A stretch of 43,432 nucleotides of DNA from an uncultured Bacillota bacterium (lineage in GTDB: Bacteria; Bacillota; Dehalobacteriia; UBA7702): positions 1-43,432 of the forward strand of contig CADBQN010000069.1 of assembly GCA_902796855.1 (NCBI GenBank). The letters are read 5' to 3'. Below, one piece after another: positions 1 to 43,432 of this stretch. Within the stretch, counting starts at the first letter, position 1, and each line of letters opens with the position of its first letter. The translations under genes were made by a program, and so were the position numbers. The notes below the pieces were generated by a model that made no database searches, was not told the DNA's origin, and saw only the letters and a program-made list of their open reading frames with translations.

Positions 1-1182
1 GATACCACCGCGATCATCCCCTGGCTGAAAGAAACGTATCAGTATGACGTCGTCTGCGTCTGCATCGACGTGGGGCAGGAAAGCGAACTGGAAGGTCTGG
101 ACGAACGGGCCAAACTCTCCGGCGCGGAAAAACTCTATATCCTCGACGTCGTCGATGAGTTTATCGACGATTTTGTCATGCCCTGCGTCCAGGCGAACGC
201 CGTCTACGAAAATAAATATCTCCTCGGCACCTCCATGGCCCGGCCCCTCATCGCCAAAAAACTAGTGGAGATCGCCAGAAAGGAAAACGCCGTCGCCATC
301 TGCCACGGCGCCACCGGCAAAGGCAACGACCAGATCCGCTTTGAGCTGGGCATCAAGGCCCTCGCGCCGGATCTGCGCATCATCGCCGCCTGGCGGGACG
401 ACAACTGGGACATGGATTCCCGGGAAGCCGAGATCGAATACTGCCGTCAGCACGGCATCGACCTGCCTTTCTCCGCGGACAACAGCTACAGCCGCGACCG
501 CAACCTCTGGCACATCAGCCACGAAGGCCTTGAGCTGGAAGACCCGGCCCAGGCCCCGAACTACGATCATCTCCTCGTGCTCGGCGTCTCGCCGCAGAAC
601 GCTCCCGATGAGGGGGAAGAAGTTTCCCTCACCTTTGAGGCCGGCGTTCCCACGGCGCTGAACGGTGAAAAAATGAAGGCCAGCGACATCGTCCGCCGTC
701 TCAACGCCCTCGGCGGCAAACACGGCATCGGCATCGTCGATATCGTCGAGAACCGCGTCGTCGGCATGAAATCCCGGGGCGTTTACGAAACCCCCGGCGG
801 CACCATCCTAATGGAAGCCCATATGCAGCTGGAAGAGCTGATTCTGGACCGCGCCACGATGAACATGAAAAAGGTCATCGCCGCGAAATTGGCCGACGTC
901 GTCTACGAAGGCACCTGGTTCACGCCGCTGAGAGAGGCGCTCCAGGCCTTTGTGGAATCGACCCAGAAATACGTCACCGGCGAGGTGAAATTCGTCCTCT
1001 ACAAGGGGAACATCATCAAAGCCGGCACCACTTCGCCCTATTCGCTCTACAACGCTTCCCTCGCCAGCTTTGAAACGGGGGATCTCTACGACCACAAGGA
1101 CGCCGAAGGCTTCATCACCCTCTTCGGCCTGCCTTTGAAAGTCCGCGCCATGAAGATGAGAGAAGCGGAAGAGAAAGAATAA
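1..1182 (+). CDS. argG: Argininosuccinate synthase, 5'-truncated by the window edge
   Basis: ATP-dependent condensation of citrulline and aspartate to argininosuccinate, the penultimate step of arginine synthesis, in the cytoplasm. The reading frame is open from base 1 and starts inside the conserved SGGLDT ATP-binding loop (the first residues read D-T-T-A-I-I-P-W-L), so about a dozen N-terminal residues lie outside the window. Family hallmarks that are visible include GTSMARP, the CHGATGKGNDQIRFE segment that binds citrulline and aspartate, and the YSRDRNLWHIS stretch. The visible 393 residues plus the missing start give the usual length of about 400. A 79-bp gap with a GC-rich hairpin separates it from fhs. 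An internal ATG at base 70 is not the true start. Confidence 0.97.
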   Translation, partial: DTTAIIPWLKETYQYDVVCVCIDVGQESELEGLDERAKLSGAEKLYILDVVDEFIDDFVMPCVQANAVYENKYLLGTSMARPLIAKKLVEIARKENAVAICHGATGKGNDQIRFELGIKALAPDLRIIAAWRDDNWDMDSREAEIEYCRQHGIDLPFSADNSYSRDRNLWHISHEGLELEDPAQAPNYDHLLVLGVSPQNAPDEGEEVSLTFEAGVPTALNGEKMKASDIVRRLNALGGKHGIGIVDIVENRVVGMKSRGVYETPGGTILMEAHMQLEELILDRATMNMKKVIAAKLADVVYEGTWFTPLREALQAFVESTQKYVTGEVKFVLYKGNIIKAGTTSPYSLYNASLASFETGDLYDHKDAEGFITLFGLPLKVRAMKMREAEEKE

Positions 1183-1207
1183 ATAAAATCTATAGGTATA
1201 TCAAAGG

Positions 1208-1237
1208 CGGCGGCGGCTCGGAAGGGACGCCGCCGCG
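1208..1237 (+). other. GC-rich hairpin in the argG-fhs spacer
   Basis: CGGCGGCG-type arm pairs with CGCCGCCG about 10 bases later. No T-run follows, so this is more likely an mRNA-stabilising or processing hairpin than a terminator. Confidence 0.35.
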
Positions 1238-1261
1238 CTGAGAGGAAAGGGGGACAAAGTC

Positions 1262-3019
1262 ATGTTGGATCCTACCCAATACGCCGATTGGCAAATCGCC
1301 GAAGAAGCGGAACGAACCCTCCCCAGCGTGGAGGAGTTCCGCGAGAGATTAGGGATCTTACCTGAAGAGATTATCCCCTTCGGTAAGACGCCGAAGCTGG
1401 ACTACATGAAGATTATGGAGCGGCTGAAAGACCGCCCCGACGGAAAGTACATTGAGGTAACGGCCATCACCCCGACGCCGCTGGGGGAAGGGAAATCCAC
1501 CACGGCGCTGGGACTCATTGAAGGCCTCGGCAAGCGCGGCGTCAACGTCGGCGGCTGTCTGCGGCAGCCCTCCGGCGGCCCGACCATGAACGTGAAAGGG
1601 AGCGCCGCCGGCGGCGGCAACGCCCTGCTGATTCCGATGACCGAGTTCTCCCTCGGTCTCACCGGTGACATCAACGACATCACCAACGCCCACAACCTGG
1701 CGATGGTGGCGCTGACCGCGCGGCTGCAGCATGAGAACAATTACAGCGACAAAACGCTGGAAAAACGCGGCCTGAAACGCCTTGACATCGACCCCACCAA
1801 CGTGGAAATGGGCTGGGTCCTCGACTTTGCCGCCCAGGCGCTGCGCAACGTCATCATCGGCATGGGCGGTCCCAAGGACGGCTTGCTGATGGAATCGAAA
1901 TTCGGCATCACCGTCAGCTCCGAGCTCATGGCCATCCTCGCCGTGGCGACGGACTTAAAAGACCTCAGGGAACGCATCGCCAACATCATCGTGGCCTACG
2001 ATAAGCAGGGCCATCCCGTCACCACCCGCGACCTCGAGGTCGACGGCGCGATGACGGCCTGGATGCGCAACACCATCAACCCGACGATGTGCTACACCGT
2101 GGAACATCAGCCCTGCCTCGTCCACGCCGGCCCCTTCGCCAACATCGCCATCGGTCAGTCGTCCATCATCGGCGACAAGATGGCGCTGAAACTCTACGAT
2201 TACAACGTCACCGAAAGCGGTTTCGCCGCCGACATCGGCTTTGAGAAATTCTGGAACGTCAAATGCCGTCTCTCCGGCCTCAAACCCGACGTCTCCGTCC
2301 TCGTCTGCACCGTCCGGGCGCTGAAAATGCACGGCGGCGGCCCCACCGTGACGCCGGGGCACCCGCTCCCCGAGGAATATACCAAAGAAAACCTGGGCCT
2401 GCTGGAAGAGGGGATCAAGAACCTCATCCACCACATCCGCACCGTCCAGAAATCCGGCGTGAAACCGGTGGTCTGCGTCAACGCCTTTGTCACCGACACC
2501 GACGCCGAAGTGCAGATGATCCGCCGCACCTGTGAGGCCATGGGCGTGCGCTGTGTCCGCAGCGACCACTGGGCCCGCGGCGGCGAGGGCGCTCTGGAGC
2601 TGGCCGACGCCGTCATCGACGCCGCCGAGGAAGAAAACGATTTCCGCTTCCTCTATCCCATGGAAATGCCCCTCCGCAAACGGGTGGAGACCATCGCCAG
2701 GGAAGTCTACGGCGCCGACGGCGTCGAGTTCCTGCCGGTGGCGGAACGGAAGGCCAAGAAATTCGAGGCCGACCCGAAATACAGCGATTTCGCCACGATG
2801 ATGGTAAAGACTCACCTGAGCCTTTCCCACGACCCGGAAAAGAAGGGCGTGCCCCGCAGCTGGATTCTGCCGATCCGCGATATCCTCGTCTACGGCGGCG
2901 CGAAATTCCTCTGCCCCGTCGCCGGTTCCATCAGCCTGATGCCCGGCACCGGTTCGGACCCGGCCTTCCGCCGCGTCGACGTCGACGTGGAGACCGGCAA
3001 GGTCACCGGCCTCTTCTGA
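1262..3019 (+). CDS. fhs: Formate--tetrahydrofolate ligase
   Basis: Makes 10-formyl-tetrahydrofolate from formate, THF and ATP in the cytoplasm. It feeds purine and fMet-tRNA synthesis, and the Wood-Ljungdahl methyl branch in acetogens. The P-loop TPLGEGKST lies at about residues 72-80, followed by the conserved [10 protein letters not shown] and [14 protein letters not shown] segments and a C-terminal [11 protein letters not shown]. At 585 residues it is slightly longer than the usual 555-560. The ATG at 1262 follows a purine-rich Shine-Dalgarno (AAAGGGGG). It sits after argG and is closed by a strong terminator, so it is the last gene of its unit. The gene alone does not show acetogenesis, since many fermenters carry it. 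Confidence 0.97.
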
Positions 3020-3040
3020 TTGACCCACAGCGAAACACGG

Positions 3041-3077
3041 CCCCTCCCGCGGCTTCTGCCGCCGGGAGGGGATTTTT
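3041..3077 (+). terminator. Rho-independent terminator after fhs
   Basis: CCCCTCCCG pairs perfectly with CGGGAGGGG. The stem extends by CGGC/GCCG with one bulged C, has a TTCT loop and is followed by ATTTTT. Confidence 0.9.
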
Positions 3078-3112
3078 GCGCTTCTCTGCCGCAAACCTAC
3101 ACCGTTTCGCCG

Positions 3113-3142
3113 TTGACGGTTCGGCGCTCCTGTGCTATCTTT
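3113..3142 (+). promoter_or_regulatory. Sigma-A-type promoter of the lipoprotein gene
   Basis: TTGACG (3113-3118), an 18-base spacer and TATCTT (3137-3142), about 50 bases upstream of the GTG start and just after the fhs terminator. Confidence 0.55.
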
Positions 3143-3190
3143 GACAAAACGCGAACCGCGGGGAGACTTCGCCGCGGGAAGGAGGACTCT

Positions 3191-3778
3191 GTGAAAAGAA
3201 CCATCTGCTTTTTATGGCTGCTGCTTTTCGCGGCGGCCGCGGCGGGCTGCGGGGAAAAGGACAGTGGTGTTCTGGACGCTTCCTACGACGGCTTTCTGGC
3301 TCTGCCCGGTTTTGAGACCTGGGGCGGCGAGATGTACGAGGCGGTGCGGCTGGGCCGCATGAACGATGAATCGCTCCGGGCGGAGGGTTTCGACGATGAG
3401 GAAATCGCCGCGGTGCGTTCGGAGCCGCCGGACGCCCTGATCAAAGAAATGGCCTCGACGCTGACGGCGGCGGAGGCCGGGGCGCCCGTTGCGGAGCTGA
3501 TGGCCTTTCGCCTGTTCACGGATGATTTCTACGGCGAAAGCGTCAGCCTGTACCCCTATGACGAACTGGAAGAGATCGGCGCGGACCGCCTGGCGGAGCT
3601 GGGCTTTTCCGAGGAACAGATCTCGGCCTTCGAGGACTGGCTCTACGTCCGGGATCACGCCGACGACATCAGCGACGAGGAGCTGGCGCGCCGCGGCTTC
3701 ACCCGGGAAATGCTGGAGACCATCAAAAACGGCGGCGATCCGGAAGGGGAGAACGCCGCGGGAACCGATGGTTTTTGA
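3191..3778 (+). CDS. Small lipoprotein with three internal helix-turn repeats, unknown function
   Basis: The GTG at 3191 is chosen because AAGGAGG lies immediately upstream and because it gives a clean lipoprotein signal: positive VKR, a hydrophobic core, then AAAAAGC with the lipidation Cys near residue 20. The frame is open further upstream, but that would cross the fhs terminator. The product has 195 residues and is acidic. Three copies of a motif of about 24 residues, roughly hydrophobic-xx-(M/I/G)-x-(D/E)-E-x-L-x-x-x-GF-x-x-E-x-I, occur near residues 55, 136 and 158 (cores DESLRAEGF, ADRLAELGF, DEELARRGF). I do not recognise a family. The last codons and the stop lie inside the first copy of a 30-bp direct repeat whose second copy is 2 kb downstream, so the C-terminus or original downstream sequence may have been altered by insertion. 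Confidence 0.8.
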   Translation: MKRTICFLWLLLFAAAAAGCGEKDSGVLDASYDGFLALPGFETWGGEMYEAVRLGRMNDESLRAEGFDDEEIAAVRSEPPDALIKEMASTLTAAEAGAPVAELMAFRLFTDDFYGESVSLYPYDELEEIGADRLAELGFSEEQISAFEDWLYVRDHADDISDEELARRGFTREMLETIKNGGDPEGENAAGTDGF

Positions 3779-3783
3779 CGGTT
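3754..3783 (+). repeat. 30-bp perfect direct repeat, copy 1 (left boundary of the wHTH/NTase module)
   Basis: Identical over 30 bp to 5737-5766. It starts CGCCGCGGGAACC and ends TTTTTGACGGTT. It contains the stop codon of the lipoprotein gene and an imperfect dyad AACCG(11 bp)CGGTT, the kind of short inverted arms seen in recombinase core sites or weak terminators. Confidence 0.95.
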
Positions 3784-3957
3784 TTATAAAAAATGGTCTG
3801 AAAAGGGCTTTCGGAAGCGGAAAACGCTCCGGAGGTCCTTTTTCGCTTCCGGGACGAAGAACGGCGTTTCCCGCGGTCGCTGACGGCCGCGGTGACAAAA
3901 TGAAAAAGGTCGGCGGCGGCTTGAAATCACGTTCCGCGGGTCAATTTAACTTTTATA

Positions 3958-3986
3958 TTGATTTAAAACATAAAATAAGTTATAAT
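3958..3986 (+). promoter_or_regulatory. Strong sigma-A-type promoter of the wHTH/NTase module
   Basis: TTGATT (3958-3963), exactly 17 bases, then consensus TATAAT (3981-3986), in a locally AT-rich stretch unlike the surrounding DNA. It lies about 30 bases before the Shine-Dalgarno. Confidence 0.85.
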
Positions 3987-4017
3987 ACAAATTAAAGTCA
4001 AAAAGGAGGTGAGGGCC

Positions 4018-4977
4018 GTGGAATATCTGAACCGCGTTCTCGGCGTCCGCGTCGCGTACGCCGACGGCGCCGCGGTGTCCGTTCCCAATTACATCCGGGT
4101 CCGGTACCGGCTGCGGGAAGTCTCCCTCGACGGCAAAAAAGCGGTCTTTGTTTATCCGAAGTCCGAGCTGGAAGCCGTGAGCGCCGTCAAAAAGCACCTG
4201 GAGCGGATCGAAAGGACGGCGGGCGTGCCAACGGTGCTCGTGCCGCCGCGCCTGACCTATCGGCAGAAGGAATATCTGCTGAGAGACCACGTTCCCTTTG
4301 TTGTGGACGGGAAACAAATCTATCTGCCCTTTATGGCGGTATATCTGCAGGAGCGGGGCGACGGCGCGCCGCCGGAAGCGGCGGTTACGCTCCCCTCGGC
4401 CCAGTTGCTGCTGCTTTATTACATCTATCACGGCGGCGGGGAACTGTCGGCAGGCGCCGCCGCCGCGGCGCTCTCGTTTTCGGCTACATCCGTTTCCAGA
4501 GCGTCCAAACAGTTGGAAGCGACGGGTCTGATACGGACGGAAAAACGCGGTGTGGGAAAGGTCCTTTTTTCCGACCAAACACCGCGGGAGCTTTTTGAAC
4601 GGGCAAAGAGCGTGCTGATGAATCCCGTAAAGCGAACCGTCTTTGTTCCCAAAGGGGATATTAAAGAAAAGCCGCTCCTGAGCGGCTATTCGGCATTGTC
4701 CGAATACTCCATGCTGAATCCGCCCGCGGTGAAGTGCTTTGCCGCCGGCAGTATCGCCTTGTGGAGCAGGCGCGCGACGGAAAAGTTACAGGATTCGGAG
4801 GATCAGTGCGCGGTGGAACTGTGGCGCTATGATCCCGGAAAACTGGCCGACGGGACGTGTGTAGACAGACTGTCCCTCGCGCTGGCGCTCCGTGAGGACA
4901 GGGACGAGAGAACGGAAGAAGCCGTGGAAGAAATGCTCGCCGCGGTTTGGAGGGAAACGGATGGTAAGAGGAATTGA
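4018..4977 (+). CDS. Winged-helix (MarR/AbiEi-like) regulator, putative antitoxin partner
   Basis: Likely start is GTG 4018, because AAGGAGGTGA at 4003-4012 is the ribosome-binding site and covers the earlier GTG at 4009. 319 residues. The N-terminal 130 or so residues match nothing I recognise. A winged-helix segment follows at about residues 125-185 (SAQLLLLYYIY..., then SFSATSVSRASKQLEATGLI, then a charged wing), and then a C-terminal domain with the LLSGYSALSEYSMLNPP segment. That order resembles regulators encoded beside nucleotidyltransferases in AbiE-type systems. It overlaps the next gene by 17 bp, so the two are translationally coupled. The pair is bounded by a 30-bp direct repeat and has its own strong promoter. 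Autoregulation by the wHTH is an inference. Confidence 0.7.
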   Translation: MEYLNRVLGVRVAYADGAAVSVPNYIRVRYRLREVSLDGKKAVFVYPKSELEAVSAVKKHLERIERTAGVPTVLVPPRLTYRQKEYLLRDHVPFVVDGKQIYLPFMAVYLQERGDGAPPEAAVTLPSAQLLLLYYIYHGGGELSAGAAAAALSFSATSVSRASKQLEATGLIRTEKRGVGKVLFSDQTPRELFERAKSVLMNPVKRTVFVPKGDIKEKPLLSGYSALSEYSMLNPPAVKCFAAGSIALWSRRATEKLQDSEDQCAVELWRYDPGKLADGTCVDRLSLALALREDRDERTEEAVEEMLAAVWRETDGKRN

Positions 4978-5731
4978 AAGCTTTCGGGCGTGGTTCCGCG
5001 GCTGTGAGGATCAGTACGTGCTGATCGGCGGAACGGCCTGCGATCTGCTGATGACGGAAGAAGGCCTGGATTTTCGGGCCACAAAAGACCTCGATCTCGT
5101 GCTGATGATCGAGGCCGTGGATGCCGCTTTCGCCGGCAGATTCTGGGAGTATGTTGCTGCCGCCGGTTATGAGCACCGAAATCAAAGCAGCGGTGAGCCC
5201 CAGTTCTATCGCTTCGTGCGGCCCCGGTCGAACGAATACCCGGCGATGATCGAGCTGTTCTCGCGGAAGCCCGATACCGTCCTTCTGCCGGAGGACGCGG
5301 TGCTTTCGCCGCTGCCGATGGAGGAGGATATCTCGAGCCTGTCGGCGATTCTGCTGGATGATGATTACTATGAGTTCCTGCGGCGCGGGCGGGTTCGGGT
5401 CGCCGGCGTAACGGTGTTGGACGCGCCGTATTTAATCCCTTTTAAGGCAAAGGCGTGGCTGGACCTTTCGGCTCGGAAAGCCGCGGGCGGCGCCGTTGAC
5501 GGCAGAAACATCCGAAAGCACAAAAACGATGTCTTTCGCCTGACCGAATTGCTGGACGGCGCCATGGAGCCCCTTCCTTATCTGCCTGACGCGGTGAAAG
5601 CGGATATGAGGGCGTTTACGGAACGTATGGCCTCTGAGGAGGTGGACCTCAAACAAATCGGGATCCGCGGCAAAACGAAGCAGACGGTCCTTGCGGAATT
5701 AAGAGCCGTTTATGGCGGCGCGGAGAGGTGA
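4961..5731 (+). CDS. Nucleotidyltransferase-like protein (AbiEii-type/COG4849-like)
   Basis: ATG 4961 has a good Shine-Dalgarno (GGAGGG) and overlaps the regulator gene by 17 bp, giving 256 residues. The N-terminus carries a nucleotidyltransferase-fold signature: LIGGTACDLLM at about residues 22-32, then FRATKDLDLVL at about 39-50, i.e. the G-G/S...D-x-D pattern that binds metal and NTP. A third acidic residue is plausible in MIELFSRKP (the E). The C-terminal half has a helical PFKAKAWLDL...IRKHKNDVFRL segment, as in AbiEii-like and minimal nucleotidyltransferases. The likely role is transfer of a nucleotide to an RNA or protein, acting as the toxin of a type IV-like pair or a defence effector. 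This is inferred from fold and neighbour, not proven. The gene ends six bases before the second direct repeat. Confidence 0.65.
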   Translation: MVRGIESFRAWFRGCEDQYVLIGGTACDLLMTEEGLDFRATKDLDLVLMIEAVDAAFAGRFWEYVAAAGYEHRNQSSGEPQFYRFVRPRSNEYPAMIELFSRKPDTVLLPEDAVLSPLPMEEDISSLSAILLDDDYYEFLRRGRVRVAGVTVLDAPYLIPFKAKAWLDLSARKAAGGAVDGRNIRKHKNDVFRLTELLDGAMEPLPYLPDAVKADMRAFTERMASEEVDLKQIGIRGKTKQTVLAELRAVYGGAER

Positions 5732-5736
5732 ACAGC

Positions 5737-5766
5737 CGCCGCGGGAACCGATGGTTTTTGACGGTT
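5737..5766 (+). repeat. 30-bp perfect direct repeat, copy 2 (right boundary of the module)
   Basis: Same 30 bases as 3754-3783, offset 1983 bp. It begins 6 bp after the stop of the nucleotidyltransferase gene. Here the dyad extends to GAACCG/CGGTTC and is followed downstream by a T-rich stretch, so it may also act as a weak terminator. Confidence 0.95.
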
Positions 5767-5831
5767 CTGTGTAGGTTTTTCTTCCTTTCACCGACCCTTC
5801 GTGAAATTACGGTGTGATTTTGCCGGAAAAG

Positions 5832-5861
5832 TTGACAGCGCCGCTTCGGGTATTATAGAAT
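5832..5861 (+). promoter_or_regulatory. Promoter of the GH25/SLH muramidase gene
   Basis: Consensus TTGACA (5832-5837), with TATAGA (5854-5859, spacer 16) or TAGAAT (5856-5861, spacer 18). The leader RNA carries a hairpin, GCGCCGA/TCGGCGC at 5874-5892. Confidence 0.8.
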
Positions 5862-5928
5862 GAAATGAAGGATGCGCCGAGCGAATCGGCGCGTCCCGAA
5901 TCCCAAAAGAAAGTGAGCGTCCTTTTTT

Positions 5929-7428
5929 ATGTCATATCGTCTCCGTACCGCCTCTTTTATCTTCTGCGCCGCGCTGATGTTCTTCGCGCTGTCCGCCGGA
6001 GCCGCCGCCGCGAACGGCTTTGAGGCGGACGGCACGGAAACACTGTCCGCCGGTTATACCGAGCCCTTCTCGGCGACGCTTTTTGATGAGGAACCAGAAC
6101 TCTATACGCTGGTCAGCCCGCACATCGCCGATCCGGAAGGACTCGGCCTCAATATCTATCAGGTGCCGGGCTCCTCGGCGAGCCTCGGCATCGACGTCTC
6201 CCACTGGCAGGAAGAGATCGACTGGGAAAAAGTCGCCGCCGAGGGCGTTCAGTTCGCCATCATCCGCGTCGGCCACCGCCGCGCCTCCGACGGTGAGATC
6301 ACCGAGGACAGAACGTTCCGCGAGAACATCGAGGGCGCCCGGGCCAACGGCATCAAAGTTGGTGTCTATATCTACTCCCAGGCCGTCACCGCCGCCATGG
6401 CCGAGGAAGAGGCCGCCTACGTCCTCGACCGCGTCGCCGGCTATGATCTGGATCTCCCCGTCGTGCTGGACTACGAGTTCGCCTCCAACAGCGGCGGCAA
6501 GACCGGCATCCTCTGGAACGGCTATCAGAGCGGCCGCCTCGACCGGGACAAAGCCACCGACGTCTGCCTGGCCTTCTGTGATTTCGTCCGGGAGCGGGGC
6601 TACAGCCCGATGGTCTACGCCAATTTCTCGATGTTCACCCACTATCTGGATTTCACCCGCATCCGGGAAGAGGCCGATATCTGGCTGGCCCGGTACAACA
6701 ACGCCCCGGAACATCAGGGCAACTACCTCACCGACATCGACTTCTGGCAGTATTCCAACACCGGCTGGATCGACGGCATCAAAGGCCCCGTCGACTGCGA
6801 TTTCGGTTTCGGCAGCAAGCTCTACCACACCGTCAAAGCGCTGATCCCCTTTACCGACGTAAAGACGAAAAACTGGTTCTTTGACGACGTCCGCTGCGCC
6901 TATGACAACGACCTCTTTAAGGGCGTCGACGCCACCCATTTCGCCCCGAACGTGAACATGAGCCGGGCGATGCTGGTGACGGTGCTCTACCGATTGGAAG
7001 GGGAGCCCGCCGTTGACGGCGACGCTCCCTTCACCGACCTGACCGCCGACTGGTACCGTCCGGCGGTGAACTGGGCGGCGGCCAACGGCATCGTCTACGG
7101 CTACAGCCCGGAAATCTTCGATCCCGACCGGGACATCTCCCGGGAGGAAATGGCTTCGATCCTCTGGCGCTACGCCGCCTGGCGCGGTTTTGACACGTCG
7201 GCCACGGCCTCCCTCAGCTCCTTTGGGGACGGGAACCGCGTTTCAAACTACGCCTCCGCGCCGATGAGCTGGGCCGTGACCAACGGTTACATCGCCGGTT
7301 TCCCCGACGGGACGCTGTGCCCCCGGGAAGGCGCCACCCGGGCCCAGGTGGCCTCGGTGCTGCGGCGGTTCCGCGCCGCCCACGAAGGGGACTATGTCGG
7401 CGATCCCGCCGAAAGTCAGAATGAATAA
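5929..7428 (+). CDS. Secreted GH25 muramidase (lysozyme) with three SLH domains
   Basis: Cleaves the MurNAc-GlcNAc bond of peptidoglycan outside the cytoplasm. A Sec signal peptide spans about residues 1-28 (ALSAGAAAANG at the cleavage region). The GH25 barrel runs from about 85 to 295. GIDVSHWQ holds catalytic Asp89, and VVLDYEF holds the D-x-E pair Asp181/Glu183; DFWQYSN near the end is also typical. Three S-layer homology domains follow at about 299-354, 358-412 and 420-474 (FTDV..WFFDDV, FTDLTADWYRPAV, ...PDGTLCPREGATRAQVASVL). These anchor the enzyme to secondary cell-wall polymer, or to modified peptidoglycan in Negativicutes. Length is 499 residues. The ribosome-binding site is weak (AAAGTGAG, long spacing). 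It is monocistronic, with its own promoter and terminator. A role in wall remodelling or cell separation is inferred. Confidence 0.93.
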   Translation: MSYRLRTASFIFCAALMFFALSAGAAAANGFEADGTETLSAGYTEPFSATLFDEEPELYTLVSPHIADPEGLGLNIYQVPGSSASLGIDVSHWQEEIDWEKVAAEGVQFAIIRVGHRRASDGEITEDRTFRENIEGARANGIKVGVYIYSQAVTAAMAEEEAAYVLDRVAGYDLDLPVVLDYEFASNSGGKTGILWNGYQSGRLDRDKATDVCLAFCDFVRERGYSPMVYANFSMFTHYLDFTRIREEADIWLARYNNAPEHQGNYLTDIDFWQYSNTGWIDGIKGPVDCDFGFGSKLYHTVKALIPFTDVKTKNWFFDDVRCAYDNDLFKGVDATHFAPNVNMSRAMLVTVLYRLEGEPAVDGDAPFTDLTADWYRPAVNWAAANGIVYGYSPEIFDPDRDISREEMASILWRYAAWRGFDTSATASLSSFGDGNRVSNYASAPMSWAVTNGYIAGFPDGTLCPREGATRAQVASVLRRFRAAHEGDYVGDPAESQNE

Positions 7429-7440
7429 ACGCGAACAGCG

Positions 7441-7470
7441 CTCCGCCCGGTCTTCCGGGCGGAGATTTTT
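7441..7470 (+). terminator. Rho-independent terminator after the muramidase gene
   Basis: CTCCGCCCGG / CCGGGCGGAG, a perfect 10-bp stem with a TCTT loop, then ATTTTTT. Confidence 0.93.
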
Positions 7471-7503
7471 TGCCGGAAAAGCGGGCGCGACAAGGAAAAA
7501 GAC

Positions 7504-7532
7504 TTGACACGGCAAAAAAGATGTGGTATAGT
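7504..7532 (+). promoter_or_regulatory. Promoter of the ylxM-ffh operon
   Basis: TTGACA (7504-7509), 17 bases, TATAGT (7527-7532). Near-consensus, just after the preceding terminator. Confidence 0.88.
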
Positions 7533-7565
7533 ATGTAAAGTATTTTTCCTTAACAGGTGATGGAC

Positions 7566-7907
7566 ATGGAAGACATCGGCAGAAAAGCCCTGCTTTTTGA
7601 TGTATACGGCCCGCTGCTCACCGAAAAACAACGTCAGGTCTACGATCTGGCCGTCGGTGAGGACATGAGCCTCGGGGAGATCGCCGAAGTCAGCGGCGTC
7701 AGCCGCCAGGCCGTCCACGACATGGTGCGCCGCACCGGCCGGATTCTGGAAAAATACGAGGAAAAACTCGGCCTCGCCGGGAAATTTTTGGAAATTGAGA
7801 CCCATCTGACGCGGATCCGCGCCCTCATCGACGCGGCGCCGGCCGCGCCGCTGTCCCGGTCGATCCTGGCGGAGATCGACGCCATCGACCGCATCGAAAG
7901 GAATTGA
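7566..7907 (+). CDS. ylxM: SRP-associated DNA-binding-like protein, YlxM family (UPF0122)
   Basis: Small helix-turn-helix protein always found upstream of ffh. In streptococci the homologue stimulates the SRP pathway. 113 residues from ATG 7566. The GTG at 7557 and ATG at 7560 sit inside the AGGTGA Shine-Dalgarno, so the later ATG is preferred. A sigma-70-region-4-like HTH is visible (LTEKQRQVYDLAVGEDMSL...IAEVSGVSRQAVHDMVRRT, about residues 18-56), followed by a coiled helical C-terminus. It is separated from ffh by one base, giving strict co-translation, and is the first gene of the operon. Confidence 0.9.
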   Translation: MEDIGRKALLFDVYGPLLTEKQRQVYDLAVGEDMSLGEIAEVSGVSRQAVHDMVRRTGRILEKYEEKLGLAGKFLEIETHLTRIRALIDAAPAAPLSRSILAEIDAIDRIERN

Positions 7908-7908
7908 C

Positions 7909-9258
7909 ATGGCTGTTTTTGGATCCCTGGCCGCGAAATTACAGGAAACTTTCGATAAACTGAGAAATAAAGGGAAGCTGACGGAAAGCGACATCAACGA
8001 GGCGATGCGGGAGATCCGCCTCTCCCTCCTGGAAGCCGACGTCAACTTCAAAGTCGTCAAGAACTTCATCGCCTCCGTCAAGGAGCGGGCTCTCGGCGCC
8101 GAGGTGCTGGAAAGCCTGACCCCCGGTCAGCAGGTGGTGAAGATCGTTAACGAGGAAATGATCGCCCTTTTGGGCTCCACGGAAAGCAAAATCACCATCG
8201 CCCCGAAACCGCCGACGGTCATCATGCTCTGCGGTCTCCAGGGCGCGGGGAAAACGACCACCGTCGGGAAACTGGGGAACCACTTTAAATCCCAGGGCCG
8301 CCGGCCGCTGCTGGCCGCCTGCGACCTCCAGCGTCCCGCCGCCATCAGGCAGCTCCAGGTCGTCGGCGAAGGCGTCGGCCTGCCGGTCTTTGCCAAGACC
8401 GTGGAAAGCACCCCGCTGGAAGTGGCCGCGGAAGCGCTGGACCACGCCAAAAAGAACGGCAACGACATCCTCATCGTCGACACCGCCGGCCGGCTCCACG
8501 TCGATGAAGAGCTCATGCAGGAGCTCCGCGACATCAAAGCCGCCATCGAGCCCCACGAGATCCTTCTCGTCGTCGACGCCATGACCGGTCAGGACGCCGT
8601 CAACGTGGCGAAAGCCTTCAACGAAAGTCTGGAGATCTCCGGTCTCATCATGACAAAGCTCGACGGCGACGCCCGGGGCGGCGCGGCGCTTTCGGTGAAA
8701 TCGGTCACGGGCTGCCCCATCAAGTTCGTGGGCATGGGCGAAAAGAACGACGCCCTGGAGGTGTTCCACCCGGAACGGATGGCCTCCCGGATCCTCGGCA
8801 TGGGCGACGTGCTGACCCTCATTGAAAAGGCCCAGACGGCCTACGACGAAAAACAGGCCAAAGAGCTGGAAGAGCGGATCATGAGCTCCGAATTCTCTTT
8901 GGAGGATTTTTACGAACAGCTCCAGAGCATGAAGAAGATGGGATCCCTCCAGGATCTCATCGGCATGCTCCCCGGCGTCGGCGTCAACAAGGCGCTGAAG
9001 AACGTCGAGATCGACGAGACCCAGATGAAGCGCACCGAAGCCATCATCCAGAGCATGACGCCGGAAGAACGCCGCAATCAGGCCATCCTCAACGGCAGCC
9101 GCAAAAAGCGCATCGCCGCCGGCAGCGGCACCACGGTGCAGGACATCAACAAGCTGCTGAAACAGTTCGATCAGACGAAAAAGATGATGAAACAGCTCGG
9201 CGGCATGGCCAAGCGAAAGGGCAAACGGGGCGGCTTCCCCGGGTTCCCCGGCCTTTGA
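7909..9258 (+). CDS. ffh: Signal recognition particle protein Ffh
   Basis: GTPase of the SRP that binds 4.5S/6S RNA and signal peptides and docks at FtsY to deliver membrane proteins to SecYEG. 449 residues. The NG domain has G1 GLQGAGKT (109-116), the DTAGRLHVDEE G3 region, and TKLDGDARGGAALS (G4 and the following closing loop). A Met-rich M domain runs from about residue 300 (QSMKKMGSLQDLIGMLPG) and holds the helix-turn-helix that binds SRP RNA (SGTTVQDINKLLKQF). The C-terminal tail is basic and Gly-rich. ATG 7909 follows AAAGGAATTG. The following rpsP has its own promoter-like element. Confidence 0.98.
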   Translation: MAVFGSLAAKLQETFDKLRNKGKLTESDINEAMREIRLSLLEADVNFKVVKNFIASVKERALGAEVLESLTPGQQVVKIVNEEMIALLGSTESKITIAPKPPTVIMLCGLQGAGKTTTVGKLGNHFKSQGRRPLLAACDLQRPAAIRQLQVVGEGVGLPVFAKTVESTPLEVAAEALDHAKKNGNDILIVDTAGRLHVDEELMQELRDIKAAIEPHEILLVVDAMTGQDAVNVAKAFNESLEISGLIMTKLDGDARGGAALSVKSVTGCPIKFVGMGEKNDALEVFHPERMASRILGMGDVLTLIEKAQTAYDEKQAKELEERIMSSEFSLEDFYEQLQSMKKMGSLQDLIGMLPGVGVNKALKNVEIDETQMKRTEAIIQSMTPEERRNQAILNGSRKKRIAAGSGTTVQDINKLLKQFDQTKKMMKQLGGMAKRKGKRGGFPGFPGL

Positions 9259-9286
9259 TCCGATTTTATTATAGGTTCTATAATAA
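9255..9286 (+). promoter_or_regulatory. Internal promoter with overlapping inverted repeat before rpsP
   Basis: TTGATC (9255-9260), 18 bases, consensus TATAAT (9279-9284). The -10 lies within a perfect 9-bp inverted repeat TTATTATAG (9266-9274) / CTATAATAA (9278-9286) with a 3-base centre. This could be an operator or simply an AT-rich hairpin. Confidence 0.6.
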
Positions 9287-9331
9287 TAGATAAACCATTT
9301 ATATTTTTTAAACATTTGGAGGAAAAAAACT

Positions 9332-9574
9332 ATGGCAACGAAAATCAGACTGAAAAGAATGGGTAGCAAAAAAGCGCCTTTTTACCGTGTCGTCGTCTGC
9401 GACTCCCGGTTTCCCCGTGACGGCCGCTTCATCGACACCCTTGGTTACTACAACCCCCTGACCGATCCCGCGGAAATCAAGATCGACGCGGAAAAAGCGA
9501 AAAAATGGCTCGATGACGGCGCTCAGGTCTCCGATACCGTGAAGAACCTGATGAAAAAAGCCGACATCCGCTGA
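9332..9574 (+). CDS. rpsP: 30S ribosomal protein S16
   Basis: Binds 16S rRNA during early 30S assembly. 80 residues, the normal size. The family signature is clear: [23 protein letters not shown] at the start, then [16 protein letters not shown] and [18 protein letters not shown] 9332 is preceded by GGAGG. It follows ffh with a promoter-like element between, and leads directly into khpA 12 bp later. Confidence 0.98.
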
Positions 9575-9586
9575 GAGGTTGATATC

Positions 9587-9814
9587 ATGCAGGAACTGAT
9601 CGAATACATCGCCCGCTCCCTCGTGACGAAACCCGACGAAGTGCAGGTAACGGAAAAGGAAAGCGACCGCGGCACCGTGCTGGAGCTGAACGTCGCTTCG
9701 GAAGATATGGGCAAGATCATCGGCAAGCAGGGCCGCATCGCCCGTTCCATCCGCACCGTCTTAAAGGCGTATGCCACGAAGAATAAGGAGAAAGCTTCCC
9801 TGGATATCGTCTAA
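9587..9814 (+). CDS. khpA: KH-domain RNA-binding protein KhpA (YlqC)
   Basis: Single type-II KH domain, 75 residues. The KhpA homologue pairs with KhpB (Jag) to bind RNAs and affects cell length in streptococci. The nucleic-acid-binding G-x-x-G loop is visible as GKIIGKQGR at about residues 44-52, within a standard fold: VTKPDEVQVTEKE, then MGKIIGKQGRIARSIRTVL. It lies between rpsP and rimM, its usual place. khpB is not in the window. A structured gap of about 216 bp follows it, which is unusual in this otherwise tight operon. Confidence 0.95.
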   Translation: MQELIEYIARSLVTKPDEVQVTEKESDRGTVLELNVASEDMGKIIGKQGRIARSIRTVLKAYATKNKEKASLDIV

Positions 9815-10010
9815 ACGGCCAGAGTGCCGAGAGAGGCTGATACACGGCGAAATCGCCCGTCTCCGACGAATCGCATACCGTTTTGTATAGCGATTCGCCG
9901 AATCCGAGCGAGTTTCACCGCGTCTAAGCCTTTCTCGACCCTCTGAGAGGTTTTGCGTTTGGATGTACTTTGTCTATAGCTTGAGGCAAGGGCAAACGGC
10001 CCTTGCCTTA
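9815..10010 (+). other. Structured non-coding spacer between khpA and rimM
   Basis: No coding frame is convincing here. The left part holds a strong hairpin: CGAATCGCATAC (9867-9878), a six-base loop, and GTAT-A-GCGATTCG (9885-9897) with one bulge. The right end holds a perfect 10-bp stem AGGCAAGGGC (9984-9993) / GCCCTTGCCT (9999-10008) followed by TATTT. It may be an RNA leader or attenuator controlling rimM-trmD, or a small RNA processed from the operon. I cannot assign a known RNA family. Confidence 0.4.
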
Positions 10011-10013
10011 TTT
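9984..10013 (+). terminator. Possible attenuator hairpin before rimM
   Basis: Perfect 10-bp stem with an AAACG loop, followed by only a short T stretch (TATTT). Probably partial termination, since rimM begins 18 bp later. Confidence 0.5.
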
Positions 10014-10030
10014 CCGTTAAAGGAGAACCG

Positions 10031-10555
10031 ATGGCCAACATCATTGTGGGAAAGATCCTCTCCGCCCACGGCATCCGCGGCGAGGTGAAAGTGAGGCCCC
10101 TTTCCGATAATCCCCGCCGCTTCCGCCGCGGCGACCGGCTCTGGGTCGAAAAAGAAGAAGCGTATTTCACCGTCGCCTCGGCCCGCGAGGCCAAGGACGG
10201 CGTGCTGATCGTCCGATTCAGGGAGACCGCCGACCGCGACGGAGCCGAAAAACTCAAGACCTCCCTGCTCCTCGTCGGGGAGGAAGACGCCGCCCCGCTC
10301 CCCGAGGGCACGTACTACCATTTTCAGCTTTTGGGCCTCGCCGTCCGTGATGAGGACGGCGCCGACCTCGGCGTCCTCGCCGAGATCATCGAGAGCGGTT
10401 CCAACGACGTGTACCGCGTCGACTGCGGCGACGGCACCTCCTTTCTGCTGCCCGGCCTGAAAGAGGTGGTGCGCGCCGTCGATCTGGAAAACGGGGTGAT
10501 GACCGTGCGTCTGCTGCCGGGGTTAAAGGAGGCCTGCGCGTACCATGAACGTTAA
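10031..10555 (+). CDS. rimM: Ribosome maturation factor RimM
   Basis: Assists 30S head assembly by binding S19 and 16S helices. 174 residues. The N-terminal RimM barrel opens with the typical IVGKILSAHGIRGEVKVRPL. The C-terminal PRC-barrel domain begins near YYHFQLLGLAVRDEDG and holds NDVYRVDCGDG and LLPGLKEVVRAVDLENGVMTV. ATG 10031 follows AAAGGAG. Its end overlaps trmD by 11 bp, so the two are translationally coupled. Confidence 0.97.
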   Translation: MANIIVGKILSAHGIRGEVKVRPLSDNPRRFRRGDRLWVEKEEAYFTVASAREAKDGVLIVRFRETADRDGAEKLKTSLLLVGEEDAAPLPEGTYYHFQLLGLAVRDEDGADLGVLAEIIESGSNDVYRVDCGDGTSFLLPGLKEVVRAVDLENGVMTVRLLPGLKEACAYHER

Positions 10556-11837
10556 GATCTTTACCCTCTTTCCGCCGATGTTCGCCCCGCTGCGGGAGAG
10601 CATCATGGGCCGCGCCGAAAAAAAAGGCCTCGTCTCCTTCGACGTCGTCAACATCAGGGACTACGCCGCCGACCCCCACTTTGCCGACGACACCGTCTAC
10701 GGCGGCGGCGCCGGCATGGTGATGAAGCCGGAGCCGGTGATGAACGCCCTCCGCGCCAAAGGCTGGCGGCCCGGGGCCAAAGTCATCGTCACCACCCCGG
10801 CGGGAAAGCCCTTCACCCAGCGCGAGGCCGCCCGCCTCGCCGCCGAGGAGGAGCTTTTCATCGTCGCCGGTCACTATGAAGGCCTCGACCAGCGCGTTGT
10901 CGATCTCACCGCCGCCGAGGAATTCAGCGTCGGCGATTACGTCCTCACCGGCGGGGAGCTCCCCGCCATGGTGATGACCGACGCCATTGTCCGCCTCATC
11001 GACGGCGTTCTCGGCGACAGCGCCTCCCTGGAGCAGGAGAGCTTCACCGAGGGGCTGCTGGAATATCCCCAGTACACGCGCCCCCGGGTCTACGAGGGAC
11101 GCGCCGTGCCCGACGTCCTCTTCTGCGGCGACCACCGGGTCATCGAGTCCTGGCGGCGGGAGCAGAGCCTCCGCCGCACCTTTGAGAACCGTCCCGACCT
11201 GCTGGAGAAACTGCCCCTCAGCGCGGCGGAACGGGCCGCCGCGGCGGAGCTGGACGAAAAGGCAAGAGAGAAAGTCCCCGTCTACGCCGCCCTCGTCCAC
11301 CATCCCGTCCTCGACCCCAAGGGAAAGACGATCACCACTTCGGTGACGAATCTTGATATCCACGACATCGCCCGGGCCGGCCGCGCCTACGATCTCCGGG
11401 GCTACTTCATCGTCCAGCCCGGAGCGGAGCAGAAGGAGCTGACGAAGAACCTCCTTTCCTATTGGACCGAAGGCCACGGCAGCAAAGTGAACCCCGACCG
11501 CAAAGAGGCCCTTTCCATCGTCTCCGTCGTCGACGGTCTCGCCGACGCCGAAAACGCCGTTGCCGAGCGGGAAGGGGAAAAGCCGCTCCTCGTCGGCACC
11601 TCGGCGAAGATCCGCCCCAACATCGTTTCCTATGAAGAGCTTCGCCGCGTCATGGCCGGGGAGCGCCGCTGTTTCCTGCTGGTCTTCGGCACCGGTCACG
11701 GCCTCACCGAAGAGACGATGGCGCGGATGGACTATGTGCTGAAACCCATCGCCGGCCGCGGCGATTACAACCATCTCTCGGTGCGGAGCGCCGTCTCCAT
11801 CACCCTCGACCGGCTCCTCGGCAGGGGGCTTTCGTAA
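10545..11837 (+). CDS. trmD: TrmD tRNA (guanine-N1-)-methyltransferase fused to a second SPOUT RNA-methyltransferase domain
   Basis: Residues 1 to about 235 are TrmD, which uses SAM to methylate G37 N1 of tRNAs and so prevents +1 frameshifting. [25 protein letters not shown], the knot segment [20 protein letters not shown] and the [12 protein letters not shown] motif are all present. After a charged linker ([18 protein letters not shown]), residues about 245-428 form a second SPOUT-like domain of the PF09936/TM1570 type: [49 protein letters not shown] and [18 protein letters not shown]. The whole is 430 residues, against about 240 for a usual TrmD. Elsewhere the second domain is a separate protein encoded next to TrmD. 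No frameshift or stop is seen at the junction, so it looks like a true fusion. The target of the second domain is unknown. Confidence 0.93.
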
Positions 11838-11863
11838 ACCGGCGGATTTTTCAAAAAAAAGTC

Positions 11864-11892
11864 TTGCCTTTTAACGGGGCTTGTGCTAAAAT
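11864..11892 (+). promoter_or_regulatory. Promoter of rplS
   Basis: TTGCCT (11864-11869), 17 bases, TAAAAT (11887-11892) preceded by TGC (extended -10). About 75 bases of leader follow before the start codon. An L19-type autoregulatory leader is possible but not demonstrated. Confidence 0.7.
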
Positions 11893-11971
11893 AGTTAGGT
11901 ATCGTGTATTGCGATGGTCCGCTGGCGGGGGAGTTCCGTGTATGAACATCGGGAAAAGAGAGGAGAACACC

Positions 11972-12316
11972 ATGAATTTAGTCGAACTGATCGAACAGCC
12001 TTATCTCAAAGAAGATATCCCCGCTTTTCGCGTTGGGGACACCGTAAAGGTCCACGTGAGAATCAAGGAAGGCGATAAAGAACGTATCCAGGTCTACGAA
12101 GGCGTCTGCATCGCCAGAAAAGGCAGAGGCGCAACGGAAACCTTTACCGTCCGCCGCGTCGCCTACAACGTCGGCGTCGAAAGAACGTTCCCCGTTCATT
12201 CGCCGAAACTGGCCAAAATCGAAATCGTCCGCCGCGGGAAAGTCCGCCGCGCGAAACTGTATTATCTCAGAGAACGCACCGGTAAGGCGGCCCGCATCAA
12301 AGAGCTGAGAAGATAG
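11972..12316 (+). CDS. rplS: 50S ribosomal protein L19
   Basis: Sits at the 30S-50S interface. 114 residues from ATG 11972, which follows AGAGGAG. The open frame reaches further upstream only through the promoter and leader. Typical L19 features: [33 protein letters not shown], then [24 protein letters not shown] and a basic tail ([21 protein letters not shown]). It has its own promoter and a terminator, so L19 is probably transcribed both from the ffh operon and alone. Confidence 0.98.
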
Positions 12317-12349
12317 TCGATCTCCGGCTCACGTCAACCTGTTTTTGGG

Positions 12350-12387
12350 AAAGAGACTTTTTTGGAAGTCTCTTTCTTCTTTTTTAC
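12350..12387 (+). terminator. Terminator after rplS
   Basis: AAAGAGACTT (12350-12359), TTTTGG loop, AAGTCTCTTT (12366-12375), then CTTCTTTTTT. Perfect 10-bp stem with a U-rich tail. Confidence 0.88.
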
Positions 12388-12422
12388 CGCCGCCGGCCGC
12401 GGCCGGCAGGGAGGAAAAGGAA

Positions 12423-13280
12423 ATGAACGATACCCGTCAGAACATCAACTGGTTCCCGGGGCACATGGCCAAAGCCGGCCGCCAGGTGAAGGAACAGGCC
12501 GCCCTCTGCGACCTGATTCTGGAGATCGCCGACGCCCGGCTGCCCAGGAGCTCCCGGAACCCCCAGCTCAAATCGATGATCGGCGCCAAGCCGACGCTGC
12601 TGGTGCTGAACAAGGCCGACCTCACCGAAAAAAGCGAGCGGGAGCGCTGGCTGGCGTACTTCCGCGGCGAGGGCCAGCCGGCGGTCTTTGTCGCCGCCCG
12701 AAAAAAGCAGGGCTTTAAGGAGCTGAATCAGTTTCTGGAAGGGGAGCACGCCCGCCTTTCGGAGCGCCTTGCCGCCCGGGGACGCCGCCCCCGGCCGCTG
12801 CGCGTGATGATGGTGGGCATCCCCAACACCGGCAAGAGCGCCCTGCTCAACGCCATGGTGGGGTCGAACAAGGTGAAGACCGGCAACAAGCCCGGCCTCA
12901 CCCGCTCCCTCCAGTGGGTGCGCACCGCCGACCATCTGGAACTGCTGGATTCCCCGGGGATCCTCTGGCCTAAACTCGACGACCAGCGGGCCGCCCTGGC
13001 CCTGGCCGCCGTCGGCTCCATCAGCAAGGACGCCTGCCCCGAGGAGGAATGCGGCTGGTTTTTGCTGAACTGGCTGATGGAACACCGCCCCGAGGTCTTC
13101 CGCGAGCGCTACCGCGTGGCGGAGCTGCCGGAATACCCCGAGGAACTGCTGGAAGCCGTGGCGAAAAACCGCGGCATGGTGCGGAAAGGCGGCATCCGGG
13201 AGGAAGAGACCTACATCATGCTGCTGAAGGAATACCGCGACGGCAAACTGGGAAAATTCATGCTGGAGCTGCCGGAATGA
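12423..13280 (+). CDS. rbgA: Ribosome biogenesis GTPase RbgA (YlqF)
   Basis: Circularly permuted GTPase needed for late 50S assembly. 285 residues from ATG 12423, preceded by GGGAGGAAAAGG. The permuted motif order is visible: G4 LNKADL first (about residue 60), then G1 GIPNTGKSALLNAMVG (about residue 130), then G3 DSPGILWPK (about residue 176). The conserved N-terminal NWFPGHMAKAGRQV opens the protein. The C-terminal ANTAR-like RNA-binding helices are present. Its stop overlaps the rnhB start by 4 bp (ATGA). Confidence 0.96.
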   Translation: MNDTRQNINWFPGHMAKAGRQVKEQAALCDLILEIADARLPRSSRNPQLKSMIGAKPTLLVLNKADLTEKSERERWLAYFRGEGQPAVFVAARKKQGFKELNQFLEGEHARLSERLAARGRRPRPLRVMMVGIPNTGKSALLNAMVGSNKVKTGNKPGLTRSLQWVRTADHLELLDSPGILWPKLDDQRAALALAAVGSISKDACPEEECGWFLLNWLMEHRPEVFRERYRVAELPEYPEELLEAVAKNRGMVRKGGIREEETYIMLLKEYRDGKLGKFMLELPE

Positions 13281-13915
13281 GAACGAGAACAACGGAAACG
13301 AAAAAAGAGCCCCTCCTCAAGCCGGATCTCTACCGCTTTGAGGAGGAATATTACCGCGAGGGCAAAACGCTGATCGCCGGCTGCGACGAGGCCGGCCGCG
13401 GCCCTCTGGCCGGGCCCGTCGTCGCCGCGGCGGTGATCCTGCCGCCCCGGGCGGAGATCCCGTCGCTGAACGACTCGAAAAAGCTGACGGAAAAAAAGCG
13501 CCTCGCCCTGGAACCGATCATCAAGGAAACGGCGCTGTACTGGGCCGTGGCCCGGGTGGAGCACGACGAGATCGACGAGATCAACATTCTGGAAGCGTCC
13601 CTCAAGGCGATGTCCCTGGCGTTGGACGGCCTCGGCGTCGCGTTCGACGTGGCCTTCATCGACGGCCCCTACGTCACCCGCCGCGGCGACATCTGCCAGC
13701 GCGCCATCGTGAAGGGCGACGCCCTCTCGGCCTCCGTGGCCGCCGCCAGCGTTCTGGCGAAGACCGAGCGTGACCGCGTGATGATCGCCTACGACGCGGT
13801 GTACCCCGGCTACGGCTTCGCCCGGCACAAGGGCTACCCCACCAAGGCCCACCGCGAGGCCGTTCTGGCAAAGGGGCCCTCGCCGATCCACCGCAGAAGC
13901 TTTAAGGTGAGGTGA
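13277..13915 (+). CDS. rnhB: Ribonuclease HII
   Basis: Removes RNA from RNA-DNA hybrids and single ribonucleotides in DNA. 212 residues from ATG 13277, which overlaps the rbgA stop (ATGA). The frame is open upstream, but that lies inside rbgA. Catalytic DEDD-type residues are visible: Asp37-Glu38 in GCDEAGRGPLAGPV, Asp129 in FIDGPYV and Asp148 in KGDALSASVAAASVLAK. It ends with the C-terminal YGFARHKGYPTKAH motif. It is followed after 4 bp by yraN, the standard neighbour. Confidence 0.96.
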   Translation: MRTRTTETKKEPLLKPDLYRFEEEYYREGKTLIAGCDEAGRGPLAGPVVAAAVILPPRAEIPSLNDSKKLTEKKRLALEPIIKETALYWAVARVEHDEIDEINILEASLKAMSLALDGLGVAFDVAFIDGPYVTRRGDICQRAIVKGDALSASVAAASVLAKTERDRVMIAYDAVYPGYGFARHKGYPTKAHREAVLAKGPSPIHRRSFKVR

Positions 13916-13919
13916 GACC

Positions 13920-14276
13920 ATGAACCGCAAGGAAACGGGCTATTTCGGGGAAAAAGTGGCGGCCAAAGCGCTAACGGACCGCGGCTACACGCTGCTCCGC
14001 CGGAACTTCACGATCCGCGGCGGCGAGATCGACCTCATCCTGGAGAGGGAAGGGGAGATCGTCTTCGTCGAGGTGAAGACGAGGCGGAACGAAGCTTTCG
14101 GCACGGCGCTGGAGAGCATTACCCCGGCCAAGCGGCGGCGGATGATCCGCGCCGCCGAAGTCTTTCTCGGCGGCGGCGCCGCCGACCGGGACGTCCGCTT
14201 TTTCGCCGTCGCCGTTTACTTAAAGGACGGCGATACCGTCGCGCGGACGGAGATCTACGAAGATATTTTTTCGTGA
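13920..14276 (+). CDS. YraN family endonuclease-like protein (UPF0102)
   Basis: 118 residues of the UPF0102 family, with a restriction-endonuclease (Holliday-junction-resolvase-like) fold and unproven function. The signature GEIDLILEREGEIVFVEVKTR at about residues 39-59 carries the E/D-x-K nuclease-type core (D, E-V-K). It opens with the usual GYFGEKVAAKALTDRGYTLLRRNF. ATG 13920 follows AAGGTGAGGTGA. It is last in the rbgA-rnhB-yraN run, and a dyad that could terminate the operon follows. Confidence 0.92.
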   Translation: MNRKETGYFGEKVAAKALTDRGYTLLRRNFTIRGGEIDLILEREGEIVFVEVKTRRNEAFGTALESITPAKRRRMIRAAEVFLGGGAADRDVRFFAVAVYLKDGDTVARTEIYEDIFS

Positions 14277-14294
14277 AAAAAACAAAATAAGTCG

Positions 14295-14343
14295 GAAGCG
14301 AATGGAATTCTACAATATATATGTATTGACATTCGCTTCTTTT
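14295..14343 (+). promoter_or_regulatory. Long inverted repeat: operon terminator and/or operator before comM
   Basis: GAAGCGAATG (14295-14304) and CATTCGCTTC (14330-14339) form a perfect 10-bp stem followed by TTTTC. A weaker nested stem (CAATA/TATTG) lies in the loop. The right arm overlaps the comM -35 element, so it could terminate yraN transcripts and also bind a regulator. Confidence 0.6.
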
Positions 14344-14353
14344 CACTTATAAT
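14326..14353 (+). promoter_or_regulatory. Consensus promoter of comM
   Basis: TTGACA (14326-14331), 16 bases, TATAAT (14348-14353). Both hexamers are perfect. Confidence 0.9.
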
Positions 14354-14393
14354 GTAATATTAGGAAAGTCCGTAAGGTTTGGAGGTTCAGCCG

Positions 14394-15953
14394 TTGTTAG
14401 CGAAAGTGCGTACCGTCTCGTTGTACGGTCTGGAATCGCGTATCGTCACCGTGGAGACCGATATCTCCAACGGTATTCCCTGCTTCGACATTGTCGGCCT
14501 GCCCGAAGCGGCGGTCCGGGAAAGCCGGGAGCGGGTCAAGGCGGCGCTGAAAAATTCCGGCTTTGCCTTCCCGGCCAAGCGGATCGTCGTCAATCTCGCC
14601 CCGGCGGATCTGAAAAAGAACGGCACCGGCTTCGATCTGCCCGTCGCCGTTTCCCTCTTGGCCGCCACCGGTCAGCTCAGCGCCGACCGCGTCGGCGAGA
14701 ACGACTTTTTCATCGGCGAGCTCTCTTTGGACGGCTCCGTCACCGCCGTCAACGGCGTGCTGCCGATGGTCGGCGGCGTCTGCGAAAGCTATGGGGAGGA
14801 CGCGGCGGGCCTGCGCCTCTTTCTGCCGAAGGACAACGGCAAGGAAGCCGCCTTCGACGGCCGCGGCCGTGTCTACGGCGTCTCTTCCCTGCGGGAACTG
14901 GCGGAAGCCCTCGCCGCCGACGCGCTGCCGGAACCGGTCCGCGTCGGCGAGGAGGAACTCGCTTTTGATACCGCCGTGTCCGACGGCCTTGTGGATATGA
15001 AGGAGATCAAGGGACAGTCCCAGATCAAGCGGGGGCTGGAGATCGCCGCCGCCGGCGGTCACAACGTCCTGCTCATCGGCGTTCCCGGCAGCGGCAAGAC
15101 GCTGCTGGCCCGGAGCTTCCCGACGATTCTGCCGCCGCTGACGCGGTCGGAAGCGCTGGAAGTCACGGCGCTGCACAGCCTTGCCGGGGAACTCGGCGGC
15201 GAAAGTCTCGTCCGCCGCCGTCCCTTCCGTTCGCCCCATCACACCGCCTCCCCGGTGAGCCTCACCGGCGGCGGCGTCGTCCCGAAGCCCGGCGAGATCA
15301 GCCTCGCCGGTCACGGCGTCCTCTTCCTCGACGAGATCGTGGAATTTCCCAAGAACGTCCTGCAGGTGCTGCGCCAGCCTCTGGAAGACAAGGTCATCCA
15401 CATCGCCCGGGCCTCGGGCTCCTGTTCCTTCCCCGCCGATTTCCAGCTCATCGCCGCCTGCAACCCCTGTCCCTGCGGGTTCTACGGTGACCCCGAGCGG
15501 GAATGTACCTGCACCCAACAGCAGGTGCGGCGCTATTTCAACAAATTAGGCGGCCCTCTGCTGGACCGCATCGACCTGCATATGAACGTGTCCCGGGTCA
15601 GCTACGGCGAGCTCCACGACGAGGAGACCGGCGCTCCCCCGGCGGAGAGCTCCGAAACGATCCGCCGCCGCGTTGCCGCCGCCAGGGAGATCCAGCGCCG
15701 CCGCTACCGGGAGCTGCCCATCGACTGCAACGCCGGTCTCGACCGCCGCTTTATCGCGTCGTTCTGCGGCCTGAACCGGGAAGCCTCCGCCGTGATGGAA
15801 CGTGTCTTTCAGCGGCTGGATCTCAGCGCCCGCGGTCACGACCGCGTCCTCAAAGTGGCCCGCACCATCGCCGACCTCGCCGGGGAAAAGGACATCCGGA
15901 GCGAGCACATTCTGGAGGCGGTGCGTTACCGCTCCCTCGACCGCATCGTTTAG
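14394..15953 (+). CDS. comM: ComM/YifB family AAA+ Mg-chelatase-like ATPase
   Basis: Hexameric helicase-like AAA+ ATPase; ComM drives branch migration during natural transformation. 519 residues from TTG 14394, chosen because GGAGGT at 14381-14386 is its Shine-Dalgarno and the product then begins LLAKVRTVSLYGLES, as in homologues. An N-terminal Lon-S5-like (ChlI) domain spans about 1-170. Walker A GVPGSGKT is at about 229-236 and Walker B GVLFLDEI at about 308-315. A Cys-rich NPCPCGFYG...CTC insert and a C-terminal lid domain follow. It lies near dprA, another transformation gene, with three wall-related genes between them. Confidence 0.94.
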   Translation: MLAKVRTVSLYGLESRIVTVETDISNGIPCFDIVGLPEAAVRESRERVKAALKNSGFAFPAKRIVVNLAPADLKKNGTGFDLPVAVSLLAATGQLSADRVGENDFFIGELSLDGSVTAVNGVLPMVGGVCESYGEDAAGLRLFLPKDNGKEAAFDGRGRVYGVSSLRELAEALAADALPEPVRVGEEELAFDTAVSDGLVDMKEIKGQSQIKRGLEIAAAGGHNVLLIGVPGSGKTLLARSFPTILPPLTRSEALEVTALHSLAGELGGESLVRRRPFRSPHHTASPVSLTGGGVVPKPGEISLAGHGVLFLDEIVEFPKNVLQVLRQPLEDKVIHIARASGSCSFPADFQLIAACNPCPCGFYGDPERECTCTQQQVRRYFNKLGGPLLDRIDLHMNVSRVSYGELHDEETGAPPAESSETIRRRVAAAREIQRRRYRELPIDCNAGLDRRFIASFCGLNREASAVMERVFQRLDLSARGHDRVLKVARTIADLAGEKDIRSEHILEAVRYRSLDRIV

Positions 15954-16025
15954 ACAGGAAATCAGCGGCCCGATCCGGGCCGATACGATATCATCCGAAA
16001 ATAAAGAGAAAAGGAATCGGTGAAA

Positions 16026-16793
16026 ATGAAAAAGAAAACCATCATCAACGGCCTGGAAGTCAGCTACATCGAAGAGGGCGAAGGCCGCCCGGTGCTGCTC
16101 CTTCACGGCTGGGGCTGCAACGGCGGCCACTGGCAGCCGCTGACCGACGCTTTAAAGGGTGAGTTCCGCGTCGTCGCCCCGGATCTGCCGGGCTTCGGCG
16201 AAAGCGAGGAACCGCCGGATACCTGGGGGACGGAGGAATACGCCGCCCTCATCGCCGCGCTGATGAAAGCGCTGGGCCTCGAAAAGCCGGTCATCGCCGG
16301 GCACTCCAACGGCGGCCGCGTCGCCATCAGCCTGGCCGCGAAGGGACTGGCGGAAAAGGTGATCCTGACGGACAGCGCCGGCATCAAGCCGCGCCGCTCC
16401 GCCTCGTACTACGCCAAGGTCTATTCCTATAAGGCGATGAAAAAAGCGCTGTCCCTGCCGGGCCTCCGCGGCAAAAAGGAGGAGATCCTGGAACGGCAGC
16501 GGAGCAAAAAAGGCTCCGCCGACTACAACGCCGCCTCGCCGACGATGCGGAGGATCCTCTCCACCGTCGTCAACGAGGACCTCACGCCGGAGCTCGACGC
16601 GATCCGCGTGCCGACACTCCTCGTCTGGGGCAGCGAGGACACGGCGACGCCGCTGAGCGATGGTGAGGAGATGGAAGGAATCTTAAAGAAGAACGGCGTC
16701 GACACGGCGCTCATCGTCTTCCCCGGCCGCGGCCACTTCGCCTTTCTGGAAGAAAAGAACCGCTTCATCAGCGTTTGCAAAGCCTTTATCTGA
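16026..16793 (+). CDS. Alpha/beta hydrolase, unknown substrate
   Basis: Cytoplasmic alpha/beta-hydrolase, 255 residues from ATG 16026; GTG 16020 is also possible, with AAGGA between the two spacings. The oxyanion region is LLLHGWGCNGGHW. The nucleophile elbow GHSNGG gives Ser94, the acid is Asp205 in WGSEDTATPL, and the base is His237 in GRGHFAF. The closest general type is the prolyl-aminopeptidase/epoxide-hydrolase-like group with a small lid. It lies 12 bp before a membrane MurF-like ligase and then a Ddl-type ligase, so the substrate may be a wall precursor, a D-amino-acid ester or a peptide. That is an inference from context only. Confidence 0.85.
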   Translation: MKKKTIINGLEVSYIEEGEGRPVLLLHGWGCNGGHWQPLTDALKGEFRVVAPDLPGFGESEEPPDTWGTEEYAALIAALMKALGLEKPVIAGHSNGGRVAISLAAKGLAEKVILTDSAGIKPRRSASYYAKVYSYKAMKKALSLPGLRGKKEEILERQRSKKGSADYNAASPTMRRILSTVVNEDLTPELDAIRVPTLLVWGSEDTATPLSDGEEMEGILKKNGVDTALIVFPGRGHFAFLEEKNRFISVCKAFI

Positions 16794-16805
16794 GGAGGTA
16801 TCACC

Positions 16806-18422
16806 ATGACTTATACAATCCTTTCCCTCGTCTGGATCGTCGCCGCGGTGCCCTATATGGTCTACGCCGTCGGCCGTCTCGCCGGGGAGCTCCATATGAT
16901 GCAGCAGAACACCTACCGCAACGACCGCTACGGCAGCTGGCTGAAGTCCAAGGGCAAACCGCGCTGGACCGATCTGCTGGCGCTGCTGGCGGCGGTGCCG
17001 CTGTTCCTCGGCGGCCTCGTTCCCGATCTCGTGGCCATCGTCCTCTGGGTGCTGGTCTATCTGATGTTCTTAAAGGGCCGCGACAAAACGCCGGCGAAAA
17101 AGCCTCTGGTTTTTACCGAGCGGGCCACCCGGCTCTACGTCGTCACCCTCGTCATCTTCTTTTTGCCCTCTCTCGCTCTGCTCTTCCTCGTCGTCGCCAA
17201 CTACGGCGCGGGGAACGCCGCCCGGGCGCTGTCGCTGATGATCTTGGCGGCGCTGCCCTTCGCCTCGCCTTTGTTCATGCTGGCCGCCAACACCCTGGCC
17301 CTTCCCTATGAGGAGCACAAGAAGGACCGCTACTTCGCCGAGGCCAAAGAGATCCTCGCCGGGGAAACGGACCTCCTCAAGGTGGCCATCACCGGCAGCT
17401 ACGGCAAGACCTCGGTCAAGCACGTCCTCAACCGCATGCTGGAAGAAAAATACTACACGCTGATGCCGCCGGGCTCCTACAACACGCCGATGGGCATCAC
17501 CCGGATCGTCCGGGAACAGCTGAAACCGATCCATCAGGCCTTCGTCACCGAAATGGGGGCGAAACAGCCCGGGGACATCGCCGAGCTCTGCGATCTCGTC
17601 GGCCCCCGTTACGGGCTGATCACCGCCCTCGGCGAGGCGCATTTAGAGTCCTTCGGTTCCTTTGAGAACATCGCCAAGACGAAATTCGAGCTCATCCACG
17701 CCCTTCCCGCCGACGGCATCGCCGTGCTGAACTTCGACGACGAAGCCATCCGCGCCCGGGCCGGGGAAGCTCCCTGCCGCGTCGTTTCCTACGGCCTTCA
17801 CGGTGAGGACCTCGATTTCTGGGCGGAAAACATCCGCTGCGGCGAACGGGGCATGACCTTTGTCCTCCACTCCAAAGAGGGCGCCGCCGAGGAAATGCAC
17901 ACCCGCCTTTTGGGAGAGCACAACGTTCTGAACATCGTCGGCGCCGCCGCCATGGCCCGGCAGTTCGGCCTTACCTATAAACAGCTGAAACGCGCCGTCG
18001 CCGCCCTGGCCCCGGTGGAACACCGGCTGGAACTGAAGACCACCGCCAACGGCCTCCACATCATCGACGACGCCTTTAACTCCAACCCCGCCGGCGCCGC
18101 CGCCGCCATGGACGTCCTCCGCCAAATCGAGGGCGGACGGAAGTTCCTCATCACCCCGGGTATGGTGGAGCTGGGCGAAAAGGAATTTGAGGAAAACAAA
18201 AAATTCGGCGGTCTCGCCGCCGCGGCCTGCGATTACATCGCTCTCGTCGGCGAACGGCAGACCGTTCCCGTCAAAGAGGGCGTCCTCGAGGCCGGGTTCC
18301 CCGAGGATCATCTCTTTGTGGCGAAGAACCTCAATGAGGCCAACACCTTTGTCTACGGCAAAACCCAAAAGGGCGATTACGTGCTCTACGAAAACGATCT
18401 GCCCGATACGTATAATGAATAA
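16806..18422 (+). CDS. Membrane-anchored MurF-like ligase (Mur ligase family)
   Basis: 538 residues. Residues 1-165 form a membrane domain with about four hydrophobic helices (near 4-24, 56-90, 109-132, 139-163) in place of the UDP-binding N-domain of normal MurF. From about 190 a Mur ligase catalytic core follows: P-loop ITGSYGKTSVKH (about 195-206), NTPMGITRIV, TEMGAKQPGDIAEL, then LLGEHNVLNIVGAAA and HRLELK...IIDDAFNSNP, which closely match MurF. MurF joins D-Ala-D-Ala to UDP-MurNAc-tripeptide using ATP. Here the substrate may instead be membrane-bound, such as a lipid-linked precursor. RBS GGAGG, ATG 16806. The adjacent Ddl-type gene (15 bp downstream) could supply the dipeptide. It may be the main MurF or a specialised second copy; the window cannot tell. 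Confidence 0.85.
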   Translation: MTYTILSLVWIVAAVPYMVYAVGRLAGELHMMQQNTYRNDRYGSWLKSKGKPRWTDLLALLAAVPLFLGGLVPDLVAIVLWVLVYLMFLKGRDKTPAKKPLVFTERATRLYVVTLVIFFLPSLALLFLVVANYGAGNAARALSLMILAALPFASPLFMLAANTLALPYEEHKKDRYFAEAKEILAGETDLLKVAITGSYGKTSVKHVLNRMLEEKYYTLMPPGSYNTPMGITRIVREQLKPIHQAFVTEMGAKQPGDIAELCDLVGPRYGLITALGEAHLESFGSFENIAKTKFELIHALPADGIAVLNFDDEAIRARAGEAPCRVVSYGLHGEDLDFWAENIRCGERGMTFVLHSKEGAAEEMHTRLLGEHNVLNIVGAAAMARQFGLTYKQLKRAVAALAPVEHRLELKTTANGLHIIDDAFNSNPAGAAAAMDVLRQIEGGRKFLITPGMVELGEKEFEENKKFGGLAAAACDYIALVGERQTVPVKEGVLEAGFPEDHLFVAKNLNEANTFVYGKTQKGDYVLYENDLPDTYNE

Positions 18423-18437
18423 GGAGGAGCTAACACT

Positions 18438-19607
18438 ATGAAAACAACAGTCGGCGTTATCTTCGGATTTCCTTCCGTCGAGCATGAGGTGGCGATCATC
18501 TCCGCCCTTCAGGCCATGCACTCCCTGGACGATAAAAAATACGACGTCTTCCCGATCTACGTCAGCAAGGAAGGCGACTGGTACTGGGGCGAGGCGCTGA
18601 CGGACATCGAGCGCTTCAAGGACATCGACGGCCTTCTCACCGAGTGCGAGAAGATCATCGTCTCCCCCAACGCCGAAGACGGCACCGTCTTCGTCTACCC
18701 CCGCTCTTTCCTGAACAAAAAGCCCCTCGCCGTCATCGACGTCTTTCTGCCGGTCTGCCACGGCGCCTACGGGGAAGACGGCTGCCTCCAGGGCTATCTG
18801 GAGCTGACCGGCATTCCCTTTACCGGGCCGTCGGTGATGGCCGCCGCCGCCGCCATGGATAAGGTGACGCAGAAAGCCCTCTGCAAAATGGGGGGCGTGC
18901 CGGTGCTGGACTGCTTCTGGTTCTATTCCGCCCAGTGGGGCGACGGCGAGGACGACATCGTCGCCTACATTGAGCGGAAATTCACCTATCCCGTCATCGT
19001 CAAACCGGCGAACCTCGGTTCCAGCATCGGCATTAAGATCGCCGCCGACCGGGAAGAACTGACCGAAGCCATCGAGACGGCGACGCAGTACGACGATAAA
19101 GTCCTGGTGGAGCACGCCATCGAGCACCTGCGGGAAATCAACGTCGCCGTCCTCGGCGACGCCTGCCGCGCCGAAGTCTCCGAGCTGGAGGAACCGCTCA
19201 ACGCCGGGGAAATTCTGTCTTTCTCCGATAAATACCTGCAGGAGGACGGCGGCAAGTCTTCGGGCATGGCGTCGCTGAAACGGCGCATCCCCGCCGACAT
19301 CCCCGAGGAAACGGCGGAGCGGATCCGCAACTACGCCCTGGATACCTTCTACTGCATGGAAGGGCAGGGGGTGTGGCGCCTCGACTTCATGATCGACGAG
19401 GACAACGGCAAGGTCTACCTCAACGAGGTGAACCCGATCCCCGGCTCCCTTTCCTTCTATCTCTGGGAACCGAAGGGCGTGCCCTATCCCGTCCTGCTGG
19501 ACCGCCTGATTCAGATTGCCCTCCGCTCCAAACAGCGGAGCAAGAACCGCATTTCCTCCTTTACCAGCAACATCCTGGCCCAGGGAGGCTTTAAAGGGAA
19601 AAAATAA
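18438..19607 (+). CDS. D-alanine--D-alanine ligase family protein (divergent Ddl)
   Basis: ATP-grasp ligase joining two D-alanines, 389 residues and slightly longer than usual. Landmarks: Glu15 in PSVEHEVAIISA; VCHGAYGEDGCLQGYLEL; Lys189 in VKPANLGSSIGI; Asp316 in RLDFMID; Glu330/Asn332 in YLNEVNPIPGS. The omega loop keeps Asp264-Lys265-Tyr266. In Ddl the Lys-Tyr pair favours D-Ala-D-Ala, whereas D-Ala-D-Lac enzymes carry Phe at the Tyr position. The C-terminal NPIPGSLSFYLW differs from the usual NTMPGFT, so the enzyme is a distinct branch. It begins 15 bp after the membrane MurF-like gene, with an excellent RBS (AAGGAGG). dprA follows immediately after its stop. Confidence 0.88.
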   Translation: MKTTVGVIFGFPSVEHEVAIISALQAMHSLDDKKYDVFPIYVSKEGDWYWGEALTDIERFKDIDGLLTECEKIIVSPNAEDGTVFVYPRSFLNKKPLAVIDVFLPVCHGAYGEDGCLQGYLELTGIPFTGPSVMAAAAAMDKVTQKALCKMGGVPVLDCFWFYSAQWGDGEDDIVAYIERKFTYPVIVKPANLGSSIGIKIAADREELTEAIETATQYDDKVLVEHAIEHLREINVAVLGDACRAEVSELEEPLNAGEILSFSDKYLQEDGGKSSGMASLKRRIPADIPEETAERIRNYALDTFYCMEGQGVWRLDFMIDEDNGKVYLNEVNPIPGSLSFYLWEPKGVPYPVLLDRLIQIALRSKQRSKNRISSFTSNILAQGGFKGKK

Positions 19608-20720
19608 ATGGAAGGCCGGGACGTGAAGTACCTGATCGCTCTGGGTCAGGTCGACGAGATGGAACAAAAGCACATCGCCGCGCTGACGGATTATTTCGGC
19701 GACGCCGAGACCGCCTGGAAATCGCCGCGCCTCTGGCGGCGGGCCCTGCGGCTGAAAGAGAGCCGGCTGGAACAGATGACCGCCTCCCGCGCGGGTCTGG
19801 ACCCCGACGCCATCGACGCTTACCGCCGAAGCCTCGGCGTAAAGATCACCGTCTCCTCCGACGCTGATTTCCCCGCGTTTCTGCGGAACGTCACCGATCC
19901 GCCCCGGTTCCTCTATTACCTCGGCGCGCTGCCGCCGCCGGAGCGGCTCAGCGTCGCCGTCGTCGGCGCCAGGAACTGCGGCGACTACGGCCGCGACACG
20001 GTGAATCAAATCGTCACCGACCTGGTGACAAAGGCCGGCGTCCACATCGTCAGCGGCATGGCCGAGGGCATCGACGGCGCAGCCCACCGGGCGGCGCTCA
20101 GCGCCGGCGGCTTCACCACGGCGGTGCTGGGCAGCGGCGTCGACGTCGTCTATCCCCCCTGTCACCGCGGGCTCTATCGGGAAATCGCCGCCAAAGGCTG
20201 CGTCCTCAGCGAGTATCCCTTTGGCTGCCCGGCGCTGAAACATCACTTTCCCCGCCGCAACCGCCTCATCAGCGGCCTCGCCGACGGCGTCCTCGTCGCC
20301 GAGGCGCGGCGCAAAAGCGGCACCCTCCACACCGTCGGCCACGGCCTGGAGCAGGGGAAAAACATCTACGCCATCCCCGGCTCCGTCTTTTCGCCGCTGA
20401 GCGGCCTGCCCCACTATCTCATCGAGATGGGCGAGGCCAAATTTACCGCCTGCGCCGACGATATCTTAGAGGACTTCCTCGGCGTCGGCTTTGCCGCCGA
20501 ACGGGAAAGCGGCGGCGAACGGGATCTGACGGCCCTCGCCTCCGACGGGGCGGAGCGCGCCGTTCTGGCGGAGCTCGCCAAGGGCCGCCGCGGCTTCGAC
20601 GAGCTCCTGGACATTTCCGGCCTTTCGGCTCCGGCGCTGACTTCCTTTCTCACCCTCCTCGAGATCGAGGGCGCGGTGAGGGAAACGCCGGGCAATACCT
20701 ATACGCTAACGAATTCATAA
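19608..20720 (+). CDS. dprA: DNA-processing protein DprA (Smf)
   Basis: Binds incoming single-stranded DNA and loads RecA during transformation. 370 residues. The Rossmann-like DprA core has VVGARNCGDYG (about 118-128), SGMAEGIDGAAHRAAL, then FPRRNRLISGLADGVLVAEA and HTVGHGLEQGKNIYAIPGS. An N-terminal SAM-like/HhH region and a C-terminal winged helix (about 310-365, ELLDISGLSAPALTSFLTLLEIEGAV) are present. ATG 19608 directly follows the ddl stop (AAAGGGAA upstream). GTG 19623 is an alternative start. Together with comM it suggests natural transformability, though the core uptake genes are not in the window. Confidence 0.96.
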   Translation: MEGRDVKYLIALGQVDEMEQKHIAALTDYFGDAETAWKSPRLWRRALRLKESRLEQMTASRAGLDPDAIDAYRRSLGVKITVSSDADFPAFLRNVTDPPRFLYYLGALPPPERLSVAVVGARNCGDYGRDTVNQIVTDLVTKAGVHIVSGMAEGIDGAAHRAALSAGGFTTAVLGSGVDVVYPPCHRGLYREIAAKGCVLSEYPFGCPALKHHFPRRNRLISGLADGVLVAEARRKSGTLHTVGHGLEQGKNIYAIPGSVFSPLSGLPHYLIEMGEAKFTACADDILEDFLGVGFAAERESGGERDLTALASDGAERAVLAELAKGRRGFDELLDISGLSAPALTSFLTLLEIEGAVRETPGNTYTLTNS

Positions 20721-20736
20721 TTGAGGTGCAACGTAA

Positions 20737-22983
20737 ATGAGCAAATATCTGGTCGTTGTCGAATCGCCGACCAAAGCCAAAACCATCGGCAAACTGCTGG
20801 GAAAGAACTATAAAGTCGTCTCCTCCATGGGCCACGTCCGCGACCTGCCCAAGAGCAAGCTGGGCATCGACGTGGAGAACGGTTTCGAGCCCCACTATAT
20901 CACGATCCGGGGCAAGGGCGAGCTGCTGAAAGACCTGAAAAAAGCCGCGAAAGCCGCGGATAAAGTCTACTACGCCGCCGACCCCGACCGCGAAGGGGAA
21001 GCCATCGCCTGGCATTTAAAACAATATCTGGAAGGGAACAAGGACGGCGTCGACCCCCATCCCGAGGAGCTCTGCCGCATCGAGTTCAACGAGATCACCA
21101 AAGACGCCATCAGGAACGCGGTGAAACATCCCCGCGCCATCGACCTCGACCGCTTCTACGCCCAGCAGAGCCGCCGCGTCCTTGACCGCCTCGTCGGCTA
21201 CAAGATCAGCCCGCTGCTCTGGCGCAAGGTGCGCAAGGGCCTCTCCGCCGGGCGTGTCCAGAGCGTCGCCGTCCGCCTGATCTGCGAGCGGCAGAAGGAG
21301 ATCGACGACTTCAAGCCGGAAGAATACTGGTCGCTGGAAGCCGATTTCCGCCACGGGAACAGCGTCTTCACCGCCAAGCTGGCGAAGATCGCCGGGAAAA
21401 AGGCGGAGATCCCCGACGAAGCGCGGATGAACGATGTCTTAAAGAGCCTGGAGAACGTCGGCTATACCGTTTCTTCGGTGCAGAAAAAGAAAAAGCTCAA
21501 ATCGCCGCCGCCGGCCTTCACCACCAGCGCCCTCCAGCAGGAGGCCAACCAGAAGCTGAACCTCACCGCCAAGCGGACGATGCAGATCGCTCAGCAGCTC
21601 TACGAGGGCATTTCCATCAACGGCAGCAACGTCGGTCTCATCACCTACATGCGCACCGACTCCGTCCGCGTGGCCGCTCCGGCTCAGGACGAGGCGCTGG
21701 CCTACATCGAGGAGACCTACGGTGAGCAATACCGCCCGGCAACGCCGCGGCGCTACGCCGTGGCCGCCAACGCCCAGAACGCCCACGAGGCCATCCGCCC
21801 CACCTCGGCGCTGCGCTCCCCGGCCTCCATCAAGGACAGCCTGACCCAGCCCCAGTACCGCCTCTATAAGCTGATCTGGGAGCGGTTCATCGCCAGCCAG
21901 ATGGCGGACGCCGATATCCTGAACACCACCTTTGACATCACCGGCGGCGACTGCCTCTTCCGCGCCAGCGGCAGCATCGTGGTCTTCCCCGGTTACATGA
22001 AGCTCTATAAGAGCGAGAACAAAAACGACGAACTGCCCGAAGCGGCCAAAGGCGACGCCCTGACCCTGGTGAAGTTCGACCCCCAGCAGCACTTCACTCA
22101 GGCGCCGCCGGCCTATACCGAAGCGACGCTCATCAAGACGCTGGAAAAGAAGGGCATCGGCCGCCCCTCGACCTACGTTTCCATCATCGAGACCATCGTG
22201 GCCAGAGGCTACGTCTCCCGCCGGGACAAGACATTCCACCCCACGGAGCTGGGCTCCCTCGTCAACGATATGCTGATGGAGCACTTCCCCGACATCCTCA
22301 ACGTGGAATTTACCGCTAAGATGGAAAACGAGCTCGATAAGGTGGAAGAGGGCGACCTCGACTGGCGCGCCGTCCTCCGCGGGTTCTACGGCCCCTTTTC
22401 CGAATCGCTGGAAAAAGCCGAGGAAGCCATCGGCGACGTGGAACTCGTCGACGAGGTCTCCGACGTCATCTGCGAGAACTGCGGCCGCAACATGGTCTAT
22501 AAAATGGGGCGCTACGGGCGGTTTTTAGCCTGCCCCGGCTATCCCGAGTGCAAAAACGTCAAGTCCGTGGACAAGGACGGCAACGTCGAGGAAACGACCC
22601 TCGGCGAAAGCGACGTCACCTGCGAAAAGTGCGGCCGCAAAATGGTGCTGAAAAAGGGCCGCTACGGCAAGTTCTTGGCCTGCCCCGGTTTTCCCGAGTG
22701 CAAAAACGTCAAATCCATCGACGAGGAGATCGGCGTCACCTGCACCGAGTGCGGCGGCGCCCTCGTGAAAAAGCGCGGCAAGCGCGGCCGCGTCTTCTAC
22801 GGCTGCAAAAACTATCCTCAGTGCCGGACGGCCTATTGGAACCTGCCGCTGAACGATGTCTGCCCCGACTGCGGCCGTCACCTCGTGGAAAAGACCGACA
22901 AGAGCGGCAAAAAGATCATCTTCTGCGAAAACAAGGAATGCCCCTCCCAGCGAAAGACCGGGAAGGGGAAAGGGAGTAAATAA
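20737..22983 (+). CDS. topA: DNA topoisomerase I
   Basis: Type IA topoisomerase relaxing negative supercoils. 748 residues. The N-terminal Toprim domain begins LVVVESPTKAKTIGK and includes AADPDREGEAIAWHL. The active-site Tyr is in GLITYMRTDSVR. Three Topo_C zinc ribbons of the type CENCG..MVYKMGRYGRFLACPGYPEC are followed by a fourth Cys-rich repeat (CPDCGRHLVEK...CENKECPSQ), giving four zinc-binding units, and then a Lys-rich tail. ATG 20737 follows GAGGTG. It lies in the conserved dprA-topA-trmFO-xerC order. Confidence 0.98.
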   Translation: MSKYLVVVESPTKAKTIGKLLGKNYKVVSSMGHVRDLPKSKLGIDVENGFEPHYITIRGKGELLKDLKKAAKAADKVYYAADPDREGEAIAWHLKQYLEGNKDGVDPHPEELCRIEFNEITKDAIRNAVKHPRAIDLDRFYAQQSRRVLDRLVGYKISPLLWRKVRKGLSAGRVQSVAVRLICERQKEIDDFKPEEYWSLEADFRHGNSVFTAKLAKIAGKKAEIPDEARMNDVLKSLENVGYTVSSVQKKKKLKSPPPAFTTSALQQEANQKLNLTAKRTMQIAQQLYEGISINGSNVGLITYMRTDSVRVAAPAQDEALAYIEETYGEQYRPATPRRYAVAANAQNAHEAIRPTSALRSPASIKDSLTQPQYRLYKLIWERFIASQMADADILNTTFDITGGDCLFRASGSIVVFPGYMKLYKSENKNDELPEAAKGDALTLVKFDPQQHFTQAPPAYTEATLIKTLEKKGIGRPSTYVSIIETIVARGYVSRRDKTFHPTELGSLVNDMLMEHFPDILNVEFTAKMENELDKVEEGDLDWRAVLRGFYGPFSESLEKAEEAIGDVELVDEVSDVICENCGRNMVYKMGRYGRFLACPGYPECKNVKSVDKDGNVEETTLGESDVTCEKCGRKMVLKKGRYGKFLACPGFPECKNVKSIDEEIGVTCTECGGALVKKRGKRGRVFYGCKNYPQCRTAYWNLPLNDVCPDCGRHLVEKTDKSGKKIIFCENKECPSQRKTGKGKGSK

Positions 22984-22992
22984 GGAAACGCT

Positions 22993-24294
22993 ATGAGTAA
23001 AGTTACGATCATCGGCGGCGGCCTCGCCGGTTCCGAAGCCGCCTGGCAGCTGGCGCGCCGCGGTCACGACGTCCGCGTCTTTGAGATGCGCCCGGCGACG
23101 ATGACCCCGGCGCACAAGACCGGGGGCCTGGCGGAGCTGGTGTGCAGCAACTCCTTCCGCGCCGCCAACGTAGAAAACGCCGTCGGCCTGCTCAAAGAGG
23201 AAATGCGCCGTCTCGACTCGCTGATCATGACGGCGGCGGACGCCGCCCGGGTGCCCGCCGGCGGCTGTCTCGCCGTGGACCGGGTGGCTTTTTCCGCCCT
23301 GATTGAGGAAAAACTCGCCGCCACGGGGAAGGTGGAGATCGTCCGCGAGGAAGTCACCGCCATTCCCGACGACGACATCGTCATCGTCGCCACCGGCCCT
23401 CTCACGGCCCCGGCCCTCGCCGAGGAGCTGGGTAAACTCGCCGGCCGGGAGGATCTCTATTTCTACGACGCCGTGGCGCCCATCGTCTCCGGGGAGTCCG
23501 TCAACATGGACGTGGCCTTTTTCGCCTCCCGCTACGACAAGGGCGACGCCGACTACATCAACTGCCCGATGACGAAAGAGGAGTACGACGCCTTTTACGA
23601 AGCCATCGTCAGCGCCAGGCTCTATGAGCCCCACGGTTTTGAGAAGATCAAATTCTTCGAGGGCTGCATGCCCATGGAAGAAATGGCCGCCCGGGGCCGG
23701 GAAACGATGTGCCACGGCCCCTTAAAGCCCGTGGGCCTCGTCGACCCCCGCACCGGGGAGATGCCCTACGCCGTGGTGCAGCTCCGCCGGGAGGACAACG
23801 AAGGCCAGCTCTATAACATGGTGGGCTTCCAGACCCATCTGCTCCGCGGCGAGCAGGAACGGGTCTTTCGGATGATCCCCGGCCTGGAAAAGGCCGAGTT
23901 CCTCCGCTACGGCATGATCCACCGCAACACCTACATCCACTCACCGAAGATCCTCGACGCCACGATGGAAGCGCGGCACCGTCCGGGGCTCTTCTTCGCC
24001 GGTCAGCTCACCGGCGTGGAGGGGTACGTGGAATCCTCCGCCAACGGTCTGCTGGCGGGGATCAACGCCGCCCGCCGCGCCGAGGGGAGGGAACTCGTCC
24101 TCTTCCCGGCGGAAACGGCCATCGGCGCCCTGGCGCGGTACGTCTCCACCGGCGGCAGCGGCAAATTCGACCCGATGAACATCACCTTCGGCCTGATGCC
24201 GCCGCTGACGGAGCGGATCCGCAAAAAAAAGGAAAAGAACGCCAAGATTGCCGCTCGGTCACTGGAAATCCTCAAAACCATCGACGTTTCGTAA
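22993..24294 (+). CDS. trmFO: Methylenetetrahydrofolate--tRNA-(uracil-5-)-methyltransferase TrmFO
   Basis: FAD- and methylene-THF-dependent formation of ribothymidine at tRNA position 54. 433 residues, the usual length. The FAD-binding Rossmann motif is VTIIGGGLAGSEAAWQLARRG at the N-terminus. The conserved ELVCSNSFRA, FEGCMPMEEMAARG and FAGQLTGVEGYVESSANGLLAG are all present. ATG 22993 lies 9 bp after topA. The position between topA and xerC is standard in Firmicutes. Confidence 0.97.
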   Translation: MSKVTIIGGGLAGSEAAWQLARRGHDVRVFEMRPATMTPAHKTGGLAELVCSNSFRAANVENAVGLLKEEMRRLDSLIMTAADAARVPAGGCLAVDRVAFSALIEEKLAATGKVEIVREEVTAIPDDDIVIVATGPLTAPALAEELGKLAGREDLYFYDAVAPIVSGESVNMDVAFFASRYDKGDADYINCPMTKEEYDAFYEAIVSARLYEPHGFEKIKFFEGCMPMEEMAARGRETMCHGPLKPVGLVDPRTGEMPYAVVQLRREDNEGQLYNMVGFQTHLLRGEQERVFRMIPGLEKAEFLRYGMIHRNTYIHSPKILDATMEARHRPGLFFAGQLTGVEGYVESSANGLLAGINAARRAEGRELVLFPAETAIGALARYVSTGGSGKFDPMNITFGLMPPLTERIRKKKEKNAKIAARSLEILKTIDVS

Positions 24295-24342
24295 CGGAAT
24301 CACACCGAAACCGTGCTATAAAAGGAGAAGGGAGGCGATGAC

Positions 24343-25248
24343 GTGGCGCGGCTCTTTCAGGAATATCTGACATACCTTGCCGGGGAAAAGAACGCCTCGG
24401 CGCACACGATCACCGCCTACCGCAAAGATCTGGAAGATTACTTCGCCTACCTCGCCGAACGCGGCATGGCCGAGACCGACGCCGACCATCTGACGATCCG
24501 CCGCTATCTGGCGGTGCTTCGGGACAGGGGCATTTCCAAAAACTCCGTGGCCCGGAAGATGTCGTCCCTCCGCAGCTACTACCGGTTCCTCATCCGTGAG
24601 AACGTCCTCGCGGACAACCCGCTGACGCTGGTCTCCACGCCGAAGGAAACGAAAAAGCTGCCGAAATTCGTCCACTACGAGGACATCCGCTCCCTTCTGG
24701 CCCTCCCCGACAACAGCCCGGCGGGGCTTCGGGACAGCGCCATCATGGAACTGCTCTACGGCGGCGGGCTCCGCGTCTCGGAGCTCTGCGGCCTCACCCT
24801 CGACCGGCTTAACCTCAGCGTCCGTTCCGTCCGTGTCCTCGGCAAGGGGACAAAGGAGCGGATCGTGCCCCTGGGCGAACCCGCCGCCGCGGCCCTCGCC
24901 GAATATCTGGAAAAAGGCCGCCCTGCTTTGGTGAAGCCGGAGCGGGCCGAGGAGACCGGCGTCTTTCTGAACCAGCGCAACGGCGGCGTCCTCACCACCC
25001 GGGCCGTCCGGGATATCCTCGACAAATACGTGAACCGCCTCTCGGCGACGCTGAAGGTCAGCCCCCACATGCTCCGCCATTCCTACGCCACCCATATGCT
25101 GGAGAACGGCGCGGACATCCGCATCATTCAGGAGCTCCTCGGCCACGAGCGGCTGTCCACCACCCAGATCTACACCCATATCACGAAATCCCGGATGATG
25201 GAAATCTACCGCGAGACCCATCCCCGGGGCCAGGAAAAGGAGAACTAA
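24343..25248 (+). CDS. xerC: Tyrosine recombinase XerC
   Basis: Resolves chromosome dimers at dif with XerD, or alone. 301 residues from GTG 24343, which has GGGAGG 7 bases upstream. An N-terminal SAM-like core-binding domain spans 1-95. The catalytic residues of the tyrosine recombinase fold are all present: Arg144 (GGGLRVSEL), Lys168 (GKGTKER), His242 and Arg245 ([11 protein letters not shown]), His268 (LLGHERL) and nucleophile Tyr277 (TQIYTH). The genomic place (trmFO-xerC-hslV) identifies it as housekeeping XerC rather than a phage integrase. Its TAA overlaps the hslV ATG by one base. Confidence 0.95.
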
Positions 25249-25799
25249 TGGCGCAATCCTCTCAATTTGAAGCCACCACCATCATCGGCGTCAGCCGGAA
25301 CGGCGAGACCGCCGTGGCCGGCGACGGTCAGGTGACGATGGGCAATTCCATGATCATGAAAAACGGCGCGCGGAAGGTGCGCCGTCTCTACAACGGCAGG
25401 GTCGTCGCCGGTTTCGCCGGCGCCGTGGCCGACGCCTTCACCCTCTTCGATAAATTCGAGGCCAAGCTCAACGAGCACCGGGGCAACCTGACCCGGGCCT
25501 CGGTGGAGCTGGTGCGGGAATGGCGCACCGACAAGATCCTGCAAAAGCTGGAAGCCATGATGATCGTGGCCAACGACGAAAGCATGCTGATCATCTCCGG
25601 CAGCGGCGAGATCATCGAGCCCGACGACGGCGTCGTGGCCATCGGCAGCGGCGGGCCCTACGCTCTGGCCGCCGCCAAGGCGCTCCTGGCCCACAGCGAC
25701 CTCTCCGCCGCGGACATCGCCGCCGAGGCCATGAAGATCGCCTCGGGCATCTGCGTCTTTACCAACGATCACATCATCGTGGAAAGGATCGGGGAATAA
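25248..25799 (+). CDS. hslV: ATP-dependent protease subunit HslV (ClpQ)
   Basis: Proteolytic subunit of the HslUV two-component protease. 183 residues. The catalytic N-terminal Thr after processing is expected at the first Thr of [12 protein letters not shown] (residue 10), followed by [10 protein letters not shown] and the GSGG(P)YALAAAKAL stretch. The propeptide is thus nine residues, a little longer than in many homologues. The start overlaps the xerC stop by one base. hslU follows after 3 bp, forming the standard pair. Confidence 0.97.
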
Positions 25800-25802
25800 A
25801 GG

Positions 25803-27149
<1,347 letters not shown>

Positions 27150-27159
27150 TGCCGAAAAA

Positions 27160-27192
27160 AGCGCCTTCCCGCCGCCGGGGAGGCGCTTTTCC
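27160..27192 (+). terminator. Terminator after hslU
   Basis: GCGCCTTCCC pairs with GGGGAGGCGC (one wobble), preceded by A-rich and followed by TTTTC sequence. Confidence 0.85.
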
Positions 27193-27339
27193 CCGCGGCG
27201 GCGGGAAAGGGGAGGCGCCGGGGAACGCTCCGTCCCGACGGTAAGGAGGGGGTTTCCGGGGTAAGAGAATTCGAACTTTGACCTCCCGTTCTTCGGGAAA
27301 AATTTCGTACAAATCGGACAAAAGAATCATAAAAATCGC
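27193..27339. other. Non-coding stretch before the rpsB promoter
   Basis: GC-rich, then AT-rich DNA without a convincing coding frame or RNA gene. A small hairpin, CCCG-TTCTT-CGGG, is followed by AAAAATTT. A tRNA-like fragment is discussed under rejected items. Confidence 0.5.
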
Positions 27340-27368
27340 TTGCATGAACAATCACTTTATGTTAATAT
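27340..27368 (+). promoter_or_regulatory. Promoter of the rpsB-tsf operon
   Basis: TTGCAT (27340-27345), 17 bases, TAATAT (27363-27368). TATAGA at 27371-27376 is an alternative -10. About 115 bases of GC-rich leader with dyads (GCCGGTGCCGGC-type) precede the rpsB RBS, compatible with translational autoregulation by S2. Confidence 0.6.
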
Positions 27369-27494
27369 GGTATAGAATCATGCACGGAACGCGATCACGC
27401 GCCGGTGCCGGCTTGCCGGTCAGCGCGGCGAAAGGAACGTTCCGGAAGTGAGCGCGGCAATCCGCGATCTAAAACCAAAGGAGGAAATAACCAA

Positions 27495-28238
27495 ATGGCA
27501 GTTATTTCAATGAAACAGCTCTTAGAAGCAGGTGTCCACTTCGGACATCAGACCCGTCGCTGGAACCCCAAAATGGCTCCCTACATCTTCACCGAACGCA
27601 ACGGCATCTACATCATCGACCTGCAGAAAACGGTGAAAAAGATCGATGAAGCCTACAACTTCATCAAAGACACCGTCGCCGACGGCAAATCCATCCTCTT
27701 TGTCGGCACCAAAAAACAGGCTCAGGACGCCATTAAAGAAGAATCCGAACGCTGCGGCATGTTCTACGTGAACCAGAGATGGCTCGGCGGTCTGCTGACC
27801 AACAACAAGACCATCCAGAAGCGCATCGACTTCCTCTCCGATATGGAACGGATGGAAGAAGACGGCACCCTGGAACTCCTCCCCAAAAAGGAAGTGGCCC
27901 AGCTCCGCGTTAAAAGAGATAAGCTCGAAAAATTCCTCGGCGGCATCAAGGAAATGAAAGACCTCCCCGGCGCCATTTTCGTCGTCGACCCCAAAAAGGA
28001 ACGCATCGCCGTCGCCGAAGCGAGAAAGCTGGATATCCCCAGCATCGCCATCGTCGACACCAACTGTGACCCCGAAGAAGTGGACTATGTGATCCCCGGC
28101 AACGACGACGCCATCCGTGCCGTCAAACTCCTCGTCGGGCGTATGGCCGACGCCGTCATCGAAGGCAACCAGGGCCTCTCCATGGCCGAAGCCGTGGCCG
28201 AGGAAGAAGAAGCCCCCGCCGAAGAAGAAGCCGAATAA
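27495..28238 (+). CDS. rpsB: 30S ribosomal protein S2
   Basis: 247 residues from ATG 27495, preceded by AAAGGAGGAAATAA. The open frame upstream runs only through the leader. S2 signatures: [24 protein letters not shown] at the start, [12 protein letters not shown], the [11 protein letters not shown] motif, and [27 protein letters not shown] near the C-terminus, followed by an acidic Glu/Ala-rich tail. First gene of the rpsB-tsf-pyrH-frr translation operon. Confidence 0.98.
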
Positions 28239-28257
28239 ACCGAAAACCAATGAAACC

Positions 28258-28316
28258 AAAAGCAGGGTGATCCCGCGGCTGCCTCAGAGGCGGAACCACC
28301 GGCCCTGCTTTTCTTA
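28258..28316 (+). terminator. Attenuator-like terminator between rpsB and tsf
   Basis: AAAAGCAGGG (28258-28267) pairs perfectly with CCCTGCTTTT (28303-28312). The long loop holds an inner GCCTC/GAGGC stem, and TCTTAT follows. It probably lowers tsf relative to rpsB, as partial terminators do at this junction in other bacteria. Confidence 0.7.
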
Positions 28317-28344
28317 TAGAATCGAATCAGGAGGAACCCAAACA

Positions 28345-29265
28345 ATGATTTCCGCAAAAATGGTAAAAGAACTCCGCGAAATGACCGGCGCCGGCATGAT
28401 GGACTGCAAAAAAGCGCTGACCGAGACCGACGGCGATATGGAAAAAGCCGTGGACTTCCTCAGGGAAAAAGGCCTCGCCGCCGCCGCGAAAAAATCCAGC
28501 CGCATCGCCGCCGAAGGCATCGTCACCGAAGCCATCGCCGACGACGCCAAAGCCGGCGTTCTCGTCGAAATCAACTGCGAAACCGACTTTGTCGCCAAGA
28601 ACGAGGATTTCAAAGCCTTTGCCGCCGACGTCGCCAAACAGGCCCTCGCCAGCTCCGCGGCGAATCTTGACGACTTTATGGCCGAAGCATGGCTCGCCGA
28701 AAGCGGCAAGACCGTGAAAGACGCGCTCACCGCTCAGGTCGCCGTCATCGGTGAAAACATGAACATCCGCCGCTTTGAAAAGATCAATGCCGAAGACGGC
28801 TGCGTCGCCTGCTACATCCACGGCGGCGGCAAAATCGGCGTTATGGTTTACGGCAAGACCGACGTCGTCAACGACGAAATCAAAACCTGCCTGCGCAACG
28901 TCGCCATGCAGGTCGCCGCGATGGATCCCAAATACGTGAACCGTGACGAAGTCCCCGCCGACTATCTGGAACACGAAAAGGAAATCCTGATGGCCCAGGC
29001 CAAGGAAGAAAACCCCAACAAACCGGAAAACATCATCGAAAAGATGATCACCGGCCGCCTGAACAAGGAAATGAAGGAAATCTGTCTCCTCGATCAGGCC
29101 TATGTCCAGGACAGCGATATGAACGTCGCCAAATACGTTGAAAGCGTCGGCAAAGCCAACGGCGCCGATCTCTCCGTCGTCCGCTTCGTCCGCTTCAAGA
29201 CCGGCGAAGGCCTTGAAAAGAAACAGGACGATTTCGCCGCCGAAGTCGAAAACATGTTCAAATAA
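28345..29265 (+). CDS. tsf: Elongation factor Ts
   Basis: Guanine-nucleotide exchange factor for EF-Tu. 306 residues from ATG 28345 (RBS AGGAGG). The frame extends upstream, but that part lies in rpsB and the attenuator. The N-terminal UBA-like domain has KELREMTGAGMMDCKKALTE and DMEKAVDFLREKGLAAAAKK. The core begins LVEINCETDFVAKNEDF, the signature that contacts EF-Tu. The full-length, two-subdomain bacterial form is retained. Confidence 0.98.
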   Translation: MISAKMVKELREMTGAGMMDCKKALTETDGDMEKAVDFLREKGLAAAAKKSSRIAAEGIVTEAIADDAKAGVLVEINCETDFVAKNEDFKAFAADVAKQALASSAANLDDFMAEAWLAESGKTVKDALTAQVAVIGENMNIRRFEKINAEDGCVACYIHGGGKIGVMVYGKTDVVNDEIKTCLRNVAMQVAAMDPKYVNRDEVPADYLEHEKEILMAQAKEENPNKPENIIEKMITGRLNKEMKEICLLDQAYVQDSDMNVAKYVESVGKANGADLSVVRFVRFKTGEGLEKKQDDFAAEVENMFK

Positions 29266-29355
29266 GCGCGGCGCGCGCCGAGGCGAACCTTTCGGACCGC
29301 CGCCGCCGGTGACGGCCCGACCTACAGATAAAAAAAACAGAGGTGGAAAACAATT

Positions 29356-30087
29356 ATGTGGGCAGATCCGGTCTATAAAAGAGTCGTTTTGAAACTCAGC
29401 GGCGAGGCGCTTGCCGGCGACCTCGGCTACGGCATCGATCAAAAGATGCTCAATCACGTCGCCGAACAGGTGCACGATATCCGCGACCTCGGCATTGACG
29501 TCCTCGTCGTCGTCGGCGGCGGGAACATCTGGCGCGGCATCGCCGGTTCCCAGCAGGGGATGGAACGGGCCACCGCCGATTACATGGGCATGCTGGCCAC
29601 GGTGATGAACAGCCTGGCCCTGCAGAACGCTTTGGAAAGCATCGGCATCGACACCCGGGTGCAGAGCGCCATCGAAATGCGGCAGATCGCCGAACCCTAC
29701 ATCCGCCGCAAGGCCGTCCGCCATCTGGAAAAGGGCCGCGTCGTCATTTTCGCCGCCGGTACCGGGAACCCCTATTTCTCCACCGACACCACCGCGGCGC
29801 TGCGCGCCGCCGAGCTGGACGCCGAAGCCATCCTGATGGCCAAAAAAGTGGACGGCGTTTATTCCGCCGACCCGAAGACCGATCCTACCGCCGTCAAGTT
29901 CGATACCCTCACCTTTAAAGACGTCCTCGATAAGGAGCTGAAGGTGATGGACTCCACCGCGGCCTCTCTCTGCAAGGATAACAGGATCCCCATTGTCGTA
30001 TTCAATATCAACGAAAAAGGCAACGCCAGAAAAGCGGTCCTCGGCGAGAACGTCGGGACCATTGTCGGAGGTGAGCTCTGTGATTAA
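29356..30087 (+). CDS. pyrH: Uridylate kinase (UMP kinase)
   Basis: Phosphorylates UMP to UDP with ATP; hexameric amino-acid-kinase fold. 243 residues. [14 protein letters not shown] opens the protein, followed by [11 protein letters not shown], the [16 protein letters not shown] region and [19 protein letters not shown], and a [12 protein letters not shown] loop. ATG 29356 follows AGAGGTGG. The last eight bases overlap the frr GTG start, which gives coupling. Confidence 0.97.
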
Positions 30088-30637
30088 AGAGTATTTGGAA
30101 GATGCGGAACGAAGAATGGAAAAAACGTCGGAAGCGCTGAGAAGGGAATTTGCCACCCTCCGCGCCGGACGGGCCACCCCCGCCCTCCTCGACAAAATTC
30201 AGGTGGATTACTACGGCACGATGACCCCCCTCAATCAGATGGCCAACATCTCTGCCCCGGAAAGCCGGCTCCTCGTGGTGCAGCCCTGGGACAAGAGCAC
30301 CATCAAGGGGATCGAAAAGGCCATCCTCGCCTCGGATCTGGGGCTCAACCCCAACAACGACGGCACCGTGATCCGTATCGCCATTCCCCAGCTGACGGAA
30401 GAACGCCGGAAGGAACTGGTGAAGGTCGTCCGCAAAAAGGATGAGGAAGCGAAAATCGCCGTCCGCAACATCCGCCGGGATCTGAATTCCGACATCAAAG
30501 CGCTGGAAAAGGAAAAGGAAGTTTCCGAGGACGATGCCGCCCGCGGCCTCGACGACGCTCAGAAACTGACGGAAAAATGGGTCAAAAAACTGGATGAGAT
30601 CACCAAAACAAAGGAAGCGGAGATCATGGAAGTCTGA
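30080..30637 (+). CDS. frr: Ribosome recycling factor
   Basis: Splits post-termination ribosomes with EF-G. 185 residues, the exact usual length. GTG 30080 has GGAGGTGAG just upstream. [27 protein letters not shown] and [19 protein letters not shown] are textbook RRF. The C-terminal coiled helices ([23 protein letters not shown]) complete the three-helix bundle. The start overlaps pyrH. Confidence 0.98.
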
Positions 30638-30718
30638 TCCCGCGCCTCTCTCCCGCCATGTTTGATGCCAAAGGGCATTTTTAAATTTCATAATTTATAT
30701 ATAAGGAGGTGTACCCGA

Positions 30719-30883
30719 ATGTATAAAATCACTGACGAATGCGTAGCTTGTGGCACTTGCTTGGACGAATGCCCCAACGAAGCGATCAAAGAAGGCGACA
30801 TTTACGAAATCGACCAGGACGTCTGCACCGAATGCGGCACCTGCATTGATTCCTGCCCCAACGACGCGATTATCGAAGAATAA
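30719..30883 (+). CDS. 2[4Fe-4S] ferredoxin
   Basis: 54-residue clostridial-type ferredoxin. Two C-x2-C-x2-C-x3-C-P clusters are visible: [12 protein letters not shown] and [12 protein letters not shown]. It carries low-potential electrons in anaerobic metabolism, e.g. for hydrogenase, pyruvate oxidation or the reductive steps of the MEP enzymes. ATG 30719 has a very strong RBS (AAGGAGGTG). The gene sits as a small insertion between frr and uppS and is followed by a strong terminator. Low local GC upstream (TAAATTTCATAATTTATATA) suggests its own promoter, although no clean -35/-10 pair is seen. IspG and proteins downstream need reduced iron-sulphur donors, so the neighbourhood may be functional. 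Confidence 0.95.
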
Positions 30884-30891
30884 TGGCAAAA

Positions 30892-30930
30892 AGAACCCCC
30901 TCCGCCGTCGGAGGGGGTTCTGTCGATTTT
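30892..30930 (+). terminator. Strong terminator after the ferredoxin gene
   Basis: Perfect 13-bp stem AGAACCCCCTCCG (30892-30904) / CGGAGGGGGTTCT (30909-30921), loop CCGT, then GTCGATTTTT. It lies only 15 bases before the uppS start, so uppS must be reached by read-through or another promoter. Confidence 0.88.
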
Positions 30931-30945
30931 TGGAGGATGGTTCTT

Positions 30946-31698
30946 ATGAGCGACAGTATAACCCGGGCCGATGTCCTGCTGGGACAGATCGACCGCGACG
31001 CCGTGCCAAAACACATCGCCGTCATCATGGACGGCAACGGCCGCTGGGCCCAAAAGCGCCGGCTCAGCCGGGTCAAAGGCCACGTGGCCGGGGCAAAGAT
31101 CATTCGTCACCTCACCAACGTCTGCTCCGACCTGGGCGTTAAGGCGCTGACCCTCTATTGCTTCTCCACGGAGAACTGGCGCCGCCCCATGGAGGAAGTG
31201 GGCTTTCTGATGCGGCTCATCCGCGGCTACCTCGTGGAACAGGCCGCCGATATGGTGAAGGAAGGCGTCCGCCTCACCGCCATCGGCGATCTGGCGGAGC
31301 TCCCCGAAGAAGTCCGCCGGGAGCTGGAGCGGGTGACGGAACTGACCAAAGACTGCGATAAGATCAACCTGAACCTGGCCCTGAACTACGGCGGCCGGGA
31401 CGAGATCCTCCACGCCGTCCGCCGCGCCGCCGAAGACGTGAAGAACGGCGTCCTCGACGCCGCCGACATCGACGAGGCGGCCTTTTCCCGCTACCTCTAC
31501 ACCGCCGGTATGCCCGACCCGGATCTGCTGATCCGCACCTCCGGCGAGATCCGCCTCAGCAACTTTTTGCCCTGGCAGACGGCGTATACCGAGTTCTATT
31601 TCACCGATATCAACTGGCCCGACTTTGATGACGAGGCCCTTTACGGCGCGATTTTGGAATATCAGCGCCGTCACCGCCGGTTCGGCGGCATCTCCTGA
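30946..31698 (+). CDS. uppS: Undecaprenyl diphosphate synthase (isoprenyl transferase)
   Basis: Adds eight cis isoprene units to farnesyl diphosphate to make the C55 lipid carrier for cell-wall synthesis. 250 residues from ATG 30946, because GGAGGA at 30931 is its RBS and ATG 30937 is too close. The cis-prenyltransferase motifs are visible: VIMDGNGRWAQKRRLSRVKGH (catalytic Asp), CFSTENWRRP, and LLIRTSGEIRLSNFLPWQTAYTEFYF. cdsA follows 17 bp downstream, as in most Firmicutes. Confidence 0.96.
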   Translation: MSDSITRADVLLGQIDRDAVPKHIAVIMDGNGRWAQKRRLSRVKGHVAGAKIIRHLTNVCSDLGVKALTLYCFSTENWRRPMEEVGFLMRLIRGYLVEQAADMVKEGVRLTAIGDLAELPEEVRRELERVTELTKDCDKINLNLALNYGGRDEILHAVRRAAEDVKNGVLDAADIDEAAFSRYLYTAGMPDPDLLIRTSGEIRLSNFLPWQTAYTEFYFTDINWPDFDDEALYGAILEYQRRHRRFGGIS

Positions 31699-31715
31699 AA
31701 AAGAGGAAAAAGAAA

Positions 31716-32513
31716 ATGTTAAAAACGAGAGTTATCAGCGCCTGCGTCTTCGTGCCGGTGATCCTCCTCGCCGTCTTTTTCGGCGGCTGGATCTTCGCCG
31801 CCCTGATCCTGGCCATCGCCGTCCTCGGCGGTTATGAATTCGGAAAAATGGCGGAGGTCAACGATTTTACGTTCCTCCCCTGGATATATTACCCCTCGGC
31901 GGCGGTCATCATCGTCCTCGCCCAGCTTTTCGCCAAGACGCCGGGCGTCGTCATCGCCGCGGTGTTTCTGGCCTTCGCCGCCTTTATGGTCCTGTTCATC
32001 CTCGGCAAATTCGAGCTGGACGAGATCGCCCTCAACGTCACCGCCGTCGTCTACATCCCGCTGACGCTGTCCACGGCGGTGCTGATCCGTTCCGGCCTCG
32101 GCGACGGACGCTATCTGCTCTATCTGCTGCTCCTCATCGAGTGGCTCACCGACAGCGGCGCCTATTTCATCGGCAGCGCCCTCGGCCGGCATAAGCTGAT
32201 GCCCAGGGTCAGCCCGAACAAATCGGTGGAAGGCGCCGTCGGCGGCGTCGCCGCCGCCGTGCTGGCGGCGCTGATCCTCAACGTCTTCACCGGTCTGCTG
32301 CCCTACGGTTATATCATCGTCGTCGCCGTCCTCGTCTCCGTCGCCGGTCAGCTCGGCGACCTCTGCGAAAGCGCCGTCAAGCGCTGGGCCGGGGTGAAGG
32401 ACTCCGGGAACCTCATTCCCGGTCACGGCGGCGTCCTCGACCGCTTCGACAGCATGTTTTTCGCGTCGCCCCTGCTCTACCTGCTGGTGACGGTCTACGC
32501 GGCGCTGTTCTGA
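31716..32513 (+). CDS. cdsA: Phosphatidate cytidylyltransferase
   Basis: Makes CDP-diacylglycerol from phosphatidic acid and CTP, the branch point for phospholipids. 265 residues, integral membrane, about seven or eight helices. The family signature is complete near the C-terminus: SAVKRWAGVKDSGNLIPGHGGVLDRFDS. The central DSGAYFIGSALGRHKLMPRVSPNKSVEG stretch is also typical. ATG 31716 follows GAGGAAAAAG. It sits in the uppS-cdsA-dxr run. Confidence 0.96.
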   Translation: MLKTRVISACVFVPVILLAVFFGGWIFAALILAIAVLGGYEFGKMAEVNDFTFLPWIYYPSAAVIIVLAQLFAKTPGVVIAAVFLAFAAFMVLFILGKFELDEIALNVTAVVYIPLTLSTAVLIRSGLGDGRYLLYLLLLIEWLTDSGAYFIGSALGRHKLMPRVSPNKSVEGAVGGVAAAVLAALILNVFTGLLPYGYIIVVAVLVSVAGQLGDLCESAVKRWAGVKDSGNLIPGHGGVLDRFDSMFFASPLLYLLVTVYAALF

Positions 32514-32550
32514 GCGCGCCGCGGCGAAGAAGGGAAGGGGGAGAAGGAAA

Positions 32551-33687
32551 GTGAAAGCCATCGGCATTTTGGGGTCCACCGGCTCCATCGGCACGCAGAG
32601 CCTCGATATCATGGGCTGGTTCCCCGACGACTACGAAGTGAAGGTCCTGACGGCCCACAAGAACGCCGCCCTCCTGGCGGAACAGACAAAAAAATTTCAC
32701 CCAACGGTCATCGCCCTTGGCGATGAGACGCGGTATAATGAGCTGAAAGCGGCGCTCCCCGGCTACGAAGGGGAGATCCTCTGCGGAGAGGAAGGCGTTC
32801 TCGCCGCCGCCGCCGTCGGCGTCGATATGATGATCCACGGCATTTCCGGCATGGCGGGGCTCGCGCCGCTGCTCAAAACGATCGAGGCCGGCAACGACGT
32901 GGCCTTTGCCAACAAGGAGAGCCTCGTCACCGCAGGGCACCTCGTCATGGATCTCGTCCGCCGCCGGGGCATCGCCTTTCTGCCGGTGGACAGCGAGCAC
33001 TCGGCGGTGTTCCAGTGTCTTCAGGGCGGCAGGAGCGGCCTGAAAAAACTGGTGCTCACGGCGTCCGGCGGCCCCTTTTTCCACTGCGCCCCGGAAGAGC
33101 TCAATAACGTCACCCCGGAAATGGCGCTGAAGCACCCCACCTGGAACATGGGGGCAAAGGTGACCATCGACAGCTCCACGATGATGAACAAGGGCCTGGA
33201 GGTCATCGAGGCTCACTGGCTCTTCGACTGCCCCTACGACCGCATCGACGTGCTGATCCAGCCCCAGAGCGTGATCCATTCCATGGTCTGCTTTGAGGAC
33301 GGCTCCTTCATCGGCCACCTGGGCAAAGCCGATATGCGCATCCCCATCCAATACGCCCTGACCTACCCCGAGCGAAAGGCCAACCCCGTGGAGGAACTGG
33401 ATTTCGCTGCCTTGGGGAAGATCGATTTTTACGCGCCGCGGCGGGAGATCTTTCCGCTGATGGCCCTGGCCTACGACGTCGGCAGGGCCGGCGGCACGCT
33501 GCCGGCGGTGATGAACGCCGCCAACGAGACGTTGGTGTATAAGTTTTTGGAAAAGAGAATAAGCTATAAAGATATTTACCGGATCGTCGCCGACACCGTG
33601 GAACGTCACGACAACATCCCTTCGCCGTCCCTGGCGGAGATCCTGAACGCCGCCGAGGAGACGAAAGCGCGGCTGGCGAAGATCTGA
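32551..33687 (+). CDS. dxr: 1-deoxy-D-xylulose-5-phosphate reductoisomerase
   Basis: First committed step of the MEP isoprenoid pathway, NADPH-dependent, target of fosmidomycin. 378 residues. GTG 32551 is preceded by GGGGGAGAAGG. NADPH-binding GSTGSIGTQSLDI is at the N-terminus; ANKESLV and the metal/substrate motif PVDSEHSAVFQCL follow. The loop GGPFF and the conserved MMNKGLEVIEAHWLF and NAANE segments are intact. It belongs with ispG in the same operon, so the bacterium makes isoprenoids by the MEP route. Confidence 0.97.
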   Translation: MKAIGILGSTGSIGTQSLDIMGWFPDDYEVKVLTAHKNAALLAEQTKKFHPTVIALGDETRYNELKAALPGYEGEILCGEEGVLAAAAVGVDMMIHGISGMAGLAPLLKTIEAGNDVAFANKESLVTAGHLVMDLVRRRGIAFLPVDSEHSAVFQCLQGGRSGLKKLVLTASGGPFFHCAPEELNNVTPEMALKHPTWNMGAKVTIDSSTMMNKGLEVIEAHWLFDCPYDRIDVLIQPQSVIHSMVCFEDGSFIGHLGKADMRIPIQYALTYPERKANPVEELDFAALGKIDFYAPRREIFPLMALAYDVGRAGGTLPAVMNAANETLVYKFLEKRISYKDIYRIVADTVERHDNIPSPSLAEILNAAEETKARLAKI

Positions 33688-33703
33688 GAATGAGGTGTCC
33701 GAT

Positions 33704-34720
33704 TTGAACGTACTGCTCACCGTCGCGCTGACGTTGGTCATGTTCGGCGTGATCATCTTCGCCCACGAGGGCGGCCATCTGCTCTGCGCCAAGGCCTGCG
33801 GCGTCTATGTGGAGGAATTTTCCGTCGGCATGGGGCCGCTGCTCTTCTCCTTCAAAAAGGGGGATACCCAATATTCCCTGCGGCTGCTGCCCATCGGCGG
33901 CTACTGCAAAATGCCCGGGGAAGACGGCGAGAGCGACTATCCCAACGGTTTTGATAAAAAGAACGTGCCCCAGCGGATGCTCGTCGTCGCCGGGGGCGCG
34001 CTGTTCAATATTCTCTTCGCGCTGATCCTCTTCGTTATCGCCTTCATGGGCATGGGCACCGCCACGACGGAGCCCCTCATCGGCGAGGTCAGCGAGGACT
34101 ACCCGGCTTACGCCGCGGGTTTTGAAAGCGGCGACCGCGTCACCGCCATCGACGGCAAAGCGGTGGCAAGCTGGGACGACATGACCGGCGTCATCCGAAG
34201 CAGCGCCGGAAAGGAACTGACTTTTTCCGTCGACCGGGACGGTGAGAGTGTGACCCTCGCCGTCACGCCGGACGCGAACGACGACGGCAGCGGCGTCATC
34301 GGCGTCGTCGCCGCCCGGGTGCCGATGTCGCCCTTCGCGGCCATCAAGACCGGCTTTGTCCAGACCTACGCCATGACCAAGCTGGTGCTGGTGTCGCTGT
34401 GGCAGATGATCACCGGCGCCATCGGCCTGGAACTGGCCGGGCCCGTCGGCGTCGGCCAGATGGTGGGGGAAGCGGCCCACTACGGCTTTTATAATTTCCT
34501 CGTCTTCGTCGCCGTCATCAGCGTGAACCTCGGCGTCGTCAATATGCTGCCCCTGCCGGCGCTGGACGGCAGCCGCCTTGTCTTTTTGCTGGTGGAGGGC
34601 ATCCGCCGCAAGCCGGTCAGCGCCGGGGTCGAGGGCGCCATCCACTTTGCCGGTTTCGTCCTGCTGATGGGGCTGCTCATCGTCATTACCTATTTTGATA
34701 TCGCCAGGATCGTGGGGTGA
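33704..34720 (+). CDS. rseP: Site-2 protease RseP (membrane zinc metalloprotease)
   Basis: Intramembrane protease cleaving anti-sigma factors or signal-peptide remnants. 338 residues from TTG 33704; GAGGTG at 33692-33697 is its Shine-Dalgarno and covers the earlier GTG 33695. Zinc motif HEGGH gives His21, Glu22 and His25 in the first membrane helix. One PDZ domain lies at about residues 125-210 (AYAAGFESGDRVTAIDGKAV). The third zinc ligand is in NMLPLPALDGSRLVF. About four membrane helices are present. The substrate is unknown; no sigma/anti-sigma pair is in the window. Confidence 0.93.
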   Translation: MNVLLTVALTLVMFGVIIFAHEGGHLLCAKACGVYVEEFSVGMGPLLFSFKKGDTQYSLRLLPIGGYCKMPGEDGESDYPNGFDKKNVPQRMLVVAGGALFNILFALILFVIAFMGMGTATTEPLIGEVSEDYPAYAAGFESGDRVTAIDGKAVASWDDMTGVIRSSAGKELTFSVDRDGESVTLAVTPDANDDGSGVIGVVAARVPMSPFAAIKTGFVQTYAMTKLVLVSLWQMITGAIGLELAGPVGVGQMVGEAAHYGFYNFLVFVAVISVNLGVVNMLPLPALDGSRLVFLLVEGIRRKPVSAGVEGAIHFAGFVLLMGLLIVITYFDIARIVG

Positions 34721-34724
34721 ACCT

Positions 34725-35795
34725 ATGAAAGAAAGAAAGATCACGCGTCAGATCCGCGTCGGCTCCGTCCCCGTCGGCGGCGGCGCCCCTGTGGTGATTC
34801 AGAGCATGAACAATACCAAGACCGCCGATGTCGAGGCCACCCTGGCCCAGCTGAACGCGCTGAGCTCCGCCGGCTGCCAGATCGGCCGTCTCGCCGTCCC
34901 CGATGCCGAGGCCGCCGAGGCCCTGGCCAAAATCGTGCCCCGGTCGCCGCTGCCTCTCGTCGCCGACATCCATTTCGACTACCGTCTGGCGCTGAAAAGC
35001 GTCGCCAACGGCGTTTCCGCCCTGCGCATCAACCCCGGCAACATCGGCGGCGAGGCGAAGGTAAAGGCCGTCATCGACGCCGCCCGGGAACGGAACGTCC
35101 CGATCCGCATCGGTATCAACGGCGGCTCCCTGGAAAAGGATCTGCTGGCCCGATACGGCCCCACCGCCGAGGCCATCGTCGAAAGCGCCCTGAGGGAAGC
35201 GGCGATTTTTGAGAAATACGGCTTCGACCAGGTGAAGATCTCGGTGAAGTCCTCCTCGGTGGCAAAGACCGTCGCCGCCTACGAGCTCCTCAGCGAAAAG
35301 GTGGATTACCCGCTCCACGTCGGCGTCACCGAAGCCGGGACGCTGCTGAAAGGCAGCGTGAAATCGGCCATCGGCATCGGCCTGCTGCTGAACGAGGGCA
35401 TCGGCGACACGATCCGCGTCTCCCTCACCGGCGACCCCGTCAACGAGGTCATCGTCGCCAAGGAGATCTTAAAAGACCTGGGCCTCCGGAAGGAAGGGGT
35501 GGAGATCGTCTCCTGCCCCACCTGCGGCCGCACCAAGGTGGATCTGGAAAAGATGGTCGCCGCCGTGGAAACGGCGCTGGGGAACATGAAGGCCGACCGA
35601 CCCATCACCGTGGCGGTGATGGGCTGCGAGGTCAACGGCCCCGGCGAGGCGAAAGAAGCGGATTACGGCATCGCCAACGGCAGGGGGCAGGGCCTCCTGT
35701 TCCGCCGCGGCGAGGTCATCGGCAAATATAAAGAAGAAGAGATCGTCGCCGCGCTCCTGCGGGAGATCCGCCGCGACCAGAAGGAGAAGCAATGA
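34725..35795 (+). CDS. ispG: (E)-4-hydroxy-3-methylbut-2-enyl-diphosphate synthase (flavodoxin/ferredoxin)
   Basis: [4Fe-4S] enzyme of the MEP pathway, converting MEcPP to HMBPP. 356 residues from ATG 34725, 4 bp after rseP. The TIM-barrel N-part opens with ITRQIRVGSVPVGGGAPVVIQSMNNT. The iron-sulphur Cys residues are in SCPTCGRTKVDL and VMGCEVNGPGEA. It needs a reduced ferredoxin or flavodoxin, and a ferredoxin gene lies 4 kb upstream in the same orientation. The stop overlaps proS (ATGA). Confidence 0.97.
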   Translation: MKERKITRQIRVGSVPVGGGAPVVIQSMNNTKTADVEATLAQLNALSSAGCQIGRLAVPDAEAAEALAKIVPRSPLPLVADIHFDYRLALKSVANGVSALRINPGNIGGEAKVKAVIDAARERNVPIRIGINGGSLEKDLLARYGPTAEAIVESALREAAIFEKYGFDQVKISVKSSSVAKTVAAYELLSEKVDYPLHVGVTEAGTLLKGSVKSAIGIGLLLNEGIGDTIRVSLTGDPVNEVIVAKEILKDLGLRKEGVEIVSCPTCGRTKVDLEKMVAAVETALGNMKADRPITVAVMGCEVNGPGEAKEADYGIANGRGQGLLFRRGEVIGKYKEEEIVAALLREIRRDQKEKQ

Positions 35796-37492
35796 AATAC
35801 AGTCAGCTTTTTGCACCCACGTTAAGAGAAGTCCCCGCCGAGGCGGAGATCGTCAGCCATCAGCTGATGCTCCGCGCCGGCATGATGCGGAAAGTCGCCT
35901 CCGGCGTCTATTCCTATCTGCCCTTGGGCTGGCGGGTCATTGAAAAGATCAGCGGCATCGTCCGGGAGGAAATGAACGCCGCCGGCGCTCAGGAGCTGAT
36001 GTTCCCCATCGTTCAGCCGGCGGAGCTGTGGCAGTCCAGCGGCCGCTGGGACGTCTACGGCGACGAGATGTGGCGCGTCAAAGACCGCCACGGCCGCGAT
36101 TTCTGCCTTGGCCCCACCCACGAGGAAGTCGCCACCTCCCTGGTCATGAGCGAGGTCAGCTCCTATAAACAGCTGCCGCTGATGATCTACCAGATCCAGA
36201 ACAAATACCGCGACGAGCGCCGCCCCCGGTTCGGCCTGATGCGGGGCAGGGAATTCATCATGAAGGACTGCTACAGCTTCGACCGGGACGACGATGCCCT
36301 CGACATCTCCTATCATAAGATGTACGACGCCTACGCCAAAATCTTCGACCGCTGCGGCCTCGACTATCGCCCCGTCCGCGCCGACAACGGCGCCATCGGC
36401 GGCAGCTCCTCCCACGAGTTCATGGTGCTGGCCGACAACGGCGAGGCCGAGATCCTCTACTGCGGCCACTGCGACTACGCCGCCAACGTGGAAGTGGCGG
36501 AAAGCGGACAGAGCGCCGCGGCGGAAGCGGAAGACCTCCGCGAGGTCGAAAAGGTGCTGACGCCGGACTGCCGCACCATTGAGGACGTCGCCGCCTATCT
36601 GAAGCTCGACACGAAAAAGACAATGAAGGCGCTGTTCTACATGGCCGATGAAACGCCGGTGCTGATCTTCATCCGCGGCGACCGCCGCCTGAACGAGGTG
36701 AAGGTCCAGAACTTCCTCGGCGCGCGCCTCTTCTATATGGGCACCGACGCCGATCTGGCCGCCGCCGGCGTCGTCCAGGGCTTTATCGGGCCCTGCGGCC
36801 AAAAGCTCCGCGTCCTCATCGATGAGGAAGTGGCTTCGGCGCGAAACCTCTGCTGCGGCGCCAACGAGGAAGGCTATCACCTCGTCAACGTCAATTACGG
36901 CCGCGATTTCGAGGGCGAACGGGGCTTCTTCCGCATGGTGGAAGCCGGGGAGACCTGCCCCGTCTGCGGCGGCACCCTGACCGGCGCCCGCGGCATCGAA
37001 GTGGGACAAGTCTTCAAGCTGGGCAAAAAATACAGCGTCGCCATGGGCGCCGCCTACCTCGACGAGAACGGCAAGGCCAACCCCTTTGTCATGGGCTGCT
37101 ACGGCATCGGCGTCGGCCGCACCATGGCCGCGGCCATCGAGCAGAACTATGACGAGAACGGCATCGTCTGGCCCAAGGCCATCGCGCCGTTCCACGTCAT
37201 CATCGTCCCCGTCAGCGAAAAGAGCGAACGCCAGATGAGCGCGGCCAACGAGCTCTACACGGCCCTCAAAGACCGCGGCGTCGACGTCCTTTTGGACGAC
37301 CGGGCCGAACGGGCCGGGGTCAAGTTCAAGGACGCCGATCTCATCGGCATCCCGCTGCGGATCACCATCGGCGATAAATCCCTCGACAAGGGCATGGTGG
37401 AATATAAACTGCGCAAGACCGGCGAATCCGGTCTGATCCCCGCCGAAACCGCCGCCGACGAAGTGGCGCGGCTGCTGGACGCGGCGGACTGA
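35792..37492 (+). CDS. proS: Prolyl-tRNA synthetase, bacterial type with editing domain
   Basis: Charges tRNAPro and edits Ala-tRNAPro. 566 residues. Class II motif 1 region YLPLGWRVIEKISGIVREEM; motif 2 RDERRPRFGLMRGREFIMKD; motif 3 GCYGIGVGRTMAAAIEQ. An insertion of about 180 residues (225-405) is the INS editing domain, with KTMKALFYMADE and FIGPCG. The C-terminal anticodon-binding domain starts near PFHVIIVPVSEKS. It overlaps ispG by 4 bp. Confidence 0.97.
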   Translation: MKYSQLFAPTLREVPAEAEIVSHQLMLRAGMMRKVASGVYSYLPLGWRVIEKISGIVREEMNAAGAQELMFPIVQPAELWQSSGRWDVYGDEMWRVKDRHGRDFCLGPTHEEVATSLVMSEVSSYKQLPLMIYQIQNKYRDERRPRFGLMRGREFIMKDCYSFDRDDDALDISYHKMYDAYAKIFDRCGLDYRPVRADNGAIGGSSSHEFMVLADNGEAEILYCGHCDYAANVEVAESGQSAAAEAEDLREVEKVLTPDCRTIEDVAAYLKLDTKKTMKALFYMADETPVLIFIRGDRRLNEVKVQNFLGARLFYMGTDADLAAAGVVQGFIGPCGQKLRVLIDEEVASARNLCCGANEEGYHLVNVNYGRDFEGERGFFRMVEAGETCPVCGGTLTGARGIEVGQVFKLGKKYSVAMGAAYLDENGKANPFVMGCYGIGVGRTMAAAIEQNYDENGIVWPKAIAPFHVIIVPVSEKSERQMSAANELYTALKDRGVDVLLDDRAERAGVKFKDADLIGIPLRITIGDKSLDKGMVEYKLRKTGESGLIPAETAADEVARLLDAAD

Positions 37493-37508
37493 ACCATAGG
37501 AGACAATT

Positions 37509-38177
37509 ATGCGAAAAAATCTCTCTCTGCTGTTCCTCGGCGCGGTGCTGGTAATCTTCGGCGTCGTCTGGGGCGGCAGCCGCGTCGGGCTTTTGCCCTT
37601 TGACGTGTTCTTCGACGGCTGGTGGTCGCTGATCCTCATCGTCATCGCCGTCTACGGTATGCTGAGCCACGGCGTAAAGGTCTTTGACGTCATCCTGCTC
37701 ATCCTCGGCGTCGTCTTCCTCCTCACGGGGCTGGACGTCATCGACATGAAGCGCTTCAAAGTTCTGTTCTGGCCGGCGGTGCTGGTGCTCATCGGCCTGA
37801 TGACGATCTTCGGCGTCTTTCGCCGGGGACCGGTGTCGGGCATCGAGTCCGCCGCCGACGCCGGCGTCCGGGCCTTCTTCTCGTCGTCCCGGCGCAAAAG
37901 CGAAGGCCGCGTCTACGGCGGCGGCCGGGTGGAATCGTTGTTCGGCGCCGCGGAGCTCGATCTTCGGGACGCCGTCATCGAAGGAGACATCGTCGTCGAT
38001 GTCCGCGCCGCCTTCGGTTCGGCCCGGGTGCTCTTCCCGCCCCATGTCCGGGTGGAAACGGAAAAAAACGCCTTCCTCGGCGTGGTCACCGACGGTACCT
38101 CCGCCCGGGACGCCGTCAACGCTCCCGCGGCCCGTGTACGGTGCCGCGCCTTCTGCGGCGAGATCACACTGAAATAA
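37509..38177 (+). CDS. LiaF-like cell-envelope-stress membrane protein
   Basis: 222 residues. Four hydrophobic segments at about 5-25, 38-55, 58-76 and 82-105 form the N-terminal membrane part. From about residue 135 a beta-rich domain follows: GRVYGGGRVESLFGAAELDLRDAVIEGDIVVDVRAAFGSARVLFPPHVRVET. That pattern is typical of LiaF/YvqF (DUF2154-type), which in Bacillus inhibits the LiaRS two-component system. No liaR/liaS is in the window, so the regulatory role is open. ATG 37509 follows a weak ATAGGAG. It ends with a strong terminator, giving one short unit after proS. Confidence 0.8.
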   Translation: MRKNLSLLFLGAVLVIFGVVWGGSRVGLLPFDVFFDGWWSLILIVIAVYGMLSHGVKVFDVILLILGVVFLLTGLDVIDMKRFKVLFWPAVLVLIGLMTIFGVFRRGPVSGIESAADAGVRAFFSSSRRKSEGRVYGGGRVESLFGAAELDLRDAVIEGDIVVDVRAAFGSARVLFPPHVRVETEKNAFLGVVTDGTSARDAVNAPAARVRCRAFCGEITLK

Positions 38178-38207
38178 AAAGAGACGGCCCGTCCGTCTCT
38201 TTTTTTT
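38176..38207 (+). terminator. Terminator after the LiaF-like gene
   Basis: AGAGACGG / CCGTCTCT with CCCGT loop, preceded by AAAA and followed by T7. Confidence 0.93.
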
Positions 38208-38249
38208 GCCCTTAAAACAAACCGATCTTTTAAAGCAACGCCCCGCCGC

Positions 38250-38440
38250 TGCGGGCGCGCAGGAGAGCGCCCCTGTATTGTACGACGTTACAAAACTCAT
38301 TGAACAGGTCTTTTAACGCAAACCTCATCATAGATCGTGTAGGGACAGGTCTCCCGACCTGTCCGCGCGGCACCACATAACACCAACGGCACAACCAATC
38401 GGCGACGCACCCGCCCACGCAAGAAACGCAGTGCGTCGCC
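38250..38440. repeat. Composite palindromic intergenic repeat, copy 1
   Basis: Three hairpins in order. B: GGGCGC(8)GCGCCC near 38253-38272. A: GGACAGGTC-TCCC-GACCTGTCC near 38343-38364. C: GGCGACGCAC (38401-38410) / GTGCGTCGCC (38431-38440). About 120 bp (38294-38411) recur at an offset of 289 bp as copy 2. Short ORFs on the minus strand here are artefacts of the repeat. Confidence 0.85.
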
Positions 38441-38473
38441 GAAAGTCGTATCCTTCAAAGCTACGCCCATCCG

Positions 38474-38787
38474 CCGCGGGGCGCACAGGAGAGCGCCCCC
38501 TACATTATATGATGTTACACCTGCCGCCAAACAAGCCTTTTCCCGTAAAACATACCTTTGGCAATACGGTACAACGTGATAAAACCCGTTGAACAGGTCT
38601 TTTAACGTAAAACCTATCATAGATCGTGTAGGGACAGGTCTCCCGACCTGTCCGCGCGGCACCACATAACACCAACGGTACAACCAATCGGCGACGCACC
38701 GCCTCCCGCACGGTATAACGTATCTTCAACACAAAAAAACCTTCGGCGACGCGCTTCCTCACGAGAGAAACCGACAACGTCGCCGAA
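38474..38787. repeat. Composite palindromic intergenic repeat, copy 2
   Basis: Same order of hairpins as copy 1. B: GGGGCGC...GCGCCCC near 38478-38499, here with about 63 bp of extra spacer. A: near 38632-38653. A degenerate C: TTCGGCGACG ... CGTCGCCGAA near 38743-38786. The stretch from about 38615 to 38677 is identical to copy 1. Confidence 0.85.
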
Positions 38788-38840
38788 AGGCTCCGCCAAT
38801 AAAGAAACGCCCCGCCGCACCGCCTCCCGCGCGGCGCTTC

Positions 38841-38908
38841 CGTCACCGTAAAAACCACCGGCGGCGCGTCTCCCTTTCGTCAAAGGGAACCCGCGCCGCC
38901 GTTTTTTT
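38841..38908. terminator. Bidirectional terminator between convergent units
   Basis: CGGCGGCGCG (38859-38868) / CGCGCCGCCG (38892-38901), with inner CCCTTT/AAAGGG, is followed by T7 on the plus strand and by GTGGTTTTT on the minus strand. It serves the minus-strand MEMO1-AMMECR1 unit and also stops plus-strand read-through. Confidence 0.85.
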
Positions 38909-38920
38909 GTCCGCGCCGCC

Positions 38921-40327
38921 TCACTCATACCGGGTGACGGTGAAACGGCGGATGCTCATTTTCCGCCAGGGGTGGATGCCGGCCTTGTCCCTGGCGATGG
39001 CCAGCTGATCCTCAACAGTGTCGATGCCGGCGATGTCCGGCAAAAGCAGGGCGCTTTTATCCCGGCTCTCGACGATGACGCCGTACCGCTTCGGGTCGAG
39101 GCCGCTCTCGTCGGTCGCTTCGGCCTCGCCGAGGAGGTCGACGCTGATCGTCGCCGCCGCGGCCTCGTCGGCGGTCATCTTCGGGAACCGCGGGTCTTTC
39201 GTCGCCGTGTCGATGGCGTATTCGATGATCTCCCTGCAGAGCTGCCCCGGGATCTCCCGGGACGTGCCGACGCAGCCCCGGAGGTGGCCGTCGATCTTGA
39301 CGGAAACGAACAGCCCGTGGCAGGCGATGTCATCCAGGGCCGCTTTTTCCTCCGCCGTCGCCTCAATGACGCCGCCGTCGGCAAGGTACGTCTCAATGGC
39401 GCGGCGCGCCAGCTTCACCGGGGCGCTCTCCCGCCGCTGCCGTTCCTCGCGAAAGGCGCGGAACGCTTCGGGGAAGTGGGTGGCGAAGCTCTCCCGGGGC
39501 TTTCCTTGGCGCAGCTCCCCGGTGAGGTAGCCGACGCCGAGGGGCCCCTCATAAGAGAAGAACTCCGCCGTAAAGGCAAAACCGTCCAGCGTGCCCAGGA
39601 GAACGCGGTAACTGTTCAGCCCGCACTGGGCCGCCCGCTCGGCAAAGGCCGGGTCCAGCGTCATCAGGCCAAAGAGGTCCTCGCCGAGGAGGGCTTTGCG
39701 CGCCGCCCGGTCAAAGGCGGGGCCGGCCTCGTCATAGCCGTAGGGCCCGTCGCTTTGGAGCTTGTGGGAGAGGTCGCCGCTGGCGATGACCGCCGTCCGT
39801 CCGCCCCGGGCCTCAGCGGCCTCGCGCAGCGCCATGCCGAGGCGGTAGTGATCCATGGCCGACACGTCGCTGAGGGAGAGGGGCACCACGCGAAAGTCCC
39901 GATACCGCTCGGCGAGAAAGGTCAGCGGCACCAGGGCGCCGTGGTCAAGGTCGTAGGAAAGGCCGTTCCGCCGCATCTCCGCGTCGCCGACGCGTCCGGC
40001 GGAAAGTCCCCGCTTCGCGGCGGCCTCTTCCAAACGGGAAATCAACTCCAAATCGCAGTCAAAGCCCCAAAAGGGCTTCGCCGCGCCAAAGGCGGCAAAA
40101 TCGCCGCTGACCCTCGGCTGGGAAGGCGTGTAGAAATGGTGGCTGAACCGCGGCCCGTGGGGGGTGATGATCACCACCGTATCGGGTTTCGTTTCGGCGA
40201 TCCGCGCCGCGGCTTTTTCCATGCCGCCGACGGTCGCCGCGATCTTTTCTCTGTACGCGCCGCCGACGGCTTCGACGGCGGCAGGGGGGTGGGGCAGCAG
40301 CCAGCGCCCGCAGATGGTCCCGTCCAT
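38921..40327 (-). CDS. AmmeMemoRadiSam system fusion: MEMO1-like dioxygenase-fold domain plus AMMECR1 domain
   Basis: 468 residues. The N-terminal domain (about 1-270) is MEMO1/LigB class III dioxygenase-like, with metal-type His at 13 (LLPHPP), 57 (TPHGPRFSHHF) and 188 (SGDLSHKL). The C-terminal domain (about 300-468) is AMMECR1, with the invariant LRGCVGT at 349-355. Such A-B fusions occur in the AmmeMemoRadiSam system, normally beside a radical SAM protein. That partner is not in this window. The substrate is unknown; the family is thought to modify a biomolecule. ATG on the minus strand at 40327 has GAGGAGGA upstream and lies 2 bp from the preceding gene, so the two form an operon. Confidence 0.9.
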   Translation of the reverse strand: MDGTICGRWLLPHPPAAVEAVGGAYREKIAATVGGMEKAAARIAETKPDTVVIITPHGPRFSHHFYTPSQPRVSGDFAAFGAAKPFWGFDCDLELISRLEEAAAKRGLSAGRVGDAEMRRNGLSYDLDHGALVPLTFLAERYRDFRVVPLSLSDVSAMDHYRLGMALREAAEARGGRTAVIASGDLSHKLQSDGPYGYDEAGPAFDRAARKALLGEDLFGLMTLDPAFAERAAQCGLNSYRVLLGTLDGFAFTAEFFSYEGPLGVGYLTGELRQGKPRESFATHFPEAFRAFREERQRRESAPVKLARRAIETYLADGGVIEATAEEKAALDDIACHGLFVSVKIDGHLRGCVGTSREIPGQLCREIIEYAIDTATKDPRFPKMTADEAAAATISVDLLGEAEATDESGLDPKRYGVIVESRDKSALLLPDIAGIDTVEDQLAIARDKAGIHPWRKMSIRRFTVTRYE

Positions 40328-40329
40328 GG

Positions 40330-40725
40330 TCAGTCCTCCTCGTCTTCGTCTTCCAAAACAAAGGGCGGCTCTTCCCGAAAGATCAGCCGGTGCAGGTCGG
40401 CGATGCCGTCGCGGATCTCCCGGCGGCTCCAGCCGTCACGAGCCAGTTCCTCGTCGCTGAGGCGGGAAAGGCGCTCGTAGAAATCGAGGCCGATGCCGTA
40501 ATTCTCCGCCAGGGGGTAGTTCTCGATAAAGCGATAGAGCAGGTTCTCCGCCTCGTCGAGCTTGCCCGCGGCGATCATCTCGTTCAGGATCTCCGGCAGC
40601 AGGTCGTCGTCGCCGAGGGCGTTGTCGGGGCGGGGGATCTCCGTCCGGGTGCCGCGTTCGCCGCGGCTCAGCGCCTGTCCCAGGGTGACGATGGTTCTCA
40701 GCAGCCAATCCTTTGTGGGGTCCAT
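40330..40725 (-). CDS. Small acidic protein, DUF6483-like
   Basis: 131 residues from the ATG at 40725, which follows a GGTGGA ribosome-binding site. The frame extends upstream to 40779, but that part overlaps the -10 region. It begins MDPTKDWLLRTIVTLGQAL, then a TPR-like helical hairpin LNEMIAAGKLDEAENLLYRFIE, and ends in an acidic tail (EDEDEED). This fits the DUF6483 group of small Firmicutes proteins with no known function. A segment LSDEELARDGWSRREI closely resembles the repeat in the lipoprotein at 3191-3778. It is the first gene of a two-gene minus-strand operon with the MEMO1-AMMECR1 protein, 2 bp apart. Confidence 0.7.
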   Translation of the reverse strand: MDPTKDWLLRTIVTLGQALSRGERGTRTEIPRPDNALGDDDLLPEILNEMIAAGKLDEAENLLYRFIENYPLAENYGIGLDFYERLSRLSDEELARDGWSRREIRDGIADLHRLIFREEPPFVLEDEDEED

Positions 40726-40777
40726 GTTCCACCAGCCCTTTCTTTTTCGCGCGGTTCGCGCCTCGTATACTGCTCCC

Positions 40778-40786
40778 ATTATACCA
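40778..40786 (-). promoter_or_regulatory. Extended -10 promoter of the minus-strand operon
   Basis: On the minus strand TG-G-TATAAT is read at 40786-40778; no good -35 is visible. About 55 bases upstream of the start codon. Confidence 0.55.
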
Positions 40787-40802
40787 TACTTCCGCCGAAA
40801 GG

Positions 40803-40830
40803 AAAACAGCGCCGCGAAAGCTGTTTTTTG
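40803..40830 (+). terminator. Hairpin with T-run in the divergent spacer
   Basis: AAAACAGC / GCTGTTTT stem with about a 9-base loop, then TTG. It would stop plus-strand transcripts before the riboswitch promoter. Confidence 0.55.
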
Positions 40831-40905
40831 TTGATAATTTGTATCTGCCGGTAAAATTATGAAAAAATAATAGACATGGATTGTGTCCTTTTTTTAAAAA
40901 AACCG

Positions 40906-40934
40906 TTGCGCCTTTAACTTTTTTGTGCTAAACT
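40906..40934 (+). promoter_or_regulatory. Promoter of the glycine riboswitch/symporter transcript
   Basis: TTGCGC (40906-40911), 17 bases, TAAACT (40929-40934) with TGC just before the -10 (extended). Confidence 0.7.
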
Positions 40935-40965
40935 ATTAAAGTATTTTAATTTCATATTTCTATAT

Positions 40966-41134
40966 GAAGTCCGCAGGAAAAAACAGCCCGTTTCACGGGC
41001 GTTTACCGAAGGAGCGAAACTCTCGGGTGCCAAAGACTGTGGGCGGATAGAACTCTGGAGAATCCCTTTTTTTAAAGGGTGCCGAAGGTGCAAGGTGTGT
41101 TCCACTAATCTCTCAGGCCAAAGGACAGAGCGAC
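40966..41134 (+). ncRNA. Tandem glycine riboswitch
   Basis: Two glycine aptamers in series. Aptamer I is bounded by P1 TCCGC (40970) / GCGGA (41043) and holds ACCGAAGGAGCGAAAC...CTCGGGTGCCAAAGAC. Aptamer II is bounded by CTCTG (41053) / CAGAG (41126) and holds GTGCCGAAGGTGCAAGG...CTCTCAGGCCAAAGGACAGAG. The repeated CCGAAGG and CAGGc-aAAGGACaG cores are diagnostic. A terminator and an AGCS symporter gene follow, so glycine controls uptake or efflux of small amino acids by transcription attenuation. Whether it is an ON or OFF switch cannot be settled by eye. Confidence 0.93.
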
Positions 41135-41200
41135 CGACAGACGCGCTGGCGCGCGTCGGGTCTTTTCCGACTGAGTAAAACGTGGTTTTACTCTTTTTTT
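41131..41200 (+). terminator. Riboswitch expression platform with intrinsic terminator
   Basis: A GC hairpin (GACGCGC/GCGCGTC within 41139-41157) is followed by a perfect 9-bp stem GAGTAAAAC (41173-41181) / GTTTTACTC (41185-41193) and T7. Confidence 0.88.
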
Positions 41201-41247
41201 GAAATTAAGATGCGGGATCATATTCAATATTTTATGAGGTGAAAAAA

Positions 41248-42750
41248 ATGGGACTTCTCAACTCACTGCTGTGCCTCGATGCCTTCGCTGAGATCACCAA
41301 TTTCGCGTCGTTCATCGATTGGCTGGACACCGTGGTCTGGGGACCGCTGATGCTCATTCTCATCGTCGGCACCGGCGTTTTCCTGACCTTCCGACTGAAA
41401 TTCCTGCCCTGGCGGAATCTGGGCTACGCCCTGAAATCCATCTTCGCCAAGAAGGACGACAAAAAGGCCGGCGACATCTCGCCGTTCCAGTCGCTGATGA
41501 CGGCGCTTTCCGCCACCGTCGGCGTCGGCAACATCGCCGGTGTGGCCACGGCCATCGCCGCCGGGGGCCCCGGGGCGCTGCTGTGGATGTGGCTCACGGC
41601 CATCGTCGGTCTGTCCACCAAATACGCCGAATCCCTCATCGCCGTCAAATACCGCACCGTCAATGACAAAGGCGAAATGGCCGGCGGCGCGATGTTCGCT
41701 CTCCGCGACGGCTTAAAGAGCAAGGGCCTCGGCAAAGTGCTGGCCTTCCTCTTCGCGCTCTTCGGCGTCATCGCCTCCTTCGGCATCGGCAACATGACCC
41801 AGAGCAACACCGTTTCCAGTTCCATCGCGGCGCTGCCCTGCTTCAGCGGCCTCGCCAAATTCACCCTCTTCGGCGTCGATCTCACCGCCGCCAACATCGT
41901 CACCGGCGTCATCATCGTCGTGCTCTGCATGATCGTCATCGTCGGCGGGATCAAATCCATCGGCCGCGTCACCGGGAAGATCGTTCCCTTCATGGCCGCT
42001 CTCTATTTCATCGTCGCCATCATCGCGATCCTCATCAACATCAAGAACATCCCCTCGGGTCTGTATAACATCTTCGTCGGCGCCTTCGCGCCTCAGGCCA
42101 TCATGGGCGGCGTGCTGGGGAACATCATCGCCACCGCCATCCAAAAGGGCGTCGCCCGCGGCGTCTTCTCCAACGAAGCCGGTCTCGGTTCCGCTCCCAT
42201 CGCCGCCGCCGCCGCGAAAACGGACCATCCCGCCCGTCAGGGCTATGTCAACATGACCGGTACTTTCATCGACACGATCATCATCTGCTCCCTCACCGGT
42301 CTGGTCATCGCTTCCTCCGGCGTGCTCTACGCCGCCGCCACCGGCGCCTACACCACGCTGACCGGCGCGGAACTGACGGCCACGGCCTTTGCCGAAGTCT
42401 TCGGCGGTTCCTTCGGTCACTATTTCATCGCCCTTTCCGTCCTGCTCTTCGGTTTCTCCACGATCCTCGGCTGGGCCTACTACGGCGAAAAATGTTTGGA
42501 ATACCTCGCCGGCGGCACCAAGATCAACATGGCCTACCGTGTGCTCTTCTCGCTGCTGCCCATCGTCGGGGCCTGCTCCTCGCTGACCGTCGCCTGGAAC
42601 ATCTCGGACATCTTCAACGCGCTGATGGCCGTCCCCAACTTAATCGGCCTGCTGCTTCTGAGCAACGTCATCGCCAAGGAAACCGACGATTTCCAAATCA
42701 ACTATCTCGTTCCCGAACGGAACGCCGCCAAAGCGAAAAAGAACAAATAA
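41248..42750 (+). CDS. AGCS-family sodium:alanine/glycine symporter
   Basis: Inner-membrane cation:amino-acid symporter. 500 residues from ATG 41248; GTG 41239 lies in the GAGGTG Shine-Dalgarno. About ten to eleven hydrophobic helices. The family signature SPFQSLMTALSATVGVGNIAGVATAI is at about residues 78-103. GVFSNEAGLGSAPIAAAAA and LGWAYYGEKCLEYL are also diagnostic. The glycine riboswitch upstream points to glycine as a physiological substrate or signal, as for other glycine-regulated AGCS genes. It is closed by a strong terminator and is therefore monocistronic. Confidence 0.95.
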   Translation: MGLLNSLLCLDAFAEITNFASFIDWLDTVVWGPLMLILIVGTGVFLTFRLKFLPWRNLGYALKSIFAKKDDKKAGDISPFQSLMTALSATVGVGNIAGVATAIAAGGPGALLWMWLTAIVGLSTKYAESLIAVKYRTVNDKGEMAGGAMFALRDGLKSKGLGKVLAFLFALFGVIASFGIGNMTQSNTVSSSIAALPCFSGLAKFTLFGVDLTAANIVTGVIIVVLCMIVIVGGIKSIGRVTGKIVPFMAALYFIVAIIAILINIKNIPSGLYNIFVGAFAPQAIMGGVLGNIIATAIQKGVARGVFSNEAGLGSAPIAAAAAKTDHPARQGYVNMTGTFIDTIIICSLTGLVIASSGVLYAAATGAYTTLTGAELTATAFAEVFGGSFGHYFIALSVLLFGFSTILGWAYYGEKCLEYLAGGTKINMAYRVLFSLLPIVGACSSLTVAWNISDIFNALMAVPNLIGLLLLSNVIAKETDDFQINYLVPERNAAKAKKNK

Positions 42751-42764
42751 AGCGGATCCCGCTG

Positions 42765-42804
42765 CCGCCGTTTCTTCCCCCGCGGAAGAGACGGCGGTTT
42801 TTTT
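42765..42804 (+). terminator. Terminator after the symporter gene
   Basis: 14-bp stem CCGCCGTTTCTTCC / GGAAGAGACGGCGG with one wobble pair, CCCGC loop, T7. Confidence 0.93.
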
Positions 42805-42835
42805 AACTGCCAAAGACCGCAGGAACTAATGTTCT

Positions 42836-43018
42836 CAAAAATACTCCGCCGCTTCCCGGGAAACGGCGGGAACCGCCGGATTTTCCCGCGGGCATAAAAG
42901 AGATAAACCCGCCCTCCAATGGTGGCTCTGCCGCCCTCTGAGCCGCCGTGAAGGGGAACGCCGCGCCTCGCCCATGCGTTCGCGATATAGAATGAAAACA
43001 CCGTTTCCGTTTTTCTAT
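42836..43018 (-). ncRNA. Candidate small structured RNA on the minus strand
   Basis: A near-perfect promoter on the minus strand lies just upstream. The predicted transcript of about 180 bases has successive hairpins: ATAGAA/TTCTAT; GAACGC/GCGTTC; GGCTC/GAGCC; GGGCGGG/CCCGC; CGGCGG/CCGCCG. It ends with CCGCCG...CGGCGG followed by AGTATTTTT, a plausible terminator at 42837-42869. No start codon with RBS or coding bias is seen. I cannot match it to 6S, SRP, tmRNA or RNase P RNA by eye. Confidence 0.45.
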
Positions 43019-43023
43019 ATCCC

Positions 43024-43052
43024 ATTTTACATGAATTTACTTCATTTGTCAA
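43024..43052 (-). promoter_or_regulatory. Minus-strand promoter of the candidate sRNA
   Basis: Read on the minus strand: TTGACA (43052-43047), 17 bases, TAAAAT (43029-43024). Confidence 0.75.
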
Positions 43053-43225
43053 TACCTCTCGAACAGCCATTCTAATAAACCCCCTGAACAATCCCCTCAA
43101 AAAAAAGAAAAATTTTTTTCTCCCACAGCTAAACGCCAAGCACCACCCGAAAAACCGCGTCAAACAGGCCTTTCCCTGCGAACCGATCTATCCCGTGCCG
43201 CGTCGGATCACGGACAGGTACAGCG

Positions 43226-43432
43226 TTACAAAGCACGTCAAACGGGCCTTTTAAAGCAGAAAGTATCTTTGATTGTGTAGGGACAGGCCTCCCGGCCTGT
43301 CCGCGCGGTACAACAAAGATACAATGGCAAACCAAACGGCGACGTGACACCCTACGAGAGAACCTATGTACGTCGCAGAAATAAATCCGAATAAAGCCAC
43401 ATTCTGCCGCCGCGGGGCGCACAGGAGAGCGC
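43226..43432. repeat. Composite palindromic intergenic repeat, copy 3 (cut by window end)
   Basis: Same module order as at 38250-38787 but diverged. GTTACAAA-CACGTCAAAC-GGCCTTTTAA; hairpin A as GGACAGGCC-TCCC-GGCCTGTCC near 43282-43303; hairpin C as GCGACGT/ACGTCGC; and the start of a B module (GGGGCGCACAGGAGAGCGC) at the very end. It shows that the family is interspersed rather than a single local duplication. Confidence 0.8.

Follow-up and report, generated by a model that had tools for sequence, protein, structure and literature searches.

The locus considered here raises the question of what a MurF-like ligase with predicted membrane helices, where MurF normally has its UDP-binding domain, does in the cell: whether it stands beside an ordinary MurF or in place of one, and on which acceptor it acts. 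The window analysed, a 43,432-nucleotide stretch from an uncultured Bacillota bacterium, contains at positions 16020-19607 three co-directional genes for an alpha/beta hydrolase, the membrane-integral ligase (hereafter TM-MurF) and a D-Ala-D-Ala ligase (Ddl), and both open reading frames and Pfam domains bore out the three-gene cassette outlined in the first-pass annotation (Table 1). Gene order and motifs were kept across 13 family-level groups, and the cassette architecture is thus not due to chance. In the window's class, each of the six families that bear the cassette also has members with the comM-like upstream neighbour (in f5, G027 among the genomes viewed).

Table 1. Features of the cassette and its surroundings, in window coordinates.
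Feature	Position	Strand	Basis
comM-like gene, adjoining the cassette upstream	14379..15953	+	gene calls, locus comparison
Alpha/beta hydrolase (Abhydrolase_1 type), cassette gene 1	16020 (GTG) or 16026 (ATG)..16793	+	ORF, Pfam
TM-MurF, membrane-integral MurF-like ligase, 538 aa, cassette gene 2	16806..18422	+	ORF, Pfam, homologue alignment, tree
N-terminal membrane domain of TM-MurF, residues 1-187, five predicted TM helices	16806..17366	+	topology prediction, domain searches
Loop 1 of the membrane domain (residues 30-45), conserved and predicted to face the cytoplasm, HMMQQNTYRNDRYGSW	16893..16940	+	alignment, topology
Loop 2 of the membrane domain (residues 98-110), conserved and predicted to face the cytoplasm, KKPLVFTERATRL	17097..17135	+	alignment, topology
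Mur_ligase_M domain of TM-MurF	17388..17957	+	Pfam
P-loop TGSYGKTS, within Mur_ligase_M	17391-17414	+	sequence
Mur_ligase_C (glutamate ligase) domain of TM-MurF	18021..18386	+	Pfam
ENDLPD motif at the TM-MurF C-terminus, where soluble MurF has KGSR	18390..18407	+	homologue alignment
Cassette-type D-Ala-D-Ala ligase (Ddl), 389 aa, cassette gene 3	18438..19607	+	Pfam, curated models
Omega-loop Lys-Tyr (DKY), kept in the cassette Ddl	19230-19235	+	sequence
Second-subsite loop of the cassette Ddl, NEVNPIPGSLSFYLW, shortened	19422..19466	+	alignment
C-terminal tail of the Ddl, SFTSNILAQGGFKGKK, pattern YxxN[IL]L..G.KG.K	19557..19604	+	alignment
dprA, topA, trmFO, downstream of the cassette	19608..24294	+	gene calls, locus comparison

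Pfam recognised two domains in the catalytic portion of TM-MurF, Mur_ligase_M at residues 195-384 (E 3.4e-44) and Mur_ligase_C at residues 406-527. The alignment of 19 homologues revealed that the ATP and ligase residues, which had been described as intact, are indeed invariant (TGSxGKTS, E249, H279, K293 of TK, H372-N373, HR406-407, DD421-422 and NxNP). Residues E529, N530, D531, L532 and D534 of the C-terminal ENDLPD motif are also invariant in these homologues, and KGSR is present in the soluble MurF L218. The best matches of TM-MurF among models and structures were MurF, although its match to TIGR01143 (murF) scored 238 bits, below the curated cut-off of 288.6. The match to the MurT model was weak (26.5 bits of 800), and no MurT-type C-domain was detected with Pfam. 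In phylogenetic analysis, TM-MurF formed a single clade on the MurF side of the tree (SH-aLRT 97), with MurF and TM-MurF split from MurE as the sole outgroup; because a motif filter removed 11 canonical and seven MurE rows from this tree, it locates TM-MurF on the MurF side rather than at a particular branch of MurF.

Residues 1-194 of TM-MurF lie before the P-loop, and the membrane helices span residues 1 to about 165. The earlier claim that some 165 residues of membrane helices replace the UDP-binding domain was confirmed by the lack of a Pfam match to the UDP-MurNAc-binding Mur ligase N-domain, by the TIGR01143 match, which begins only at model position 71, and by the predicted topology. 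Two positively charged loops stand out in this region. In the first, H30, M31, Q33 and Y37 are invariant in 19 aligned TM-MurF rows, and one additional homologue (G403) reads HYLQ; in the second, T104, R106, R109 and L110 are invariant and K98, K99, L101 and V102 nearly so. Both loops and the catalytic domain are predicted to lie on the same side of the membrane. The domain occurs only as a fusion to Mur ligase domains, and it appears to be undescribed so far, no convincing relative having been found in Pfam or PDB searches. Its best Pfam match (E 0.0012) was read as a chance likeness between membrane proteins, and an AlphaFold model obtained from a three-sequence alignment (the window protein, L022 and L023) had a pLDDT of 45 and was set aside.

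From the loss of the UDP-binding domain we infer, on good grounds, that the acceptor would be lipid-linked or membrane-bound, as first proposed. Analogy with MurT strengthens this reading: MurT has no UDP-binding domain, amidates lipid I and lipid II and no UDP-linked precursor, and a UDP-binding domain would probably collide with the membrane there (PMC6113224, PMC6085368). The main competing explanation, which we regard as rather unlikely, is that TM-MurF ligates ordinary UDP-MurNAc-tripeptide and binds the sugar nucleotide through its middle domain together with the basic loops, while the membrane domain merely tethers the enzyme near MraY/MurG for substrate channelling. The intact catalytic core is compatible with this explanation, as is the MurG scaffold for cytoplasmic Mur enzymes reported in PMC6420597. 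Furthermore, MraY was not visibly altered, with no positions separating TM-MurF from soluble-MurF genomes, a weak test on a small set obtained by motif-based extraction, in which several loci yielded no full MraY. Nevertheless, TM-MurF consistently has an unrelated domain in place of the lost UDP-binding domain, a loss that tethering by itself does not require and that MurT ties to a lipid substrate (PMC6113224).

The cassette Ddl contains domains PF01820 and PF07478 and passes the NF002528 model (299 bits against a cut-off of 262). Alignment supported the earlier description of an unusual C-terminal substrate loop accompanied by an intact Lys-Tyr omega loop: instead of the canonical PGFTxxSMYP type, the second-subsite loop reads PGSLSFYLW, which makes it shorter by four residues than the common form NTxPGFTxxSMYPxLW, and it has a Tyr at the position of Ser281 in E. 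coli DdlB. The variant PGS[LMI][SA][FY]YL[WF] distinguishes cassette Ddls, being present in all 19 of those compared and in none of nine other Ddls. The C-terminal tail pattern is similarly conserved in cassette Ddls and missing from non-cassette Ddls. The DNA pattern of the loop also matched other genomes, with no Ddl at the six sites inspected. In the Ddl phylogeny, proposed earlier as a check, the cassette Ddls form a single clade (SH-aLRT 97), broadly congruent with that of TM-MurF.

These changes could also be explained if the cassette Ddl made D-Ala-D-X, with X other than Ala, and TM-MurF had co-adapted to it, so that the wall ended in a different residue. The consistently changed loop, the presence of ENDLPD where soluble MurF has KGSR and the co-inheritance of Ddl and TM-MurF would all fit an altered dipeptide, but the omega-loop Lys-Tyr is retained, general D-Ala-D-Ala ligase models are matched and the cassette has no vanH- or vanT-like neighbour, leaving this explanation improbable.

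The distribution of MurF types bears on whether TM-MurF is the main enzyme. The check suggested in the first-pass annotation, for a soluble MurF in a mur cluster, now has an outcome: the window's genome (98.4% complete) yielded no canonical MurF, and the cassette Ddl is the only Ddl found there. Among the 43 genomes (seven families) of the class, 33 have only the membrane MurF, seven only the soluble one and none both; the other three, all incomplete, show neither. The dcw cluster of close relatives runs PBP-murE-mraY-murD without murF, which is missing from dcw in nine contiguous assemblies, and the murE/mraY junction of the window's own genome is a contig break inside a dispersed repeat. MurE carries DNPR, the mDAP motif of this enzyme. 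Since the genome yielded no canonical MurF and its relatives' dcw clusters lack murF, TM-MurF is the main MurF and not a specialised extra. This favours one of the two readings initially offered, a main MurF in unusual form; the other, a specialised wall-modification pathway, was not supported. TM-MurF is the only MurF candidate found in the genome. As judged from gene content, the cassette is the lineage's housekeeping D-Ala-D-Ala branch of peptidoglycan synthesis rather than a side pathway. The notion of a paralogue specialised for wall modification or immunity, its true MurF missed in an incomplete assembly, could appeal to that contig break but is largely refuted and very improbable, given that relatives' contiguous clusters have no murF at murE-mraY, that canonical MurF is missing in 33 of 33 class genomes with TM-MurF and that ddl-murF is replaced at the same locus.

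Genomes G003 and G004 present a normal ddl-murF pair upstream of dprA-topA-trmFO, and families f1, f3, f4, f5, f6 and f7 present the hydrolase-TM-MurF-Ddl cassette upstream of the same block. Outside the class, the three-gene cassette was also identified in eight genomes from seven other Bacillota families, and in four of these families a genome with the cassette is without the intact soluble MurF that its sister genera have. In f22, f86 and f94 the sisters have only soluble MurF, whereas the carriers (G403, G180 and G213, respectively) have only TM-MurF; in f80 the dcw murF is decayed in cassette carriers and intact in sisters. The old murF remains solely as a decayed, truncated reading frame in two genomes. 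Two genomes outside the class speak against the main reading, each retaining an additional MurF: in G219 it is a MurF-Alr fusion, and in G399 it is soluble and lies within a van cluster. Comparison shows gene-for-gene replacement of soluble MurF by the predicted membrane enzyme, with catalytic residues intact, and TM-MurF, a distinct Ddl and a putative Ser hydrolase are inherited as one unit. In the latter, HGWG, Ser96 (HSxGG), Asp207 and His239 are kept in 21 of 21 aligned sequences; it is a conserved accessory that may, at a guess, be an esterase or peptidase for some side product.

Taken as a whole, the cassette is probably best explained as a housekeeping D-Ala-D-Ala branch operating through TM-MurF and a dedicated Ddl on a lipid-linked acceptor. 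The likely product of the Ddl is a dipeptide of two D-Ala, or of D-Ala with a close analogue. TM-MurF would likely join this dipeptide, on the inner membrane face, to MurNAc-L-Ala-D-Glu-mDAP, whose C-terminal carboxylate it would activate with ATP. With somewhat less assurance, the acceptor would be an undecaprenyl-linked tripeptide (lipid I or II), formed from UDP-MurNAc-tripeptide via MraY/MurG, its pyrophosphate gripped by the two conserved basic loops. A lipid-linked acceptor implies that the pentapeptide would be finished after lipid attachment and not before. In Staphylococcus aureus with low murF, tripeptide enters the wall (PMC9603463), so tripeptide units do pass lipid linkage and polymerisation. 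Whether this order, with MraY/MurG acting on tripeptide and D-Ala-D-Ala added to lipid I/II at the membrane, holds for the whole Bacillota lineage and the scattered cassette recipients is close to an even call, tilting slightly to the negative.

The MurF and Ddl steps rank among the most conserved in wall synthesis, and completion of UDP-MurNAc-pentapeptide in the cytoplasm is textbook knowledge. The repeated natural exchange of soluble MurF for a membrane enzyme indicates that the step is replaceable, and TM-MurF lineages offer a natural test of whether lipid attachment requires a completed stem peptide. Bacteria relying on TM-MurF could, in addition, be missed by MurF inhibitors as well as by annotation that uses MurF models.

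Searches of the open-access literature found no account of a membrane MurF, and known systems resemble the cassette in part. With MurF (UDP-N-acetylmuramoyl-tripeptide--D-alanyl-D-alanine ligase), TM-MurF shares the middle and C-terminal domains, the catalytic residues, the pairing with Ddl, the position in the tree and its standing as the genome's only MurF candidate found, but it has a membrane domain for the UDP-binding N-domain, ENDLPD for KGSR and TPGMVELG for GDMxELG. Like TM-MurF, MurT of the MurT/GatD lipid II isoglutaminyl synthase lacks the UDP-binding N-domain, and it acts on lipid I/II (PMC6113224, PMC6085368); MurT, however, has no such membrane domain, partners GatD and amidates D-Glu, whereas the cassette has no GatD, its other genes encode the hydrolase and Ddl, and TM-MurF is closest to MurF. 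Van clusters with their own murF, such as vanI of Desulfitobacterium (PMC4229326), also combine a ligase and a MurF in a mobile-capable gene set, but the cassette is the housekeeping set, and no VanH/VanX, VanT/VanXY or VanRS genes lie beside it in the loci compared. Finally, the ddl-murF operon (ddlA-murF of S. aureus, PMC9603463, and the pair in G003 and G004, at the same chromosomal site) couples the same two activities, from which the cassette differs in its reversed gene order, its added hydrolase and the divergent versions of both enzymes.

The alpha/beta hydrolase, MurF-like ligase and Ddl genes form a closely spaced cassette read in one direction and flanked by a comM-like gene and dprA-topA-trmFO, and a scan of the + strand of this stretch detected no terminator-like site. 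The catalytic triad of the hydrolase is kept in 21/21 cassettes. Pfam searches identified Mur_ligase_M and Mur_ligase_C in the ligase and returned no match for the Mur N-domain; the murF model aligns only from model position 71 and scores 238 bits, under its cut-off of 288.6. The first-pass annotation had noted some 165 residues of membrane helices where the UDP-binding domain is expected, an observation that the analysis confirmed.

Cassette genes and two further features of the window
Feature	Position	Strand	Remark
Alpha/beta hydrolase	16020/16026-16793	+	first cassette gene
MurF-like ligase, 538 aa	16806-18422	+	second cassette gene
Ddl, 389 aa	18438-19607	+	third cassette gene
TrmD-like ORF, 430 aa	10545-11837		longer than usual; C-terminal part resembles, by eye, a second RNA methyltransferase domain
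Tandem pair of glycine riboswitch aptamers	40964-41130		

Whether a soluble MurF stands beside other mur genes, as that annotation had asked, can be answered in the negative. The source genome (98.4% complete) encodes MurE, MurD, MurC, a probable FolC and the membrane-integral ligase (TM-MurF). Because its murE-mraY junction is interrupted by a dispersed repeat, the question was decided from relatives; this intergenic repeat lies at an assembly break, ending one contig (C81, L006:160-544) and starting another (C62, L007:1-480). The unbroken cluster of the related genome G001 reads PBP-murE-mraY-murD-ftsW-murG-murC-murB-murA, with murF missing, and murE adjoins mraY in eight further genomes. 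Across the 43 genomes of the class, which are not independent events, 33 carry the membrane form only (two as fragments), seven the canonical form only and none both; the three with neither are 65-90% complete. Firmer evidence than this split comes from a shared locus and from contrasts within four families outside the class (f80, f22, f94 and f86). The compared genomes are largely MAGs, and gene names outside the window derive from visual inspection of sequence starts and motifs, except where a family search is given.

Two relatives with soluble MurF (G003 and G004) present a normal ddl-murF pair upstream of dprA-topA-trmFO. In families f1, f3, f4, f5, f6 and f7 of the class, it is the cassette that lies upstream of dprA-topA, with trmFO next in nearly all cases and a comM-like gene upstream in f1, f3, f4, f6, f7 and, within f5, in G027. 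The D-Ala-branch locus is one site with two alternative gene sets.

Beyond the class, the cassette was identified, with unchanged gene order, in eight carriers: G290 and G219 (f80), G213 (f94), G233 (f101), G180 (f86), G067 (f32), G399 (f103) and G403 (f22). In f22, f86 and f94, sister genera encode soluble MurF only and the carriers TM-MurF only. In f80, murF is intact in four sister genomes (G165, G194, G331 and G333) and in pieces in G332. Both f80 carriers retain murF remnants between murE and mraY, of 266 aa without P-loop or C-domain in G290 (L072:3908-4705) and of 330 aa without C-domain in G219 (L073:3745-4734). Judging by these truncated frames, the two cassette-acquiring genera present displacement caught in progress. 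As exceptions, G219 keeps a MurF-Alr fusion, as do several f80 members, and G399 has a soluble MurF within a VanRS/VanH/VanA/VanX-like cluster (L218:629-7500), resembling vanI, from which a MurF carried inside a van cluster is known (PMC4229326).

The Ddls of the cassettes fall into a single clade (SH-aLRT 97) whose hallmarks are PGS[LMI][SA][FY]YL[WF], a loop four residues short of the usual length, and the tail YxxN[IL]L..G.KG.K. Some present Lys/Gly-rich insertions of variable length directly after the omega-loop DKY (families f3, f4, f6 and f86; e.g. loci L041, L042, L035, L038 and L057). The inner groupings of the Ddl and TM-MurF trees are broadly alike, so the cassette moves as a unit. 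The cassette Ddl is the sole Ddl match in 15 of the 22 TM-MurF genomes checked; the second Ddls inspected in G002, G007 and G016 adjoin, by eye, vanW-, vanH- or carboxypeptidase-like genes. The TM-MurF genome G002 encodes VanW-, VanH- and VanA-like proteins without a soluble MurF (L157:1-2517), and its TM-MurF might need to take D-Ala-D-Lac.

The predicted order of TM-MurF is TM1, a basic loop (HMxQxxxYRxxRYxxW), a TM2-TM3 hairpin, a second basic loop (KKPLVxTxRxxRL), a TM4-TM5 hairpin and the ligase, a five-helix model that is our synthesis over sequences individually giving 2-5 peaks at the hydropathy cut-off. Basic residues are concentrated in both loops and sparse in the outer hairpins. 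The TM2-TM3 region is missing in G067 and G233; since this removes an even number of crossings, both loops are predicted to remain on the catalytic, cytoplasmic side. Pfam and PDB searches with the membrane domain returned no convincing relative, and among 398 Bacillota genomes it was seen only heading this ligase. A stand-alone 379-aa Mur ligase with middle and C domains only, on a long branch of the tree, was observed in G102 (L217:2544-3680).

The replacement pattern, its exclusivity and the preserved catalytic residues together imply that the cassette does the MurF/Ddl job. On sequence grounds, TM-MurF is a new MurF variant, membrane-integral, borne on a cassette and in the soluble enzyme's place. 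MurE presents DNPR, its mDAP motif, from which L-Ala-D-Glu-mDAP is expected as the acceptor peptide. By analogy with MurT, we infer that TM-MurF would receive this tripeptide in lipid-linked form. That it still acts on UDP-MurNAc-tripeptide is a less likely but realistic reading, since a search for MraY positions tracking MurF type found none. For a lipid-linked acceptor, a precedent exists in Staphylococcus aureus with low murF, where tripeptide is found in the wall, showing that lipid linkage and polymerisation can both proceed with tripeptide units (PMC9603463). Our search of the open-access literature found no test of TM-MurF or cassette function or of dipeptide identity. If a lipid-linked acceptor were confirmed, the textbook pathway would be re-ordered. 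The UDP-binding domain is absent from TM-MurF and MurT alike; MurT/GatD amidates lipid I and II and no UDP-linked precursor, and its authors argue that the domain is unneeded and would probably clash with the membrane (PMC6085368, PMC6113224).
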